DNA of 64,000 bases from Flagellimonas algicola (GTDB lineage: Bacteria; Bacteroidota; Bacteroidia; Flavobacteriales; Flavobacteriaceae): NCBI RefSeq assembly GCF_005937185.1, contig NZ_VCNI01000004.1, positions 62,001-126,000 of the forward strand. The letters run 5' to 3'. The translations under genes were made by a program, and so were the position numbers. A model generated the notes under the pieces. It saw only the letters and a program-made list of their open reading frames with translations. It was not told the DNA's origin and ran no database searches. Shown here in pieces: positions 1 to 64,000 of this stretch. Position 1 is the stretch's first letter; each line of letters opens with the position of its first letter.

Positions 1-2009
1 GGGTTAACGATTTTGATGTTTCGTGGATAAATGGAAGCCATTAAATCCGGCAAATCATATGCTTTCAAAGCCCCGGGTACGGTGAAGGATATGAGGCTGG
101 GGTCATAAGATTGGGTAGTGGCAATATCATAATAGCTCAAAAAAGGACTTACCAGCCCTACACGACCAAGGGTCTTGTCAAAAGCGGCGGCATGAAGCAA
201 TTCGGCTCCTATGGGTCCTACCGCAATTGCGGAAACCTTTGGGGTGCCCTGTACATGATTTTTTGCAAAATGAACCAGCCTTAACATATCCTCCGCACGC
301 AAGCCTACGAACGATTTCCCAACCAACATGGCGCCAAACCATTGATTATAGGATGTTTCCCCAATATAAGAATCCCCTTTTAAGTAGCCCGGTCCAAGAA
401 TGCCCATGCCTGGTAGATCTGCCAACAAAATGGAATAACCATCTTGTAAAATTGCAGGTACCAAAGTATCTTGATCAATGGCATGTTCCATACCTTTCGT
501 ATCAAAGTATACGATTATTTCATCTTTGGCATGATTCTTAGGTTTGAGCAAAATTGCGGGAACTTTGTAATCCCCACTTCCCGTTATTAGATATTTTTCC
601 AGAATGCGTTCAGATGTAACATGACGTCCGGAGAAAATAGCCTCTTCATAATCCCTTGGTTTTATAAATCCTGATAGGGCTTTGGCATTTGCTATGGATT
701 CACTGATATGGTTTTTACGTTCCCTGCGGAACTTTTGCAGTCTGCTGTTCTGCTCTTCAACTTTGTCCCTGTTAAGATCAAATATGGTTCTGCCATAATT
801 TGAAGAAATCAACTGCCCCGTTTTACTGACTTTTAGTTCTTCAACCGAAGGAATGCCCACCTCAAGATCTTCTCTGCTTCCTGGGTTGTTCAATTCTTTT
901 TGGAAGAACGCGTACATGGCCTCCCTGTTCTTTTTTGTTGATGTATGCCTGTCATCATCCTCAACTAATGTAAGATTGTTGGCTGCATTCAAAGTTGTAT
1001 ACATTTTTTGGGCTTCATCAAAGGTTTCCCGCGTACCTTGTATGCTGAAAAAATCACGGGTAGTAGCAATTACCATAGTTGGCTTGGGTGCTCTTATCTC
1101 GATAAAATCTGCGTGATCGAGGCCCTTGTCCACTAATTGGTATAGGTTCTGTTCTGCGCATTGGGGCCCAATGGACCTGTAAAGAAATTCATAGCTCGTA
1201 ATGTAGCATTCCGGGGCAGTGGCGAGAATCCTGTCGTCCAATGCGCCAAGATACGCCGTTAGGTTTCCCCCGCCGGATCTTCCGGTCATACCTAGACGAC
1301 TGCCATCCACCTCTTTTCTGGTAAGCATGTAATCAATGCCCCGTAAAACATCCCAGATAAAATAGTTACCTGTGGAATAGCCGGATATTAAACATTGTGC
1401 ACCCGCATAGGAATGTTCGTGATCCGGAATCTTGAACTTGAACTGACCAGTATGGTGATTCCAATAGTTATAGCGTTCCCCCTGACCCATAGGGTCAATG
1501 GTAAATACGATAAACCCCTTTTTTACAAGATTTATGATGATATGCTGGTACATAGGTGCCCTAAACCCTTCCAATGAGTGCCCGCATGCATAAAAAATTG
1601 CCGGGGTATTATCTTTTGCATCATCCGGTAAGTAAAGGGCCCCGGTTACATAGTAGTCCGGCATTGACTCATAGATAATCTTTTCAATTCGGTACCCATC
1701 TTTTTTCAATACACCTGTTATTTTGGCATTCAAAGGCGATTTATCGGGGAATGGGCCTACGATCTCCATCAATTGCTTTTTTGCGAGGGCTTGTCTTTTT
1801 AACCAATCTTCCTGGGTTTTTAGATTGCCTATGGCCCTTTTGCGTTCCTCCAGTTTGGAATAGGCCAAGTTGCTGAAATGCTTGTAGAGTGAGTTCTCCA
1901 AATCTGAATAGGAAGCCCAGTAATCGAAAAAACCAATATCCTCTTCTTGCGCTTGAATCGGGGACAAGATAAACAGGCAAAGAGCACAGAATTTAATGTG
2001 ATGTTTCAC
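1..2009 (-). CDS. Two-domain alpha/beta hydrolase (acetylxylan-esterase-like), 3' end beyond window
   Basis: The reading frame is open on the minus strand from GTG at 2009 to the left edge, so the C-terminus is missing. It encodes about 670 residues with an N-terminal signal peptide ending near IQAQ. The first half is an alpha/beta hydrolase: AIFYACGHSLEGF strand and turn, then the nucleophile elbow GMTGRSGGG (GxSxGG) at about residue 250. A second hydrolase-like half follows, with DEIIVYFDTKGMEH and AVGPIGAELLHAA, where the elbow serine is absent. Family knowledge: such proteins are annotated as acetylxylan or carbohydrate esterases acting in the periplasm. The gene overlaps the upstream YceI-like gene by 17 bp, which supports translational coupling. 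The GTG start is the only initiation codon near the signal peptide. Specific substrate is unknown. Confidence 0.85.
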   Translation of the reverse strand, partial: MKHHIKFCALCLFILSPIQAQEEDIGFFDYWASYSDLENSLYKHFSNLAYSKLEERKRAIGNLKTQEDWLKRQALAKKQLMEIVGPFPDKSPLNAKITGVLKKDGYRIEKIIYESMPDYYVTGALYLPDDAKDNTPAIFYACGHSLEGFRAPMYQHIIINLVKKGFIVFTIDPMGQGERYNYWNHHTGQFKFKIPDHEHSYAGAQCLISGYSTGNYFIWDVLRGIDYMLTRKEVDGSRLGMTGRSGGGNLTAYLGALDDRILATAPECYITSYEFLYRSIGPQCAEQNLYQLVDKGLDHADFIEIRAPKPTMVIATTRDFFSIQGTRETFDEAQKMYTTLNAANNLTLVEDDDRHTSTKKNREAMYAFFQKELNNPGSREDLEVGIPSVEELKVSKTGQLISSNYGRTIFDLNRDKVEEQNSRLQKFRRERKNHISESIANAKALSGFIKPRDYEEAIFSGRHVTSERILEKYLITGSGDYKVPAILLKPKNHAKDEIIVYFDTKGMEHAIDQDTLVPAILQDGYSILLADLPGMGILGPGYLKGDSYIGETSYNQWFGAMLVGKSFVGLRAEDMLRLVHFAKNHVQGTPKVSAIAVGPIGAELLHAAAFDKTLGRVGLVSPFLSYYDIATTQSYDPSLISFTVPGALKAYDLPDLMASIYPRNIKIVN

Positions 2010-2625
2010 CCTTGGTCGTTTTATTTTCGAACTTGAGGTTGAAATTCACACTAATATCGTTGCCCGTTTCTATTTGACCGAACATCGCTGTGGGTGGTTC
2101 AATATTGAAATCACTTAGCTTGATGGGCAATTCGCCCGACAAGCCCAATATTTTGCCGTCGTATGTGGGCATCACCTTAACCTGTACACTCTTTTCGACC
2201 CCTGCAATGCCCAAAATCCCGCTTAACATTATTAATTCAGCTTTGGTGCCGCCCATATATACAAAGCCACTGTCCTTGGTTGATTTGAAGGTGATACTCG
2301 GGTGCGCAATTGCTTTTATCGCTTTATGCAATTTATTGTCCATGGTCTTTCCCTTTCTGCTTTCAACATCTGTTGAAAAAATACTGACCGATAGCTTTGA
2401 AAGTGTACAGCTTTTGAAAACCTTGTTCTTTGATTTTTGGGTCAAAATGGTAATCTGACCAGCTTGTTTTTTCACATCGAGCGTCCAGTCATGCAATGTT
2501 GATGTGCCTGTTATATTTATGTTTGAACCTTCGCAGATAACATGTTGTTGTGCGGTGCCAAAAGTGGTGGTAAGGGCAACCACCACATGCACAATAAGGA
2601 TCTTGCAGCCTGGGATGCATTTCAT
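1993..2625 (-). CDS. YceI-like exported protein
   Basis: The product is 210 residues starting at ATG 2625, with AAAGGTAAG just before it; a longer start at 2652 would lie inside the upstream gene. It has a signal peptide (CKILIVHVVVALTTTFGTAQ) and the YceI core: the early INITGTSTLHDWT motif, a middle HPSITFKST strand and late GELPIKLSDFNIEPPTAM. Family knowledge: YceI proteins are lipocalin-like beta barrels that bind polyisoprenoid lipids in the periplasm. The start codon lies one base after the stop of the Gfo/Idh/MocA gene, and its end overlaps the hydrolase gene, so it is an operon member. Its link to carbohydrate enzymes is not explained by the sequence. Confidence 0.85.
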   Translation of the reverse strand: MKCIPGCKILIVHVVVALTTTFGTAQQHVICEGSNINITGTSTLHDWTLDVKKQAGQITILTQKSKNKVFKSCTLSKLSVSIFSTDVESRKGKTMDNKLHKAIKAIAHPSITFKSTKDSGFVYMGGTKAELIMLSGILGIAGVEKSVQVKVMPTYDGKILGLSGELPIKLSDFNIEPPTAMFGQIETGNDISVNFNLKFENKTTKGETSH

Positions 2626-2626
2626 C

Positions 2627-3922
2627 TTACCTTTTTTTTCCCGGTTTAACAATTTTGTATACTCCTGTTGCCATCGGTTCTTCCAAAGATTTTGAATTCC
2701 AACTTAAATCAGCTGGGACAATGGTTTCCGATGATTTGATCAGATTGTCCAATGTCATCACTTGGCCCGTTTCTGCGGCTAATCTGCCCATAATGGTAGT
2801 CAAGGTACTCTCAGCTCCGTACGTTGTATCGTTGAAGCGCGTACCATTCAATATGGCCTGGATGAATTTGGTCTGGACCTTTTGGGAATTGCCGATATCC
2901 GTGTTGTCACGATATTTCCAAAATGTTTTTCCTTGATAATCCTTGAACTGGAACCTTTCATTGGCAATTCCTTTTGTACCCCTAATTTCCCATCCCATCC
3001 TATTTGCGCAATGGTTCATGTTCCGGCATTGGGAATGCAGCTGTATCCCATTTGGGTACTGGTATTGTATAAAGAAGTGGTCATAGGTGTTGCCCTGCTC
3101 CGTTCCAGAAAACACAAGTCTACCTCCATTTCCCAATGCCTTGGAGGGGAAATTGTCCATGACCATGTTCATAATATCTATCTGATGGATAGCTTGCCCG
3201 GCCGGTTGCCCTCCCCATAGCCAGGTAAAGTACCTCCAGTTTCTAAGTTGGTATTCCATTTCGGTTTGATGAGCTTCTCTCGGAACGATTTTTGGTTCAC
3301 CAACATTGTAATAGGTATTCATGGAGGTGATCTCTCCAATCTCCCCGTTTTGTACCCTTTTGACCATCTCCTGAACGGCATCGGAGTATCTGAACTGCAA
3401 GCCTACGGACACAACCAGCTTTTTTTGATCTGCCAACAGGCCAGTTTCCATTACCTTTCTATAACCTGGGACGTCGACCGCCAAAGGTTTCTCCAGAAAA
3501 GTATGTTTACCAGCTGTTACCGCCGCTTCAAAATGTAAAGGTCTGAATGGGGGAGGAGTGGCCAGTAGAACCACATCGGATAATTCAATCACCTTTTTGT
3601 ATGCATCAAATCCTACAAACTTACCGGAGTTGTTTATTTCGCATTGGCTGTCATAATTGGCTTTTAATCTTTGGTGCAATCTGTCCACATTGTCCTTAAA
3701 AGTGTCCCCTAGGGCAACCACCTTGACCGAGGAGGTGACGTTCAATGCCTCAAACAGAGCACCTGTCCCGCGGCGTCCGCACCCAACCAAACCGATCTTT
3801 AGACTTTTGGTGCTATTTGGGTATAGGTCATGTGGCACAAGGGCAAGCATGGTTCCCCCGAGTGCTGCCGAGGCGCTTTTTTTTATGAAGGTTCTCCTTC
3901 CGTTCTTTTGTTCGGTTTTCAT
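2627..3922 (-). CDS. Gfo/Idh/MocA-family oxidoreductase, TAT-type signal
   Basis: The product is 431 residues. The N-terminus has a twin-arginine-like export signal (NGRRTFIKKSASAALGG) and then a Rossmann start, KIGLVGCGRRGTGAL, that binds NAD(P). The EKPLAVDVPGYRKVME segment holds the conserved EKP lysine of this family. GQAIHQIDIMNMVM carries the H-x-x-D pair of the C-terminal substrate domain. Such enzymes oxidise or reduce sugars and cyclitols; several exported members act as hydrolases or lyases on glycosides through transient oxidation (family knowledge). It is the second gene of a four-gene minus-strand operon. Exact substrate cannot be read from sequence. Confidence 0.9.
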   Translation of the reverse strand: MKTEQKNGRRTFIKKSASAALGGTMLALVPHDLYPNSTKSLKIGLVGCGRRGTGALFEALNVTSSVKVVALGDTFKDNVDRLHQRLKANYDSQCEINNSGKFVGFDAYKKVIELSDVVLLATPPPFRPLHFEAAVTAGKHTFLEKPLAVDVPGYRKVMETGLLADQKKLVVSVGLQFRYSDAVQEMVKRVQNGEIGEITSMNTYYNVGEPKIVPREAHQTEMEYQLRNWRYFTWLWGGQPAGQAIHQIDIMNMVMDNFPSKALGNGGRLVFSGTEQGNTYDHFFIQYQYPNGIQLHSQCRNMNHCANRMGWEIRGTKGIANERFQFKDYQGKTFWKYRDNTDIGNSQKVQTKFIQAILNGTRFNDTTYGAESTLTTIMGRLAAETGQVMTLDNLIKSSETIVPADLSWNSKSLEEPMATGVYKIVKPGKKR

Positions 3923-3951
3923 TTCAAAAGATTTGTATTTATTTAAATCCC

Positions 3952-4959
3952 CTATTCATCCAGGGCAATCTGCCAAAATTTCAGGGCTTCCTCTTCGGTT
4001 GGTTGTTTGACCGGGCTAACCAATCGAAACCCAATATAGGATGCGTCTGTATACCACCAGAAGCTTTTTGGTATTTGTGGGTCATTTTTTTGAAGATATG
4101 GGCCCGATGTTGATCTTTTGGTCGGGGAGATGTCCGTTACGTCATCATTCCAGGACCCACCCCTGTAAACTCTAGGATGTAACCTGGTCGGAATGTTCCA
4201 TGGGTTTACAGACACCGAATCCTTCGATTTGCCATAAAAGGTTTCATCGTATTGATCCAGGGTCCATTCGCCTACGTTCCCAAGAATGTCATATAGACCA
4301 TGGGCATTGGGTAATTTTTCTCCAACTTTTGAATATTGATAATCACTATTGTCGTAGCTCCATGCGAACAGATCGAGACCCTTTCCCCCTTCCTTAAAGA
4401 AATCTTTCCCGTCGGGACCGGTTTTGCACATATATTCCCATTCTGCCTCTGTGGGAAGCCGGTAAAACCTACCGGTAACCGTTGAAAGCCATTTACAAAA
4501 TGTCAGGGCGGCATAGGGAGAAATGTTAATAACGGGAAAGCCGGCCTTTCCCATTCCCAGACTGGGGTCTTCAAAAGGAGGGCTGGGGCGGGATATGGCA
4601 TCCAATTTTTCCAGTTTCCCTTCTGGCTCCGCGTGGAACAAATTTTGGTTTTCAGCAAGGAAAAGGTCGAATACCTCCCAAGTGACTTCGTATTTTCCTG
4701 CCCAAATACTGTCTATTTTTACTTTATGCAAAGGTTTTTCGTCCATATTGCCCGTCTCGCTCCCCATATCATAAGTCCCACCAGGTATTTTGACCATATC
4801 AAAGGAAATATTTGAATTGGAGATATTTTGAGTATAAGCCGTCGAATCCATTTTCATGGGCAATTGGCTGTTCCCAGATTGAATCCCACCAATGACAAAC
4901 CCCATAAAGATCAATTTATTCTGTAAGCGTGTAATCATGTTATTTATATTACGCTTCAT
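3952..4959 (-). CDS. SUMF1/FGE-sulfatase-domain protein, probably non-catalytic
   Basis: The product is 335 residues from ATG 4959; a TTG six bases upstream is less likely. After a hydrophobic N-terminus the FGE-like fold appears: MVKIPGGTYDMGSETG, the central RLPTEAEWEYMCKTG, then GNVGEWTLDQYDE and RVYRGGSWND, ending IGFRLVSP. Family knowledge: this fold includes formylglycine-generating enzymes, EgtB and PvdO. The C-terminal cysteine pair that true formylglycine-generating enzymes use for catalysis is not seen, so sulfatase activation is unlikely. No sulfatase gene is in the window. It heads the operon that continues into the oxidoreductase, the YceI-like protein and the hydrolase, and is divergent from apbE across 93 bp of very AT-rich DNA. 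Confidence 0.85.
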   Translation of the reverse strand: MKRNINNMITRLQNKLIFMGFVIGGIQSGNSQLPMKMDSTAYTQNISNSNISFDMVKIPGGTYDMGSETGNMDEKPLHKVKIDSIWAGKYEVTWEVFDLFLAENQNLFHAEPEGKLEKLDAISRPSPPFEDPSLGMGKAGFPVINISPYAALTFCKWLSTVTGRFYRLPTEAEWEYMCKTGPDGKDFFKEGGKGLDLFAWSYDNSDYQYSKVGEKLPNAHGLYDILGNVGEWTLDQYDETFYGKSKDSVSVNPWNIPTRLHPRVYRGGSWNDDVTDISPTKRSTSGPYLQKNDPQIPKSFWWYTDASYIGFRLVSPVKQPTEEEALKFWQIALDE

Positions 4960-5052
4960 GCTCAAAGATAATTTAATTATAAATAAATAAGGATATGAAA
5001 GATTAAAAACTTTTATATAATATATAAATATACTTTATATTCGTGTTATTAA

Positions 5053-6129
5053 GTGGTGAAGCATCCCGATATTTCATTAACCAATTGGACCACATTGAAA
5101 CGTTTTTATTTTTTCATATACCTTCTATCACATTGTGCGCCCGCACTTGGCCAAGAGATGGAAAAGTTTAGTTTTAGGAGGGCGGCAATGGGCACCTATC
5201 TGAATATCACTTTCTATGCGGCCAATGCAAACATTGCTGAAGATGTTGTGAACAATGCATTTGAAAGGGTGCGGGAATTGAATGGTAAATTAAGTGATTA
5301 CGACCCTGATAGTGAAGTCAATTTGCTATGCCAGAACCATAATGTAGGCCAATGGATCAAAGTCAGTGAGGAACTGTTTGAAGTTCTATCGATCTCCAAA
5401 CGCATATCCAAATCGACCAAAGGAAGGTTTGATGTTACGATCGGTGGATATTCCCAATTATGGCGAAGTTCAAAAGAGAACAAGGAATCGGCCTTTATTG
5501 ATGCTGAAAATTACGGATCTGGCTTTGGTTATCGGGATTTACACCTTAAAGCCGGAAATAGAACGGTAAAAATAGATAACGACAAAATTCGTTTGGACTT
5601 TGGTGGAATAGCCAAAGGTTATGTGGCCGATCAGTTGATACTGCTGTTGAACAAGCACCAATTAAGACATATACTAATTGATTTTGGAGGTGATTTATCC
5701 ACCGGTGACCCGCCTCCAAGTAGCAAGGGATGGAAGGTCAGGGTGGATTTTGAAAGCGAAAGAGGTAAAGATTCAAAGGTGTTGTTGGTCAAGAATATGT
5801 CTGTAGCCACATCTGGAGATTTATTTCAGAAAATTTCGCACAATGGAAGGACATTTTCCCATATTATTGATCCCTCCACGGGAATGTGGGCAACCAAATC
5901 AATTCAAGTAACGGTGATGGCCGGATCAGGCGCACTGGCGGATAGCTATGCCACTGCGTTTAATGTCATGGATATTGATCAAGTCAAAAAACTTTTGGGA
6001 AAAAAGAAGAACAGGGATGTCCACGCATTGATTTCTTATATGGAAAATGGTACAAGAAAGGTTTGGAGCTCGCCTTATTTCAATAAGTTCTTATACGCAC
6101 AGGATATTCCTTTAGTGAGGTCGAAGTAA
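5053..6129 (+). CDS. apbE: FAD:protein FMN transferase (ApbE family), exported
   Basis: The product is 358 residues with a signal peptide near residues 15-33. ApbE motifs are present in order: MGTYLNITFY, GRFDVTIGGYSQLW, DFGGIAKGYVADQL, LIDFGGDLSTGDPP, SVATSGDLFQ, SHIIDPSTG and ADSYATAFNVM. The enzyme transfers FMN from FAD to a threonine in partner flavoproteins (NqrB/C, RnfG/D or FMN-binding-domain proteins) on the periplasmic side, using Mg2+. No such partner is in the window. The start is uncertain: tandem GTG codons lie at 5053 and 5056 with no nearby ATG. The gene stands alone on the plus strand between oppositely oriented operons. Confidence 0.92.
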   Translation: MVKHPDISLTNWTTLKRFYFFIYLLSHCAPALGQEMEKFSFRRAAMGTYLNITFYAANANIAEDVVNNAFERVRELNGKLSDYDPDSEVNLLCQNHNVGQWIKVSEELFEVLSISKRISKSTKGRFDVTIGGYSQLWRSSKENKESAFIDAENYGSGFGYRDLHLKAGNRTVKIDNDKIRLDFGGIAKGYVADQLILLLNKHQLRHILIDFGGDLSTGDPPPSSKGWKVRVDFESERGKDSKVLLVKNMSVATSGDLFQKISHNGRTFSHIIDPSTGMWATKSIQVTVMAGSGALADSYATAFNVMDIDQVKKLLGKKKNRDVHALISYMENGTRKVWSSPYFNKFLYAQDIPLVRSK

Positions 6130-6163
6130 CCCATATTCTTACTGTTCAACAGGCTAGATCGAC

Positions 6164-7561
6164 TTAAAGATTTTTATAATGGTCGGGCTCGAGAAATATT
6201 CCACCAGATTCCCTGTAAAAGCTTTCGTTCAATGTGAAAAGTCCATTTTTTGGTTTATTCCATGATGCTTCGCCCCTGGGATGGTAACTTATCATGTGGT
6301 TCCAGTTTTTGTAGTTTTGGGAGCCATTTGTTTCCAGTAGCCCCACTTTTAACCCTGGAAATGGAGGCAAATGCGACGCAAGCAACTTGTTCCAATCCAC
6401 CAGGATCGGGTTTACCGTTAGATCGGTACAAAAGCAAGGGATTCCTTTGTCATGGGCAAGTTTGGCTATTTTTATGGTATTGCTTAGGGTTTTGCCCATG
6501 GCCTTCAGGGCAATTCCGGTGTAGCCCATTTCAATTCTCTTTTGCGCTTCCTTATCAGTATGGGCACTTTCGTCCGCAGCAATCCTAGCCCCTAAGTCAG
6601 AAACGTCTTCTTCCAGAGCTTCTGGAAAGGGTTCCTCGACAATCGCTATCTTGTCCAATACTTTTATTCGATCACAATGATCCAGTAACTTAACTAAAGT
6701 TTCCTTGCCATGGTATCTGCCATTTGCGTCCAAGTAATAGTAAAATTTCTTGTTGGAAATCGCTTGGGTGGTGGCAGAGCGCAGGCTACTGTCAATTAGT
6801 TTGATCCGATGCATGTCTTTTTCGAGCATTTCTTGTTGGGATCCCGGAGAACCAATTTTTATCTTTATAAAGAATTGACCTGAGTTTTTTATTTCTTCAA
6901 TTCCGGAAGTGGAAGTGGAATAAGAAATTGAGGGAATGCTTGCTATGGTTTCGGTCTTATGGGAAAATGCTTCTCTGTAATCCGATGGAATCAACTCTGT
7001 GAATGAATCGATCTTGTTTTGTTTTGCATAAAGTAACCATGCAGCATTGTCCACGGAGGTTAGGGCATTCAACGTAAAGGTTTTTCTCAAGTTTGTATTA
7101 TTGGTCAATTTGATCCCATAAGCATGGACTTCATCAAATGCATCCTCGATCATCTGGATGGGCGTATCAAAGGATTGGCCAGATAATATCTGCAAGGCCC
7201 TGGAGGTCAAATTGAACATAATGGCGTTGCTTCCACTTTCTCCCCATAAAGAAGTTATGGAAGAATCGGACCAAAGCGGACTTTGTACGCCAAGGCCTAT
7301 GGATTTGTTTCCCTCAGCATCCTTTAATTGCGAAACTACCTGCCATAGGCGCGTAATATACCCTCCTTTAAACCCATATGAATGAATTAGTGGTTCCCTT
7401 TCAAACCAAGAATGGCCCCTTGCCATGGTCAGCATTTTTTTGGACTTGGAGATCAGGTTGTTTCCCATCATATTGTTGGGGAGTCCCAATGAGGCGGCTC
7501 CTGCCGTTAATGCTGTTTTCTTCAAGAATTCCCTTCTGGTAAAATCGCTGTTATCAACCAT
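6164..7561 (-). CDS. Enolase-superfamily (muconate-lactonizing / dipeptide-epimerase-like) protein, exported
   Basis: The product is 465 residues. It has a twin-arginine signal (TRREFLKKTALTAGAASLG). The enolase-superfamily active-site series is visible: IKIKIG (KxK) near residue 235, YYLDANGRY (metal Asp), IVEEPFPE (metal Glu), IAADESAHT (metal Asp) and GIALKAMGKT (Lys on the other face). This arrangement matches the muconate-lactonizing and dipeptide-epimerase subgroups, which use a divalent metal to abstract a proton alpha to a carboxylate. A TAT signal is unusual for the superfamily but recurs in Bacteroidota gene clusters. It follows a Gfo/Idh/MocA gene on the same strand after 69 bp, so the two may be cotranscribed. 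Substrate unknown. Confidence 0.85.
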   Translation of the reverse strand: MVDNSDFTRREFLKKTALTAGAASLGLPNNMMGNNLISKSKKMLTMARGHSWFEREPLIHSYGFKGGYITRLWQVVSQLKDAEGNKSIGLGVQSPLWSDSSITSLWGESGSNAIMFNLTSRALQILSGQSFDTPIQMIEDAFDEVHAYGIKLTNNTNLRKTFTLNALTSVDNAAWLLYAKQNKIDSFTELIPSDYREAFSHKTETIASIPSISYSTSTSGIEEIKNSGQFFIKIKIGSPGSQQEMLEKDMHRIKLIDSSLRSATTQAISNKKFYYYLDANGRYHGKETLVKLLDHCDRIKVLDKIAIVEEPFPEALEEDVSDLGARIAADESAHTDKEAQKRIEMGYTGIALKAMGKTLSNTIKIAKLAHDKGIPCFCTDLTVNPILVDWNKLLASHLPPFPGLKVGLLETNGSQNYKNWNHMISYHPRGEASWNKPKNGLFTLNESFYRESGGIFLEPDHYKNL

Positions 7562-7630
7562 ACGTGTATATTATTCAAAAATTTTAGTCAAATGGATCTG
7601 CATTGCCATAGATCCTTTCAATACGATGGA

Positions 7631-8626
7631 TTATTGCCCCCAAACTTCTTTTAGGGATACCCAGGTTCCAGTTTTTTCGCTTTTCTGGGCAGCATCCAAA
7701 AAGGCAAATAGTTCTATGGTTTCACTTGGATCAACAGGAACTTCCCCTGTTTCAAAAAATTCCAAGATTTTGTCAGTCAGTGGGGAAAGGTTTTCAAAAT
7801 CGCCTAAATAACTCACTCCCTTATCACCAAAGACCTGGCCTCCATATTTTTGCATTCCATTTTTAAGGCCATTGTATGTCCCTATTCTGCCATGTCCCCA
7901 ATCACCAATTATAAAATGGTGCTTTTCAGAGGTAAAGCACTTTACTTTTTCGCAGCCGTTCCCCATAACGGTATATAAAAGTTCCGCTCCATGGATACCA
8001 TACCAATACATTGATGGATGTGTTGGTTCATAAATTATGGGAGCGTATACTTGGGCCCCTGTTACATTACCAATAGCACCATCCCTGACTTCCTGTGCGG
8101 TTTTCATGAACCTTACCGCTGAGGAGCTAAAGATTGGAATATTGAGTTTTTGGGCGAACTCAAAAATTTCAATTACCTCCACTAACGATATGGCCATTGG
8201 TTTGTCAATGAAAACCCGCTTCCCAGCCTTTAGAATGATCTCTGCTTGTTCTTTGTGCAATCTCCCATCAACGGTGCAAAGCAGAACATAATCCACTTTG
8301 TTCAACAGCTCTCCAAGCGAATCGGTGATTTCCACGCCCATGGATTTAATTTGTTTGCTGAATTGCCCCACTCTTGAATGACTGGCAGGTAGATCATTGC
8401 TTACTGAAGTGTAGGCTGCGGTTACCCTATATCCGCTATTGGAGGTATTGATCCCTCTAACCAAATAGGGGCTATGGGAAGTGTCCATCCCAACAATTCC
8501 AACACGTTTATCATTCTTTTGGCTCCACGAAAAATTGTAACCACTGGAACCTAGGCCGGGTATTAGTGTCCCAACGCCGGCACAGGATATCTTTTTTATA
8601 AAATTCCTTCTTGCTTGAGTCGCCAT
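7631..8626 (-). CDS. Gfo/Idh/MocA-family oxidoreductase (short form)
   Basis: The product is 331 residues with a TAT-like signal (QARRNFIKKISCAGVG). The nucleotide-binding region reads RVGIVGMDTSHSPYLVRG, a variant Rossmann start in which a DTSH motif replaces the usual second glycine pattern. VFIDKPMAISLVEVIE retains the DKP version of the EKP motif. The short C-terminal domain contains YWYGIHGAELLYTVMG, with the conserved histidine. It is a different subfamily from the two other Gfo/Idh/MocA proteins in this region. It precedes the enolase-superfamily gene on the same strand, so a joint role in a sugar-acid pathway is possible (inference). Confidence 0.88.
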   Translation of the reverse strand: MATQARRNFIKKISCAGVGTLIPGLGSSGYNFSWSQKNDKRVGIVGMDTSHSPYLVRGINTSNSGYRVTAAYTSVSNDLPASHSRVGQFSKQIKSMGVEITDSLGELLNKVDYVLLCTVDGRLHKEQAEIILKAGKRVFIDKPMAISLVEVIEIFEFAQKLNIPIFSSSAVRFMKTAQEVRDGAIGNVTGAQVYAPIIYEPTHPSMYWYGIHGAELLYTVMGNGCEKVKCFTSEKHHFIIGDWGHGRIGTYNGLKNGMQKYGGQVFGDKGVSYLGDFENLSPLTDKILEFFETGEVPVDPSETIELFAFLDAAQKSEKTGTWVSLKEVWGQ

Positions 8627-8665
8627 AGGGCCGTTAATTGTTTAAAATTGTATTTCAACATTATT

Positions 8666-8800
8666 TTAACCTTTCCAACAGAGAATTTCTGGCGATGGGC
8701 CCATACCGGAAACAGAGATTCCCGGGTATACTTTATTGTGTTTAACCTCTTGTATGTTCTCCCATGAAACCATATGGCCCTTAAAGTGTACTTTTTTCAT
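8666..8800 (-). pseudogene. Small ORF, possible N-terminal remnant of a cupin gene
   Basis: A 44-codon minus-strand ORF sits alone between divergent genes. It starts with ATG 8800 and reads MKKVHFKGHMVSWENIQE, then KVYPGISVSGMG. The W-x-x-I ... PGIS pattern resembles the start of cupin-domain proteins seen beside sugar-acid genes, but the cupin metal-binding histidines are absent because the frame stops. It could be a truncated cupin gene or a chance ORF. The surrounding 8627-8927 interval is otherwise AT-rich and should hold the divergent promoters of the two oxidoreductase genes. Confidence 0.3.
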
Positions 8801-8927
8801 TTCAAATGAATTTCAATACTACACCAGAAATATAAACAAAATAGAACTAAAAATAATATAAAAACTTTCTAAAAGTTATTTTTTATTAATAAAAACTTAT
8901 ATTTAATTATGTTTTAAATAATATCAA

Positions 8928-10289
8928 ATGGGCTTGCAGGAAATCGATGCAAATAAACATGATTTGAACAGGAGGAACTTTATGAGCTTAAATACCAAGG
9001 TGGCAGCCTTTCTGGCAGTAGCCCCTTCCTATGCATTCAAATTGTGTCCTGAACCGAACCAAAAATTAAAAATAGCCATTGTGGGCACGGGTATTAGGGC
9101 TTTACGGGCATGGGGACTGGAGCTGGTCAATGGGTATTCGGACCATACTCAATTAGTTGGCCTGTGCGATGCCAATATAAAGAGGGCGGAGGCCTTTAAA
9201 GAAATATTGGGAATTCCTGTGAAACTGTTCCCTGCGGACCAGTTTGTCAGAATGATCAAAGAGCAGGAACCGCATATCGTTTTGGTCGCTACTACGGATA
9301 ATGCGCATTCCAAGTACATTATCGAAGCGTTGAAGTCAGGTTGTGACGTAATAACCGAGAAACCCATTGCCATTGATGAAACCCAATGCCAAGATATTTT
9401 GGATGCAGAAAAGGCCCATGACCAAAAAGTTTATGTGGGCTTTAATGTCAGATATATGAACGATTCCATGGAGATGAAAAGAATCTTGGACTCCAAAGTA
9501 CTTGGCAAAATTATATCGGTAGGGTATCAGGAATATTTGGATAATGTGCACGGTGCCTCTTATTACCGCAGATGGCACGGTAAAAGTAAGTACTCAGGTT
9601 CCTTGTTTGTACATAAATCATCCCACCACTTTGATTTGGTCAATTGGCTTCTGGATGATGACCCAGTTGAGGTCAAGGCCATGGGAGGACTTCAGTTTTA
9701 TGGGGCAAACAATGACTTTAGGGGAAGGAATTGCAGGAATTGCGATTTTACCGAACAATGTGATTTCTATTGGGATATCACAAAAAATGGGCTATTGGGA
9801 AAACTGTACACCGATTGTGAAGGTATAGATAATTATTATAGAGATGGCTGTGTATGGGATAAAGCAATAGATGCGCCAGACTCAGGATCTATTTTGGTCC
9901 GTTATGGGCGAGGGGCACACTTAAACTATTCGTTTAGCGCTTATTTGCCCTATGAGGGACAGTATATTTCTTTTTCTGGAGAAAAAGGGAGGTTGGATGT
10001 GCGGATATTCCATAAGCAAACTTGGATGGACGAGGTCCGATCGGAGTTTAGGTTGAGCATGGGCACTGGGACATCCCGTAGTTGGGTCATTAAACCCAAT
10101 GAAGGTGCACACGGAGGTGCGGACGCCAGGGTCAAGGACAACTTTTTTAAAAATGGGCATTTGGATCCAATGAATCAAAGAGCTGGGAGCAGGGCCGGGA
10201 TAATGTCGAGTCTGGTTGGAATTGCAGCCATGAAATCCATTGATCAAGGGAGAACCATCAGAATAGATGAATTGATGGATTTTAGTTAA
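8928..10289 (+). CDS. Gfo/Idh/MocA-family oxidoreductase with cysteine-rich insertion
   Basis: The product is 453 residues. The N-terminus (NRRNFMSLNTKVAAFLAVAP) is a degenerate TAT-like signal. KIAIVGTGIRALRAWG begins the Rossmann fold, VITEKPIAIDETQ holds the EKP motif, and FVHKSSHHFDLVNWLL carries the catalytic-domain H-x-x-D. An insertion around residues 265-310 contains several cysteines (CRNCDFTEQC, then TDCEG and DGCVWD), suggesting a metal-binding knuckle absent from the other two paralogues. It is transcribed alone; its stop codon overlaps the end of the convergent serine-hydrolase gene by 4 bp. A start at 8982 is also possible but would lose part of the signal. Confidence 0.88.
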   Translation: MGLQEIDANKHDLNRRNFMSLNTKVAAFLAVAPSYAFKLCPEPNQKLKIAIVGTGIRALRAWGLELVNGYSDHTQLVGLCDANIKRAEAFKEILGIPVKLFPADQFVRMIKEQEPHIVLVATTDNAHSKYIIEALKSGCDVITEKPIAIDETQCQDILDAEKAHDQKVYVGFNVRYMNDSMEMKRILDSKVLGKIISVGYQEYLDNVHGASYYRRWHGKSKYSGSLFVHKSSHHFDLVNWLLDDDPVEVKAMGGLQFYGANNDFRGRNCRNCDFTEQCDFYWDITKNGLLGKLYTDCEGIDNYYRDGCVWDKAIDAPDSGSILVRYGRGAHLNYSFSAYLPYEGQYISFSGEKGRLDVRIFHKQTWMDEVRSEFRLSMGTGTSRSWVIKPNEGAHGGADARVKDNFFKNGHLDPMNQRAGSRAGIMSSLVGIAAMKSIDQGRTIRIDELMDFS

Positions 10290-11494
10290 TTCAGGGCTTG
10301 GTATGTAGCTATTCTTACTTTTCTGAACACATCCGTGGCGGGTTGGGAGGTCCTGTCCATGACCAATCCAAACAAATTGTTTTTTTGGTCAATCCAAAAC
10401 AAGGTGCCGTGATAGCCTCCCCAACCAAAAATACCCTTGGGGGAAAGAGTTCCATCCTTGACGGGATCAGTAAGGATAAACAATGAGAACCCAGTGGAAC
10501 AGCCTGTAAAGGTCCCATTTTCCAACTCTGGGTTTAGAGGTGTTTTTATCAATTCGACCGAAGTAGGACTGATTATATGCCTACCTTTAAAAGAACCGTT
10601 ATTCAGTAGCATTTGGCAAAAATTTGCATAATCTTTCGTGGTCGATACCATTCCTGCTCCCCCAAGTTGTACTTCAGAAGATTTTAAGTAAGACAATTCA
10701 TTGTACTTATGCTTGTAAAAGTTGATGACCCCATTTTCATTGCGCAATAAAGGTTGTAAGCGTACTTTTTCATCGTCTGTTAAATGGAATTTAGTGTCGT
10801 GCATTTCCAATGGCCCCAAAATACGGTCCTTTAGAAATTCATATAGTGATTTTCCGGTAATTACCTCTATGAGTCTTCCAAGTATTGAGGTGTTGATTCC
10901 ATACTGATATTGGCTTCCCGGTTCAAACTTTAATGGGATCGATACCATGGACCTGGAAAAATCCTCCAAATCCTTGTACCATAAATCGCTAAGCAAAACT
11001 TGTTGTCCATCACTTTTTCTAGGGTAATATCCCCATCCAGATCGATGTGCAAGCAGATCCAGGATGGTAACGGATCTAGTACAAGGATATGTGTTGCCCG
11101 ATTCATGCTGACATTTTGGATCGGCCATCTCGGGGAGGTGCTTTTCTATGGGGTCGTCCAGAAAAATCTTCCCTTCTTCCAGTAATATCATAACAGCAAC
11201 TGTTGTAATGGGCTTTGTCATGGACCATAGCGGAAAAATGGTTTGATCGGTAATGTTCTCATCTCCCCTTAATCCTGAATTGACTATACTATCATAGATG
11301 ATCTGCCCGTCCTTAAAAATGAGCACCTGATTACTTCCAGTCAATCCCTTCTGGATAATGTCCCTTTGCACCGTTGCAATTCGGTTCAATCGCGATTGGT
11401 TATAGCGCTCCGTTTTAGCCTCGGTTTTTGAACCGGGGTCTTTGCAGGAGATAAATAATAAAAACAAAGGAACAAATTGAAGAAACTTGACCAT
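10286..11494 (-). CDS. Beta-lactamase-fold serine hydrolase, lipoprotein (class C / esterase family VIII type)
   Basis: The product is 402 residues from ATG 11494; a GTG two codons earlier is the alternative. The lipoprotein signal is LFLLFISCKDPG. The S-x-x-K catalytic motif is SMTK (LWSMTKPITT, about residue 90). The Tyr motif region reads YQYGINTSILGRLIE, closer to family VIII carboxylesterases than to true AmpC. A late GWGGYHGT supplies the third motif. Family knowledge: such membrane-anchored enzymes are esterases or D-aminopeptidase-like hydrolases; antibiotic resistance is not implied. It is convergent with the preceding oxidoreductase and lies 42 bp before the amidohydrolase stop, so it may be last in an operon with the two genes upstream on the minus strand. 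Confidence 0.85.
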   Translation of the reverse strand: MVKFLQFVPLFLLFISCKDPGSKTEAKTERYNQSRLNRIATVQRDIIQKGLTGSNQVLIFKDGQIIYDSIVNSGLRGDENITDQTIFPLWSMTKPITTVAVMILLEEGKIFLDDPIEKHLPEMADPKCQHESGNTYPCTRSVTILDLLAHRSGWGYYPRKSDGQQVLLSDLWYKDLEDFSRSMVSIPLKFEPGSQYQYGINTSILGRLIEVITGKSLYEFLKDRILGPLEMHDTKFHLTDDEKVRLQPLLRNENGVINFYKHKYNELSYLKSSEVQLGGAGMVSTTKDYANFCQMLLNNGSFKGRHIISPTSVELIKTPLNPELENGTFTGCSTGFSLFILTDPVKDGTLSPKGIFGWGGYHGTLFWIDQKNNLFGLVMDRTSQPATDVFRKVRIATYQALN

Positions 11495-11536
11495 GTTCAC
11501 GTTCTTTGGACCTACGAAAGGAAGAAGTTGAAAGTG

Positions 11537-12658
11537 CTATCCTTGCCACCCATTTGGAAATAGTTTTCTGGCATTTGAATAATAGATTTTGTCCACAACC
11601 TCCCTGGGTAATGAAAGGCCACGGACAGGGTCATTTAACTGTGGAACATAAAAGAGTTCATCGGTATTGAAATATTTCCAGTCATTTTCCCAAAGTTCCT
11701 TTATTTTTCTTTCCAATTCCAAGGGGTTTGAGTTATCCGATTCGCCCAAATCCGTGCCGTAAATAACCCGGTCTTGATATTTTATAAAAAAGTCCCGCAC
11801 TTTTTTTCTGTTTTTCTGTGATTGATGCTGGGTGTGGCTCATGCGCTCTGCCAAATCAACATGGGCATTGGGAAAGCGATCTAAGAAATTGGAAACCTCT
11901 TCCACATCCCACTCCAAGCTGGCCATATGCACCGCAATCATGGCAAAATCCGGATTCTTGACCAATCGATTGTCCCTATGGTCGATCTGATCTTGATGTG
12001 ATGGCTGCTCCGGGTGTAGGAACATATGATACTTAGGGTGGGCCTTAAAATAGTCCCTATCGTTTTTAACGGTCATTGAATCTAGCGGTAACCAGCAATT
12101 TAACGGTTCTCCAGCATGACTTAGCCAGATTTTGCCCTGGTCTTGAATAAAATCAAATACCGCATCGAGTTGAGGGTGGTCCAAGAAGATTAAATCACCA
12201 TTGTTGTCCCGATATTCCATGCCGATATTTTTCCATGTTTTTACCGAATTGGCTCCTTTGTCAAAATCCAGTTCAAGTCGCTCAATAACGTTTTTGGACC
12301 AGTTGGGCTCATTCCATCCCTTAAGTGAAAATGCAGTGCCAAAATCAAAAATATCAGGGTGATTTTCTTTTTGTGCCCTACTTATTTCTTGCATCCGCTC
12401 AATTTGGGAGGGTCCTGAATGGTCCACCGTTACATTCAATAATTTAAAATTATTGGTACGGGCCAGATCAATGAAATTTGTGTTAAGTGTACTTATATGG
12501 ACATGGATGTCGATTTTTGGGACAGATTTAAAATCGTCCATCGTATAGTTCTGATTCAATTCAAGTTCGGCCGAGTTCCCTTCTTGATTTTTTTTCTCCT
12601 TACATTGAACAAGTGTTAATGACAGTATTACAATCAAACTGCCCAGATAATTCTTCAT
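11537..12658 (-). CDS. Amidohydrolase-2 family lipoprotein
   Basis: The product is 373 residues from ATG 12658. A TTG 36 bases upstream overlaps the preceding gene and adds a tail before the signal peptide, so it is less likely. The lipoprotein signal is VILSLTLVQCKEKK. The TIM-barrel metal site appears as IDIHVHIS (HxH), IWLSHAGEP, MIAVHMASLEWD and YGTDLGESDN (metal-binding Asp). This matches the amidohydrolase_2 group, which includes decarboxylases and lactonases acting on small carboxylates and sugar lactones. It is 16 bp downstream of the DUF5107/TPR gene and is certainly in the same transcription unit. Substrate not determinable. Confidence 0.85.
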   Translation of the reverse strand: MKNYLGSLIVILSLTLVQCKEKKNQEGNSAELELNQNYTMDDFKSVPKIDIHVHISTLNTNFIDLARTNNFKLLNVTVDHSGPSQIERMQEISRAQKENHPDIFDFGTAFSLKGWNEPNWSKNVIERLELDFDKGANSVKTWKNIGMEYRDNNGDLIFLDHPQLDAVFDFIQDQGKIWLSHAGEPLNCWLPLDSMTVKNDRDYFKAHPKYHMFLHPEQPSHQDQIDHRDNRLVKNPDFAMIAVHMASLEWDVEEVSNFLDRFPNAHVDLAERMSHTQHQSQKNRKKVRDFFIKYQDRVIYGTDLGESDNSNPLELERKIKELWENDWKYFNTDELFYVPQLNDPVRGLSLPREVVDKIYYSNARKLFPNGWQG

Positions 12659-12674
12659 TTGATATTGGTTTGGA

Positions 12675-15600
12675 TTATTTATTAATACTTTCAAGGAAAT
12701 TGGTTAGCATTTGAAACTCATCGGTTTTTGGATTACTGTTTATTAGGTTCGCAAAGTACACGGCATCTTGAATTTCACCCTTAATCCTCGCTTTTACCCA
12801 TTGATGGACAATGTTGTCAGTGTCCTCTTCCAATGCCTTGTTCGCAAGGCTTAGGGCTTCTTTAAGACCATTTTTTTTCTGGATGGCCAAGCATTGGAGC
12901 AACAGCAGGGAGTTTTTATCAATTTTTGGGTCGAACCCGTGATTTATGACCCTTTCATTATATCTTTTGGCTCTTTTGGAGTTGCCTAATTGTTCGTAAG
13001 AATACGCCAAAATGGAATTTTCAAGTCTCTCATCGGGGTCGTAGGGCTTACCAGCCCCCAAACTTAATGGCCAAATCAAGGCTTTTTTTGCATGATCGAT
13101 AGCGGAATGATAGTCTTTTGTTTTTAGTGCCTTGATGGCAAGTTCAAGATGGGCCTGACGATAAATTTTCCTTCCTTCTGTGGCCCCTTCAAAAGGAATG
13201 ACCTCAAAGTCCTTTAAGAATTCCAAGCTCTCCCTGGCATTATTTGATTTCAGTAGGGCTTTTGCATATCGCATGCCCAATATCGAAAGCTCATGGTTTT
13301 GATCATAACTGCCCTTGGCGATTTTGGCCGCTTTGGCAAATTCCTTTCTTTCAAAATAGTGGTCTATCAGGAATAGGTTTACCCTCCAGTTGTTTGGGGC
13401 AATATTTTTGGCAAATTCAATGGCCAGCCCAAACTCCTTGGGCTCATCCTTGAAAAGTTTGGCCTTTGCCAAGTAAAAAGGTACAAATTCCGGTTGGTTT
13501 CCGCACTGGCGCATTAATTTTTTGGCCTCCCCTATTCTTTCTTTTTTCCAAAGTATGAGTGAGGCATAGTACTTGAGGCTCCAATGGTCGGTGAGTTTCA
13601 TTAACTTTTGGATGGCCTCATAGGTTTCCGCCCTGTAGGGAAAAATAAAATAAGGTGAGGCATTAACTGTGGCGTTGAGCCATTCGGTTTGGTTTATCCG
13701 ATCCAAGCTGGCCAACCATAAGAGTACTTTGGCGTTCTTGGGGCTGGATCTTAAGATATTTACGCTTTCAGACCTTAGTCCATAAGTCTTGTATTTTAGG
13801 GCTAGGTCTATAAACGATTCCTCTTTAAGTTCGTTGGTGATCAGGGAATTAAGATCTATCAAATTTTCATCATCAATCAATGATCGTTCATGGGTGGCAA
13901 AGGTGCTGGTATTATCTAAATCGGATATTTTGGACAATACTTCTTTGGCGGGCCCAAGTTTGTTTTGTAGCCTTAGGGAAATGGCTTTGATCTCCAGGGC
14001 AATGATATTACCTTGGTTAAACGCCAAAGCTTTATCGCAGAGTTCAATGGCCTTGTGGTAATTTTCCTCAACAATGTGACGTTTCGCCATTTCGGTATAA
14101 GCGGCCGTTCTGTATGCCGTTGACTGGGATGCAATGGCAAAACCGCCCATAGCATTTGAAAACTGCTCTAATTTGCTGGAAATTAGCCCAAAGATGTAGT
14201 TGGCTTCTGGATCATAGGTGTTGATGGCCAGGGATTTTTTCGCGTACTCCAAAGCAATGTCATATTGCATCATTCGATAATGATTATAAGCCAAACGGTT
14301 AAGTGTGGGAGAAAAGGCCGGGTCCAGTGCTAGGCTTTTCAGATAAAACTCCTGGGATAGCTGCAATGGTCTGTTCCCGTTCTTTAGACCGGCATACTGT
14401 TTCTCACTTTCAATTCCTTTGGTGAACATGCCAACGGCTGAATTCCAATCAAAGTCCTCGTTGGGATGAATTGGGCGATTCGTGATTAGATGTTTTTTGT
14501 TTGAATAGTACTGTAAGAGACTATTTCCCAGGGTTATTTCGAATTCTTGGTTATGTGGCACCTCAATGTCCCAGGTATACAGCTCAAGTGGTTCAAGCTT
14601 GATGTGTCTTGATAAGTTCTTGTTGAATGATTTTATGGACAGGCTGGTATCTAGAGGTGCCAGAGCACTCAATTTTACCCTTATATTATCATTGTCCAAT
14701 TGGGTAACGTTAAGAATGGCATGTTCAGTGGCCATTACCATGCCCCCTGTGTTTACCAGAGGAAAGTAAAGTTCCGAGGACAGGTCACTGTCGTATGGAG
14801 TGAATTCTCGATGCTTGAAGGGTGTCAGGCTGCTCTTTTCCATTGCCTGATTGAAGGTGGACCCATTTTGAAATTCGATATATTGTCCTTTTGTATCGGT
14901 CAATAGGTTCTCCCAAATCATACCTTCCCCGGAAAGCCCCCATATCCATATTTTCCTCCCTGGCATTTTATCGAAGTCTCGGATGTTTCCAAAACCAAAA
15001 TTGTCATCATGCCAATAACCGCCCATAAAGTTGGAATAGCTATTGACCACGTGATAAGATTTATAGGTGCCAAAATTGTTTTCTTTATAAAAGGAAATGT
15101 CCTTGCCGTTTTCATAAGGCCAAGTGCCCACTTCACCTGAATGACCGACGTAATGGTCCCCTGGATAGATTAATTCAAGGTCGCCCCCCGCTTTGGCAGC
15201 GGCATTGGAGTAATGGTAATGGGTAACGGGCAAGTTGGTGGTATTGAACCATGACGAGCGAACCTCAAAAAAGGCTTTGTCTTTTTGAAGATTGATTTCG
15301 ACATTCCATTTAGTGTTGGTGTGTAAGTCCAAAGCACCGATAATACATGAAACACTTCCATCCCCATTCTCTTTGGTTAGATAATCTTGTGGAGTCGAAC
15401 ATGTTGAGGTGTGCCCCATTAAACCAAAATTGAACTCAAGCCCGCCAGAAGTCCAAGGCCCTCTTTGGGCCACATCCCTAAACTTTACCACATCATTGAA
15501 ATATATGAATTCGCCTCCTGTGGATTTTTCTATGGCCCCCCATATTTTACCCCCCACATCCGTGTTGATATATACTTGGATATAGTCATTTTCCAAAATT

Positions 15601-15809
15601 ACCATGTTCCACTTTTTTTGAATGCTTTTATTGGTAAATCCGTCAAATCGAAAATAGGGGTAGTTCTTTTTGATGTCCGGTATGGGGTCGGGGTCAGAAA
15701 ACATATATGTTTTCATTGGGATTTTCTTTTCTGTAATTGTGGCTTTTTGAGTCCAAACGGAGAGTGTAAAGGACATAAAGCTCAAAAAGAAAAATACTTT
15801 ACTTTTCAT
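12675..15809 (-). CDS. DUF5107-domain protein with C-terminal TPR repeats, secreted
   Basis: The product is 1044 residues. A signal peptide (FFFLSFMSFTLSVWTQ) precedes an N-terminal DUF5107 region of about 400 residues, recognisable from VYINTDVGGKIWGAIE, NFGLMGHTSTC and GLSGEGMIWENLLTDTKGQY. This region has a galactose-mutarotase-like beta-sandwich character in annotated relatives. The remaining 600 residues are helical repeats of TPR type, for example SLALDPAFSPTLNRLAYNHY and SLAINTYDPEANYIFGLIS. Family knowledge: DUF5107 proteins occur in carbohydrate gene clusters; a glycan-binding or glycosidase-like role is inferred. It starts a minus-strand unit with the amidohydrolase and serine hydrolase. 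Confidence 0.85.
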   Translation of the reverse strand: MKSKVFFFLSFMSFTLSVWTQKATITEKKIPMKTYMFSDPDPIPDIKKNYPYFRFDGFTNKSIQKKWNMVILENDYIQVYINTDVGGKIWGAIEKSTGGEFIYFNDVVKFRDVAQRGPWTSGGLEFNFGLMGHTSTCSTPQDYLTKENGDGSVSCIIGALDLHTNTKWNVEINLQKDKAFFEVRSSWFNTTNLPVTHYHYSNAAAKAGGDLELIYPGDHYVGHSGEVGTWPYENGKDISFYKENNFGTYKSYHVVNSYSNFMGGYWHDDNFGFGNIRDFDKMPGRKIWIWGLSGEGMIWENLLTDTKGQYIEFQNGSTFNQAMEKSSLTPFKHREFTPYDSDLSSELYFPLVNTGGMVMATEHAILNVTQLDNDNIRVKLSALAPLDTSLSIKSFNKNLSRHIKLEPLELYTWDIEVPHNQEFEITLGNSLLQYYSNKKHLITNRPIHPNEDFDWNSAVGMFTKGIESEKQYAGLKNGNRPLQLSQEFYLKSLALDPAFSPTLNRLAYNHYRMMQYDIALEYAKKSLAINTYDPEANYIFGLISSKLEQFSNAMGGFAIASQSTAYRTAAYTEMAKRHIVEENYHKAIELCDKALAFNQGNIIALEIKAISLRLQNKLGPAKEVLSKISDLDNTSTFATHERSLIDDENLIDLNSLITNELKEESFIDLALKYKTYGLRSESVNILRSSPKNAKVLLWLASLDRINQTEWLNATVNASPYFIFPYRAETYEAIQKLMKLTDHWSLKYYASLILWKKERIGEAKKLMRQCGNQPEFVPFYLAKAKLFKDEPKEFGLAIEFAKNIAPNNWRVNLFLIDHYFERKEFAKAAKIAKGSYDQNHELSILGMRYAKALLKSNNARESLEFLKDFEVIPFEGATEGRKIYRQAHLELAIKALKTKDYHSAIDHAKKALIWPLSLGAGKPYDPDERLENSILAYSYEQLGNSKRAKRYNERVINHGFDPKIDKNSLLLLQCLAIQKKNGLKEALSLANKALEEDTDNIVHQWVKARIKGEIQDAVYFANLINSNPKTDEFQMLTNFLESINK

Positions 15810-16209
15810 AATCTAAAATAATGACGCATAAAAATAATTAAAAATAACACAATAGAAAGAAAAAATTAGTTTTTATACTTTTGTATTCTTATTATATTGT
15901 ATAATTTTCTATTTTGTGTATTATTACAATATGAAAATAACTATTTGGTATAATAGGTGTTTGTTGAAAATTATAAACTTGCCATAAGAAATAGGTTAAA
16001 TAGAGCCAAAGATGTATTTGAGTTTTCTTTAAGTCTGACGATGTTTTCTTGATGGTATAAAGGATTGATCCGTTTCCAAGTTGGCGCTTTGATAAAAAAA
16101 AGAAAATTAATAAGGATTGAGGCTGTATTATCTCAATATAAATAGTTTTGGGCAGCTTTAATGCGTAGTTCGTATCACTTTCAACAATTAATTCTTTTGT
16201 GACAAACTT
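15810..16209. other. AT-rich divergent intergenic region
   Basis: Four hundred bases separate the minus-strand DUF5107/TPR gene from the plus-strand permease gene. It is strongly AT-rich with no convincing reading frame; a minus ORF at 15892-16230 would run into the permease start and has no family features. It must hold two divergent promoters, but no individual site is clear enough to call. Confidence 0.5.
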
Positions 16210-17133
16210 ATGAAGGGAAAAAGACCGCAACCATGGCTAATATACGCCTTGACCACAATGATGTTTTGGGGATTTTGGGGCGCTTTCACAAACGTTCCTG
16301 CCCAAAATGGTTTTCCGGATACTTTGATATATTGCGTATGGGCCCTTACAATGCTGGTACCCACGGTTTTTATATTAAAACGGTCCAAGGCTAGAATACA
16401 GCTGGATAAAAAATCATTGCTCTATGGGTTTATAGTTGGTTTTCTTGGGGCTGGGGGCCAAATGGTCCTCTTTTATAGTTTGACCATTGGTCCTGCGTAT
16501 TTGATTTTTCCTATAATTTCACTTTCTCCGGTGGTGACCATAGTGCTTTCTTTCTTCTTGCTTAGAGAGCGTACCGGGTGGATGGGCGCTATTGGTATTT
16601 TATTGGCTATGATTGCCTTGCCTCTTTTTGAATATTCTGAGAACAACCCTGACAATGACAATGGGACCCTATGGTTTATTTTGTCGATTATCATTTTAAT
16701 CGCATGGGGCGTGCAGGCATTTTTCTTGAAGCTTGCAAACCGTACCATGCAGGTGAGCAGTATATTCTTTTATATGGCCATTGCCGGTATCGATTTGATT
16801 CCTGTGGCCATCTATATGACAGACTTTTCCCAAGAAATAAATTGGGGAATTAATGGACCTTTTTTAGCCGCAGGAATTCAAATACTTAATTCTGTTGGTG
16901 TCTTATGCCTGGTTTATGCGTTTAGAACAGGTAAGGCCATTGTGGTTTCGCCATTGACAAATGCTGGAGCCCCATTGATCACCACCGTGATATCAATGCT
17001 ATTTTTAGGTCTTGTTCCCGGGTGGGCAAAAATTACAGGAATTTTGTTTGCCGTGACAGCTACTTTTTTGTTGGCACTGGATTCGGAAAAAGTGGATGGC
17101 GGTAATAATGATTTCAATCAGCCCCTAAAGTAA
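16210..17133 (+). CDS. DMT-superfamily (EamA-type) permease
   Basis: The product is 307 residues, almost entirely hydrophobic, with about ten transmembrane helices, as expected for drug/metabolite transporters. The two EamA halves are visible: helices from IYALTTMMFWGFWGAF to GAIGILLAMIALPLF, then from LWFILSIIILIAWGVQ to ITGILFAVTATFLLAL. The conserved SPVVTIVLSFFLLRER segment ends the first repeat. It is an inner-membrane exporter or importer of small metabolites, and its position before the susCD locus suggests sugar or sugar-acid movement (inference). It stands alone, followed by a hairpin with T tract. Confidence 0.85.
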   Translation: MKGKRPQPWLIYALTTMMFWGFWGAFTNVPAQNGFPDTLIYCVWALTMLVPTVFILKRSKARIQLDKKSLLYGFIVGFLGAGGQMVLFYSLTIGPAYLIFPIISLSPVVTIVLSFFLLRERTGWMGAIGILLAMIALPLFEYSENNPDNDNGTLWFILSIIILIAWGVQAFFLKLANRTMQVSSIFFYMAIAGIDLIPVAIYMTDFSQEINWGINGPFLAAGIQILNSVGVLCLVYAFRTGKAIVVSPLTNAGAPLITTVISMLFLGLVPGWAKITGILFAVTATFLLALDSEKVDGGNNDFNQPLK

Positions 17134-17207
17134 TAATCCGGTCATACGGATTTTTAATGGAGGCCCTTGAGGGCTTTCGGCCCAAAAGCTTTTGTCTTGG
17201 CAAAACG

Positions 17208-17232
17208 AAAAATTCCCTTCTGGGATTTTTTT
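17208..17232 (+). terminator. Rho-independent terminator after the permease gene
   Basis: AAAAATTCCC, loop TTCT, GGGATTTTTTT: a short GC core flanked by an A run and a T run, typical of an intrinsic terminator. It lies 75 bp after the permease stop. A second small hairpin (GCCCTTGAGGGC) lies just before it. Confidence 0.65.
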
Positions 17233-17386
17233 GACATTGAACATCCCCTTTTTGCCCCATGTCCGTCTTCTTTATGTAAGGCCTCAAACGAAAGGGCAAT
17301 GCTGTTCAAACCTTGTCGTATACATATTTTTTGGTTAATTCCAGTTAATATTTTCTTTTTATTTAACAAAAAGAAGAAAAAATAAG

Positions 17387-17417
17387 TTGTTTTTTATATA
17401 AAACCTTCATATTATTG
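17387..17417 (+). promoter_or_regulatory. Candidate Bacteroidetes-type promoter for susC
   Basis: TTG at 17387-17389 is followed after 20 bp by TATTATTG at 17410-17417, close to the Bacteroidetes sigma-ABfr consensus (TTTG, about 19 bp, TAnnTTTG). It would leave a 5' leader of about 65 bases before the susC ATG. The rest of the 17134-17487 interval is AT-rich with no gene. Confidence 0.45.
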
Positions 17418-17487
17418 TGTAAAATTGTTTTAAACTTACGAAACATTATTTTTATTGAATGAATTAACTAACTAAACTTATTAACTA

Positions 17488-20400
17488 ATGAAATTGACTA
17501 AAACTTTCCTGGTAATTATTGTATTTACTTTATTTACCAGCTTTGAATTGGTTGCTCAGGTTTCAGTATCTGGAAAAACTACCGATGCTGGCGACGGAGC
17601 TCCATTGCCAGGGGTGAATGTGGTGATTAAAGGTAGCGCAGTTGGCGTTACGACTGATTTTGATGGAAATTACACGATACAGGTCCCAAATGGAGATGCT
17701 GTATTGGAATTTTCTTATGTGGGCTATGAAACGCAGTCATTTGTTGTTGGGGGAAAATCTTCCATTGATGTATCCTTGCAAGAGCAACTTGGCTATCTTG
17801 ATGAAGTGGTTGTTGTCGGCTATGGATCGGTCAAAAAAAGGGATTTGACCGGTTCAGTCGTGTCCCTTAGCACGGCAGAAGTAACCTTGGGCGGGGCTGT
17901 GTCTTCAGCAGCCCAGATGATCCAGGGTAGAGCCGCTGGTGTAGAGGTTTCTGCCAATGATGGGGAACCGGGTCAGGCATTGAATATTGTTATTAGGGGG
18001 AATACCTCAATATCCAATAGCAATCAACCCCTATATGTGGTCGATGGGTTTCCTTTGGATCCTGGAGTTTCAATTTCCCCGGAAGATATTGAGTCCATTG
18101 ATATATTAAAGGATGCGGCCTCAGCGGCAATATATGGTTCGCGGGGCTCCTCAGGTGTTGTTTTGATAACAACTAAAAAAGGTAAAGCTGGAAGAACCGA
18201 TATAAATGTTGACATATCAACCGGTATTCAATCCATTATTGGTTCATTGGAATATTTGGATTGGGAGGATGCGGCAAGGATTACCAATGAGTTGTATGCC
18301 TCCGGGCCAAATGACGGTAACCCATGGTACAGTGATGAGGATTTGGCCGTTTCTGCAGGAAACAACACCAATTGGATTGATGAGGTCACTCGGAACGCCA
18401 CTGTTACAAATTATAACATCAGGGCTTCGGGAGGAAGCGAAAATTCCCATTTTTCTTTTTCAGGAAATTATTTGGGTCAAGAGGGAATAATAATCGGCAG
18501 CGAATTCACAAGGGCTTCGGCACGTCTTAATGCAGACCACAAGTTTGGAAATAAAACTAAATTGGCGGTGAATCTCTATTCCTCAAGGATAAAGGCCAAT
18601 GGTGTTATCAAATCCCCTGGGTCCAGAAACCTTTCACCGTTTTATTCCACAATAATTAGGGCCGTGCCCGGCAGACCGGCGTACGACCCGGATGGATCGA
18701 TTCATGAGGGAAATATATTTTCCAGGGATACCCAACCATTTTTGAACCCAATAGGATTTTTTACCACACGCATTAATGATAGGGAATTTTGGCGCAACTA
18801 TGGCAACCTAACCCTTGATCATGAAATTAGTGATAATCTCATGGCAAGGTTAAATGCCGGTTATGACCGTAATTCAGGACAGACTTCGCAATATCAACCT
18901 GCACCTTATGCCGCAACAGGAGACGTGCCCAGTGGTAGTATTGATGCTATATCCCAGACAAACTATCTTTTGGAAGGTACCCTTATGTATAATAAAACTT
19001 TTGGGGAGGATCACGATCTAAATGTTTTGGCTGGTGCCTCAACCCAGGAATTTAATGGTTTCAGCTATGGTTTAACAGGGGAAGGGTTTCCGACGGATCG
19101 AACTTCGTATAACAATTTGGGCTCAGCTCAAAATCAGTTCATCAACAGTTCACAATGGTCCAGTAAAATAATATCGTTCTTTAGCAGGTTCAATTATAGC
19201 TATAAGGACAAACTTCTTTTAACAGCAACCATTAGGGGTGACGGAGCGTCCCAATTTGGTGAGAATAACAAGTGGGGATATTTTCCTTCGGTATCCGGGG
19301 CTTGGAGATTGTCGCAAGAGAGTTTCATGGAAAATTCCTTGTTCTCGGACCTTAAGCTAAGGGCTTCCTATGGTTTGACCGGTAACAACAACATTAGTCC
19401 ATATACATCATTGGCAAGGGTAGGTGCGACTGATGCATATAGCTTTGATGGATCAACTACCTCAATAGGTTTGGGGCCCGATGGTGAATTTGCGCCTAAC
19501 CCAAATTTAAAATGGGAGGTCACAGGGATGTTGAACGTAGGGCTTGACTTTGGTCTATGGGATGATAGATTGTATGGTTCCATTGATGTATATAAATCAG
19601 ATACCGATGATCTAATTATTAGTAAGCCTCTTTCTGCTCCATCTACAGGTTTTCAATTTATCATAGATAATGTTGGGTCCATGACAAACAAGGGTGTGGA
19701 AGTTGTTTTGGGTGCAAAAATTGCAACTGGAGAAGACTTTAAATGGGACGCAAATCTGAATTTTTCAACCAATGACAATGAGGTTACGCAATTGGATGGG
19801 GACAACCCCATTAATATTCAGGTGGCAAGACAGCCCTATGGAGAGGTAGGTTCCGATGTGTTCAGACGAATAATAGAAGGCGGAAGAATAGGTGATTTTT
19901 ATGGGTACAAATTTATTGGCGTTCTCCAGGAGGGCGAGACCTATGCCCCTCAGCCAAATAGTCTTAATGCCGGAACAGCACTCTATGAGGACGTCAACGG
20001 TGATGGGATCATAAATGGTGATGATAGGACGGTAATTGGTAATGCAAACCCTGATTTCACGCTAGGATTTAACAATCATTTTGAGTACAAGGGAGTTTAT
20101 TTGGATATGTTCTGGCAGGGAGTTTTTGGAAATGATCTGTTCAATTTCAAGGCCATTGCATTGGATAGACAGTTAGGTGTAAATGCTGCAAAACGGTATA
20201 GTGATTTTAACACAACGGGAACCCTTCCCGGTGAGAACTGGTTTGATGGGGAATATGGATCTTACGTAAATGACTATTTTATTGAAGATGGCAGTTATAT
20301 AAGACTTAAAAACATGGTGTTGGGTTATAACATCAGCACTGATAAAATATCTTGGATAAAAAATGTGAATATTTATCTGCAAGGTCAAAACCTTCTGACA

Positions 20401-20538
20401 ATTACGGATTATACGGGATTCGATCCTGAGGTAAGCTTCAATTATTCAGGTACACAAAGCAGTATTAATAGAGGAGTGGATGATTTTGGTTATCCAAATT
20501 CCAGAATCTATTCTTTAGGTGTTAAGGCAACTTTCTAA
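17488..20538 (+). CDS. susC: SusC/RagA-type TonB-dependent outer-membrane transporter
   Basis: The product is 1016 residues. The order is signal peptide (VFTLFTSFELVAQ), a carboxypeptidase-regulatory-like domain at about 22-100 (VSGKTTDAGDGAPLPGVNV through YVGYETQSF), the SusC motif LDEVVVVGYGSVKKRD, and the plug domain with PLYVVDGFPLD and IYGSRGSSGVVLITTKKGK. A long beta-barrel of over 700 residues ends in a terminal aromatic F. It imports oligosaccharides across the outer membrane with the SusD lid, powered by TonB. susD starts 16 bp downstream. A Bacteroidetes-type promoter and a leader lie upstream. No anti-sigma/ECF pair or hybrid two-component system adjoins it, so regulation is probably by the DeoR gene further along (inference). 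Confidence 0.96.
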   Translation: MKLTKTFLVIIVFTLFTSFELVAQVSVSGKTTDAGDGAPLPGVNVVIKGSAVGVTTDFDGNYTIQVPNGDAVLEFSYVGYETQSFVVGGKSSIDVSLQEQLGYLDEVVVVGYGSVKKRDLTGSVVSLSTAEVTLGGAVSSAAQMIQGRAAGVEVSANDGEPGQALNIVIRGNTSISNSNQPLYVVDGFPLDPGVSISPEDIESIDILKDAASAAIYGSRGSSGVVLITTKKGKAGRTDINVDISTGIQSIIGSLEYLDWEDAARITNELYASGPNDGNPWYSDEDLAVSAGNNTNWIDEVTRNATVTNYNIRASGGSENSHFSFSGNYLGQEGIIIGSEFTRASARLNADHKFGNKTKLAVNLYSSRIKANGVIKSPGSRNLSPFYSTIIRAVPGRPAYDPDGSIHEGNIFSRDTQPFLNPIGFFTTRINDREFWRNYGNLTLDHEISDNLMARLNAGYDRNSGQTSQYQPAPYAATGDVPSGSIDAISQTNYLLEGTLMYNKTFGEDHDLNVLAGASTQEFNGFSYGLTGEGFPTDRTSYNNLGSAQNQFINSSQWSSKIISFFSRFNYSYKDKLLLTATIRGDGASQFGENNKWGYFPSVSGAWRLSQESFMENSLFSDLKLRASYGLTGNNNISPYTSLARVGATDAYSFDGSTTSIGLGPDGEFAPNPNLKWEVTGMLNVGLDFGLWDDRLYGSIDVYKSDTDDLIISKPLSAPSTGFQFIIDNVGSMTNKGVEVVLGAKIATGEDFKWDANLNFSTNDNEVTQLDGDNPINIQVARQPYGEVGSDVFRRIIEGGRIGDFYGYKFIGVLQEGETYAPQPNSLNAGTALYEDVNGDGIINGDDRTVIGNANPDFTLGFNNHFEYKGVYLDMFWQGVFGNDLFNFKAIALDRQLGVNAAKRYSDFNTTGTLPGENWFDGEYGSYVNDYFIEDGSYIRLKNMVLGYNISTDKISWIKNVNIYLQGQNLLTITDYTGFDPEVSFNYSGTQSSINRGVDDFGYPNSRIYSLGVKATF

Positions 20539-20554
20539 AATAAAAATTGACATT

Positions 20555-20590
20555 ATGAAAAATATGAAAAATATGAAAAACATGAAAAAT
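20555..20590 (+). repeat. Four tandem 9-bp repeats carrying the susD start codon
   Basis: Four consecutive copies of ATGAAAAAT (the third with C as last base) encode Met-Lys-Asn four times. Every copy offers an in-frame ATG. Copy-number change by slippage would keep the frame and alter only the pre-signal residues and the number of start codons. Confidence 0.9.
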
Positions 20591-22078
20591 TTTGTTTCGG
20601 TATATTTAATCTTGGCACTAGGTCTGGTTTCATGCACTGAAGAGCTTGCTGAAACCGTATATTCCGATTTGGTCGTTGAAAATGCATATGAAAATGAGTC
20701 GGATGCGGAAGGACTGATTTTATCGGTTTATGGTGCCCTTCGAGGTACCAATTGGGGAACGTACTATGAGTATGACTATCTGAACGTGAGCGAGCAGCCA
20801 ACGGACACCTATGGTAGGGACCTATGGGGGGCCTCGGCCTTGGAATTGGGAACTTGGAACAACAATGAAGGTGAAATTCTAAATTTATGGGATGGCGCCT
20901 ATAAGACTATTGGTGCCGCCAATTTCGCTATTTCCATACTAGAAGGTATGCCCATCGACGAATCTGTGAAGGCTGGATATATTGGGGAGGCCAAATTTTT
21001 AAGGGCCTTGGCCTATCATGATCTGGCCTTTAATTTTGGTGATGTAATATTGAATCTCGGGGAGACTAACGAGGATCTTCCCATAAGCTCACAAGCAGAG
21101 GTGATCGCTCAGGTCGTGCAGGATTTATCGGATGCGGAGTCTGTATTGGGCAATTCCTCCACTCCGGGTAGGGCAAGCCGCGGCGCGGCCCTGGCCTTAA
21201 GGGCCAAAACACATTTAAATGCCAAAAACTGGACCGAGGCTGCCAATGATGCTGCTGCGGTAATGGGATCGGGGGAATATTCCCTTCTCGCTAGCGTGGA
21301 AGATGTGTTTAATGTAGCCAATAAAGCTTCGGGCGAATGGATTTTTGCTGTAATGTCCACAGATGATGGGACAGGACCTGTTTCACAGATAGGATGGCAT
21401 GCTCTCGCCGGAACCTATATTGAAGGGGGTTGGGGACGGATTTCAATTGCGGTTGATTTTTATAATTCGTTTGAACCTGGGGACACCCGAAGAAATTTAT
21501 TGAACAACGGTTTTCAGGATGGACGGTTAAGAGATGACGATGGGCTGCCACGCTACTATGCTGCGGAAGGAACGCCGGAATATGATGAACTATCCTTGGA
21601 TCCAGAAATAAGCTTGCGAAGTTTACCTGGTAACTCCGTGGTTTCCAGTAAATACTTGGGAGGTAATGACCGATTTGAATTTGCCAATGGGGATTTTGCG
21701 TACATAGGGGTCAATTACCCCATCTTAAGATACGCGGACATTGTATTGACCAGGGCAGAGGCGTTGAACGAATCCGGTAATTCTGGTGAGGCACTGACCT
21801 TGGTGAATGAAATTAGGTCGCGGTCCAACGCTACTCCATTACCAGATATGGGACAACAAGAATTAAGGGATGCCATTTTGGATGAAAGGGGCAAGGAATT
21901 CTTTTTGGAAGGTAAAAGAAGAATGGACTTGATCAGGAGCGGCAGGTATATTGAGTTGTGGCGGTCAAATTTGCAAAGTAAGTATCCTGACGAAAATTTC
22001 GGGTATCTAAATGAAGACAAAGTCTATTTTCCAATCCCACAGAAAGAAATTGATGCCAATGATCAGCTGGGCAACTAA
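20555..22078 (+). CDS. susD: SusD/RagB-type glycan-binding lipoprotein
   Basis: The product is 507 residues from ATG 20555; a longer frame begins inside susC. The lipoprotein signal is VYLILALGLVSCTEEL. SusD features include an N-terminal DAEGLILSVYGALRG helix, EAKFLRALAYHDLAFNFGDV, a TPR-like core (RAALALRAKTHLNAKNW region) and the C-terminal DERGKEFFLEGKRRMDLIRSG and VYFPIPQKEIDAN. It caps the SusC barrel and binds glycan at the cell surface. The start is odd: four tandem in-frame copies of ATGAAAAAY give MKNMKNMKNMKN, so initiation could occur at any of four codons. A strong terminator follows the gene. Confidence 0.95.
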   Translation: MKNMKNMKNMKNFVSVYLILALGLVSCTEELAETVYSDLVVENAYENESDAEGLILSVYGALRGTNWGTYYEYDYLNVSEQPTDTYGRDLWGASALELGTWNNNEGEILNLWDGAYKTIGAANFAISILEGMPIDESVKAGYIGEAKFLRALAYHDLAFNFGDVILNLGETNEDLPISSQAEVIAQVVQDLSDAESVLGNSSTPGRASRGAALALRAKTHLNAKNWTEAANDAAAVMGSGEYSLLASVEDVFNVANKASGEWIFAVMSTDDGTGPVSQIGWHALAGTYIEGGWGRISIAVDFYNSFEPGDTRRNLLNNGFQDGRLRDDDGLPRYYAAEGTPEYDELSLDPEISLRSLPGNSVVSSKYLGGNDRFEFANGDFAYIGVNYPILRYADIVLTRAEALNESGNSGEALTLVNEIRSRSNATPLPDMGQQELRDAILDERGKEFFLEGKRRMDLIRSGRYIELWRSNLQSKYPDENFGYLNEDKVYFPIPQKEIDANDQLGN

Positions 22079-22130
22079 GAGTTGGGACAAAGCTTTTACT
22101 TTGAGTTAGTGGTGTAGTGTTATGTTGTCA

Positions 22131-22170
22131 AAGCAATTAAGCCCAACAAGGCTTAATTGCTTTTGATTTT
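22131..22170 (+). terminator. Rho-independent terminator between susD and the FG-GAP gene
   Basis: A perfect 13-bp stem, AAGCAATTAAGCC and GGCTTAATTGCTT, closes over the 6-base loop CAACAA and is followed by TTTTGATTTT. It sits 53 bp after the susD stop and only 19 bp before the next gene, so the downstream genes need read-through or a promoter within or upstream of the hairpin. Confidence 0.8.
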
Positions 22171-22188
22171 AGCGATTTTAGTACCAGA

Positions 22189-25100
22189 ATGATAAAGTCC
22201 CGGAAAAATATGAAAGCAAGGATTAAGTATTATTTTCTCGTTTACCTTTCCATTGTGCTATACTGCATTTTGGGATGTTCCATCAATGAAGAAAATCAAT
22301 TTACCATATTGGAACTGATGGATTCTGACCGAACTGGGATAACGTTCAGTAATGTTATAAAGGAGGATATCGAAGAAAACGTGTTCACTTATACAAATTT
22401 TTACAATGGGGGAGGTGTCGCCATTGGCGATATAAATAATGATGGTTTAGTAGATGTTTATTTGAGCGCAAACCAGAAATCCGGCAAGCTGTATCTGAAT
22501 TTGGGGGATTTTAAATTCAAAGATATTACCAAATCATCCGGGTTGGACAACTTGAAAGGTTGGAAAACAGGGGTCACCATGGTGGATATCAATCAGGACG
22601 GGTTGTTGGATATTTATATGTGCAGGTCGGGAAATACGAAACCAAACTTGAGAAGCAATCTTTTGTTCATTAACAAGGGCAACAACACTTTTGAAGAGAA
22701 AGGGAAGGTATATGGTCTTGATGATTGGGGCACTTCTGTACAAGCGAGTTTCTTTGATTACGATCTTGATGGGGACCTTGATATGTTCTTGTTGAACCAC
22801 GCCGTAAAGCCAGTCAAGGAAATCTTCAAAAATTTTCACGATCAAGATGTAGATCGATATACCGGGGACAAACTGTTCAGAAATGATTTGGGTTATTTTA
22901 CTGAAATAAAGGAATTTGTAGGAATAAATCGCTCAAAACTGGGTGACGGATTAGGGGTCGCAATTGTTGATTTCAATCAGGATTTGTTCCCGGACATTTA
23001 TGTCTGTAACGATTTTGCCGGCAGGGATTATCTGTACTTCAACAATGGGGATGGTTCCTTCAGCGAAAAGGCGTTGGAGTCATTGTCACATATCTCGTAT
23101 TCATCAATGGGGGTCGATGCTGCTGACATCAACAATGATGGATGGCAAGACTTAATGGTATTGGATATGAATTCTACCACAAACCTTGGTAGAAAAACCA
23201 ATATGGGGTCCATGGATCCCGAGGCATTTAATCTACTGGTGGGTTTAGGGGGTCACCGACAATACATGAGAAACACCCTTCAGCTCAATAACGGCAACGA
23301 AACATTTTCGGACATAGCTCCAATAGCAGGGGTTTCAAGTACTGACTGGAGCTGGTCTCCCTTATTTGTTGATTTGGACAACGATGGTCTTAATGATCTA
23401 TTTGTGACCAACGGGATGAGAAAAAACACAAATAATAAGGATTATGAAAAGTATAAAGATAAAAGGCTCCTATCAGAATCTGTCAAGCCAAGTCCGAACT
23501 TTGAAGCTGTGGTAAAGGATATTTTGGACAGTATACCGGATGAAAAATCCGTCAATTTGGTTTTTAAGAATGAGGACGGCCTAACCTTTGGCAAAAGAAA
23601 CAAAGAATGGGGAATATCACTCCCCTCATATTCCAATGGCGCGGCTTATGCCGATTTGGACAATGATGGGGATATGGATTTGATCATAAACAATATAGAT
23701 GAAGAAGCCCATATTTATAGGAACAATGCAACTGAAATAACAAAAAACCATTTTATTAAAATAAAGCTGAAGGGGGGAGCAAAAAATATTAACGGGATAG
23801 GATCAACGGTAATGGTCCAGTCTGGAAACCAAAAACAGTTCAAGCAGCACTACGTGACCCGCGGATACCAATCAAGTGTTGATTATACTATGCATTTTGG
23901 GCTTGGGCAGATCAAAAAGGTAGATAGGATAGTGGTAAACTGGCCCAATGGGACATCCATCGAGCTTAATGATATTAATGCTGACCAATCTATAATATTG
24001 GAACAGCAGAGTTCTGGGGAAATTCCACGACAGGAGTTATCCAACTCCCCCATCTTTACAAAGGTAACGTCACTGTACGAACTTTACCATAACCACACAG
24101 AAAACGAACATGACGATTTTGGCACTGAAATTTTGTTGCCTCATAAAATGTCCACTTTTGGGCCAGCTTTAGCCGTTGGCGATGTAAACAACGATGGACT
24201 GGATGACTTTTATGTAGGTGGTGCCAAAGGGTTTGAAGGGGCCCTATATATTCAAACCGCAAATAGTAAATTCTTTAAAAAATATTGCGCGGGCATTGCC
24301 AGGGATAGTTTTTACGAAGACATTGACGCATTGTTTTTTGATGCCGATACGGACGGGGATCTGGATTTGTTTGTGGTCAGCGGTGGCAATGAAATGCCGC
24401 AGGGACATAAATATTATCTGGACAGACTTTATTTCAATGATGGCAAAGGCAATTTTGAAAGGTCAATCGGTTCTTTACCCAATATGCGTTCCAGTGGCGG
24501 AGTGGTAAGGGCCGCCGATTATGACAAGGATGGTGATTTGGACCTATTTGTGGGCGGGAGGCTGCTTCCAGGGAATTATCCCAAGTCTGGACGTAGTTAT
24601 CTGTTGGAAAACAAAAATGGCAGGTACAAAGATGTTACTCACGATATAGCCCCTGAAATGATATCTCCAGGAATGGTAACGGACGCAGTATGGTCTGATT
24701 ATAACAATGACGGATGGATGGATTTGGTGTTGGTGGGAGAATGGATGCCCATTACAATATTCGAGAACAGAGGTGACGACTTTGTCAAAATAGATGATGA
24801 CCCGGTATTGAACAATAGTTCAGGATGGTGGTTCAATATAACTGAGGCGGATATAAATAGGGATGGCACGGTCGATTATATTGTAGGTAATCTTGGAGAA
24901 AATTATAAATATAAGACCACGGCCAAAGATCCATTTAGACTTTACTCAAAAGACTTTGATGACAACGGTTCCCTGGACATAGTACTGAGTTATGTTGAAA
25001 ATGATACGCTCTATCCCCTACGCGGAAGATCTTGCTCTAGTCAACAGATTCCCGCCATAAAAGAGAAATTCAAAGATTATAGGTCTTTCGGCATGTCCAG

Positions 25101-25530
25101 TTTGGAGGATATATATAATAAAGATTCCTTGGAGCGTTCCGATGTGTATTTGGCCAAGACATTTTCCAGTAGTGTACTTGTCAATACCAGGGAAGGTTTT
25201 CAAATTGATGCGCTGCCCAAACTAGCACAGCTTGCGCCGGTTTTTGGATCTATTTATGATGATTTTGATGGGGATGGGATCAAAGATGTTGTTATTGCGG
25301 GAAACCTTTATAATTCTGAAATCGAAACTCCCAGAGCGGATGCCGGTCAAGGTCTTTTTTTAAAGGGGAATGGGGAAGGTGGGTTCATACCTGTCAAAGG
25401 CGTGGATTCGGGGCTTTTTATCACTGGGGACGTGAAAAAACTGAAAGCCATCCAACTGGGCTCCCAATCAAAAAAAGGGCTTGTTTCCGGGGTAAACAAT
25501 GGACAAGTAAATATTTATCAGGTACTATAA
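22189..25530 (+). CDS. FG-GAP/VCBS repeat lipoprotein with ASPIC/UnbV domain
   Basis: The product is 1113 residues. It is a lipoprotein (VLYCILGCSINEEN). Repeated calcium-binding loops of type DxNxDGxxD mark FG-GAP beta-propeller blades: GDINNDGLVDVY, VDINQDGLLDIY, ADINNDGWQDLM, ADLDNDGDMDLI, GDVNNDGLDDFY and AADYDKDGDLDLF. An ASPIC/UnbV domain lies at about residues 535-605 (GIGSTVMVQSG, HFGLGQIKKVDRIVVNWPNG). Family knowledge: such large surface proteins accompany SusCD pairs in marine Flavobacteriia and are thought to bind glycan or partner proteins. It follows susD on the same strand after a terminator and is two bases before the DUF4832 gene. An alternative start lies at 22210. Confidence 0.92.
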   Translation: MIKSRKNMKARIKYYFLVYLSIVLYCILGCSINEENQFTILELMDSDRTGITFSNVIKEDIEENVFTYTNFYNGGGVAIGDINNDGLVDVYLSANQKSGKLYLNLGDFKFKDITKSSGLDNLKGWKTGVTMVDINQDGLLDIYMCRSGNTKPNLRSNLLFINKGNNTFEEKGKVYGLDDWGTSVQASFFDYDLDGDLDMFLLNHAVKPVKEIFKNFHDQDVDRYTGDKLFRNDLGYFTEIKEFVGINRSKLGDGLGVAIVDFNQDLFPDIYVCNDFAGRDYLYFNNGDGSFSEKALESLSHISYSSMGVDAADINNDGWQDLMVLDMNSTTNLGRKTNMGSMDPEAFNLLVGLGGHRQYMRNTLQLNNGNETFSDIAPIAGVSSTDWSWSPLFVDLDNDGLNDLFVTNGMRKNTNNKDYEKYKDKRLLSESVKPSPNFEAVVKDILDSIPDEKSVNLVFKNEDGLTFGKRNKEWGISLPSYSNGAAYADLDNDGDMDLIINNIDEEAHIYRNNATEITKNHFIKIKLKGGAKNINGIGSTVMVQSGNQKQFKQHYVTRGYQSSVDYTMHFGLGQIKKVDRIVVNWPNGTSIELNDINADQSIILEQQSSGEIPRQELSNSPIFTKVTSLYELYHNHTENEHDDFGTEILLPHKMSTFGPALAVGDVNNDGLDDFYVGGAKGFEGALYIQTANSKFFKKYCAGIARDSFYEDIDALFFDADTDGDLDLFVVSGGNEMPQGHKYYLDRLYFNDGKGNFERSIGSLPNMRSSGGVVRAADYDKDGDLDLFVGGRLLPGNYPKSGRSYLLENKNGRYKDVTHDIAPEMISPGMVTDAVWSDYNNDGWMDLVLVGEWMPITIFENRGDDFVKIDDDPVLNNSSGWWFNITEADINRDGTVDYIVGNLGENYKYKTTAKDPFRLYSKDFDDNGSLDIVLSYVENDTLYPLRGRSCSSQQIPAIKEKFKDYRSFGMSSLEDIYNKDSLERSDVYLAKTFSSSVLVNTREGFQIDALPKLAQLAPVFGSIYDDFDGDGIKDVVIAGNLYNSEIETPRADAGQGLFLKGNGEGGFIPVKGVDSGLFITGDVKKLKAIQLGSQSKKGLVSGVNNGQVNIYQVL

Positions 25531-25532
25531 AA

Positions 25533-27062
25533 ATGCAAAAAACCGAACGATTAAGTGACAAAAGGATGAGGTTGATACCAAAAGTGGCCCTTTTTATTTG
25601 GCTTCTCTATTCCAGCAATATGTGGGCACAAATTGGCGAAAGTTCTTCCCAAAAACTGGTCGCTGTATACCCAGAGGAAAGTGATGAACTTTTGTTGAAC
25701 CCAGGGGTTGGTTTTACGACTTTTCAAAGATTCAACGGGGATGAATTGAATGAAGGGACGGATTGGACCGAGGGTTTCCCCATCGAATATCAAGATTTTG
25801 ATGGTAAGCTTGAAACTAATGATTATCCACAGACCACGATCGCATACCATAGGATAAATTGGCGCTTTTTGGAAACTGGGCCGGGACTTTACGATTGGGG
25901 CATTATAGATAAAGCACTTAGAATAGCTGAACAAAGAGGGCAAACATTAATGCTCCGTGTTTCTCCTTATGAGGGCGGAGACCTAAAGGATGTGCCCTCA
26001 TGGTACAGAAAATTGACAGGGGAAGGAAAGTCGGATACATTGTTGAGCAAAAAATGGAGGGTAAATCCAGAGAATCCGGAATATCTCAAGTACTTCGGAG
26101 GACTAATCGAGGCTTTGGGTAAAAAATATGATGGTCACCCCCATTTGGAGGCTGTTGATATTTCATTTATTGGATATTGGGGAGAGGGTGATGGAATGCA
26201 TTTGCTTTCGGACCACGTACGTGTTGGTCTCATAAACAAGTATCTCGACAATTTCAAAAAAACCCACCTTATTTTTCAACCCCTCAATGGCGATGCCCCA
26301 AGACCCGAATTACTTGTGAGGGGAACCAAAATTGCAGCCTATTGGCCAGATGGAACCAACAATGGTGAAGGTTCTGATATGCGTCATTTGGGGTGGCGGA
26401 TCGATTGTTTGGGAGACATGGGTTTTTGGAACGATTTTTCCCATATGTTGGATGTATATCCCCAGGACATTGTTAGGAGCGGGATGAAGGACGCTTGGAA
26501 AAAAGCGCCCATTGCCATGGAAATATGTGGAACTTTTTTACGATGGCTTGAAAAGGAACAATATGACGAAGAGGTTGTTAATTACATTTTTGAACAGGCG
26601 TTGAAATGGCATGTATCCACTTTTAATGCAAAAAGCTCCCCTGTGCCCAGTAAATGGAATCCATTGGTCACTGAATGGTTGAAGAAGATGGGGTACCGTT
26701 TTGTTTTAAGGAAGTTTACCTACCCATCCAAGGTAGGGCAGCAAGGACAAATTATCATTTCGTCTTGGTGGGAGAACAAAGGAGTAGCCCCTATTTATAG
26801 GGATTATAGATTGGCAATCCGCTTAAAGGGCAAAAAGCAAACAGCAGTATTGTTTACAAGTGCTGATATAAGGAATTGGTTGCCGGGTGATGTGATTTTT
26901 GATGAAAAACTATATGTTCCCATTGATGTTCCTCCTGGGGAATATCGGTTAGAGCTTGCCTTAGTGGGTTCGACCGATCAAATACCAAGGGTTAAGTTGG
27001 CAAATAAAGGTGTTAATGAGGAGGGCTGGTACCCCATGGGAAAAATACTTGTAACGGACTGA
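25533..27062 (+). CDS. DUF4832 TIM-barrel protein, putative glycoside hydrolase
   Basis: The product is 509 residues. A signal peptide (FIWLLYSSNMWAQ) follows a charged N-terminus; initiation at ATG 25566 would give a neater signal. The N-terminal half looks like a glycosidase TIM barrel: NPGVGFTTFQRF, TIAYHRINWRFLE, LMLRVSPYEG, then VDISFIGYWGEGDG, where the glutamate after YWG is a candidate acid/base. The second half matches DUF4832 (GYRFVLRKFTYPSKVGQQG) and a beta-sandwich with VPPGEYRLELALVG. It begins two bases after the FG-GAP gene stop, so the two are cotranscribed. Related proteins occur in polysaccharide-utilization loci; activity unproven. Confidence 0.8.
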   Translation: MQKTERLSDKRMRLIPKVALFIWLLYSSNMWAQIGESSSQKLVAVYPEESDELLLNPGVGFTTFQRFNGDELNEGTDWTEGFPIEYQDFDGKLETNDYPQTTIAYHRINWRFLETGPGLYDWGIIDKALRIAEQRGQTLMLRVSPYEGGDLKDVPSWYRKLTGEGKSDTLLSKKWRVNPENPEYLKYFGGLIEALGKKYDGHPHLEAVDISFIGYWGEGDGMHLLSDHVRVGLINKYLDNFKKTHLIFQPLNGDAPRPELLVRGTKIAAYWPDGTNNGEGSDMRHLGWRIDCLGDMGFWNDFSHMLDVYPQDIVRSGMKDAWKKAPIAMEICGTFLRWLEKEQYDEEVVNYIFEQALKWHVSTFNAKSSPVPSKWNPLVTEWLKKMGYRFVLRKFTYPSKVGQQGQIIISSWWENKGVAPIYRDYRLAIRLKGKKQTAVLFTSADIRNWLPGDVIFDEKLYVPIDVPPGEYRLELALVGSTDQIPRVKLANKGVNEEGWYPMGKILVTD

Positions 27063-27109
27063 TACGATGATAGGTTTCTCAATAATTTTTTTAAAAATGT
27101 AGACTAATT

Positions 27110-29560
27110 ATGGACTTCATGTGGACCAAAAACAAAATCATATTAAATATTATCATTTTATGTCTTTTTTCTTGTTCTGAAAATCCGATTAAAACTACGG
27201 ATGAAAATGGACCTAAGCAGCTTCAAAGCAGTTGGAGGCGAATGGGGCCGGGCGGCGGCGGCTCCACATTTATACCCACCTTTTCATATGACAATGAAGA
27301 AGATTTTATGATTCGCTGTGATATGACAGGCGCCTATCATACGAGCAATGGAGGTAAGTCCTACACTGAGATCAACTATCCTAATGGATCGTATTCATTT
27401 GCGTACGACCCAAATGACCCTGAGGTAAGATATATTGGATCCAATACGCTGAATAAAACTGAGGATGGAGGTAAAACGTGGAAAAGGGTATATCCCTTTG
27501 AAGAGGATGTTATTCGAGAGACGTTCAGTGGTGACCATGCCAACTATTCGATTGAGCCCAAAGAAAGCTCCCTATTCAACATTTTTGATGACACAGCAGC
27601 TTCATATACCTATAGCCCAATTGTAAAAAATATCAAAGTAGATCCAAATGACTCCAATGCTATTTACTTTAGTTTGGAAAATTTCCTTTTTCATACCCAA
27701 GATGGCGGAAAGTCCTGGCAAAGATTGGAGTTGGATGAAAATATAGATTTCATATTTACCAATTCCCATAACCTTAAAACAAAGGTGCTGGTGTTTACAG
27801 CATCAAATGTTAATGCAATAAACAAGGAAACCTTTAAGGTCACTTCATTTAAATATCCAGACCAGATGATACCGGCATTCTCCATTACTGGAGGTAACAT
27901 ATTTAATGGGGATAAAACCATTTTTTACGGATTGCACAACAATGAACCAGATAGGGATTTGGGCAAATTGGCCCCAACCACGCTTTGGATATCAAAAGAT
28001 CTGGGTGAAACTTGGCAGCAGCACAAAGGAGATACCATAACCAACAAGGGCAATGCATTACCAACCTATTCCACTTTGGCGGCAGCCGAAAATGATGCAC
28101 AAAAAGTATATGTGGTCTCCAGTAGATATGTGGAAAAGAAGGATGATGGCTCAAATGCAGTTTGGTTCGGGGCCTTAAAATCATCAGATTCAGGCAACTC
28201 TTGGAACTGGGTTTGGAAAGGTGGTGGTGGTTCGGGCAAATACGGGACAAGGGATGGCAATGACGCAACAAACTTGGAGGACGCCTGGGTGCAGGAAGCT
28301 TTTGGACATGATTTCATTAGATTGATCGATGTAGGGGTGGCTCCCAATGATGGGGATGTGGCCATTGTCACGGATTGGTACCGAAGCATGAAAACTGTGG
28401 ATGGTGGGAAGAATTGGATGACAGTTTATTCTACAAAGGTGGAGGGTGGAAATTATAGTTCAAACGGATTGGATGTGACCACCTCGTACGGTGTCCATTT
28501 TGATCCATTTGACACCTCCCATATTGCAGTTAGCTATACGGACATAGGATATCATCATTCCTTTGATCAAGGAAAAAGTTGGTCCAGATCGACAAAGGGA
28601 ATCCCTGTGGAGTGGCAAAACACTTGTTACTGGATGGTATTTGATCCAGATAAAAAAAACAAAATATGGTCGGCTTGGTCGTCATTACATGATTTTCCAC
28701 GGGGTAAAATGACCAGAAACCCCAAATGGAAACAATATGCAAAAGGTGGCGTTGCGGTGTCCACAAATGGTGGTCGGTCCTGGACCCCAACAAATGGAGG
28801 TATGGACTTTGATGCCCCGGTTACTTCAATTGTTTTGGATCAAAGTTCTCCGGTAGGCAATAGGACACTGTATGCCACGGCTTATGGTAAGGGTGTGTTT
28901 AAATCAATGGACGATGGTAAAAACTGGAAGTTGCACAACCAGGGGATAGATGGTAGTCTTGCCGCTTTTGAGCTTACCATCTTGCCAGATGGCACGTTAT
29001 ACCTGATTACTAGTCCAACCCCCCGCCATATAAATGAAAAAGCGGGAAGAGAAGTTTTCATGGGTGCGGTTTACAGGTCAACCAATGGAGCCCTTTCCTG
29101 GACACCTTTGGATCTCGGGGAAAGGACCCTATTTCCAAATGGACTGACCTATGATCCCGATAATCCGGATCGACTTTACCTAGGCTCATGGTCAGATATT
29201 AGCTTGAGCGATATGGTGGGCCGAAATATTGCCGAGGCGACCGGTGGAAATGAATTTTTTGATTTGGACGGAGGTATCCTCATGTCCGAAGATGCCGGGA
29301 ATACTTGGAAGCGTGTTTTTGATGAAAACCATTATGTCTATGATGTTACTGTAGATAATGCCAAGCCTGGTAGAATCTACTGCAATACCTTTAACCAAGG
29401 TGCATATGTGAGCGAAGACTATGGTGAATCTTGGAAAAGGCTTAAGGACTATGACTTTCATTGGGGTCATCGGGTGATTGTCGATGAAAACAATGTAGAG
29501 AACGTGTTCCTTACCACCTTCGGTTCCAGTGTTTGGTATGGTAAGCCCCGAACGGATTAA
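27110..29560 (+). CDS. Asp-box (BNR/sortilin-like) beta-propeller lipoprotein, copy 1
   Basis: The product is 816 residues. The lipoprotein signal is IIILCLFSCSENP. About a dozen Asp-box motifs of type S-x-D-G-G-x-x-W are spread along the chain: KTEDGGKTWKRV, HTQDGGKSWQRL, KTVDGGKNWMTV, STNGGRSWTPT, KSMDDGKNWKLH, VSEDYGESWKRL. This is the architecture of GH74-like or VPS10/sortilin-like double propellers, but no catalytic residue pair can be assigned by eye. The segment MGPGGGGSTFIPTF and the phrase CDMTGAYHTS are shared with the following gene, its paralogue. It lies 47 bp after the DUF4832 gene and 24 bp before copy 2. It could be a glycosidase or a surface glycan-binding protein. Confidence 0.85.
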   Translation: MDFMWTKNKIILNIIILCLFSCSENPIKTTDENGPKQLQSSWRRMGPGGGGSTFIPTFSYDNEEDFMIRCDMTGAYHTSNGGKSYTEINYPNGSYSFAYDPNDPEVRYIGSNTLNKTEDGGKTWKRVYPFEEDVIRETFSGDHANYSIEPKESSLFNIFDDTAASYTYSPIVKNIKVDPNDSNAIYFSLENFLFHTQDGGKSWQRLELDENIDFIFTNSHNLKTKVLVFTASNVNAINKETFKVTSFKYPDQMIPAFSITGGNIFNGDKTIFYGLHNNEPDRDLGKLAPTTLWISKDLGETWQQHKGDTITNKGNALPTYSTLAAAENDAQKVYVVSSRYVEKKDDGSNAVWFGALKSSDSGNSWNWVWKGGGGSGKYGTRDGNDATNLEDAWVQEAFGHDFIRLIDVGVAPNDGDVAIVTDWYRSMKTVDGGKNWMTVYSTKVEGGNYSSNGLDVTTSYGVHFDPFDTSHIAVSYTDIGYHHSFDQGKSWSRSTKGIPVEWQNTCYWMVFDPDKKNKIWSAWSSLHDFPRGKMTRNPKWKQYAKGGVAVSTNGGRSWTPTNGGMDFDAPVTSIVLDQSSPVGNRTLYATAYGKGVFKSMDDGKNWKLHNQGIDGSLAAFELTILPDGTLYLITSPTPRHINEKAGREVFMGAVYRSTNGALSWTPLDLGERTLFPNGLTYDPDNPDRLYLGSWSDISLSDMVGRNIAEATGGNEFFDLDGGILMSEDAGNTWKRVFDENHYVYDVTVDNAKPGRIYCNTFNQGAYVSEDYGESWKRLKDYDFHWGHRVIVDENNVENVFLTTFGSSVWYGKPRTD

Positions 29561-29584
29561 ATAATATCTTCTTGGAACTATAAT

Positions 29585-32038
29585 ATGAATGGAAAAAATA
29601 CATTTGGTCGGGCAAGTTCACTTGTGGGCGTAATGTTCAGTCTCTGTTCTTTGATATCCTGTAAAATGGAAAGGGGGGAAGGTGAAAGCTCCACCGGAAG
29701 AACATTGTATTCGAATGCTAATGGAAGAAACGACCATTGGGGTTTTATTGGTCCAGGTGGGGGCGGGGCAATGTTCAATCCAGCAATTAATCCTGCGGAC
29801 CATGAAAATGTATTTGTAAGTTGTGACATGACTGGGTCATTTGTAACCTATGATGGGGGCCAAAAATGGAGAATGTTCAACCTAAGGGGAGTGACCAAAT
29901 TCTTTGATTTTGATAAAAATGATGGGGACATAGTTTACGCCGGAACTTCGCAAATTCTGTACAAGAGTACGGATAATGGCGTGTCATGGAAACCGATTCA
30001 TCCAAGCCCTAACGATATCATAGATATTGTATCTCAAGGAGACCACGCAGATGAGCGGGTAATTTCGAAGGACAGTATTTTGACCAATGTCGAAGGTATT
30101 GCTGTGGATCCCATGGATTCCCAAAGATTATACCTTTTGTCGAGAAAGAGAAAAATTGATTATTGGCCAAGGGGCAGAAACCAACGATTCTATATGGAAC
30201 TCTCAGTTTCATTGGATGGAGGTGAAAGTTGGGAAGTGCTGGATAAGCTGAGGTTTGATTTGGACAACATTTTCATAGACCCCAATTCCCCAGTGGACAA
30301 CAGAACCATATATGTATCCGGAAAGGATGGATTGGGCGTAAAGATAAATGGGGTTTGGGGAAATGTCAATCTTCCAATGGATGCAGGTTCGATTACAAAA
30401 TATGTTGATGGGATAGATAGTATAACGCAAGAACACCTCATCTATATCATTACAGGAAAATCCTATTTTAATCCCGGGGGTGGCGAGGATTCCAAAATCT
30501 ATGTTACAAGGAACGGTGGGCGCAGCTGGCGACAGGTCGACTTTCCATTGGGAAAACTAAAACTGGAGGGAGCGGAGGATATGGAATATAGGGATATAGC
30601 AGTAAGCTATTACCATCCTGAAAATATTTATTTATCGTATTCCAATTTAAAATTTTCCCAGGATTCCATTGCGATTGGCGTGGCCAGAAGCAAGAATTAT
30701 GGTGAAACCTGGGAGTTGGTTTGGAAAGACATCAACCAGACTCCCACCGAAAATATGGATCGGGGATGGTTGAATGAAAGATTTGGACCTACCTGGGGAG
30801 AAAATCCTTTTCATTTGTCGGTCTCGGACAATGACCCGGAATTATGCTTTGGCACGGATTTCGGTAGAACCGTAAAAACAGTTGATGGGGGTAAAACCTG
30901 GAAACAGCTCTACACAAAAAAAATCAAGGGAAATGGATGGACTTCCCGAGGGTTGCAGGTAACCACCGGTTATATGCTGGCCTTCGACCCCTTTGATAGG
31001 CAACACATTTTTATGGCGGATACCGACACGGGATTGATGGAAAGTCAAGATGGAGGTAAAAGCTGGACAAGCGCTACCCGGAACAATGGTGTTCCGAGGC
31101 ATTGGGTGAACACTACCTATTGGGTAAAGTTTGACCCTGAAGTTAAGAACAGACTTTGGGCTACAATGAGCGCCAATCACGATTTGCCTAGACCAAAAAT
31201 GTGGAGAAATAAAGATATGTCAGATTACAAGGGCGGCGTGTTGACAAGTGAGGATGGTGGCAAAACATGGACCGTAATCAGTCACGGCATTGGAGAAATT
31301 GCACCAACCCATATGGTCATGGACCATGGGTCCACTACTGAGGAAAGAACGCTTTATGTAGCTGCTTTCGGGAAAGGAGTCTACAAAACGGTGGATGGAG
31401 GTAAGACCTGGAGCTTAAAGAATAAGGGGTTGGAAGGCGACCAGCCAGCTGCCTGGAGGTTGACACGAAGTAAAAAAGGGGACCTATACTTGGTGGTTTT
31501 TAGGAAAAGCGATGATGGAAGTATCGGTAATGATGGTGATGGGTTATTGTACAAATCCACTGATGGGGCAGAAACATGGAAAAAGATATCGCTGCCCGAA
31601 AATGTAAACGGCCCTTCGAGTTTGGTGGTGGACCCAACCAAACCTGACAGGTTGCTTCTTTCCGCTTGGGGAAGATATGGACGGACGGAGTTTTCTGAAA
31701 ATGTCGGCGGGGGTATTTACCTGTCTGAAGATGATGGTAAAACTTGGCAATCGGTGATGACCGATGACCAACATATACATGACCTGACCATTGATGAAAA
31801 AAGCGGAATTTACTATGCTGCTGGATTCAACTCAGCCGCATACCGTTCGATGGATAGGGGCTACAGTTGGGAACGCATTAAAGGCTACAATTTCAAATGG
31901 GGCAAACGAGTCCAGCCCGACCCTTTGGATTCTGAAAAAATATATATTGTTACATTTGGAGGAGGGATATGGCATGGACCGTCAAGGGGGGACAAAGATG
32001 CACTTGAAGATATTGTTCCGAGGAAACAATTGAATTGA
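29585..32038 (+). CDS. Asp-box (BNR/sortilin-like) beta-propeller lipoprotein, copy 2
   Basis: The product is 817 residues. The lipoprotein signal is FSLCSLISCKMERG. It is a paralogue of the preceding gene: near-identical length, the same GPGGGG opening, CDMTGSFVTYDGGQKW, and about twelve Asp-boxes in similar positions (KSTDNGVSWKPI, VTRNGGRSWRQV, KTVDGGKTWKQL, ESQDGGKSWTSA, LSEDDGKTWQSV, RSMDRGYSWERI). The pair therefore arose by tandem duplication. It is the last gene of the plus-strand susC-led cluster. Downstream, near 32125-32150, a short stretch reads like another decayed Asp-box, which may be a scar of a further copy. Confidence 0.85.
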   Translation: MNGKNTFGRASSLVGVMFSLCSLISCKMERGEGESSTGRTLYSNANGRNDHWGFIGPGGGGAMFNPAINPADHENVFVSCDMTGSFVTYDGGQKWRMFNLRGVTKFFDFDKNDGDIVYAGTSQILYKSTDNGVSWKPIHPSPNDIIDIVSQGDHADERVISKDSILTNVEGIAVDPMDSQRLYLLSRKRKIDYWPRGRNQRFYMELSVSLDGGESWEVLDKLRFDLDNIFIDPNSPVDNRTIYVSGKDGLGVKINGVWGNVNLPMDAGSITKYVDGIDSITQEHLIYIITGKSYFNPGGGEDSKIYVTRNGGRSWRQVDFPLGKLKLEGAEDMEYRDIAVSYYHPENIYLSYSNLKFSQDSIAIGVARSKNYGETWELVWKDINQTPTENMDRGWLNERFGPTWGENPFHLSVSDNDPELCFGTDFGRTVKTVDGGKTWKQLYTKKIKGNGWTSRGLQVTTGYMLAFDPFDRQHIFMADTDTGLMESQDGGKSWTSATRNNGVPRHWVNTTYWVKFDPEVKNRLWATMSANHDLPRPKMWRNKDMSDYKGGVLTSEDGGKTWTVISHGIGEIAPTHMVMDHGSTTEERTLYVAAFGKGVYKTVDGGKTWSLKNKGLEGDQPAAWRLTRSKKGDLYLVVFRKSDDGSIGNDGDGLLYKSTDGAETWKKISLPENVNGPSSLVVDPTKPDRLLLSAWGRYGRTEFSENVGGGIYLSEDDGKTWQSVMTDDQHIHDLTIDEKSGIYYAAGFNSAAYRSMDRGYSWERIKGYNFKWGKRVQPDPLDSEKIYIVTFGGGIWHGPSRGDKDALEDIVPRKQLN

Positions 32039-32347
32039 TGGGCAGAGGTTTCAAGGCCATAAAATATACCTTTCCTCCTCAATGGTTATTCATTTAAACT
32101 GAAGGGGAAGGCATAAACACAAGACGGTGATGGAGGATAAAGCTGGAACAAAGTATATATTGGGCCATGACCCGATTATTTGAACTATATTATGACATTC
32201 TTACTTTACCTTGTGTACCGATAGGAATTAAATCCAAACTTAAATTTTACGAAAGAATCCTAATGGCATTTTTTTAACTAATTTCGAACGTAGTTTTCAC
32301 TATGTTATGTATTGGTTTTTAGAATTAGAATAGTAGAGGGCAAAATT

Positions 32348-33121
32348 ATGGGAAAAAAAAGATCAACTGTAGAGCGAAGAATGGCCATCATATCAGAACT
32401 TGAGCAAAATGGCAAGGTAGATGTCAGTGTTTTAAGCAAAACTTATGACGTGAGTGAGGTTACGATAAGAAATGATCTTGGACAACTCGAGAAGAAGAAT
32501 ATTTTGATCAGAGCAAGGGGAGGGGCAATAAAGGTTGACTCCGTAGGTGTGGACCATAATATTGCCCAGAAAAATAGGCTTAACATTAAAGCCAAGCAGG
32601 CAATTGGTGCCAAGGCCGCCAGTTTCATTGTCGAAGGAGATACGATAATGGCGGATTCGGGAACAACGGTGATGGAACTGGTCAAAAATTTGAATGAAGA
32701 AACGGAATTGACCGTCATCACCAATGCTTTGAACATTGCTAACAGATTGGCAAAAAATGATAAAGTAAATGTGATAATACCTGGTGGATTTCTGAGAAAG
32801 AAGTCTTTTTCCCTAATTGGAACACCGGCGGAAAAAAGTTTGAGGAATTATTTCTGTGATAAGCTGTTTCTAGGTGTGGACGGATTGGATATAAATTATG
32901 GGTTGTCCACGCCCAATATAGAGGAAGCACACTTTAATAGCGCAATGATAGAAATGTCCAAAATGGTTTTCGTTTTGGCAGACTCCAGCAAAATATTCAA
33001 AAAAAGCCTTGCGTTTATCTGCGATTTATCCAAAATAGATGTGTTGATCACGGATAAAGGTGTTACCAAGGAACAAATTACTGCCTTGGAAAACGCAGGT
33101 ATCCAAGTTGTGGTTTGCTAG
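32348..33121 (+). CDS. DeoR-family transcriptional regulator
   Basis: The product is 257 residues from ATG 32348, chosen because the DeoR helix-turn-helix begins there: RSTVERRMAIISELEQNGKV, then VSEVTIRNDLGQLEKKNILI and RARGGAI. The C-terminal DeoRC sensor carries ADSGTTVMELVKNL, VITNALNIANRLA, FLGVDGLDINYGLSTPNIEE and VLADSSKIFKKSLAFI, which bind sugar phosphates in related regulators. Its place between the glycan-uptake genes and the convergent nag-like operon suggests it senses an amino-sugar phosphate and controls both units (inference). No operator could be identified. Confidence 0.93.
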   Translation: MGKKRSTVERRMAIISELEQNGKVDVSVLSKTYDVSEVTIRNDLGQLEKKNILIRARGGAIKVDSVGVDHNIAQKNRLNIKAKQAIGAKAASFIVEGDTIMADSGTTVMELVKNLNEETELTVITNALNIANRLAKNDKVNVIIPGGFLRKKSFSLIGTPAEKSLRNYFCDKLFLGVDGLDINYGLSTPNIEEAHFNSAMIEMSKMVFVLADSSKIFKKSLAFICDLSKIDVLITDKGVTKEQITALENAGIQVVVC

Positions 33122-33344
33122 CCAATTTGCGCACGCTGGCTCCAGACCAGTATGCTTTCAACTGTCAATTACCATTACGACTTTCGGTAACAGCTATGCG
33201 GTGTTATTCATTGCGGGGAAAAAATGCTTCCCGGCAGAATCCAACGTAATCCAATATTTCTGAAATCAAATGTTCCAATTCTAGTTGCTGCATATTCTGC
33301 AAAGATTGGAAATAGAAGATTGATCATAATAAGGAATTATGGCC

Positions 33345-34577
33345 TTAGAGTGCTGCAAAGTAATTTATCAACCTTTGGAACATCATAAAAACTAGAATGC
33401 AAATAACCATGAAGCCCATCAAACCAATCAGGTTCTGGTACGGGGAGTTTTTATGGATTCCCATCACTTTTTTGCTGTTTACCACCAGTAAAAGACCAAC
33501 GCCGATGAGCGGCACCGAAAGCATGGAAGAAGCTTGGGCCAGGATTAAGGAATAAACAGGATTGCCCATGTTGTTGGCCACATAAATGGAAACGATCATT
33601 CCCGTTACCAATATGACCCCGGTAAATAGTTTTGGCATTTTCTCATTCATGGATTTGCCCATTCCCAATCCATCGGCCAATAATCCTCCTCCTATCACCG
33701 CATTAATGATCAAGGAAGAAAAAGCAGCAGAAATAAACCCCAAAGAGAATATATATTTGGCATGGTTGCCAAGAATTGATTCCAATTGGATTGCCATATC
33801 CGTAGCTGAATTTACGCTAATATTGAAAGGGTTCAATGTAGCCGCAGCTGTAATAATTACCAATACGGATATCGTTGCCAATAGAAAAACTCCAAGATTG
33901 GAATCCCTTATACTTTTGCTTTTGTCCTTGAGCTTCCATCCTTTGCTCTGAACTAAATAAGACTGGTAAAGGGCACCGTTCAGTGAAAGGGTGGTTCCAA
34001 CAAGGGCAATAATGGGATTCATGTTTTCGATAGCGAGGTAACGTGGAATAAATCCAACAGCTATTTTGTCAAATTCCGGTTTTATGAAGATCAGGTTAAT
34101 TGCAAATGCGGCAATCATTAGCACTACCATTACCAACATCATCTTTTCTAAGGCCTTGTACAGGTTTTGGGAAAGGAAAACCAACAACATTGCTAAAGGG
34201 GTAAATAAAAATAACCAATAGGTATCGTCAATTCCAGTAAGGCTTTCCATTCCCATTCCGGCTCCTATGTTGTTTCCAAATTGGAAACTCAATGAGGCCA
34301 AAAAAGAGCTGATTCCAATTAACACGGAAAACCATTTGCCATATTTTTTGGCTATCAAACTTAATATGGATCGGTCATGCAATACTCCAAAGCGAGTACT
34401 CATATTTGTATATCCTACCATAAATATCGCTGCTATTAAAACGACCCAAAGGAAATTGTAGCCATAAGTGGCGCCTATGTCGGAAGAAATGGTAATACTC
34501 CCTGGACCCAATACCACGGCAGCCATGATAAAGCCAGGGCCAACCATTTTAAAAAGTCTTTTGATGTACTTGATCAT
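33345..34577 (-). CDS. Nramp-fold permease lacking canonical metal motifs (copy 1)
   Basis: The product is 410 residues from ATG 34577 (TTG 34583 possible) with about eleven transmembrane helices. The overall Nramp pattern is clear: MVGPGFIMAAVVLGPGSITISSD in TM1 and VGTTLSLNGALYQSYLVQSK in TM6. In true Mn2+/Fe2+ transporters TM1 has DPGN and TM6 has MPHN. Here these are GPGS and SLNG, so the metal ligands are gone. It is the last gene of the minus-strand nagB operon and 123 bp after the nagA-like stop. An alternative substrate, possibly an amino sugar or another cation, is inferred from context only. Confidence 0.85.
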   Translation of the reverse strand: MIKYIKRLFKMVGPGFIMAAVVLGPGSITISSDIGATYGYNFLWVVLIAAIFMVGYTNMSTRFGVLHDRSILSLIAKKYGKWFSVLIGISSFLASLSFQFGNNIGAGMGMESLTGIDDTYWLFLFTPLAMLLVFLSQNLYKALEKMMLVMVVLMIAAFAINLIFIKPEFDKIAVGFIPRYLAIENMNPIIALVGTTLSLNGALYQSYLVQSKGWKLKDKSKSIRDSNLGVFLLATISVLVIITAAATLNPFNISVNSATDMAIQLESILGNHAKYIFSLGFISAAFSSLIINAVIGGGLLADGLGMGKSMNEKMPKLFTGVILVTGMIVSIYVANNMGNPVYSLILAQASSMLSVPLIGVGLLLVVNSKKVMGIHKNSPYQNLIGLMGFMVICILVFMMFQRLINYFAAL

Positions 34578-34700
34578 TTGCAAATTGCTTTTAAGGTTGC
34601 AGACCCTGTTTTACAGAAAGGAAATTGTGTTGGTTGATTCATGTTATCCTCATGATTTGTGGTAAGGATGCTTCGGCATACCTGTTTAATGATCTTGGTT

Positions 34701-35957
34701 TCAAGGTTTAATCATCTTGTCAAAGACCACCTTGCCCCCAACAATTGTTTTGATAATTTCAAATTTCCCTTTTTCGTAGGTAAAACATATTAAATCTGCC
34801 CGTTTCCCCCTTGTGATTGTTCCTCTATCGTTCAAGCCTATGGCCCTAGCTGGATTTGTTGTGGCCATTTCAATGGCCTCTGCAAGGGAACACCCGGTAT
34901 ATTCAATCATTTTTTCAATGCCCTTGGTGATTAAGAATGAAGCCCCAGCCAAAACATTTTCGGAAGGCATCATAATGGCACCACTGGTGGTGACCACAAT
35001 TTCTTTGTCAAAATCCCTATATTTTCCGGATGGCATGCCGCCCCACCTGGTTATGTCCGACACCAACATGATATTGGTTGGACCCTTTACTTTAAAAAAA
35101 GTTCTTATTTCATCCCTTGTCAAATGGAATCCATCAGCAATAACACTGATTGTTAGCCCGTCATTGGATAATTGTGGCCAAATCGGGTTATAATGTCTAT
35201 GGATCATATTGGCGCAGCCATTTCCCAAGTGTGTGGATAATGAAGCGCCAAGTTTTACCGCTTCGTTTATTTGCTCGGCGTTGGCCGTGGTATGGCCCAA
35301 TGCCACTTTGATATTGTGTGCAACACATTTTTTAATGAGTTCCATAGAGCCATCCAGCTCAGGGGCGAGGGTGATTATTTTGATTTTATTACCGGATGCT
35401 TTGATCCAAGTTTTGAGTTCTTTCCAATCTGGATTACGAATATGCTTGGGGTTATGGACACCCCTAAAACCGTCCAAAGATGAAATATACGGTCCTTCCA
35501 AGTGGAACCCTGGAATAGACTGGGCAAGTTGTGTGTCTCCTAGTATGTGATCAAGATTGCTGAAACTTTGTAGTAAAACTTGGCTTGATTCCGATGTTAA
35601 GGTCGGGAAGAAGGTCGTTATCCCATTTTCCCATAACCTTTGGGTGATTTTATTTAGCTTTTCTTTGTTTAAGTCATTACTGACGAAAGAATGGGACAAA
35701 TATCCGTTGACCTGTTGATCTATCAGTCCAGGGGCTACATAGATTTGAAAATTATTGGGTCCTTTTTGAGTTTTTTTTGGAAGAATTTCACTTATTTTCC
35801 CATTGCTGAACTTCAGGTCGATCAGCTGTCCGTCGGAATATAGAATTACATCTTCAAGGATGTTGTCAGTTGAGGTGCCATCCTTTTGAAAGTGAGCCAA
35901 CGCTGCAGAAAGAAAAAGGAAATTATAAAATAAAAAGATGGATAATTTCTTGTTCAT
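34701..35957 (-). CDS. nagA: N-acetylglucosamine-6-phosphate deacetylase-like amidohydrolase, probably exported
   Basis: The product is 418 residues. NagA landmarks: APGLIDQQVNGY, the metal-binding GFHLEGPYIS glutamate, VALGHTTANAEQ histidine, STHLGNGCANMIHRH, VIADGFHL and the catalytic aspartate in MLVSDITRWGG. Family reaction: removal of acetate from GlcNAc-6-phosphate. The N-terminus (KLSIFLFYNFLFLSAALAHF) is a convincing signal peptide with no alternative Met nearby, unusual for a cytoplasmic enzyme acting on a sugar phosphate. The start overlaps the upstream Nramp-like stop by 4 bp (ATGA). nagB is in the same operon. It may be a NagA acting on a non-phosphorylated periplasmic amino sugar. 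Confidence 0.85.
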   Translation of the reverse strand: MNKKLSIFLFYNFLFLSAALAHFQKDGTSTDNILEDVILYSDGQLIDLKFSNGKISEILPKKTQKGPNNFQIYVAPGLIDQQVNGYLSHSFVSNDLNKEKLNKITQRLWENGITTFFPTLTSESSQVLLQSFSNLDHILGDTQLAQSIPGFHLEGPYISSLDGFRGVHNPKHIRNPDWKELKTWIKASGNKIKIITLAPELDGSMELIKKCVAHNIKVALGHTTANAEQINEAVKLGASLSTHLGNGCANMIHRHYNPIWPQLSNDGLTISVIADGFHLTRDEIRTFFKVKGPTNIMLVSDITRWGGMPSGKYRDFDKEIVVTTSGAIMMPSENVLAGASFLITKGIEKMIEYTGCSLAEAIEMATTNPARAIGLNDRGTITRGKRADLICFTYEKGKFEIIKTIVGGKVVFDKMIKP

Positions 35958-37192
35958 ATATCTAAAATTTCAATTAGGGCCATCAAAGCGGTGGCCAATC
36001 CAAACATCAGTACCAAGCAGATCCCCAGGTTTATGCCGCCGGATGCTTTGTGTACGCCCATGATGGATCTGTTGTTGATAAGTATTAATATGGGCAAGGC
36101 CACGGCAGGAAGTATTAAAGCTTGAAAGGCTTGCGAAAAAATCAAGAGTGCAGGAGGTCTCATATCAATGAACTGAGCTCCAAGACCCAAGACCAGTCCA
36201 AAACCGCCCAATGTCCTAAAAATGGGGGATTTAATATCCTTGGGCCTGTCCATATAATCTGTAATCAGCCATGGAGCAATAAGTATTATAGGCATAATTG
36301 TGGATATAGCAGCACTTGTAATCCCAAAAATCAATATGAATGATGCGACTTTTCCGCCAATTGGTTCAAAAAGCGAAACCAGATCTAAGGTGTTGCCGAG
36401 ATCCTTTCCGACTACCCCAAGGGTACCAGCGGCCACGGCCATTATACAACCACTGAGCAAAAGCATCATCAACGCGGACACAAATGCATCCCGTTTTTCC
36501 GTTTTAAGGTTTTCCATTGACCACTTTTTAGCATTGACAACAATGCTTCTGATTATAAAGACTGCAGCGGAACAGGTGGTGCCTACTATCGCGGCAATCA
36601 ACTCAAACGAGCCAGGCTCTTTGGGAACACTTGGTATTAAGCCTTTCAGTATATTGATGATATTGGGCTTTATCATGATCAAAACAATTATAAAACTCAG
36701 GGCCATAAGCAAAACCATAACGGTCAGCAACTTTTCAAAGGACCCATATTTACCGAAATACAATAAAGCGAACAGTGTCAAAACCAAAATTACCGTTAAG
36801 GAGACCGTGCTTACCACAAAGCGCCCATCCATCAGTCTTGCACCCTCCTGTAGAAGGTCCACCGTAATGCCCATAATGCCCATTAAGGCCATCACCTCAC
36901 CGATGATCAAGGCCACCATGATATATAGTGCTAAATACCTACCGTACCTGATATGGTTCTTGATATTGTACAGGGCCGTTTTTCCGGATACAATGGTGAC
37001 CTGTCCATACGCTACCATTAAAACATAGGTGAATATACAGGCAAGGACCAGGGTCCATAAGAGTGTCATCCCAAATTGAGCCCCTACCTGGGCCATAGTT
37101 GTAATACTGCCCGTTCCAATATTGTAACCTATCAGAAAAAGACCTGGGCCAATAAGTCCGATAAGCCTGGCAATCCTTTTGTTTATGGACAT
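35954..37192 (-). CDS. Nramp-fold permease lacking canonical metal motifs (copy 2)
   Basis: The product is 412 residues with about eleven transmembrane helices. TM1 reads GPGLFLIGYNIGTGSITTMA, with NIGTGS in place of DPGN-type metal ligands. The TM6 region reads IVGTTCSAAVFIIRSIVV, so the MPHN motif is also gone. It is only distantly similar to copy 1, so the two are old paralogues or a heteromeric pair rather than a recent duplication. It lies 9 bp after nagB and overlaps the nagA-like start by 4 bp. Both position and lost metal motifs argue against divalent metal transport; substrate unknown. Confidence 0.85.
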   Translation of the reverse strand: MSINKRIARLIGLIGPGLFLIGYNIGTGSITTMAQVGAQFGMTLLWTLVLACIFTYVLMVAYGQVTIVSGKTALYNIKNHIRYGRYLALYIMVALIIGEVMALMGIMGITVDLLQEGARLMDGRFVVSTVSLTVILVLTLFALLYFGKYGSFEKLLTVMVLLMALSFIIVLIMIKPNIINILKGLIPSVPKEPGSFELIAAIVGTTCSAAVFIIRSIVVNAKKWSMENLKTEKRDAFVSALMMLLLSGCIMAVAAGTLGVVGKDLGNTLDLVSLFEPIGGKVASFILIFGITSAAISTIMPIILIAPWLITDYMDRPKDIKSPIFRTLGGFGLVLGLGAQFIDMRPPALLIFSQAFQALILPAVALPILILINNRSIMGVHKASGGINLGICLVLMFGLATALMALIEILDI

Positions 37193-37201
37193 TTCATCAT
37201 C

Positions 37202-37933
37202 TTAGATTTCAATTAAATGCGAAGACTCCTTATCCAGATACAAATAGGTTGAAGGGTGATTTTGGAGAATTGAGGCCGGAATTTCTGGTGTGACCAAGCC
37301 TTCCACAACCTTCTTTACGGCCCTACTTTTCCGACTTTCGGGTACACTGCAGATAATATGCCTTGATTGCAATATTCTATTGATTGACATTGTAATGGCT
37401 TTGGTTGGAACTTCTTGGAGGCTATTGAACCATCCTTCACCCAGCTGTTGCTTTCTGCATTGCTCATCCAATGTGACCTCTAGATAAGATTCATTGGTGC
37501 AAAAATCCGCAGGGGGATCATTAAAGGCCAAATGGGTGTTTTCACCAATTCCTGCAAAAGCAACATCAATGGGGTGCCTAATGATCAATTCATGAAGTCT
37601 TTTGCGCTCTCGAGCAACATTTGCTCTTCCATCAATGAAGTGAAATTTCCTTGGGCGGACTATATTGACAAATCGATCTTCAAGATAATTTTTGAACAGT
37701 GCCGGGTGGTCCTGTGGCAGACCAATGTATTCATCCAAGTGAAAACATGTAACTGCGGACCAGTCAATTTTCTCTTCAATTAATGCCTCAAGCATTTCAA
37801 ATTGGGAAGCTCCCGTTGCAAGTATAATGTTGGACGTTCCTTTTGTGGATATGGCCTTTCTTATCAGCGAGGCGGCTTTTCTTGCCGCTTTTTTCCCCAA
37901 TCGTGTTTTGTTTTTGGAAACAACTATGTTCAT
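37202..37933 (-). CDS. nagB: Glucosamine-6-phosphate deaminase
   Basis: The product is 243 residues. It shows NagB hallmarks: ILATGASQFEMLEALI (phosphate loop), VTCFHLDEYIGLP (catalytic Asp), AFAGIGENTHLAFNDPP (canonical GIGENGHIAFNDP with one change) and KAITMSINRILQS. It converts glucosamine-6-phosphate to fructose-6-phosphate and ammonia in the cytoplasm. It is the first gene of the minus-strand operon (nagB, Nramp-like, nagA-like, Nramp-like) and is divergent from a lipoprotein gene across 89 bp of AT-rich DNA. Its presence is the main sign that the locus handles an amino sugar. Confidence 0.92.
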   Translation of the reverse strand: MNIVVSKNKTRLGKKAARKAASLIRKAISTKGTSNIILATGASQFEMLEALIEEKIDWSAVTCFHLDEYIGLPQDHPALFKNYLEDRFVNIVRPRKFHFIDGRANVARERKRLHELIIRHPIDVAFAGIGENTHLAFNDPPADFCTNESYLEVTLDEQCRKQQLGEGWFNSLQEVPTKAITMSINRILQSRHIICSVPESRKSRAVKKVVEGLVTPEIPASILQNHPSTYLYLDKESSHLIEI

Positions 37934-38022
37934 TCAGTTTTTGGTAATAAATGGTCGATGATTTAATTATATATCGTTATTTTAGGTAAAGTAATGATAT
38001 CAAAAATATAAAAAAAAATGAT

Positions 38023-39243
38023 ATGAAATATAAAAAAGGTTTCGTAAACTTACTTTTAGTATTGATAATCGAAATGTTATGTGGCTGTTCTTATTGTCAA
38101 CATGAAAAAACAATCGTGCTGGCTGAAACCGCTGGTGTGCCACGATATTTGGCGTATGTCAAAATCAAGACCGCAAGCCATCGCGAGGCAGTAATATTTT
38201 TAAGAGATCAGGATTCGGGAGAAACCATACGCGCGGAAAAATTGTTAAGGGAAAGGACAATTGGGGACACTGTGACCTACATTTTACCAATTACAATGGA
38301 CGCTTACCAAAAGAGAACATTCTCTATCCTGAATTCCCAACCAGAATATTGTTCCATACATCCAACGGATAGTCTAAAGGTCTTGGGGGAAGGTTTCGAA
38401 CTACAAATTGAAAACGAGCATTTTGTTGCGGATCTAAGTTCTACGGATGACAAACTGAAAAGAGGACTATACCCTGGCCAACTTTCGTCATTATTTCTTA
38501 AAAAAAAGAGGGTCCTTCTCAAGAGGGACGGTAATAATATGCACTGGGCCCCGAATTTTCAGAAAGAGAATTCCAAAGACTACAAGACAATAGGGCATCT
38601 AAATTTGGATAATGCCAAAATCACACAGAACAATCCTTATCAGCTTGAACTGGTCAAAAGAGGAAAGGTTGAAGGATATGGGGAAATTGACCTGGAGGGC
38701 AAATACTCTTTTTATGCGGGCCTACCCTACTTTATTTATTCATCCAGCATGGAATTTAGCAAAGATGCCAAACTCTTTCTCTTGCGAAATAATGAAATAA
38801 CGATGGATAAATTGTTCACACATTTGATTTATCCCGACGCTTTGGGTAAATTTCATGAATTACCATTATATGGCCCTGCAAAGCAACTTGATTCATTATC
38901 AAAAACACCTTTGGACGATACTATTAATTGGGTTGGGTTCATCAATAAATCAGAAGGTTTTGGCATAGTAAGTTTAATATTGGATTACGATAATTCTAGT
39001 AAAAATGGTTCCGATTCCCCCCTTATTAATCCGCATGTGAAAATAACACCGTCCAGGTATGATGGAAGGTACTGGGATAGAAGGCTAATACATAACCGTG
39101 CCACTCTGGTGCCAAAGGGCAGTAGATACCGCGAGACAAACGCCTATTTGATTTTGGATAAGGTCGACAACATGGCCGATCAAATTGCGTACCATTTTAG
39201 ATGTATTAACAACCCAATAAAGGTCATGTACAAAAGCCATTGA
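38023..39243 (+). CDS. Exported protein of unknown function, probable lipoprotein
   Basis: The product is 406 residues and not recognised with certainty. The N-terminus (LLLVLIIEMLCGCSYC) is a lipoprotein signal. The rest is soluble and beta-rich, with KVLGEGFELQIENEHFVADL, YSFYAGLPYFIYSSSMEFS and NWVGFINKSEGFGIVSLIL. The last two recall the mutarotase-like beta-sandwich of polysaccharide lyase or DUF4861-type proteins, but this is only a resemblance. It is divergent from nagB, sharing an 89-bp promoter region, so it may be coregulated with amino-sugar catabolism. Confidence 0.7.
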   Translation: MKYKKGFVNLLLVLIIEMLCGCSYCQHEKTIVLAETAGVPRYLAYVKIKTASHREAVIFLRDQDSGETIRAEKLLRERTIGDTVTYILPITMDAYQKRTFSILNSQPEYCSIHPTDSLKVLGEGFELQIENEHFVADLSSTDDKLKRGLYPGQLSSLFLKKKRVLLKRDGNNMHWAPNFQKENSKDYKTIGHLNLDNAKITQNNPYQLELVKRGKVEGYGEIDLEGKYSFYAGLPYFIYSSSMEFSKDAKLFLLRNNEITMDKLFTHLIYPDALGKFHELPLYGPAKQLDSLSKTPLDDTINWVGFINKSEGFGIVSLILDYDNSSKNGSDSPLINPHVKITPSRYDGRYWDRRLIHNRATLVPKGSRYRETNAYLILDKVDNMADQIAYHFRCINNPIKVMYKSH

Positions 39244-39386
39244 GTGGGCAGGTAAATTATAAAATACAAATTCAAACGGTCAAATCCATTTGCTCGGTCC
39301 CATGGTTCATAAGAGTTTTCCAATGGTAATCTGTAATATCTATAATTGTTACCGATATCCATTCATTCAGGCTATGTGCCTAGAGG

Positions 39387-39920
39387 TCATTTTTGATTCA
39401 AGAATCCCTTGGCTATCAGATCTGCCAAACTATGATAGTAGCTCCATGAACTGTAAACCTCTCGTGCCCAATCATTAATTATTTGTTTACAATCCTCCCC
39501 ATTCTTGGATTTTTCTAGAACATCGGTAGTGGTAATGCTTCCTCGATTAAGTAGATCTGGTGGAATCAAGAATTCATTTAGATGATCAATTTTATATTTA
39601 TTCAGATAATCGCTTAGTTTTGGGGAATGTCTGTAAGTCCATTGAATGTCATATTTTAAGATCAGTTGCAGTCTGGATAGATGAAAGTGGTTGCTCCATC
39701 TTCCATGAATTTCAGGGTGTTGTAGTGCATGCGCATCAACCATTTTAAATCTATATACATTGTTTTCAATATTTGTAAAGTCAATTTCCTGAAACCCGAG
39801 ATTGAAAATTTCAAGACATTCATGAATCCCTTTCCGTGTATTGGCACCACAAAATTGGCAGTTACCGCGATCCATTAAAACTACTTCATTCTTTTTTGCG
39901 AAAGCTATATAATCTTGCAT
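39387..39920 (-). CDS. DUF5946-family protein
   Basis: The product is 177 residues from ATG 39920; an upstream GTG at 39959 would add 13 residues. The family signature is CQFCGANTRKG near the N-terminus, followed after a gap by MVDAHALQHPEIHGRW and SNHFHLSRLQLILKYD. The cysteines and histidines suggest zinc binding. Function of DUF5946 is unknown. It is isolated, with decayed DNA upstream. Confidence 0.7.
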   Translation of the reverse strand: MQDYIAFAKKNEVVLMDRGNCQFCGANTRKGIHECLEIFNLGFQEIDFTNIENNVYRFKMVDAHALQHPEIHGRWSNHFHLSRLQLILKYDIQWTYRHSPKLSDYLNKYKIDHLNEFLIPPDLLNRGSITTTDVLEKSKNGEDCKQIINDWAREVYSSWSYYHSLADLIAKGFLNQK

Positions 39921-39959
39921 GACTTGATATCTATTTAATTGATTGTAAAGGATTGGCAC

Positions 39960-40699
39960 ATGTGGAATCAGAATCGTCTTTCACATCACTTTTGTAATCG
40001 CTTTTCGTCCCAATTGATACATTGGAGTCAATAATTCTTCTTTGCCTTAACGGGAACATTGTGAACTAAACATAGTCCCATTTACGTACTGGCCCCATGC
40101 GCTGGAGGTCAAACTATGGATCTTGCTGGCAAAGGGGAAAAATTGTTTCTTGAACATTGGTTGAATTTCGTAAAGAACATCAATAGAGAGTACATCCTTT
40201 TTAATTTTCACTGGTAATATTATACTTTGGAATTGTTGTGTGGATTGAAAGATATTCTATGGGCACTCGCCACTATCATTTAAATTTAGCATATCATTTG
40301 ATTCCCCGACCAACTTGTCCGGGGCCAGCAATTTTTCATGATCGCAGCTATCTTATCATCCTGTCGTTATTTCCCATAGTGAAAGCGATAAGGGAGCCCC
40401 CAAATTATCTATCAAAAACACTTGTTTACTTTTTAAACCTGGTATTCGGCCGGCGATGGTGTCAACTTGCCCGACAACAAATTTTCACAAAGTGTTGTAC
40501 CCATCAAGCCATTTGTTCCTGTAATATTGATCATACAAGGGTCAGTTCTATTTTGGTCATCCTTGACACTTTGCCCATCTTTTATAATTGCAAAGCAAAA
40601 TCAGGCATCGTCTGATCTGGATTGCTTTGGGTTATAAACTCGAACCAAAAATACAGACGGATGAAAAATCAATAAAATAAACTTAAGTATGGTTCGATA
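39960..40699 (-). pseudogene. Intergenic stretch with protein-like fragments in shifting frames
   Basis: No intact gene is present. On the minus strand three protein-like stretches occur in different frames: one opening INITGTNGLMGTTL near 40530 (a TGxxGxxG pattern like a Rossmann start), one with QVDTIAGRIPGLKSKQVFL near 40430, and one of about 70 codons near 40080-40270 containing IQPMFKKQFFPFASKIH and ending in a stop. They may be remains of one frameshifted gene, but no family is identified and chance cannot be excluded. Confidence 0.3.
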
Positions 40700-41788
40700 T
40701 TATAAAACCGAACTATTTTTTTTGAATTCGGAGGGGGTCTGTCCCGTAAAATTTTTAAATGTAGTGTTGAAGGAGGTCTTGGAATTGAAGCCCGACTCAA
40801 AAGCAATTCCCAATATTGAATATTTGTCCGAAAGGTTACTTAAAAGCAAGCTTTTGGCTTTCTCCACCCTATGGCGGTTGACAAAGTTGAAGAAATTCTC
40901 GTCAAATCCATTGTTTATGACAAAGGAGAGCTGATGGGAGGAAAGTCCCAGTTGATTGGACAGACTGGCCAGGTTTATCTCGTTATCAAGGTATGGTTCT
41001 TTCTCGATCATAAATCGATTGAGCCCGGATTTTAGTTCGACCAATTTCTCTTCAGAAAAAAGTCGTCGTTTTCTATTAATATGCAAGTCTTGCCCATTGA
41101 TGGACAGAACATCTTCACGTTGCTTTTTGTCAATTGGAAATATCTCCTTTTGTTTGATCAGATAATACCCGCTAGAATACACAGTAATCAAAATAGTATA
41201 GTCCAAGTATAAGCTTAGGGATGAATAGTAGCTTGTCGTCTTCAGTATGTCTGCAACAATGGTGATGGTCAGAATCATGACGATGGTATATTTCAGCCAT
41301 TCTAAATCAATTTCCTTCGTGTCGGAAGAAAAGTCCTGGTTTTTTTTTTGGTGTTTCCTTATTTTGAAAAGCGAGAAGGAAATATAAAAAAGTGAATGTG
41401 CCAGTGACAAACCCAAAGTTAAGGGGTAAGTATTGAGGGATATCTCCGCTTGGAGAAAAAGCACAGTCCCATAAAGCAGCGGTGTTATAAGAAAGACCAG
41501 ACCTGTTTTCTTGATTTTGTGGTTTGGATTTGTGAAGAAAATAATGCTTATGTAAAGTGTCAGGGGAGTAAAAAACTGTAAAAAAAGGATAGCGTTGACC
41601 AAATTGGGGTCGACAATTGGCCAATCTGCCAACTTAGCAGCTTCCTCAATCCAGAATGTGGACCAAAGTAGTATCGTAATGCCAAACCATAAATTGGCCT
41701 TTCTATTTACCTTACGTGGATTGACAATGGAGAGGAAAGAAAAAAAGGTTAGCGAACTAAAAATAAGTATTGGAACCAATGTTGACAT
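40700..41788 (-). CDS. Membrane-bound AraC-type regulator
   Basis: The product is 362 residues. Six to seven transmembrane helices fill about residues 1-215 (from LVPILIFSSLTFFSFLSIV to YLDYTILITVYSSGYYLI). A cytoplasmic linker and a C-terminal AraC double helix-turn-helix follow: INLASLSNQLGLSSHQLSF, then YSILGIAFESGFNSKTSFN and FKNFTGQTPSEFKK. This architecture is common in Flavobacteriia, where the membrane half is thought to sense an external or membrane signal. It is 55 bp from the stop of the next minus-strand gene, the GH127-like glycosidase, which lies upstream of it in the direction of transcription. Confidence 0.9.
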   Translation of the reverse strand: MSTLVPILIFSSLTFFSFLSIVNPRKVNRKANLWFGITILLWSTFWIEEAAKLADWPIVDPNLVNAILFLQFFTPLTLYISIIFFTNPNHKIKKTGLVFLITPLLYGTVLFLQAEISLNTYPLTLGLSLAHSLFYISFSLFKIRKHQKKNQDFSSDTKEIDLEWLKYTIVMILTITIVADILKTTSYYSSLSLYLDYTILITVYSSGYYLIKQKEIFPIDKKQREDVLSINGQDLHINRKRRLFSEEKLVELKSGLNRFMIEKEPYLDNEINLASLSNQLGLSSHQLSFVINNGFDENFFNFVNRHRVEKAKSLLLSNLSDKYSILGIAFESGFNSKTSFNTTFKNFTGQTPSEFKKNSSVL

Positions 41789-41843
41789 TGCAATAGGTAT
41801 TAAGGATTGAAAGAAAACTTGACGATTTCCCCCAAACCAAGTG

Positions 41844-43913
41844 TTAATACGCTTTTTTAAAAGTTACCTTTCTTAAGACCGTGTTGCCCATCGGTTTTAA
41901 TTTGACCTTTTCCTTCTTGTCACCATTTTGCATTGATACTACAAGTTGATTTGAAGTGTACGGCAAAGAGTCTTCGGTTATATGTTCTGATTCTTTTTCG
42001 AAATGGATCCCTCCATCCGAAGGAAAAGTAATTTTAACATGTTCATCATTCATGGGTAAGCAGTAAAAGTCCCTAAACCCATCCAATTCGTAATTTTTAA
42101 CCACTTTTTCGGAGTGTGGAATTGGAAGTGCATATACCAATGGGCCTCTTTGAAAATAGATTTCACCGTTTCGAAGTTCTTTGGTCTGGATCTCCTGTTC
42201 GAATTTTATGTTTATCGTTTCTCTTTGGGACCATGTCCTTTTTATCCCATAATACCCATTTTCCAATTTTGGGGATAAGGAATTTGGTTTGAAATTCATG
42301 GACGTTTTCCACCCTGGTTTTCTAAAGGATAGCTCAAATTCAACGGGCTTTTCCGGAGTGATAACGAATTCAATTTGATCTGAGAATGGATATTCAGTGT
42401 TCTGTTCAACGATTACATTGACCCCGTTTATTTGTGTGGTCAATTTTGAAGGTCCATATAAGACCGCTACTATGTTTTCATCACGTCTCATCCACATTTG
42501 ATCTAAATAGTAGGCAAAATTCCGTGTATAGTTTGGTACGCAACATACGGCTGGTTCTGAATGTGTGGGAGAGTATTTAAGTCTGGGTTCCCTCTCATCC
42601 TGCGATATGGACCTGCCGTTTAAAATGTAACAATTATCCGGTTTACCGTAGGTAATTGCCCTACCATCCTCGCTTCTGGAACCCAACATCGCATTGAAGG
42701 TCAATTTCTCAGCTTGATCTGCGTAATGGATTTTACCAGTTTTTTGAATCGCGGAACCATAAAAATTGCGAAGTTCAAGCATTGCGCAAAACTCGGAAGC
42801 GGTATTTGTTGGATCGGCTGTCCTGCCCGCGAGCCACTCATTTCCATGACCTGCTCCACTTGGAAGTATGCATTGTTCCAATTTGTGCATGGCATTGTCC
42901 TTGGCAAGCTCCAACTCTTTATGACCTGTAACATAGTAAGCATTTAGAAGACTTCTTAAATGTTCATAGGTATGTACGGCATGACCAATAAATAAGGAAT
43001 CTTTTTCTTTTAAATAGGGATATCTTACGTCATTGAAGGAGCGGTTTACGGAAAAGGTTGAAAAAGCACGGTATAGATATGTGGCATAGTCCTGATATTT
43101 TAATTCACCGGTTATTCGATAAAGCGTCTCACATACATCCGTTAGCATTAGACCATGTGTTGCTCCGCCAAATGACCTGGTCAATTCAAAGGGATTCCTT
43201 CCCCTTTCATTATAGTTGTCCATCGTCAATGCCATGGCCTTTTCAACGGCCTTCAAAACCCTGGCTTCATTTGAGAACTCATAATAGGCCAGAAGCATCC
43301 TAAAAACCGTGGTCTGGGCCCATAATTCTCCGTTTGAACCTTCATGCTGGTATCTCAAATTTTTCTTATAGATCCCTATATAGCCGTCGTCGTCTTGGGA
43401 AGCCAAAAGATTTTCAACAATTTCCATGCTTTGCAATTTTGCTTTTTGATCGTCGACCAAATAGGCATGTCTTACGAAACCGTCCCACCAATTGCCTATG
43501 GTCTCCGCATTCCACCACATGATCGACTTCTCCCATTCGGCGCCGGTCAGTGTCAAATCTCCCATTTCGGGAATATCTTCCAGGCCTCCTCTTCTTGCCG
43601 TTCTATACAGGTCGTCATTTTTAATACCCGGGTACAGTTCATCCAGTGAACCTACAATTCCTTGTTCCAGGTCCTTTTTCATAAGCTCCAATAGCCAACC
43701 AGTAGGTTTTGAACTACCCGTTGCGAAAGCTGTGAATACTGGGTTGATAGAGTTTCTTTGGGAATCAAAAAAAGCAAGGGATTCACTATCGTCTATCATG
43801 GAGATTTTATTTTGATCAATTTTTGATGTAAAGGTTTTTCCTTGGGATCCCTCCTTTTGCCTACAGCCTGCAATTATGCAAATTGAATAGAATATTATTG
43901 TTGTTGTTTTCAT
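41844..43913 (-). CDS. GH127-like glycosidase (beta-L-arabinofuranosidase domain), lipoprotein
   Basis: The product is 689 residues from ATG 43913; a start at 43937 would add eight residues before the lipoprotein signal (FYSICIIAGCRQKEG). The barrel is an (alpha/alpha)6 type with GGLEDIPEMGDLT, WWNAETIGNWWDGFVRHAY, GHEWLAG-like GNEWLAGRTADPT and the EPAVCCVPNYTRN segment. In characterised GH127 enzymes a cysteine cluster holds zinc and one cysteine is the nucleophile, matching the CC here. C-terminal beta-sandwich domains follow, ending near KPMGNTVLRKVTF. Substrate is probably a beta-linked arabinofuranoside or related sugar. An esterase pseudogene lies just upstream on the same strand. Confidence 0.87.
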   Translation of the reverse strand: MKTTTIIFYSICIIAGCRQKEGSQGKTFTSKIDQNKISMIDDSESLAFFDSQRNSINPVFTAFATGSSKPTGWLLELMKKDLEQGIVGSLDELYPGIKNDDLYRTARRGGLEDIPEMGDLTLTGAEWEKSIMWWNAETIGNWWDGFVRHAYLVDDQKAKLQSMEIVENLLASQDDDGYIGIYKKNLRYQHEGSNGELWAQTTVFRMLLAYYEFSNEARVLKAVEKAMALTMDNYNERGRNPFELTRSFGGATHGLMLTDVCETLYRITGELKYQDYATYLYRAFSTFSVNRSFNDVRYPYLKEKDSLFIGHAVHTYEHLRSLLNAYYVTGHKELELAKDNAMHKLEQCILPSGAGHGNEWLAGRTADPTNTASEFCAMLELRNFYGSAIQKTGKIHYADQAEKLTFNAMLGSRSEDGRAITYGKPDNCYILNGRSISQDEREPRLKYSPTHSEPAVCCVPNYTRNFAYYLDQMWMRRDENIVAVLYGPSKLTTQINGVNVIVEQNTEYPFSDQIEFVITPEKPVEFELSFRKPGWKTSMNFKPNSLSPKLENGYYGIKRTWSQRETINIKFEQEIQTKELRNGEIYFQRGPLVYALPIPHSEKVVKNYELDGFRDFYCLPMNDEHVKITFPSDGGIHFEKESEHITEDSLPYTSNQLVVSMQNGDKKEKVKLKPMGNTVLRKVTFKKAY

Positions 43914-43989
43914 GCGAACTAGTGAAGATTTAATCATTGGATTTCATTTTTTGATTGGGAAAGCTGTGTTTTTTGATTTGGTTAAAAAA

Positions 43990-44545
43990 GAAAAAAGCGT
44001 GGGTTAAATTTCGTTGCCGGCACCTTAAATGTTTGGTTATGAAGTAGTCCAATTCGATAAGCTCCATAACCTCCCTTTGGAAAGTCCCGAGATATAAAAA
44101 TTGGATCCTTCATCATCGAAGCCCCGTTCTTTTCTAATCAACTGAGGAATTTCTTCTCCCATCGTTCTTTCACAGTCTTTTATCTTATGCCACACATGCC
44201 CGCGACCATCTGCCGGCATGATTAAAATAAGCGGACTTATTTTTCCCATATCAATTAAACTTTGTAAAGTCTGGTGTGCACAGCCCCTGAAAACCCAGGC
44301 CAATGATTTCCATAAACCCCATGAAGAAGTATCACTACCTGAATTGAATTCACCATGTTCGAAATCCTATTTTAGAATGGATATAGTGATATCCGGCCTA
44401 CCTGTGATATAGTTGCTCTTGATTTTTATAAATTCAAGTACAGGAATTACCTTGAAAATGGCGGACCTCTCGACTGTCCTAAAACCCCTAAAATCTATCG
44501 CCGTGTTAGCAACCAGTTCCTTTTTGACAGTTTTGACTATTCAAA
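43990..44545 (-). pseudogene. Frameshifted esterase (alpha/beta hydrolase) pseudogene
   Basis: Three frames must be joined to recover an esterase. VVILLHGVYGNHW lies in one frame. It continues as AWVFRGCAHQTLQSLIDMG, ISPLILIMPADGRG and EEIPQLIRKERG in the next. The text then shifts at the nucleophile elbow, where GLSK in one frame joins GGYGAYRIGLLH in another. In intact esterase-D-type proteins this reads GLSMGGYGA. A further upstream part is separated by a stop codon. The gene is clearly dead. It sits directly upstream of the GH127-like gene, suggesting a former operon partner. Confidence 0.75.
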
Positions 44546-44943
44546 AGTAGTGGCTAAAGCTTTTGGACAATGAATTGATATTAACCAATTATGCGCATAT
44601 TTAGTCCTTCTGGCTTGGTTGAACTGATAAATAGGGTTATAAACGTTAAAAACCATTTGCTTTTGAAACCCTTGATACAAATACCGTGTTTGGGCAAAAG
44701 ACGAGACGGGCGGGATAGGGCAAATTTTTAAATTCCCGTTGGAATTTCGAAGCGATAATACTTGTTGGCAATACTTTATTTCCCTACTGGCTTTGGCGGT
44801 GACAATTGTCAGTATATCAATGGAGCTAGCGAAAAACCGTCCTTAACAGGAAAAAAGCTGGTTGCTATAATACGTATGATTGGTCATTACTATTAGAGTC
44901 CTTAATTCAATGTTGTGGATTGTTTTCAGTCCAATTGTCAAAA
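44546..44943. other. Intergenic stretch without recognisable gene
   Basis: About 400 bases between the esterase pseudogene and the AraC regulator. No frame shows family features on either strand; it may be further decayed coding DNA belonging to the pseudogene unit. Confidence 0.4.
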
Positions 44944-45795
44944 TCAAATCGGTTTTCCATATTTTTCCAACCGCCTGAATTCGGAAGCTGTAATCCCTTT
45001 AAGCTTCTTGAAAACCCTATTGAATTGGCTTATACTTTCAAAGCCACTTTCAAGGGCCACTTGAGAAATATTGGCGTCATCCATGAGAAGCAATTGGCAG
45101 GCATTTTCAATTCTGGAGGTATTCACAAAACTCACAAAGGAATGGCCCGTTGCCTTTCTAAACCACCTACAGAAAGATTGGGGCGTGAGATAGGCTATTT
45201 CGGAAACTTCATGGACCGTTAACTTTCTATGAAGATTATTAAGAATATACCGGGTAATTTTTTCTATACGCCCGAACTTTTGTTTCCCTTTCAGGGAGAA
45301 GGAATATTTTTTATCTGAGATTTTTCTTTTGTCATTGGTGAACGAAGCCCAATCCAATATATTGATCAAACAGGCCAACCTGTTGGCCCGGGACCTACCC
45401 TCAAAGGATATGAATAATTGTATTATCTCTTCTGTGGCGTTGAACTGGATTCCATATTTTGCCATTTCGAACAGAGCAAGGAAATAGTTGCAAGCGTGGA
45501 TTTTTTCAAAAATTTCATGATTGAACTGTAATACTATTGCCTTATGGGTATGCCCTTCAGTTTTATCGGAAACCCAGTGATGGGGTAAATCTGGCCCTAC
45601 CATAACCAAATCCCCAGATTGAAAGGGCTGTATGCTATCGCCAACATATCTAATGCCCTGCCCCTCCACAATCAACGTAATCTCAGTTTCGGGATGAAAA
45701 TGCCAAAAAGGCTCAAACCTTGGTTTTTCGATATTGAAAAAGTTGATGGATTTTTGGTTATTCTCGAGATTAAGGATTTCTAATTCGGGTTGCAT
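44944..45795 (-). CDS. AraC-family regulator with cupin sensor domain
   Basis: The product is 283 residues. The N-terminal cupin has PFWHFHPETEITLIVEGQG and YVGDSIQPFQSGDLVMVGP, then LPHHWVSDKTEG. The C-terminal AraC domain has LTVHEVSEIAYLTPQSFCR, FRKATGHSFVSFVN, ANISQVALESGFESISQFN and FKKLKGITASEFRRL. This layout is typical of soluble sugar-responsive AraC regulators. Its upstream region (45796-46036) is AT-rich. Likely targets are neighbouring carbohydrate genes, including the minus-strand GH127-like gene. Confidence 0.92.
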   Translation of the reverse strand: MQPELEILNLENNQKSINFFNIEKPRFEPFWHFHPETEITLIVEGQGIRYVGDSIQPFQSGDLVMVGPDLPHHWVSDKTEGHTHKAIVLQFNHEIFEKIHACNYFLALFEMAKYGIQFNATEEIIQLFISFEGRSRANRLACLINILDWASFTNDKRKISDKKYSFSLKGKQKFGRIEKITRYILNNLHRKLTVHEVSEIAYLTPQSFCRWFRKATGHSFVSFVNTSRIENACQLLLMDDANISQVALESGFESISQFNRVFKKLKGITASEFRRLEKYGKPI

Positions 45796-46036
45796 TTACG
45801 CTTTTAACTCTAATATAGTGATTTTTACATATATTAAGTTTAAATATGCGTAATTGAGAATGGTTTTTTTGGTAATAAAAGTACGTCTTCAAACAAACGT
45901 TGAACTGTTGACTTAACTTTATACTTGGAAATTCAAATTCGTATGAGGACATACAAATAAAAAGGTCAATGTATTGTTTATGCTTTTGGGAACTGAAATG
46001 TTGGCATCCGAGTGCAAAAAATCATTTTAGGGCCCA

Positions 46037-47020
46037 TTAGTTTTTTATTTCACCCATATCGATAACTTCGAAATTGTCGAGGGTAACACTTCTTAAACTT
46101 CGTAGATCGTCATTGTCCCACAATTCGTTCGGAGCACCGGAGATAAACATATCAGATCCTACATCAGCCAGTATTATCCCATACTTCTTCATAGCAACTA
46201 GGATTATTTGATTTATTTCCGAAAAACTGCTAATATCAAAGTCAGATTTTAATCTCAACCTGGCTCCAAAAGGCAGTAGATTATCATTTCTTTCACCGGA
46301 AACCAAATGGCGAGCGGGGTGAACATAGCCTTCATATATTTTGGACCTGCCAATGGTGAACCTTATGGGATGATCAATTTCACCCTTCTCTATTTCTGGA
46401 TATCTGACCAGTAATGGGAAAATGGGTAATCCAGCAGCGTCCGCGGATGTCCAGCCATCTGGCCTAAAAGTCGTTTTGTTAAGGTCAAAAACGGCCGCGG
46501 ACGAAGCTTCAAAACCATTGCCCACTTGAGACGCATTATATAGCTCATATAGCATGCCGTTGTCAACATCAATGGCAATGACATGACTATCACCTTCACC
46601 ATTTCCCTCAATTGGGGCATTCAATGGAATTGGAAATGGGCCTTGGTCACTTTCTTCACCATAATTGCCGTCATAATTATTTCCCCTAAAGGCAATGGGC
46701 ACTTTGGCCTGCCCTTGATTAACAACGGTATAAGGTATTCCAATGGGGGCCCCTTGATAGGTTCCACTTCCAAAATCGGCAAATAATCCGTTGTCCAAGC
46801 CCATATTCTCCAATATCTGATCTGATTTTGAGTCAATGGGAGCATTGGATATATCCAAGTTCAATGGGTGGTCTTCAGGGAATAATTGAATGTTTTCCGC
46901 TTCTGATAGTTCACTGTTAGAACCCTGCTCTTCCTCGTCCGCAACCTGATCTGTAGAGCAGGATGAAATCAAAATGTTTAGTACAAATAGATACAGCAAA
47001 AAAGATTTGGATGGTTTCAT
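46037..47020 (-). CDS. Conserved secreted lipoprotein of unknown function
   Basis: The product is 327 residues with a lipoprotein signal (FVLNILISSCSTDQ) and an acidic linker. The body contains GDSHVIAIDVDNGMLYELY, GLPIFPLLVRYPEIEKGEID, EGYVHPARHLVSGE, LPFGARLRLKSDFDIS and ILVAMKKYGIILADVGSDMF. I recall similar sequence in secreted proteins of Planctomycetota and Actinomycetota but know no assigned function. It is the last gene before the GC-richer mobile module, so it may mark the chromosomal side of the junction. Confidence 0.7.
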   Translation of the reverse strand: MKPSKSFLLYLFVLNILISSCSTDQVADEEEQGSNSELSEAENIQLFPEDHPLNLDISNAPIDSKSDQILENMGLDNGLFADFGSGTYQGAPIGIPYTVVNQGQAKVPIAFRGNNYDGNYGEESDQGPFPIPLNAPIEGNGEGDSHVIAIDVDNGMLYELYNASQVGNGFEASSAAVFDLNKTTFRPDGWTSADAAGLPIFPLLVRYPEIEKGEIDHPIRFTIGRSKIYEGYVHPARHLVSGERNDNLLPFGARLRLKSDFDISSFSEINQIILVAMKKYGIILADVGSDMFISGAPNELWDNDDLRSLRSVTLDNFEVIDMGEIKN

Positions 47021-47650
47021 ATTACATATTTTATAGATTAAAACTTACCCATTGCGCAATTATTGTTTTTATTCGATGAAGTACGGCCCTTTTTTAAATT
47101 GAAAATCAAACCGCTGGTAATTTGCAATTGATCTTATGGAACCCCAGTTCATTTTTAAATGCATCTTCCCTTTATAGGCCCTTCTTGGGGATTTGCGGTG
47201 TAATGGTGTATCCGTCTTTTGATCAATCAATTTTAAGGGGTCTGTAATAAAAGAAGCCCTGCTTGTTTTTCGGGGCATCGAAAAACAGGGCAGGACCCAA
47301 GGACTTCCAATCAGGACACTATCCGCTACGCTCACTTTACTTCCCGTACGTTCCCTTGCAAATAGGTCTGAAAGAATTCCTAAGGCCCTTGTCGGACCTG
47401 TCAAGGCCAAGCCCTGTTTTGCTCATAAATAGGGCATCCACTTCCTTGAAGCCCTTGTCTGCCTACCGGCAGACCCAAGGATCTTGCCAGGTCGCGGACC
47501 CTCCCGATTTCATCCCAAAAGCCTTGACAGAACCCCCTTCTTTCATTGTGCTGTGCACAGAGGAAACCAAACGAACGCCCCTTAAAATTTGAGTCCGATG
47601 GAGCAAAAAAAAACAGGGGGCAAATCAATAATCATTTAAATCTTTTTATC
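47021..47650. other. Leader/junction region before the mobile module
   Basis: Six hundred bases with no confident gene. Composition shifts here from AT-rich to clearly GC-richer. Hairpin-forming stretches occur, for example TGTTTTTCG with CGAAAAACA near 47260-47290, and CTGCCTACCGGCAG near 47459. A minus ORF at 47069-47410 has a C-terminal stretch KMHLKMNWGSIRSIANYQRF that looks protein-like, but no family was recognised. The left end of the mobile module probably lies here. Confidence 0.4.
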
Positions 47651-47989
47651 ATGAGTACACTGAGAAACAAAGTACAGTTGATCGGAAACGTTGGGCAGGA
47701 CCCGACCATTACAGACCTTGAAAGCGGAAAAAAGCTGGCACGTCTGAACTTGGCCACCAATGAACACTACAAGAATGCCCAAGGAGAGCGGGTGACCAAT
47801 ACCCAGTGGCATACCGTAATCGCCTGGGGCAAAACAGCGGAGATTATCGAAGGCTTTGTGACCAAGGGCAAGGAGATTGCCGTGGAAGGGAAACTGACCT
47901 CCCGTTCCTATGAGGACAAGGAGGGGAGCAAACGCTATGTGACCGAAGTAGTGGTGGGTGAGATCCTATTGTTGGGCGGTAATGACTGA
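47651..47989 (+). CDS. ssb: Single-stranded DNA-binding protein
   Basis: The product is 112 residues from ATG 47651; the longer frame upstream lacks SSB features. It begins MSTLRNKVQLIGNVGQDP and shows the OB-fold pattern LARLNLATNEHYKN, NTQWHTVIAWGKTAEIIE, KGKEIAVEGKLTSRSYEDK and YVTEVVVGEILLLG. It binds single-stranded DNA as a tetramer. The acidic C-terminal tail of housekeeping SSB is missing, typical of element-borne copies. It opens a plus-strand module with a RadC-like protein and mobilization genes, so it probably coats transferred DNA. Confidence 0.93.
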   Translation: MSTLRNKVQLIGNVGQDPTITDLESGKKLARLNLATNEHYKNAQGERVTNTQWHTVIAWGKTAEIIEGFVTKGKEIAVEGKLTSRSYEDKEGSKRYVTEVVVGEILLLGGND

Positions 47990-48055
47990 TCTATGGATGG
48001 GTGTCCCAAAACCTTTGGGCACCCTTTCTTCCTTTTCACCTTTCAAACAGATATC

Positions 48056-48505
48056 ATGGAACACACCGTCAATGAAATACAGATCAGTTACCGCGAGAGG
48101 CTCAGCACCCTGCGATCGTTCTCTCTTTCCAATTCCTATGAAGTGGCCCAACTGTTGTTCAAAAACTGGGACAGCAACACCATTGGGCTGCACGAAACCT
48201 TCAAGATCTTGTTGCTCAACCAGTCCAACAAGGTCAAAGGGATTTACCCATTGTCCATGGGGGGGATATCCGCAACCTTGGTGGATTTGCGCATCCTCTT
48301 CGCCATTGTACTAAAAACACTGTCCGTAGGTATCATATTGGCCCACAACCATCCCTCTGGGCAAATGAGGGCCAGTGAGGCAGACCGCCAGCTCACCCAA
48401 AAGATCCAACAAGGGGCAAAACTTTTTGATGTCCAGGTACTGGATCATATCATCCTGGCTCCCGATGGACGGTATTACAGTTTTGCCGATAATGGGTTCC
48501 TGTAG
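48056..48505 (+). CDS. RadC-like JAMM/MPN-domain protein
   Basis: The product is 149 residues from ATG 48056. The JAMM metal motif is intact: LAHNHPSGQMRASEADRQLT (HxH...S...D), preceded by STLRSFSLSNSYEVAQLLF and GIYPLSMGGISATLVDLR. Family knowledge: short RadC-like proteins are frequent in Bacteroidetes conjugative and mobilizable elements; despite the radC name, a repair role is unproven. It lacks the N-terminal helix-hairpin-helix part of chromosomal RadC. It follows ssb after 66 bp. Confidence 0.92.
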   Translation: MEHTVNEIQISYRERLSTLRSFSLSNSYEVAQLLFKNWDSNTIGLHETFKILLLNQSNKVKGIYPLSMGGISATLVDLRILFAIVLKTLSVGIILAHNHPSGQMRASEADRQLTQKIQQGAKLFDVQVLDHIILAPDGRYYSFADNGFL

Positions 48506-48557
48506 GACAATGCGTTGAAAAAATCAATGAACAGCGAAAAGCCTAAAATGGGAAATT

Positions 48558-48731
48558 ATGGAAACACGTATTAGAAAAGTGTTGGAAATTCCGGCAAGAA
48601 AACGCCAGGGCCAAGCGATGGAAAGAAAAGCCACTGCGGATAAATCCTTCCTATTGGTGATCAACCTTGGAATCTTCAGGTTTGAATACAGCAAGGAACA
48701 AACATGGCCCACAACGCACCAAGAGGTCTAG
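48558..48731 (+). CDS. Small basic hypothetical protein
   Basis: A 57-residue ORF opens with METRIRKVLEIPARKRQGQ and ends FRFEYSKEQTWPTTHQEV. It is basic in its first half. No family is recognised. It sits 52 bp after the RadC-like gene in the same direction and ends just before a perfect hairpin, consistent with a genuine terminal gene, but it is short enough to be chance. Confidence 0.45.
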   Translation: METRIRKVLEIPARKRQGQAMERKATADKSFLLVINLGIFRFEYSKEQTWPTTHQEV

Positions 48732-48734
48732 ATG

Positions 48735-48762
48735 CCAAAGACTCTCGAAAGAGAGTCTTTGG
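48735..48762. repeat. Perfect 12-bp hairpin with GAAA loop
   Basis: CCAAAGACTCTC, loop GAAA, GAGAGTCTTTGG. The stem is perfect and the loop is a stable GNRA tetraloop. No T tract follows, so an ordinary intrinsic terminator is unlikely unless the RNA is used in another way. It begins 3 bp after the small ORF. Confidence 0.8.
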
Positions 48763-49202
48763 TCAGTCATCTAACGTCCTGGACCTTTCATATCGGCCTT
48801 CAAATGCCATTTGATGCAAAATCCCCCTAATTGTCCACAATGCGCGTTTTCATCATAGGGGAATAGTCGCTACATTTATATGGTGCCACCATGTGCACGA
48901 TGTACGGCATTAATTCTGATCTGCCACGGCGGACCGATTTGACTTTCCCAAAGTCCGTACAAACAAAAGATTTTTAGAACCGAAGCAACTGGTTTTCCAA
49001 CCCTGTTGTGCTTGATTTTTGGCCCTGCGGGACGAAAAGGAGAAGCAAGAGGGTAGCGCGCTCGCGCGGCGCTACCGATTATGATTGCTTCGCAAGGCCC
49101 TTGTTTATTGGGTTTAGTGATTCTGGTCATGTTGGTGCCCAAGTGATTTTTAATGGAAAAATGAGCTGGGCCCTGTAAAACCAAGGAATTTTTAATGGAA
49201 AA
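48763..49202 (+). other. Candidate oriT/control region upstream of the mobilization genes
   Basis: The 440 bases hold no gene. A GC-rich stem GGTAGCGC with GCGCTACC (49052-49059, 49069-49076) is flanked by an outer stem AAGCAA with TTGCTT (about 49043 and 49085). Further down, an 18-bp direct repeat occurs twice just before the first mobilization gene. Origins of transfer usually lie directly upstream of relaxosome genes and carry such inverted repeats; the nick site cannot be assigned by eye. Confidence 0.45.
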
Positions 49203-49205
49203 ATG
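49146..49205 (+). repeat. 18-bp direct repeat pair at the bfmA-like start
   Basis: ATTTTTAATGGAAAAATG occurs at 49146-49163 and again at 49188-49205, 42 bp apart (four helical turns). Each copy is itself an inverted repeat (TTTTT and AAAAA around AATGG). The second copy ends in the start codon of the BfmA/BtgA-like gene. Good candidate for a dimeric repressor or relaxosome-accessory binding site. Confidence 0.75.
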
Positions 49206-49784
49206 GATAAAGGATATCAAAAGGAACGGTTTACATGTCTAAGCATCAAGATCTCAATTGCCAAAAAATATCGGAGGTTTTGTAAAACCCTTGGCAGGTC
49301 ACAGTCCATGACCTTATTGGCGATGATGGAATTTTTTGAAGGAAATGGAATCTCCCCTGACGAGCGGATGCATGATACCATCTCCAGTCTTAAATATTTG
49401 GTGAAGCAACGCTTCAATGCCATGATCGCCATTATACGTAGCATCGAAAAGGAACAGACCCTGCCCACGATCAGTATGATCCAGGCCCTCTTTGAACAGG
49501 AACTCGAATCCGACGGGGAGGAATGGGAAGGGGACTTTGACTTTATGGAACGGCAACTGACGGAAACCACCCCAAAGGAGGAGGAAATTCTGGATGTGGA
49601 AACGACGGTACCCAAGATCCGGTACGATAGGCTAGAGGAACAAATGGAGGACTTGAAATGTGATTTTGCACATGTTCTGGGCCATGTGGTCCTGTCCAAG
49701 AACCGATTTGGAAAGGACCATCTTCGATTGGATTTAAATCCAGAAGAAATAGAAAAGTATAGAAGAAAACTCAAAAACCTGTAA
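49203..49784 (+). CDS. BfmA/BtgA-family mobilization protein
   Basis: The product is 193 residues. The N-terminal part (TCLSIKISIAKKYRRFCKTL and SQSMTLLAMMEFFEGNGISP) matches the ribbon-helix-helix-like BfmA/BtgA mobilization family of Bacteroidetes. The middle has KYLVKQRFNAMIAIIRSIEK, and an acidic stretch follows. Family role: DNA-binding accessory protein of the relaxosome that recognises oriT. Its start codon is part of a direct repeat and it lies 4 bp before the relaxase, so the two are translated together. Confidence 0.85.
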   Translation: MDKGYQKERFTCLSIKISIAKKYRRFCKTLGRSQSMTLLAMMEFFEGNGISPDERMHDTISSLKYLVKQRFNAMIAIIRSIEKEQTLPTISMIQALFEQELESDGEEWEGDFDFMERQLTETTPKEEEILDVETTVPKIRYDRLEEQMEDLKCDFAHVLGHVVLSKNRFGKDHLRLDLNPEEIEKYRRKLKNL

Positions 49785-49788
49785 CACC

Positions 49789-50808
49789 ATGTACATAGGC
49801 ATTACACGCCAGCAACTGGGGGAGAACTTTCGCGGCAGTGTCCGTGACTTTGTCAACTACCTTGAAAAGGAGAACGAAGGTAAGGCACCAAAACTTCAGG
49901 AACTATATTTCAACCAAGAAGAGCATGGTATCGATACGGAGCGGGTCATAGCCGAGATCGATGCCAACACCGCCAAGCTCAAAAAACGGGATCCCAAGTT
50001 CTATTCCATTGTGGTAAGCCCATCACAACGGGAACTTGAACATATCGGCAACAGTCCCGAGAAATTGAAACAATATACCCGGGAACTGATGAAGGCCTAT
50101 GCGGCATCCTTTTATCGAGATAGGGAAGTGACCGTTAAGGATATCCTCTATTTTGCCAAATTGGAGCGGGAACGGACCTATTCCCAGCGGGACCGTGAAG
50201 TGAGGGAGAACCAATCGTATGCCACCCAAATCTTGGAACTCAAGCAGCGGATCTGGGCCATGGAAAATGGAGAAGAACAGGGGAATATCGAACAACTTCA
50301 AGAGCGGATAAGGGTCCTGGATAGGGATGCGCCCCATCGGCAAAACGGAAAACGGATTGTTCCGGGGATGGCCAAGGAAGGCCATCAGAGCCATATCCAT
50401 ATCATTGTCAGCCGCAAGGATGTGACCAATACCCATAGCCTGTCCCCAGGATCCAAGTTCCGGATCTCGGAGACCATTCTCAATGGGTCAACCGTAAAAC
50501 AGGGGTTTGATAGGGGCAGGTTCTACCGTGGGGCGGAAAAGACTTTTGATAGTAAGTTCGGGTACCGCCGAAATTTTGTGGAGACCTATCATGCCCGTAA
50601 CCTCTTGGACAAGGACCCCAAACATTTCTTTGCCCTGTTATTGGGCCTTCCGACACATGAGAAACAGCTGGCCCGCCAATTGCTGTTCAGGGCAGGGGTA
50701 CGGGTACCCACCTTCCCTGTCAACAAAACACAGTTGGCCCACAAGGCCTTGAAACAACTAAAGAAGGGAATCGGAAAAGCTCTGGAATCAGGAACGATCG
50801 GGATTTAA
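49789..50808 (+). CDS. mobB: MobB-family relaxase
   Basis: The product is 339 residues. It begins MYIGITRQQLGENFRGSVRD, then FYSIVVSPSQRELEHIG and a coiled-coil stretch. The metal-binding histidine motif HQSHIHIIVSRKD (HxxHxH) lies at about residue 203. The early YxxDRE-type region (AYAASFYRDREVTV) may supply the catalytic tyrosine. Family role: nicks oriT and pilots the strand to the recipient. Gene order BfmA-like, MobB, VirD4-like is that of known Bacteroidetes mobilizable elements. No T4SS genes are present, so a helper conjugative element would be needed. Confidence 0.88.
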   Translation: MYIGITRQQLGENFRGSVRDFVNYLEKENEGKAPKLQELYFNQEEHGIDTERVIAEIDANTAKLKKRDPKFYSIVVSPSQRELEHIGNSPEKLKQYTRELMKAYAASFYRDREVTVKDILYFAKLERERTYSQRDREVRENQSYATQILELKQRIWAMENGEEQGNIEQLQERIRVLDRDAPHRQNGKRIVPGMAKEGHQSHIHIIVSRKDVTNTHSLSPGSKFRISETILNGSTVKQGFDRGRFYRGAEKTFDSKFGYRRNFVETYHARNLLDKDPKHFFALLLGLPTHEKQLARQLLFRAGVRVPTFPVNKTQLAHKALKQLKKGIGKALESGTIGI

Positions 50809-50814
50809 TGCACT

Positions 50815-52410
50815 ATGGAATATTTTGGATGGATACAGCTAGTGGTGGCCCTGCTGATCGGGGGAGGGGTTTCTTATGGGGCCGTTCGATATGTCAAATA
50901 CGGATTTCTTTGGGTACTCCTTGGGCTTGTGTTGATGGCCATTGGGACTTTGGTGGTCCTGGATCGGGAATTGTTTCTTAGGGCATTATTGGGACTATGG
51001 TTGCCTTTACTGTTCTTGCATACGGTCTTATATGGCCTTAACGGAAAAGGAAGGGGATCACCAAGGGCCTCCAAGATCTTTGAGGTAAAACTCAAGGTCC
51101 GGGGCAGATCCTTGGTACTTGGGAATATCCGTCGGGGCGTGTCCGTGATGGCCTCCGCCGGAAGCGGAAAGACCGAGAGTGTGATCTATGGGTTCCTGAA
51201 GCATTTCAAAAAGCAAGGTTTTTCCGGAATCATCCACGACTACAAGGATTTTGAGATCACGGAAATGGCCTGGCCGCTATGGAAAGATGGGGGAGTGCCC
51301 TTTCATGTGGTATCCTTCGGACCCATCCACCAGCGTGTCAATCCCATAGCTCCAAGGTACCTGCCCGATGAGGAAAGCGTGCATGAGGTATCAAGGGTAC
51401 TCTTGGAAAATCTCATGGAACACCGGGATTCGGACGGGAACAGCACCTCCCGCTTCTTTAAGGATGCCGCCGAAGGCCTGATCAGTGGGCTGATATGGCG
51501 ATTGAAAACGGATTATCCCGATTATTGCACCTTGCCCCACCTGATGGCCCTCTACCAACAGCTTGGCATCAAAAGCTTGGTCAAGTTCCTGCGGAAAAAC
51601 ATTACCTCACGGGCCATGGCCGATGCTTTTATCAGTGGGGTGGGGTCGGAGCGGCAGACCGCCGGGGTGCTGAGTACCTTGGCAAATGCCATTAAAAAGA
51701 TCAGTACCCGGAAAATATTTTGGGTCCTGTCCGTGGATGAGGTTCCACTGGATATCAACCATCCCAAAAACCCTGCTGTCATTGCCCTGGTGAACAATCC
51801 CCAAAAAGATGCTTCCCTCTCACCGGTGATCGCCACCATTATCCATACCATCTCCAAACAAATGGCCCAACGGAAACGACAGCCCTCCTTTATGTTGTTG
51901 GAGGAAGCATCCACCATTCGTCTGTTGAACATGCACCGTATCCCCGCCACTTTGAGGAGCTATGATATCGTAAGCCTTTATGTACTGCAGGATAAGATCC
52001 AAAACGATATGATGTATGGGGAGAAGGCCAGTAAAGCCATTTTGAGCAACCTGTCCTATCAGTTTTTTGGGAAGGTGAACGACCCCGATACCGCCAAATA
52101 TTATGAACGTTTTTTTGAAATTGTCAAACGTCCCACAAGGAGTGTGAGCAAAAGCACGGGGCTGAACCTGGAGCGTCGAATCACCGAAGGGGAGAAGGAA
52201 GTCTCCAAACGAAGGGCTGATGTGTTCTTTCGGTTGCGACAGGGAGAGTTTGTGGTGTTTGCGGATGGCAAGGACCGGAAGGTGCAGTTTCCAAAACCTG
52301 AGATATTCAGGGGACTGCCCGAACCGGTTCCGTATACCGATAGGGAACTGGAACAACACTACCTTAAGGTGCATCGGGAGATCAAGTCGATATTTCGTGG
52401 GCCTGATTGA
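50815..52410 (+). CDS. VirD4/TraG-like type IV coupling ATPase
   Basis: The product is 531 residues. Two to three N-terminal transmembrane helices (about residues 5-70) precede an ATPase: Walker A ASAGSGKTES at about 118-127, IIHDYKDFE, then Walker B-like PSFMLLEEASTIRL and a conserved VLQDKIQ segment. It couples the relaxase-DNA complex to a type IV secretion channel at the inner membrane. It starts 6 bp after mobB and ends the mobilization operon; a large hairpin follows 11 bp downstream. Confidence 0.9.
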   Translation: MEYFGWIQLVVALLIGGGVSYGAVRYVKYGFLWVLLGLVLMAIGTLVVLDRELFLRALLGLWLPLLFLHTVLYGLNGKGRGSPRASKIFEVKLKVRGRSLVLGNIRRGVSVMASAGSGKTESVIYGFLKHFKKQGFSGIIHDYKDFEITEMAWPLWKDGGVPFHVVSFGPIHQRVNPIAPRYLPDEESVHEVSRVLLENLMEHRDSDGNSTSRFFKDAAEGLISGLIWRLKTDYPDYCTLPHLMALYQQLGIKSLVKFLRKNITSRAMADAFISGVGSERQTAGVLSTLANAIKKISTRKIFWVLSVDEVPLDINHPKNPAVIALVNNPQKDASLSPVIATIIHTISKQMAQRKRQPSFMLLEEASTIRLLNMHRIPATLRSYDIVSLYVLQDKIQNDMMYGEKASKAILSNLSYQFFGKVNDPDTAKYYERFFEIVKRPTRSVSKSTGLNLERRITEGEKEVSKRRADVFFRLRQGEFVVFADGKDRKVQFPKPEIFRGLPEPVPYTDRELEQHYLKVHREIKSIFRGPD

Positions 52411-52421
52411 TTATTAATTAA

Positions 52422-52474
52422 AATGTCGCTTATTTGCGACAAATACCTACTTTTTGTCGCAAATAAGCGACATT
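52422..52474. repeat. 22-bp inverted repeat in which each arm is itself palindromic
   Basis: Arms 52422-52443 and 52453-52474 are perfect inverted copies around a 9-base loop (TACCTACTT). Each arm contains TGTCGC, six bases, GCGACA: TGTCGCTTATTTGCGACA on the left and TGTCGCAAATAAGCGACA on the right. The DNA can therefore form one long hairpin or two short ones. It lies right after the coupling-protein gene, at the compositional change back to AT-rich DNA. It could terminate transcription, bind a dimeric protein at two sites, or mark an element end. Confidence 0.9.
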
Positions 52475-52876
52475 AGTAAAGACATTCAGTGATTCTTTGA
52501 AATGAAAAGGATGAGACCAAATTTCCCTAATAAGTATAGTAAACTCTTCTTGTTTAAATTGAATTTGCTTTTTTGTTACTTGACAAAAATACTTGGTACT
52601 TTCATTATATGTTTTTGAATATAAAATTAGATGAAGTCACAAAATTATATGTGCTAACATATAATTAAGGTCAAATCCAATGCTGTGAAAGGCAATCACT
52701 TGTGATTCAAATTCTTCATTGTTTTGAGTTTTATGGACTTCTTTTTGGACACTTGATTTGGAACGGCATTATCTATTGTTGCATCAAGGGATTAGATCGA
52801 TTTTTAAATGATCTAGTTTTAAGGTATGGAATGAATAGGAATGTTTTTTTAAAAAAAAATTGGAATATTTTGCTAC
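52475..52876 (+). promoter_or_regulatory. AT-rich upstream region of the R-M operon
   Basis: About 400 bases without a convincing gene. It contains a perfect 9-bp inverted repeat AATTATATG with CATATAATT around TGCTAA (52643-52666), preceded by TTGACA near 52580, so a promoter/operator is plausible here. The short ORF at 52702-52935 overlaps the methyltransferase start and has no family features. Confidence 0.45.
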
Positions 52877-52918
52877 TGTCCGTAGATTTGTCCGTGTCCG
52901 TAAATATGTCCGTAAATT
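52877..52918 (+). repeat. Four TGTCCGT repeats spaced 12-6-12 bp, directly before the methyltransferase start
   Basis: TGTCCGT starts at 52877, 52889, 52895 and 52907. The first 36 bases form two 18-bp direct repeats, TGTCCGTAGATTTGTCCG and TGTCCGTAAATATGTCCG, and a TAAATT tail follows. The array ends 3 bp before the ATG, so any protein bound there would cover the ribosome-binding region of the gene. Order, spacing and place argue for a binding-site array. Confidence 0.9.
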
Positions 52919-52921
52919 ACC

Positions 52922-55138
52922 ATGGCAACATTTAACTTCTATCTCGATAAGACCGATAAAAAAGGTTTTGCCCCCATTCACCTCAGAATCAATTGCAATG
53001 CCGAACAGATAAAGGTCTCCACCAAGGAGAAAGTCAAACCGGAAGAGTTTGACAAAGAAACCCAATCAGTGATCAGTAGTTCCGATAGAGCTGTTGAGAT
53101 CAACTATTATTTGGGATATTTAAGGGACAGGGCAGAGGAACTGTTCAACAACTCCCTCAAGACACGGTATACGGATAAGGAAATCAAGGATAAACTTACT
53201 GATTTTGTCAATGCCCATAAGGAAGGGCATGATGTGAACATTGTTCGGAAATCCGACCCTTCCAATGGGGAGGCGTTTACCTTTGTAGATCTGTTCGCCG
53301 GTGCGGGCGGTTTTAGCGAAGGTTTTTTGCAGGCGGAAAGCGACAACAAATATTTTGATTTTTTGTTGGCCAATGACATCAATGACAATTCAGAATTGAC
53401 CCATTTGGTGCGGTACAATTATCAACTGGGATTGGATACGGGATTTTTATGTCAGGATATCACCGAACCTGATTTTTTGGATAACCTATTGGGCAAATTG
53501 GATGGTCAAAGCGTAGATGTTGTCTGTGGGGGACCACCTTGCCAAAGTTTTAGTTTGGCAGGTAAGCGAAAGAAGTTCGATAAAAAGGATAATCTCTTTG
53601 CTCACTATTTGGAGGTTATCAAAGTATTGCAGCCCAAGTACTTTGTCATGGAAAACGTCAAGGGTATCCTGACCAAGGAACGTGGCAAGATCAAGGAACT
53701 GGTCTTGACCGAGATCAACTCTATCGTGGACATCAATGAGATCCCAAAGCTTTCAAATTTTGTCGGCTCCTTGAAGAAGGACAGTCTTGAAGATGCCTTT
53801 ATCTTGGATTGTCTGGTCAAGCGTATTGAAATGGAACAGTTTACGGAAGCGAAAGCGGAAATTGAGAAGGAGGATTATATCAGGGCCATAGATGCAAGGT
53901 TTAAAAAACTGATTCCCAATGTTGTTGATTATAAAACCAGTAAGACAGATGTCAGGGTCGGTACGATCAGACATGGGTTCAACTTGCTCATACGAAACAA
54001 GGAATGGGAGAAACTCAAAAGGGATATCATACGGGAAAAGGATTACTGCAATATCGACAATGATGACTTTGTGGACACCTTTACCGAATTTTTGGTGCAT
54101 CTTGATGCTCAGGAAATCATCGATAAAATTGAAAAGGCCTTTCAGGACCTTAAGGTTGATAAAAAGTTCAAAAAGCAATGCGGGGATATCATCCATGCCT
54201 TGAAGATCTATGTGCTCAATATTGATGATTGCCTGACCACAATAAAAAAGTTTTGTAATAAAAAACAAGAGCAGGAACTGCAAAAGATCATTGATGATAT
54301 AAGGCTATATAAAATTGAAGCACCCTTTGTGGCCAATTCCTCGAATTATGGGGTGCCCCAGAATAGGGAACGGGTACTGTTCATTGGGTGTAGAAAGGAT
54401 CAGCAGTTTATCTCGGAGATTCCCGCTACAGTAAAGGAAGAGGAAAAGGTTTCTGTTTTTGAAGCGCTATATGATCTGGATTTCATAGGGAACAATGAGG
54501 AGGTCCATGACTATCAGCCCGTTGATATCACCAAACAATACAATGGTGTTGCCAAAAAAATGAAAGGATTGTTGAGGCCTAGATCAATAGCGGGAAAACC
54601 TTTGACCAAAAGAAATGGAAAAACTTTTGCGGAATGGAGCAAAACGGGTCGTCTTAACGGTCGGTTTGTGAATGCCGCGAAACCTTTTTATGTAAAAAAT
54701 ACGGAGGCCTTGGACAACAATCAAAGGGACCATGCTTTACTTCACAATCATAAGAGCAGTAATCAGAATGATAATGTAATCAAGCGGCTTGATATCATCT
54801 TGAAGGAAGGGGATTATAAGAAAGCGCAGGAAAAGTTGAACCAGTGTGGGCTGGCTTCCAATAAACGCAATTATAATGTGTTGAAGCCCGAAAGTCAAAG
54901 TCCGACCGTAATGACCATCCCCGATGATTACATCCACTACAATTCCCCACGGGCTCTGACCGTCCGTGAAATGGCCCGATTACAATCCTTTGACGATTCC
55001 TTTGTGTTTCAGGGCAAGCGTTCCACGGGGGGCAATAATAGAAAATCAGAACTACCACAATACACCTTGGTTGGTAATGCAGTTCCTCCATTAATGGCCA
55101 GAGCAGTGGCCATGGAAATCTTAAAAAACATAAAGTGA
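52922..55138 (+). CDS. C5-cytosine DNA methyltransferase with N-terminal integrase-type arm-binding domain
   Basis: The product is 738 residues. Residues 1-100 (MATFNFYLDKTDKKGFAPIH, KVSTKEKVKPEEFDKET, EINYYLGYLRDRAEELF) match the arm-type DNA-binding domain at the start of Bacteroidetes tyrosine recombinases. The methyltransferase follows: motif I FVDLFAGAGGFSEGF (about 121-135), motif IV GGPPCQSFSLAGK with the catalytic cysteine (about 207), motif VI ENVKG, an insertion of about 200 residues, then VPQNRERVLFIG, TVMTIPDD, LTVREMARLQSF and YTLVGNAVPP. It makes 5-methylcytosine to protect host DNA from the partner nuclease. GTGA overlap of 4 bp joins it to the nuclease gene. No catalytic part of a recombinase is present, so this is a true fusion, not a broken integrase. 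Confidence 0.93.
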   Translation: MATFNFYLDKTDKKGFAPIHLRINCNAEQIKVSTKEKVKPEEFDKETQSVISSSDRAVEINYYLGYLRDRAEELFNNSLKTRYTDKEIKDKLTDFVNAHKEGHDVNIVRKSDPSNGEAFTFVDLFAGAGGFSEGFLQAESDNKYFDFLLANDINDNSELTHLVRYNYQLGLDTGFLCQDITEPDFLDNLLGKLDGQSVDVVCGGPPCQSFSLAGKRKKFDKKDNLFAHYLEVIKVLQPKYFVMENVKGILTKERGKIKELVLTEINSIVDINEIPKLSNFVGSLKKDSLEDAFILDCLVKRIEMEQFTEAKAEIEKEDYIRAIDARFKKLIPNVVDYKTSKTDVRVGTIRHGFNLLIRNKEWEKLKRDIIREKDYCNIDNDDFVDTFTEFLVHLDAQEIIDKIEKAFQDLKVDKKFKKQCGDIIHALKIYVLNIDDCLTTIKKFCNKKQEQELQKIIDDIRLYKIEAPFVANSSNYGVPQNRERVLFIGCRKDQQFISEIPATVKEEEKVSVFEALYDLDFIGNNEEVHDYQPVDITKQYNGVAKKMKGLLRPRSIAGKPLTKRNGKTFAEWSKTGRLNGRFVNAAKPFYVKNTEALDNNQRDHALLHNHKSSNQNDNVIKRLDIILKEGDYKKAQEKLNQCGLASNKRNYNVLKPESQSPTVMTIPDDYIHYNSPRALTVREMARLQSFDDSFVFQGKRSTGGNNRKSELPQYTLVGNAVPPLMARAVAMEILKNIK

Positions 55139-56313
55139 GGAAACTTACCGAGGCCGAACAAGACAAGATCAAGGTCCTGACCAAACATCAAGTGCCATTT
55201 ACTTTGATCGAGCCTACGGGGACGGGTTTAAGGAAAGCGATTATGGATGCTACCGGACCTGTGCGCAGCTTTTTGGAAAGTAAGAATATCCATGAGTATG
55301 GATTACAGGAACAAGGACCAAAGAATAAAGTGTTGTTTCCTGCGGTGATACATGAGGGATCTAGAGTGGTAAGGTCAAAGGCTTCTTTATACCGTCCGGT
55401 CACAAAGAATGGCGATCCCAGAATTTGGTTCTACGGACTGTCCAATTTTGCAGCACCCAATGATATTGTTGCAATCACCTATTTTGATGATAGTTTCCAG
55501 ATTTTTAACCTGACACAATTGGATATTGAAGGGCTTGTGGGTTCTGCCATACGGAACCCCCTTCAAGAATTGATCTTGGAAATCAACACTGTTGAAAATG
55601 AAGTGGCCTTTGAGTTATTGGCCATGCTTCGTAGAGTGGCAAGCTCCGGACCCATACCCTCAGTAGTGGATGCGGATACCTCCGTGGGACGGACCCTTGA
55701 AACGGCACTTGGCATAGATATCAATTCATCCAAAAAACCGGATTATAAGGGAATTGAGCTCAAGTCCTTCCGAAATAACAGAACGAACAGGAAAAACCTG
55801 TTTGCCCAAGTGCCCGATTGGACATTGAGCAAGTTTAAAAGTTCCGAGGAGATCTTGGATACTTTTGGATATGAACGTGGAGACGATTTTAAACTGTATT
55901 GTACGGTTTCTGCAATAAATAGAAATTCTCAAGGCTTAAGTCTAAGATTGGATAATGACATAAGTCAATTGATTGAAAACTCCCATGATCCCGCAATCGG
56001 GGATTTTGTCATATGGACCTTGGACAAACTTCATGATCGACTCATGGAAAAGCATAAAGAGACATTTTGGATAGAAGCTGAGAGCAGTACAATTGGTGGT
56101 ACGGAGCATTTCCTGTACAAATTGGTGGAGCATACCAAAAAACCGATAACCTCCCAATTTGACCTGCTCGTTGATCAGGGAATCATTACACTTGACCATC
56201 TGATCAAACGGAATTCCAAGGGAAAAGTTGTTGAAAAAGGGCCATTGTTCAAGATCAAACCGAAAGGAATTGGACTTCTATTTCCACCTAGTGAGACCTA
56301 TGCCTTAATTTAA
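55135..56313 (+). CDS. MvaI/BcnI-family restriction endonuclease
   Basis: The product is 392 residues, starting at GTG 55135 within the GTGA overlap with the methyltransferase stop. The catalytic half (about residues 170-390) has DTSVGRTLETALGI, NSSKKPDYKGIELKSFR (D...ExK nuclease core) and EEILDTFGYERGDDFKLY, all characteristic of MvaI/BcnI enzymes, which cleave CCWGG/CCSGG-type sites as monomers. MvaI-type enzymes are about 250 residues; the extra N-terminal 150 residues (LIEPTGTGLRKAIMDATGPV, WFYGLSNFAAPNDIVAI) may be an additional recognition or regulatory domain. Translational coupling after the methyltransferase ensures protection first. Recognition sequence not predictable. Confidence 0.9.
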   Translation: MRKLTEAEQDKIKVLTKHQVPFTLIEPTGTGLRKAIMDATGPVRSFLESKNIHEYGLQEQGPKNKVLFPAVIHEGSRVVRSKASLYRPVTKNGDPRIWFYGLSNFAAPNDIVAITYFDDSFQIFNLTQLDIEGLVGSAIRNPLQELILEINTVENEVAFELLAMLRRVASSGPIPSVVDADTSVGRTLETALGIDINSSKKPDYKGIELKSFRNNRTNRKNLFAQVPDWTLSKFKSSEEILDTFGYERGDDFKLYCTVSAINRNSQGLSLRLDNDISQLIENSHDPAIGDFVIWTLDKLHDRLMEKHKETFWIEAESSTIGGTEHFLYKLVEHTKKPITSQFDLLVDQGIITLDHLIKRNSKGKVVEKGPLFKIKPKGIGLLFPPSETYALI

Positions 56314-56718
56314 TAAAAGGATGTTTGTGTAACTCCTTCTTTAGGATATTTGACGGGCTACACCGGAACTAATTCGAAGCGACGGATACCTATAACCAGG
56401 GCATGTTTTGAATCAGCTTGTTGCTTTTCAATTGTTTATTGGTGTTTTTGGGAGCTCAATTATCCCCATCGATAACGGTATACTATGACCTGCGTTTCCA
56501 GTATATTATGGGCATGATAAAAAAGATATCGGAAAGCTGTAAATTGATAAAGAAAAAACGAGGCCCAAAAGAAGGAAAAACCATCAAATTCAAAAGTTGA
56601 AACTATGACACGGCTTTGAACTAGGCCAGTTCAAAGCCGTTTGAAGATGTACTGATCAAAATAGTCATGTTTATATGGATCAAGTGCTTTGGAGGGGATA
56701 AGTGAATTAGACTATAGT
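56314..56718 (+). other. Intergenic region between the R-M pair and the helicase
   Basis: About 400 bases. A plus-strand ORF of 60 codons at 56418-56600 ends in a very basic tail (KKKRGPKEGKTIKFKS) but has no family match. The stretch also holds a strong hairpin. GGAGGGG at 56690 resembles a ribosome-binding site but lies too far from ATG 56719; it would suit the TTG at 56689 even less well. Confidence 0.4.
56610..56640. terminator. Hairpin, probable terminator after the R-M operon
   Basis: Perfect 13-bp stem ACGGCTTTGAACT and AGTTCAAAGCCGT with loop AGGCC, followed only by TTTG. The weak T tract lowers certainty, but the position between operons fits. Confidence 0.55.
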
Positions 56719-59700
56719 ATGCAAAACATCCTGTTTTTAGACATTGAGGTTAATCCTAAAACCAATACAATAGATTATGGAGCTACTTTTAAGGGACAGG
56801 AATTGCATGAAAGAAACACCAATAGACTGGAGCTATGGATAAAGGAGGCCAAATTCATTTGTGGTCATAACATTATCAAACATGATGTTCCAAAGCTGAA
56901 AAGTAAGTTAGGGGAAGAAGTTTTCATAGGGAAGAAATTTATCGATACATTATTATGGTCACCCATCTTATTTGTAAAGAGGCCAAACCATAAGCTTACC
57001 AAAGGCTATCGCATTGTAAATGCATCAGAAGTCAACAACCCACTTTCTGACTGTAAATTAACGGAAGACTACTTGATCAAAGAGCTAAATAGGTTCAATG
57101 AATTAAGTATATCGGAGCGAAGTGTATATTATGACTTGCTCAAGAACAAGCCCAGCTTTAATGCTTTTTTCGCCATGGCTGGTTTTGATGAATCCAAATT
57201 AGTTGAAAGACATATTGGGGAGTTGATAGGAGAGTTCATTTGTTCAACAGTTGATTTGGATCATTATGCAGATCAATACCCAGTAGGACTCGCATACGTT
57301 TTTACTTTATTAAAATTAGGCGATGCGGATGCGGTATTACCACCTTGGGTTAGGCATGAATATCCAGAAGCTGAAAAAATACTAAATGACATCCGATTTA
57401 AATCTTGCGATGATCCAGGGTGCCCGTATTGTTTGAATAAGTTGAATCCCAAAAAAGCGCTCTTTGAATTCTTTAATTATAGCGGTTTCAGAAAGTTTGA
57501 AGAACACAGAATAACCAGTTTACAAGAAGAAGCTGTAAAGGCAGGTTTGCAAAGAAAATCTTTTGTGGCCGTGTTTCCCACAGGTGGAGGGAAGTCACTG
57601 ACCTTCCAATTGCCCGCATTAATGCGAGGCGTTTCCACAAGGCATTTGACCATTGTTATTTCTCCTTTGATATCCCTTATGAAAGATCAGGTCGATAATC
57701 TGAGAGACCGTTTCGGGATAACCAAGGCGGTTGCGATCAATGGTTTACTGTCGCCTCTTGAACGTCAGGAGGCCTTTGAAATGGTTTCGGATGGAAGGGC
57801 AGATTTACTTTATCTGTCCCCAGAATCGTTAAGATCTCCATCAATTTTCAGATTGATATTAACGCGTTCTGTGGGTCGTATTGTAATTGATGAAGCACAC
57901 TGCTTTTCAAGTTGGGGACAGGACTTTAGGGTGGATTATCTGTTCATAGCTGATTTTATTAAAAAAATTGAAAATGAAAAGAACATCTCGCAGATTCCCG
58001 TGTCATGTTTTACGGCAACGGCAAAGCTTCAGGTAATCAAGGACATAAAATTTTATTTCCAAGATCGCTTGGGGTTGGAATTGGACGAGTTTATTACGAA
58101 TAAAGGAAGATCCAATCTATCCTATGAAGTGGTTAATGTTGAAGAGCCTGAGCGCAAAATGGGTTATTTGTTGCGTGTGCTTGAGGATTGCGAAAAACCG
58201 GCAATAATTTATGCATCAAGGACCAAGCAAGTGGAAATTGTTTGCGCATTGGTAAATGAGGCCGGTTTTAATGCCACTTTTTTCCATGGGAAATTGGACA
58301 AGGATACGAAAAAGGCAAACATGGATGCCTTTATGAAGGAGGACAATGAAATCATTGTGGCCACTTCAGCTTTTGGGATGGGAGTGGACAAGGACAATGT
58401 AAAGACTGTTGTTCATTATAATATTTCAGATTCACTGGAAAATTATGTTCAAGAAGCGGGCAGGGCCGGAAGGGATGAAAAAATCAATGCCAAATGCTAC
58501 ATATTGTACAGTGAGGAGGACTTGAACAAACATTTCAGTTTGTTACAGCGGACTAAACTGAATCACAAGGAGATCAAGGATATATGGAGAGCGATTAAAG
58601 GTCAAGCGAAGTTTAGGGATAAAATCAGTCAATCGGCTTTGGAGATTGCTAAGAAATCCGGTTGGGACGCGGAAATGCTGGACTTGGAAACGAAAGTAAA
58701 AACAGCTATCTCAGCTTTAGAGGATCAAGGGTTTTTAGTAAGGTCTTTAAACTCACCCAGAGTATTTGCCGATAGTTTATTGGTTAAAAGTTTTGGTAGT
58801 GGGCAAGAGATTCTTAGAAACAGTAAAAAAATAACAGATCAAGATAAGAAAGACTGTGGCATTGTTTTAAAACGGATAATCACCGATGGCGAAACAAGGA
58901 TAGATTACCTTGCAGATACTACTCAGTTGAGCTCAAAAAGAATACAGCATGCTGTTCGAATGCTCAGAGACCATGCAATATTGGGTGATGCTAAAGATTT
59001 AACCGCTTTTTTGAGTTTGGTTCAATCCAAAAATGGTTCAAAAAGGATATTGGAGGATTATTTAAAGGTAGAAAAGGGCATACTTGACATTATTAACGCA
59101 AATAAATTACAAATTCCATTACGGGAATTAAATCAAAGGTTGTTGGATAGTGGGGTTGTTGAATCCAATGTTGCGTATATAAGAGCCTTGCTGACGTATT
59201 GGGATAAAAGGCGATTTGTTAAGAAGAGCAGAAAGGACAAAGAAAAGGATATTTATGAAATAGAATTTATTAAACGGGAAGATCTTATTGAAGATATAAA
59301 ATGGCGTCACGATTTATCGTTATCAACATTCAGGTTTCTTGAAAATCTTGCCATAAATAACAAGGAACATATAGGAGGAAAGGAAGAAGTGCCTGTTTCT
59401 TTCTCCTTACTTGAGTTGAAAGAATCCAACCAGTTTATGGGGAGTCTGGTAGAGGAGAATACCAAAAAATACGAAATCTGTTTATTGTTCTTAAATGATA
59501 TTAAAGCCATATCCTTGGAGGGAGGATTTATGGTTTCTTACAACAAACTAAATATATCGGAGGTGGATACGGGCAAAAGAGTGTTTACTACTGATAACTA
59601 CAGCAAGATCAAAGAGTTTTATCTACATAGAACAGAGCAAATCCATATTGTTGGGGAATATGCCAAAAAATGTGTTCAAAATTATGAATCGGCCTTAGCC

Positions 59701-61527
59701 TATGTCAATGACTATTTTACATTGGATTACGAGGAGTTTTTGGCCCGATATTTCCCTAGAAAGAAAAAGGAAATACAAAGGTCAATAACCCCCAAACGCT
59801 TTATGGAGATCATTGAAGATCTGGATACCGATCAAACCAAGGTCATTGAGGATAATAAATCGGACAATATATTGGTCTATGCTGGTCCGGGCAGTGGTAA
59901 GACCAAGGTTTTGGTTCATAAAATAGCCAGTTTATTGCTGATTGAAGACATAAAGCCGGAACAATTTATGATGCTTACCTTTTCAAAGGCGGCTTCACTG
60001 GAATTTAAACAGCGTGTTAGAAATCTCGTGCCCGAATATGCTGGGCTTATCAAGATTACCACTTTCCATGGTTTTTGTTTTCAATTGCTAGGTCAATTGG
60101 GAGACCTTGACAAGTCTCAAAATGTAATACGGGATTGTATTAATGCCATAAGGGCGGGCGAAATTGATATTTCGTCCCTTGAAAACAAGAGTATCTTGAT
60201 GTTCGATGAGTTTCAAGATATAAATAAAGAAGAGTGGGAATTAATAGAATTGATAATTGAAAAGGCAGATAAACCACGCGTGATTGCCGTTGGGGACGAC
60301 GACCAGAATATTTATGGTTTCAGGGGGTCTTTAAATGCATTTATGGGTAATTTTAGAAGTAAGTACGGGGCAACTTTATATACCCTTCCTAAAAATTATC
60401 GTAGTTATTCGGAGATAGTGGAGTTTAATAATCACGTACTGGCCTATCTTAGAAATAGATTAAAAAACCAACGGCTAATTGCCAGTCGGAATAGAGGAGA
60501 AGGACATGTCAATATCATTACATATAATGGTAAATATATAGAGAAACCTTTGGTTGAATATATAGCTGGAACGCAGTTGCCCGGAAGTAAAGCCGTTTTG
60601 ACCAGAACAAATATTGAAGCATTGCAGGTTAGCTCCATGCTAAAGATGCATGGGTACAAGGTGAAGTTAATGGCAGGTTTTGACGGGTTTCGGGTTTCCG
60701 ATTTGTTTGAAATTAGATGCTTTGATCGCAAATTAAGTAGTGAGGTTGGAGAATCAGGGATAATATTTGAGGCATCATGGGATCTGGCATTGGATTGGTT
60801 TAGAAAAACTTTCAAACAAAGTTTGCACTTTGAAACTTGTGTAGCCTTGATCAAGAAATTTGACCATTCAAATCCCGACAAAAAGCTTTTAGTGGAATGG
60901 AGGGAATTCTGTAGGGAAATAAATATGGAAGATGCCATAAACCCTGATTCCGAAAGTATTGTAGTATCAACTATGCACAAGGCCAAGGGGAAGGAATACG
61001 ACCATGTAATGATGTTGGTGGTAGATTATGATTGTACCACTGATGAATCTAGAAGACTGTTATATGTGGCCAGTACAAGAGCCAAGAAAACCCTGCATAT
61101 CCATACCAATATTGACTTTTATGATAAGATTGAATCAAAGAACATTACCAGAAGTGGGTTCATAGGGGAGTTGGGTGAACCATTGGGGTATGAGATGATT
61201 TTAGGTCATAAAGATGTAAGTTTAAGCTCTTTTAATTATCCTATTCCGTTATCAATTTTAAAGACAATTAAAACAGGCGATAAACTTGAAAAGGACATTA
61301 AGATTTTCGGTGATAGTGAAACTCCGGGATTGGCTAAGAAATCGCATGGCAATTTATTGTTGTTCTCAAAGAAGTTTGTTGCGGAACAATATAGTCCAAT
61401 GATAAAAAAGGGCTATGCTATAACAAGTGGCACAGCAGAGTATGTTGTTTATTGGTACAACAAGAATGATGAAAAGGAGTATAAGATAGTTTTACCAAGG
61501 TTGAAATTTGAGAAAAGGAATTTTTGA
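56719..61527 (+). CDS. Exonuclease-like / RecQ / UvrD fusion helicase
   Basis: The product is 1602 residues from ATG 56719; a TTG at 56689 would add ten. Order of parts: a DEDD 3'-5' exonuclease-like region (ILFLDIEVNPKT, then FICGHNIIKHDVPKL); a cysteine cluster SCDDPGCPYCLNK near 230; a RecQ helicase with Walker A FPTGGGKSLTF (about 286), IDEAHCFSSWGQDFR and QEAGRAGRDEK; a helical middle; and a UvrD/Rep-type superfamily 1 helicase with VYAGPGSGKTKVL (about 1053), FDEFQDINKEEW, GDDDQNIYGFRGS, STMHKAKGKEYDHV and LLYVASTRAKK. Both ATPase sites look intact. Such fusions occur in defence islands, but no activity is assigned. It stands beside the R-M pair with no overlap. Confidence 0.9.
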   Translation: MQNILFLDIEVNPKTNTIDYGATFKGQELHERNTNRLELWIKEAKFICGHNIIKHDVPKLKSKLGEEVFIGKKFIDTLLWSPILFVKRPNHKLTKGYRIVNASEVNNPLSDCKLTEDYLIKELNRFNELSISERSVYYDLLKNKPSFNAFFAMAGFDESKLVERHIGELIGEFICSTVDLDHYADQYPVGLAYVFTLLKLGDADAVLPPWVRHEYPEAEKILNDIRFKSCDDPGCPYCLNKLNPKKALFEFFNYSGFRKFEEHRITSLQEEAVKAGLQRKSFVAVFPTGGGKSLTFQLPALMRGVSTRHLTIVISPLISLMKDQVDNLRDRFGITKAVAINGLLSPLERQEAFEMVSDGRADLLYLSPESLRSPSIFRLILTRSVGRIVIDEAHCFSSWGQDFRVDYLFIADFIKKIENEKNISQIPVSCFTATAKLQVIKDIKFYFQDRLGLELDEFITNKGRSNLSYEVVNVEEPERKMGYLLRVLEDCEKPAIIYASRTKQVEIVCALVNEAGFNATFFHGKLDKDTKKANMDAFMKEDNEIIVATSAFGMGVDKDNVKTVVHYNISDSLENYVQEAGRAGRDEKINAKCYILYSEEDLNKHFSLLQRTKLNHKEIKDIWRAIKGQAKFRDKISQSALEIAKKSGWDAEMLDLETKVKTAISALEDQGFLVRSLNSPRVFADSLLVKSFGSGQEILRNSKKITDQDKKDCGIVLKRIITDGETRIDYLADTTQLSSKRIQHAVRMLRDHAILGDAKDLTAFLSLVQSKNGSKRILEDYLKVEKGILDIINANKLQIPLRELNQRLLDSGVVESNVAYIRALLTYWDKRRFVKKSRKDKEKDIYEIEFIKREDLIEDIKWRHDLSLSTFRFLENLAINNKEHIGGKEEVPVSFSLLELKESNQFMGSLVEENTKKYEICLLFLNDIKAISLEGGFMVSYNKLNISEVDTGKRVFTTDNYSKIKEFYLHRTEQIHIVGEYAKKCVQNYESALAYVNDYFTLDYEEFLARYFPRKKKEIQRSITPKRFMEIIEDLDTDQTKVIEDNKSDNILVYAGPGSGKTKVLVHKIASLLLIEDIKPEQFMMLTFSKAASLEFKQRVRNLVPEYAGLIKITTFHGFCFQLLGQLGDLDKSQNVIRDCINAIRAGEIDISSLENKSILMFDEFQDINKEEWELIELIIEKADKPRVIAVGDDDQNIYGFRGSLNAFMGNFRSKYGATLYTLPKNYRSYSEIVEFNNHVLAYLRNRLKNQRLIASRNRGEGHVNIITYNGKYIEKPLVEYIAGTQLPGSKAVLTRTNIEALQVSSMLKMHGYKVKLMAGFDGFRVSDLFEIRCFDRKLSSEVGESGIIFEASWDLALDWFRKTFKQSLHFETCVALIKKFDHSNPDKKLLVEWREFCREINMEDAINPDSESIVVSTMHKAKGKEYDHVMMLVVDYDCTTDESRRLLYVASTRAKKTLHIHTNIDFYDKIESKNITRSGFIGELGEPLGYEMILGHKDVSLSSFNYPIPLSILKTIKTGDKLEKDIKIFGDSETPGLAKKSHGNLLLFSKKFVAEQYSPMIKKGYAITSGTAEYVVYWYNKNDEKEYKIVLPRLKFEKRNF

Positions 61528-61736
61528 AGGAACCTGCGGATATCACCAATAGAATTGAATTTTGAAATCCCGTTTTTGTCCAGGATTGTCCTGATTCTTT
61601 TTAGGGATTCTATTTGGCCGTGGATGCGTGTCATTGTTTGGCATTGATTCGAAAGGTTTTGCATTACAGTTTGTTGTGAGCCTGATATATTGATTCTCTG
61701 TTTTTTCACAATCATATAATTCCAACTGGGGTGCAT
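61449..61736 (-). CDS. Possible small protein overlapping the helicase end
   Basis: A 95-codon minus frame contains QTVMQNLSNQCQTMTRIHG and IRTILDKNGISKFNSIGD, which reads like an amphipathic helical protein. Against it, 79 bp overlap the end of the helicase gene, and a second frame over the same DNA also begins with a plausible Met. It may be a small gene with a frameshift or a chance ORF. Confidence 0.3.
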   Translation of the reverse strand: MHPSWNYMIVKKQRINISGSQQTVMQNLSNQCQTMTRIHGQIESLKRIRTILDKNGISKFNSIGDIRRFLQKFLFSNFNLGKTILYSFSSFLLYQ

Positions 61737-61768
61737 TCGAATTCATGGTGATTTTTCATTAGATATGT

Positions 61769-62728
61769 TTATTTTTCCCGCAATCCCATTAAATCTAAGG
61801 GTTTATAATGTTCACAATAAACATCTAAGCCAAAGCGCATTACCAAAGCTATAACATAAGCTATAATCATTTTCATTCCAATTCCTATGTTGACAAGAGA
61901 TGTAGCTATTGTAGTTCTAATATATCCTTTGCTCAAAACCATTGAAGGAAGTCCGTTTGTAAACCATGCTTGATAAATTTCACTTTTTGGATCGCAAAGC
62001 GAATTGTAAATCACTCTTTTTACGGATTGAAAAACTGTTTTACCTACTTCTTTATCTTTAATTTTTTGTTCTGCGCTTGGTAATGCGAGTCGTTCAGCAC
62101 TTGGTAATTGTTTAATCGAGAATTGATGAACTTGAAATAATAAATGCTTAGTGTGTTGGGGAACTGCTCGTCCAATCGATAAATACAGTTCATTTTCTGA
62201 TTTATTGGTGGTCAAAAGTAAAGCGATTTCTCTTTCCAATTCATCTTCCGTAAATTGCTCAACATCTTTATTTTTTAAGGAATATAGTGCGGTTTCTTCA
62301 TTAAACCTCTCAACTATTTCAATTCGGAAGATTTTTCGCGTTCTTTCTGTTTTAATTACATCGTCGTTGATTAAGACTTCACTAATAAGAGGTTTGGCTT
62401 TTTCGATTTCCTCTTTTCTCAAATAGCAAATTGCAAGAAGAGCAGTTGCTTCCAAATATAATCGGGTTCTATCTGAAACTAATTGTCTATTTCCCTCAAA
62501 CCCTTTAATTGCGAAGTCTAGCTCATTAATTTCTAAAGCAAGTTCGTAGAGACGATTTTTTGACTGAATAAGCCTTGTCAGATGTCCTGTCGGTCGCAAT
62601 ATGCTTTGTAAATCCACAACTAAACTTTTGGCAACACTAAAATTTCCGTCAACAATTGCTTCCTTTAGTTTAGGTTCTAAAATATATAACCTTTCTTTTT
62701 GCTTATCTGTTAGTTTGGGTGGTCTCAA
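61769..62728 (-). CDS. Hypothetical protein with helical-repeat N-terminus and C-terminal hydrophobic segment
   Basis: The product is 319 residues from TTG 62728; an in-frame stop lies only 9 bases upstream and no ATG is available, so initiation is at TTG or the gene has lost its true start by a frameshift. The first 200 residues are helical and TPR-like (RLYELALEINELDFAIKGFE, ATALLAICYLRKEEIEKAKP). The C-terminal part contains the hydrophobic SLVNIGIGMKMIIAYVIALV. No family is recognised. It is on the same strand as the ATPase pair but separated by 134 bp. Confidence 0.6.
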   Translation of the reverse strand: MRPPKLTDKQKERLYILEPKLKEAIVDGNFSVAKSLVVDLQSILRPTGHLTRLIQSKNRLYELALEINELDFAIKGFEGNRQLVSDRTRLYLEATALLAICYLRKEEIEKAKPLISEVLINDDVIKTERTRKIFRIEIVERFNEETALYSLKNKDVEQFTEDELEREIALLLTTNKSENELYLSIGRAVPQHTKHLLFQVHQFSIKQLPSAERLALPSAEQKIKDKEVGKTVFQSVKRVIYNSLCDPKSEIYQAWFTNGLPSMVLSKGYIRTTIATSLVNIGIGMKMIIAYVIALVMRFGLDVYCEHYKPLDLMGLREK

Positions 62729-62862
62729 TTTCGTCTTTTAAATCTGTTGTAACAATCTCCTATAATATGTATTCTACTTGTTAACTTTTTAGGTTGTGTT
62801 AACCTTTGTTTTATGTTTTCTCTTTCTTTTTATCACTCAAACCGATATTAATTAGCACATGA

Positions 62863-63198
62863 TTATTCGCTGGCATTTTCTTCTTCTGATTTAGTACTCA
62901 GTTCTACAGTGTATTTATCTATCGCAGTTTTATACATTGCATTGACACTATCCTGAAACCTTGTTTTATTACTCAAAAACTCATTGAATTTTCCGTAGAT
63001 ATTTCTATAGATAATGTTGTGCGCTGGATTTTGTAGAAGTTCATCTTTGTACTCCTGCATTTGAAATTCTTCCGTTGTTGCCTTGCCAATTAATTTTAGA
63101 AGATCATCTTTACTTATTTGGTCTAATTCAGTCCATTCCTCACTACTCCCATCAGTTCTATAATAGCCTTTGTTATTATCAATTTTTAAGTATGTCAT
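62863..63198 (-). CDS. Small partner protein of the ABC-type ATPase
   Basis: The product is 111 residues: MTYLKIDNNKGYYRTDGSSE, then LDQISKDDLLKLIGKATTEE and a helical C-terminus. I know similar short proteins beside SMC-like ATPases in Bacteroidota and Firmicutes but no assigned function. Its ATG lies 20 bp inside the end of the ATPase gene, so the two are translationally coupled and probably form a complex. Confidence 0.75.
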   Translation of the reverse strand: MTYLKIDNNKGYYRTDGSSEEWTELDQISKDDLLKLIGKATTEEFQMQEYKDELLQNPAHNIIYRNIYGKFNEFLSNKTRFQDSVNAMYKTAIDKYTVELSTKSEEENASE

Positions 63199-64000
63199 AA
63201 GCTTTTTCTTTTCTTTCGTTATATGCTTCCAATCCAGCTTCTAAACAACTGAGCAGTGTTTCGTAATTCTCTAATTTCTTTCCATCTGCACTTGTCAATT
63301 CTTTATCGGATGGATAGCCAGTAAAAATGCGATAAACAAATTCTTTGTCTTCAATACTTTTTTGCGTAATTGCTAGAAAATTAGGCTTGATTGAAGCTCC
63401 CACAGTGCTGTTGTGTGTTACCACAACTACCGGCATTAGTGTAGAAATATGTTTAATAATTGCATTAATCTCCTTGTTAAGGAAGTCATTGTCAAAGGAT
63501 GATTCTGGTTCATCAATTAGTAAAAGGTCATATTTCGTAGCATCTTGTATTTCGTGAATTAAATTAAACTCGGAACGTTCTCCACCCGATACAATAAATC
63601 CATCTTCATTAAATGTGATTGATTCTATTCTAATGAAGAATTTGTAAAGATTAGCATCCTCTACACCAAGTTGTTTTAATCCTAATAAATATTGGTAGGC
63701 TGATGTATTATAACTCCTAAAAGCTGTGCTGTACATTTTCTTGTCACGTCCAACCTTTTGAAGGTCAGAAGCTCCTTCCATTTCTTTTGTAGAAGTAACA
63801 ATTGAAAATTTACCCAGTTCTTCTTTGTGAATTTCTCTACTTTTTTTCAGTATACTAACAACTTTTTCAAACTTTTCGACCTTAACTTCATCTAAACCAA
63901 TTCTATAAAAATCCAAATCTTCTATAACAGCCCCGGTAGTCTTAATTCTTAATTCTCTTGTTATATCACTTGTTAAGGAATTAATCCAACTTTTTTTATT
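63179..64000 (-). CDS. ABC/SMC-type ATPase, 5' part beyond window
   Basis: The frame is open to the right edge, so the N-terminus with Walker A is missing. The visible 273 residues are the C-terminal half of an SMC/RecN-like ATPase: ABC signature IVSGGERSEFNL, Walker B DLLLIDEPESSFDNDFL and switch histidine PVVVVTHNSTVG. A helical arm precedes the signature. Such ATPases paired with small proteins occur in defence modules (ABC three-component, Septu-like and others); which type this is cannot be decided without the missing part. Confidence 0.85.
   Translation of the reverse strand, partial: NKKSWINSLTSDITRELRIKTTGAVIEDLDFYRIGLDEVKVEKFEKVVSILKKSREIHKEELGKFSIVTSTKEMEGASDLQKVGRDKKMYSTAFRSYNTSAYQYLLGLKQLGVEDANLYKFFIRIESITFNEDGFIVSGGERSEFNLIHEIQDATKYDLLLIDEPESSFDNDFLNKEINAIIKHISTLMPVVVVTHNSTVGASIKPNFLAITQKSIEDKEFVYRIFTGYPSDKELTSADGKKLENYETLLSCLEAGLEAYNERKEKAYDILKN

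Follow-up and report, generated by a model that had tools for sequence, protein, structure and literature searches.

We identified in the window (the whole 64-kb stretch of DNA analysed here) a type II restriction-modification operon that is probably repressed by its own methyltransferase, through an arm domain that was probably captured from an integrase together with the sites that this domain would bind. The first gene of the operon is a C5 methyltransferase ORF of 738 aa (52922-55138, forward strand) with an ATG start. It reads in frame through an arm DNA-binding domain (approximately residues 1-104) and linker (together 52922..53260, forward strand) into a C5-cytosine DNA methyltransferase domain (53261..55138, forward strand). 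Judged from its sequence, the protein thus joins an integrase-type arm domain, in frame, to a C5 methyltransferase that is intact.

The original prediction held that the N-terminal residues are the arm domain of a tyrosine recombinase, that no recombinase catalytic domain follows, and that the methyltransferase is intact and in frame. All three claims agree with the profile searches. Residues 9-83 matched Arm-DNA-bind_5 (PF17293; curated cut-off 22.6 bits) with a score of 27.1 bits (E 6e-6) when the whole protein was searched and of 33.2 bits (E 7e-8) when residues 1-110 were searched alone. When 58 methyltransferase N-termini were aligned to 18 integrase arms, hhalign returned a probability of 99.0% (E 6.8e-18) over 89 columns. 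Profile scans of the 738-aa protein detected neither a recombinase core-binding or catalytic domain after the arm nor a helix-turn-helix family at the N-terminus. From residue 119 onward the protein is a C5 methyltransferase (Pfam DNA_methylase, PF00145, 184.5 bits; TIGR00675, 153.9 bits, cut-off 100.65), and the catalytic GGPPCQ motif is invariant in 38 aligned sequences.

An AlphaFold2 model of residues 1-117 (pLDDT 84) has strands at residues 3-8, 17-25 and 28-38 and helices at residues 57-79 and 85-104. A Foldseek search of the PDB found no solved structure resembling this model at E <= 0.001, so the arm-domain assignment rests on sequence profiles. A search of PDB sequences with the arm profile gave only chance-level matches (best E 0.19). 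The expected match to recombinase arms, by profile or structure, was accordingly found by profile but not by Foldseek at this threshold. Pfam matches the methyltransferase domain as two pieces, with an insertion of ~190 aa (residues ~267-460, 53720-54301) between the ENV and QNRER motifs. The insertion is mostly helical in the full-length model, which is modest (pLDDT 68) and served for secondary structure only.

The arm recurs in the relatives of this methyltransferase. A tblastn search with residues 1-153 matched 43 of 397 same-family genomes. In 19 of these (including the genome of the window), residues 1-153 or 3-153 were covered with at least 48% identity, in frames of 736-775 aa; in the other 24 only the arm was matched, at 25-35% identity and mostly in integrase-length frames. 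With the methyltransferase part as the query, 20 of the 397 genomes matched at 1e-40 or better, and these are the 19 arm-bearing genomes and one in which the copy is broken off by the contig end. As the same 19 genomes match both queries and the copy in the twentieth is incomplete, the survey of homologues proposed with the original prediction finds the arm N-terminus in all 19 complete copies among these genomes.

An alignment of the arm alone recovered 157 relatives in named genome contigs, of which the best 80 were kept. All 80 encode an in-frame ATG, arm and C5 motif GGPPC, although the frame of one (L098) leaves its contig further downstream. A true start near residue 105 had been raised as the case against a fusion, and it is contradicted by these relatives, which all start with an ATG at the arm. 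The two sets overlap, as several of the 80 records are identical to records among the 19 same-family copies, and they are thus not independent. By record and family names, the relatives are placed in Flavobacteriales, Bacteroidales and Chitinophagales, and also in families such as Marivirgaceae, Roseivirgaceae, Flammeovirgaceae and Sphingobacteriaceae, which we take to represent Cytophagales and Sphingobacteriales. The arm-methyltransferase fusion is a phylum-wide family and not a one-off.

The median dN/dS of the arm is 0.042 across 369 pairs, which are not independent as the sequences are related. In a tree of arm domains (65 rows, 117 columns, quick method), a single branch (SH-aLRT 96) has all 28 methyltransferase arms on the same side. 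Distances between arms follow those between methyltransferases, with a Mantel r of 0.84 for 38 sequences that was reached by 0 of 999 permutations. No relatives were found in genome contigs or viral contigs with the full-length protein as the query, nor in viral contigs with the arm-only alignment. In tblastn searches of plasmid and phage records, the arm was not convincingly covered among the matches listed (40 each, from 3775 plasmid and 565 phage records). These begin at residue 95 or later, except for some that begin at 69-70 and one (H65, 25.7% identity) that begins at residue 31.

Immediately upstream of the methyltransferase gene we identified an array of four direct TGTCCGT boxes (52877..52913, forward strand), which we refer to as the operator. 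The boxes start at 52877, 52889, 52895 and 52907 (offsets 0, 12, 18 and 30, for a spacing of 12-6-12), and the operator ends 8 nt ahead of the ATG. Such a four-box array was found once in the window. The operator is conserved before the arm-methyltransferase genes of 81 loci (the window and the 80 relatives). Compared to a template of 26 fixed positions, which was drawn from these same sequences, 63 loci have no mismatch, 15 have one and 2 have two, so that 80 of the 81 fall within two mismatches. The exception is L099, which has two boxes only and does not fit the template. Counted at the four places, four box cores are present in 76 of the 81 loci, three in 4 and two in 1. Among the same-family genes (n = 19), 16 have four boxes, L012 has three, and L014 (the same record as L099) and L026 have two. 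A distant arm-methyltransferase gene, L168, likewise has two boxes only. In L014, L026 and L168 the boxes lie 12 bp apart; since these loci keep two boxes, the smallest unit may be a pair spaced 12 bp. At L028 the arm is 39% identical, yet four boxes are present.

Most box positions have an information content of 1.7-2.0 bits, compared to 0.1-1.1 bits in the upstream flank; looser positions lie in the spacers, within box 3 and at either end of box 4. The distance from the array to the ATG ranges from 3 to 17 nt across the 81 loci and includes all three frames, which indicates that the operator is kept as DNA and not as coding sequence. The open frame of L017 and L024 extends upstream to an ATG within box 1, by which gene callers could be misled at these two loci.

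We searched for the exact box pair TGTCCGTNNNNNTGTCCGT in the 397 same-family genomes and detected it at 24 places in 23 genomes. Nineteen of the places (18 genomes) are arm-methyltransferase promoters, and the other five are within unrelated ORFs. The exact pair is therefore present in 18 of the 19 gene-bearing genomes, in each case at the promoter of this gene; in the nineteenth (G270), box 2 has a one-base variant. About two dozen matches to a reversed control pattern were counted in the 397 genomes. Thus, the box pair alone is not rare, and it is the placement that is telling. A looser box pattern matched 19 of 395 genomes of the phylum, and the places were examined in the genome of the window and in G181. 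A pattern scan of viral contigs gave matches in two of them, both at the same site within a 787-aa ORF, which were taken as chance.

The placement of the boxes bears on where the arm may direct the enzyme, for which the original prediction had named its own operon and the ends of elements. Integrase arm domains are described, in passages of PMC8138268, as recognizing accessory arm sites. If the arm anchored the methyltransferase at arm-type sites in other places (the ends of elements or other loci), the enzyme could modify the DNA around these sites or act as a competitor to integrases, and the operator would then be one of several sites. The operon does adjoin a mobilization module (49203-52410), in which profile scans identified a BfmA/BtgA-type protein, a MobB relaxase and a coupling protein (MobC, below the cut-off), and the scan of these three genes agrees with the earlier statement that the module has no integrase. 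However, the exact box pair occurs in the genome of the window only at the operator, and in the 18 matched gene-bearing genomes only at the promoter. Furthermore, tblastn found no match to the mobilization proteins in 100 related loci (52 of the 80 named ones have at least 4 kb upstream), and the module thus seems not to belong to the system. We consider tethering to other sites quite unlikely. Of the two targets first named, the operon has a matching repeat array, and the element ends are not borne out.

The boxes coincide with a predicted promoter. The sigma-A -7 box of Bacteroidota is described as TAnnTTTG at -12 to -5 (PMC9723704), and a predicted element of this type, TAGATTTG (52883..52890, forward strand), lies across boxes 1 and 2. 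From the position of this element, transcription is predicted to start at about 52895, so that the array would extend from about -18 to +19. TAnnTTTG occurs at exactly this place in 72 of the 81 leaders, and 75 have it at some position within the final 60 nt. Of its six fixed letters, four are supplied by the boxes and their flank, and the promoter match is therefore only partly independent (for the spacer TT alone). A -33-like TTG or TTnG at a suitable distance was found in only 32 of the 81 leaders.

The -7 element across boxes 1 and 2 would also be expected if the boxes were read by another factor or simply kept as promoter sequence, with the arm serving to stabilize or dimerize the enzyme or in some similar role, and an arm model that matches no solved structure leaves room for such a role. 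However, promoter function leaves unexplained why there are four boxes at 12-6-12, two of which are downstream of the -7 element. Also against this explanation are the presence of the array with the gene across several orders, and the repeats with 11-12 bp spacing that occur at integrases with the same domain family (see below). On balance, we regard this explanation as unlikely.

Two further explanations concern the leader itself. Control of methyltransferase promoters by methylation has been described (in sections of PMC3874152), and expression here could be set by methylated recognition sites within the promoter, in the manner of CfrBI, and not by the arm domain. Candidate sites are frequent, with AATT in 72 of the 81 leaders and ACGT in 67. 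However, no 4- or 6-bp palindrome is present in all 81 (AATT is the commonest), CCNGG is present in none, and the GTCCG core of the boxes is not palindromic, all of which make methylation control very improbable. Alternatively, the boxes could act on translation from within the mRNA leader, as might be supposed from the end of the array so close (3-17 nt) to the ATG. When leaders from 7 of the 81 loci were folded, though, their stability did not exceed that of Markov resamplings, and boxes 1 and 2 are mostly upstream of the predicted transcription start, so that an effect on translation seems extremely improbable.

Repression of the operon by the arm-methyltransferase, the reading we prefer, draws further evidence from integrases with the same arm domain. 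We picked 44 integrase loci by arm similarity alone, which were reduced to 40 once near-copies were dropped. All 44 exceed the PF17293 cut-off, and the catalytic Phage_integrase domain was detected in 40 of the 44. L170 is truncated where its contig ends, and three others (L181, L188 and L190) are short. For 23 of the 40 integrases, the 250 bp upstream contain a direct repeat of 7 nt or longer with a lag of 11 or 12; among 144 control ORFs, 13 had one (Fisher p 4e-10). The control set included regions that overlap the methyltransferase gene, and with 18 of them dropped, 6 of 126 had a repeat. The Markov expectation is a mean of 1.9 of 40, with a maximum of 7 in 500 first-order resamplings. The other 17 integrases have no exact repeat at a lag of 11-12.

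The repeat words of the integrases vary (e.g., TTGTACC, GGTGACC and CGGTGCC) and differ from TGTCCGT. In the tree, the integrases nearest to the methyltransferase arms are L170, L172, L182 and L189 (support 84). Three of these four have repeats near the start codon, and the repeat word of L189, TGTCCCT, is one letter off TGTCCGT. These integrases provide independent evidence for an association of upstream repeats with arm domains. The repeats lie within ~70 nt of the start codon in eight integrases (L170, L172, L180, L187, L189, L194, L003 and L006), which suggests that those eight may self-regulate.

The second gene of the operon encodes a restriction endonuclease of the MvaI/BcnI family (55135..56313, forward strand; PF15515, 250.7 bits), whose GTG start overlaps the stop codon of the methyltransferase gene on the same strand. 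An endonuclease gene directly adjoins the methyltransferase gene in 60 of the 80 relatives and is located behind an insert of 1.2-2.2 kb in another 10, although L110 has only a weak, partial match. As 10 of the 80 named loci carry an insert, the gap between the two genes may be an insertion hot spot. Examples of such inserts are L050:7785-9993 and L044:5808-7920 (reverse strand). Four insert genes were scanned, of which one had a good match to GmrSD_N and one a match below the GmrSD_N cut-off.

Among the remaining relatives, 7 of the 80 have a convergent gene for a protein of ~309 aa instead, in 2 the stretch ends, and 1 has neither. The convergent gene is present in L041 (7719-8648, reverse strand; L092 is the same record), L088, L089, L091, L099, L105 and L140. 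The ~309-aa protein of L041 has no Pfam or PADLOC match, and it is possibly a different endonuclease. No separate controller gene was noticed on ORF maps of 19 loci (ORFs of at least 80 aa, inspected as maps).

Downstream of the operon in the window we noted a gene (56689-61527) whose 1612-aa product combines a RecQ-like and a UvrD-like helicase half. Among the matches listed for the 80 relatives, this protein was matched only in L090 and L132, partially and with 24-31% identity, and upstream of the methyltransferase gene. Further along, a gene on the reverse strand (63179-63916) matched the PADLOC candidate defence family PDC-M49A over its C-terminal 244 positions.

In combination, these results suggest how the operon may regulate itself. 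The N-terminal arm-site-binding domain of the methyltransferase would bind the four TGTCCGT boxes. As the boxes lie over the predicted -7 element and start region, bound methyltransferase would block RNA polymerase, and the blocked promoter would hold the output of methyltransferase and endonuclease to a defined level. After entry into a new host without the methyltransferase, the promoter would be open and the methyltransferase, encoded by the first gene, would be produced first; its accumulation would then shut down the operon. Regarding the origin of the arrangement, a single methyltransferase lineage has probably taken up the 5′ end of an integrase gene, with the domain and the upstream arm-type sites together. 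A broader version of this proposal, which we offer tentatively and hold to be somewhat less than an even bet, is that the promoter, the arm-type sites and the arm domain of an integrase were captured whole, as a 5′ module that serves as a portable autorepression cassette, and that many Bacteroidota integrases likewise regulate themselves through arm sites near their promoters. If so, arm domains would constitute a recurring class of transcriptional regulators, beyond their role as parts of recombination.

Restriction-modification systems that enter a new cell must balance methyltransferase and endonuclease. The arm-methyltransferase family appears to meet this need by recruiting an integrase arm and its binding sites, and a defence system would thereby be tied to the recombinases of mobile elements. 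The operator is a defined 37-bp object for testing, and the box words may provide leads to the arm-site specificity of Bacteroidota integrases.

Several routes of control are described for restriction-modification systems (in sections of PMC3874152): a controller protein, a methyltransferase with a helix-turn-helix domain, and methylation of promoter sites, for example in CfrBI. In the second route, modification enzymes repress their own gene by an N-terminal helix-turn-helix at an operator that overlaps the promoter (PMC3874152), and M.Ecl18kI is described as competing with RNA polymerase (PMC3695355). EcoRII, ScrFI and MspI also have autoregulatory C5 methyltransferases, according to the titles of references. 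It had been stated with the original prediction that no system of this kind is described. That statement needs qualification, as the scheme of a self-repressing methyltransferase is already known with a helix-turn-helix domain; among the matches listed in a search of open-licence papers, we found no arm-domain methyltransferase or comparable system.

The system reported here resembles M.SsoII and M.Ecl18kI, as far as the sources consulted describe them, in that a type II C5 methyltransferase carries an N-terminal DNA-binding domain and the operator lies over its own (here predicted) promoter. It differs from them in the domain, which is a helix-turn-helix in those enzymes and an integrase arm of ~104 aa here, and in the site, which is an inverted repeat for SsoII and four direct boxes at 12-6-12 here. 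The layout also differs, as the endonuclease gene here follows on the same strand, with the gene ends overlapping. Systems controlled by C proteins share the feedback on the operon by a DNA-bound regulator (proposed here), but the regulator in our case would be the methyltransferase itself. With the PF17293 tyrosine integrases of Bacteroidota, the methyltransferase shares a homologous N-terminal domain, and upstream direct repeats spaced 11-12 bp accompany that domain in 23 of 40 integrases; unlike these integrases, it has a methyltransferase after the arm in place of core-binding and catalytic domains, and its box word is different. The partner endonuclease belongs to the MvaI/BcnI family by its PF15515 match. 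In the MvaI and BcnI systems themselves the methyltransferase is an N4-cytosine enzyme, whereas the one here is a C5 enzyme. Compared with the self-repressing methyltransferases described so far in these sources, then, the scheme appears to be shared, and the DNA-binding module, the operator and the gene layout are different.
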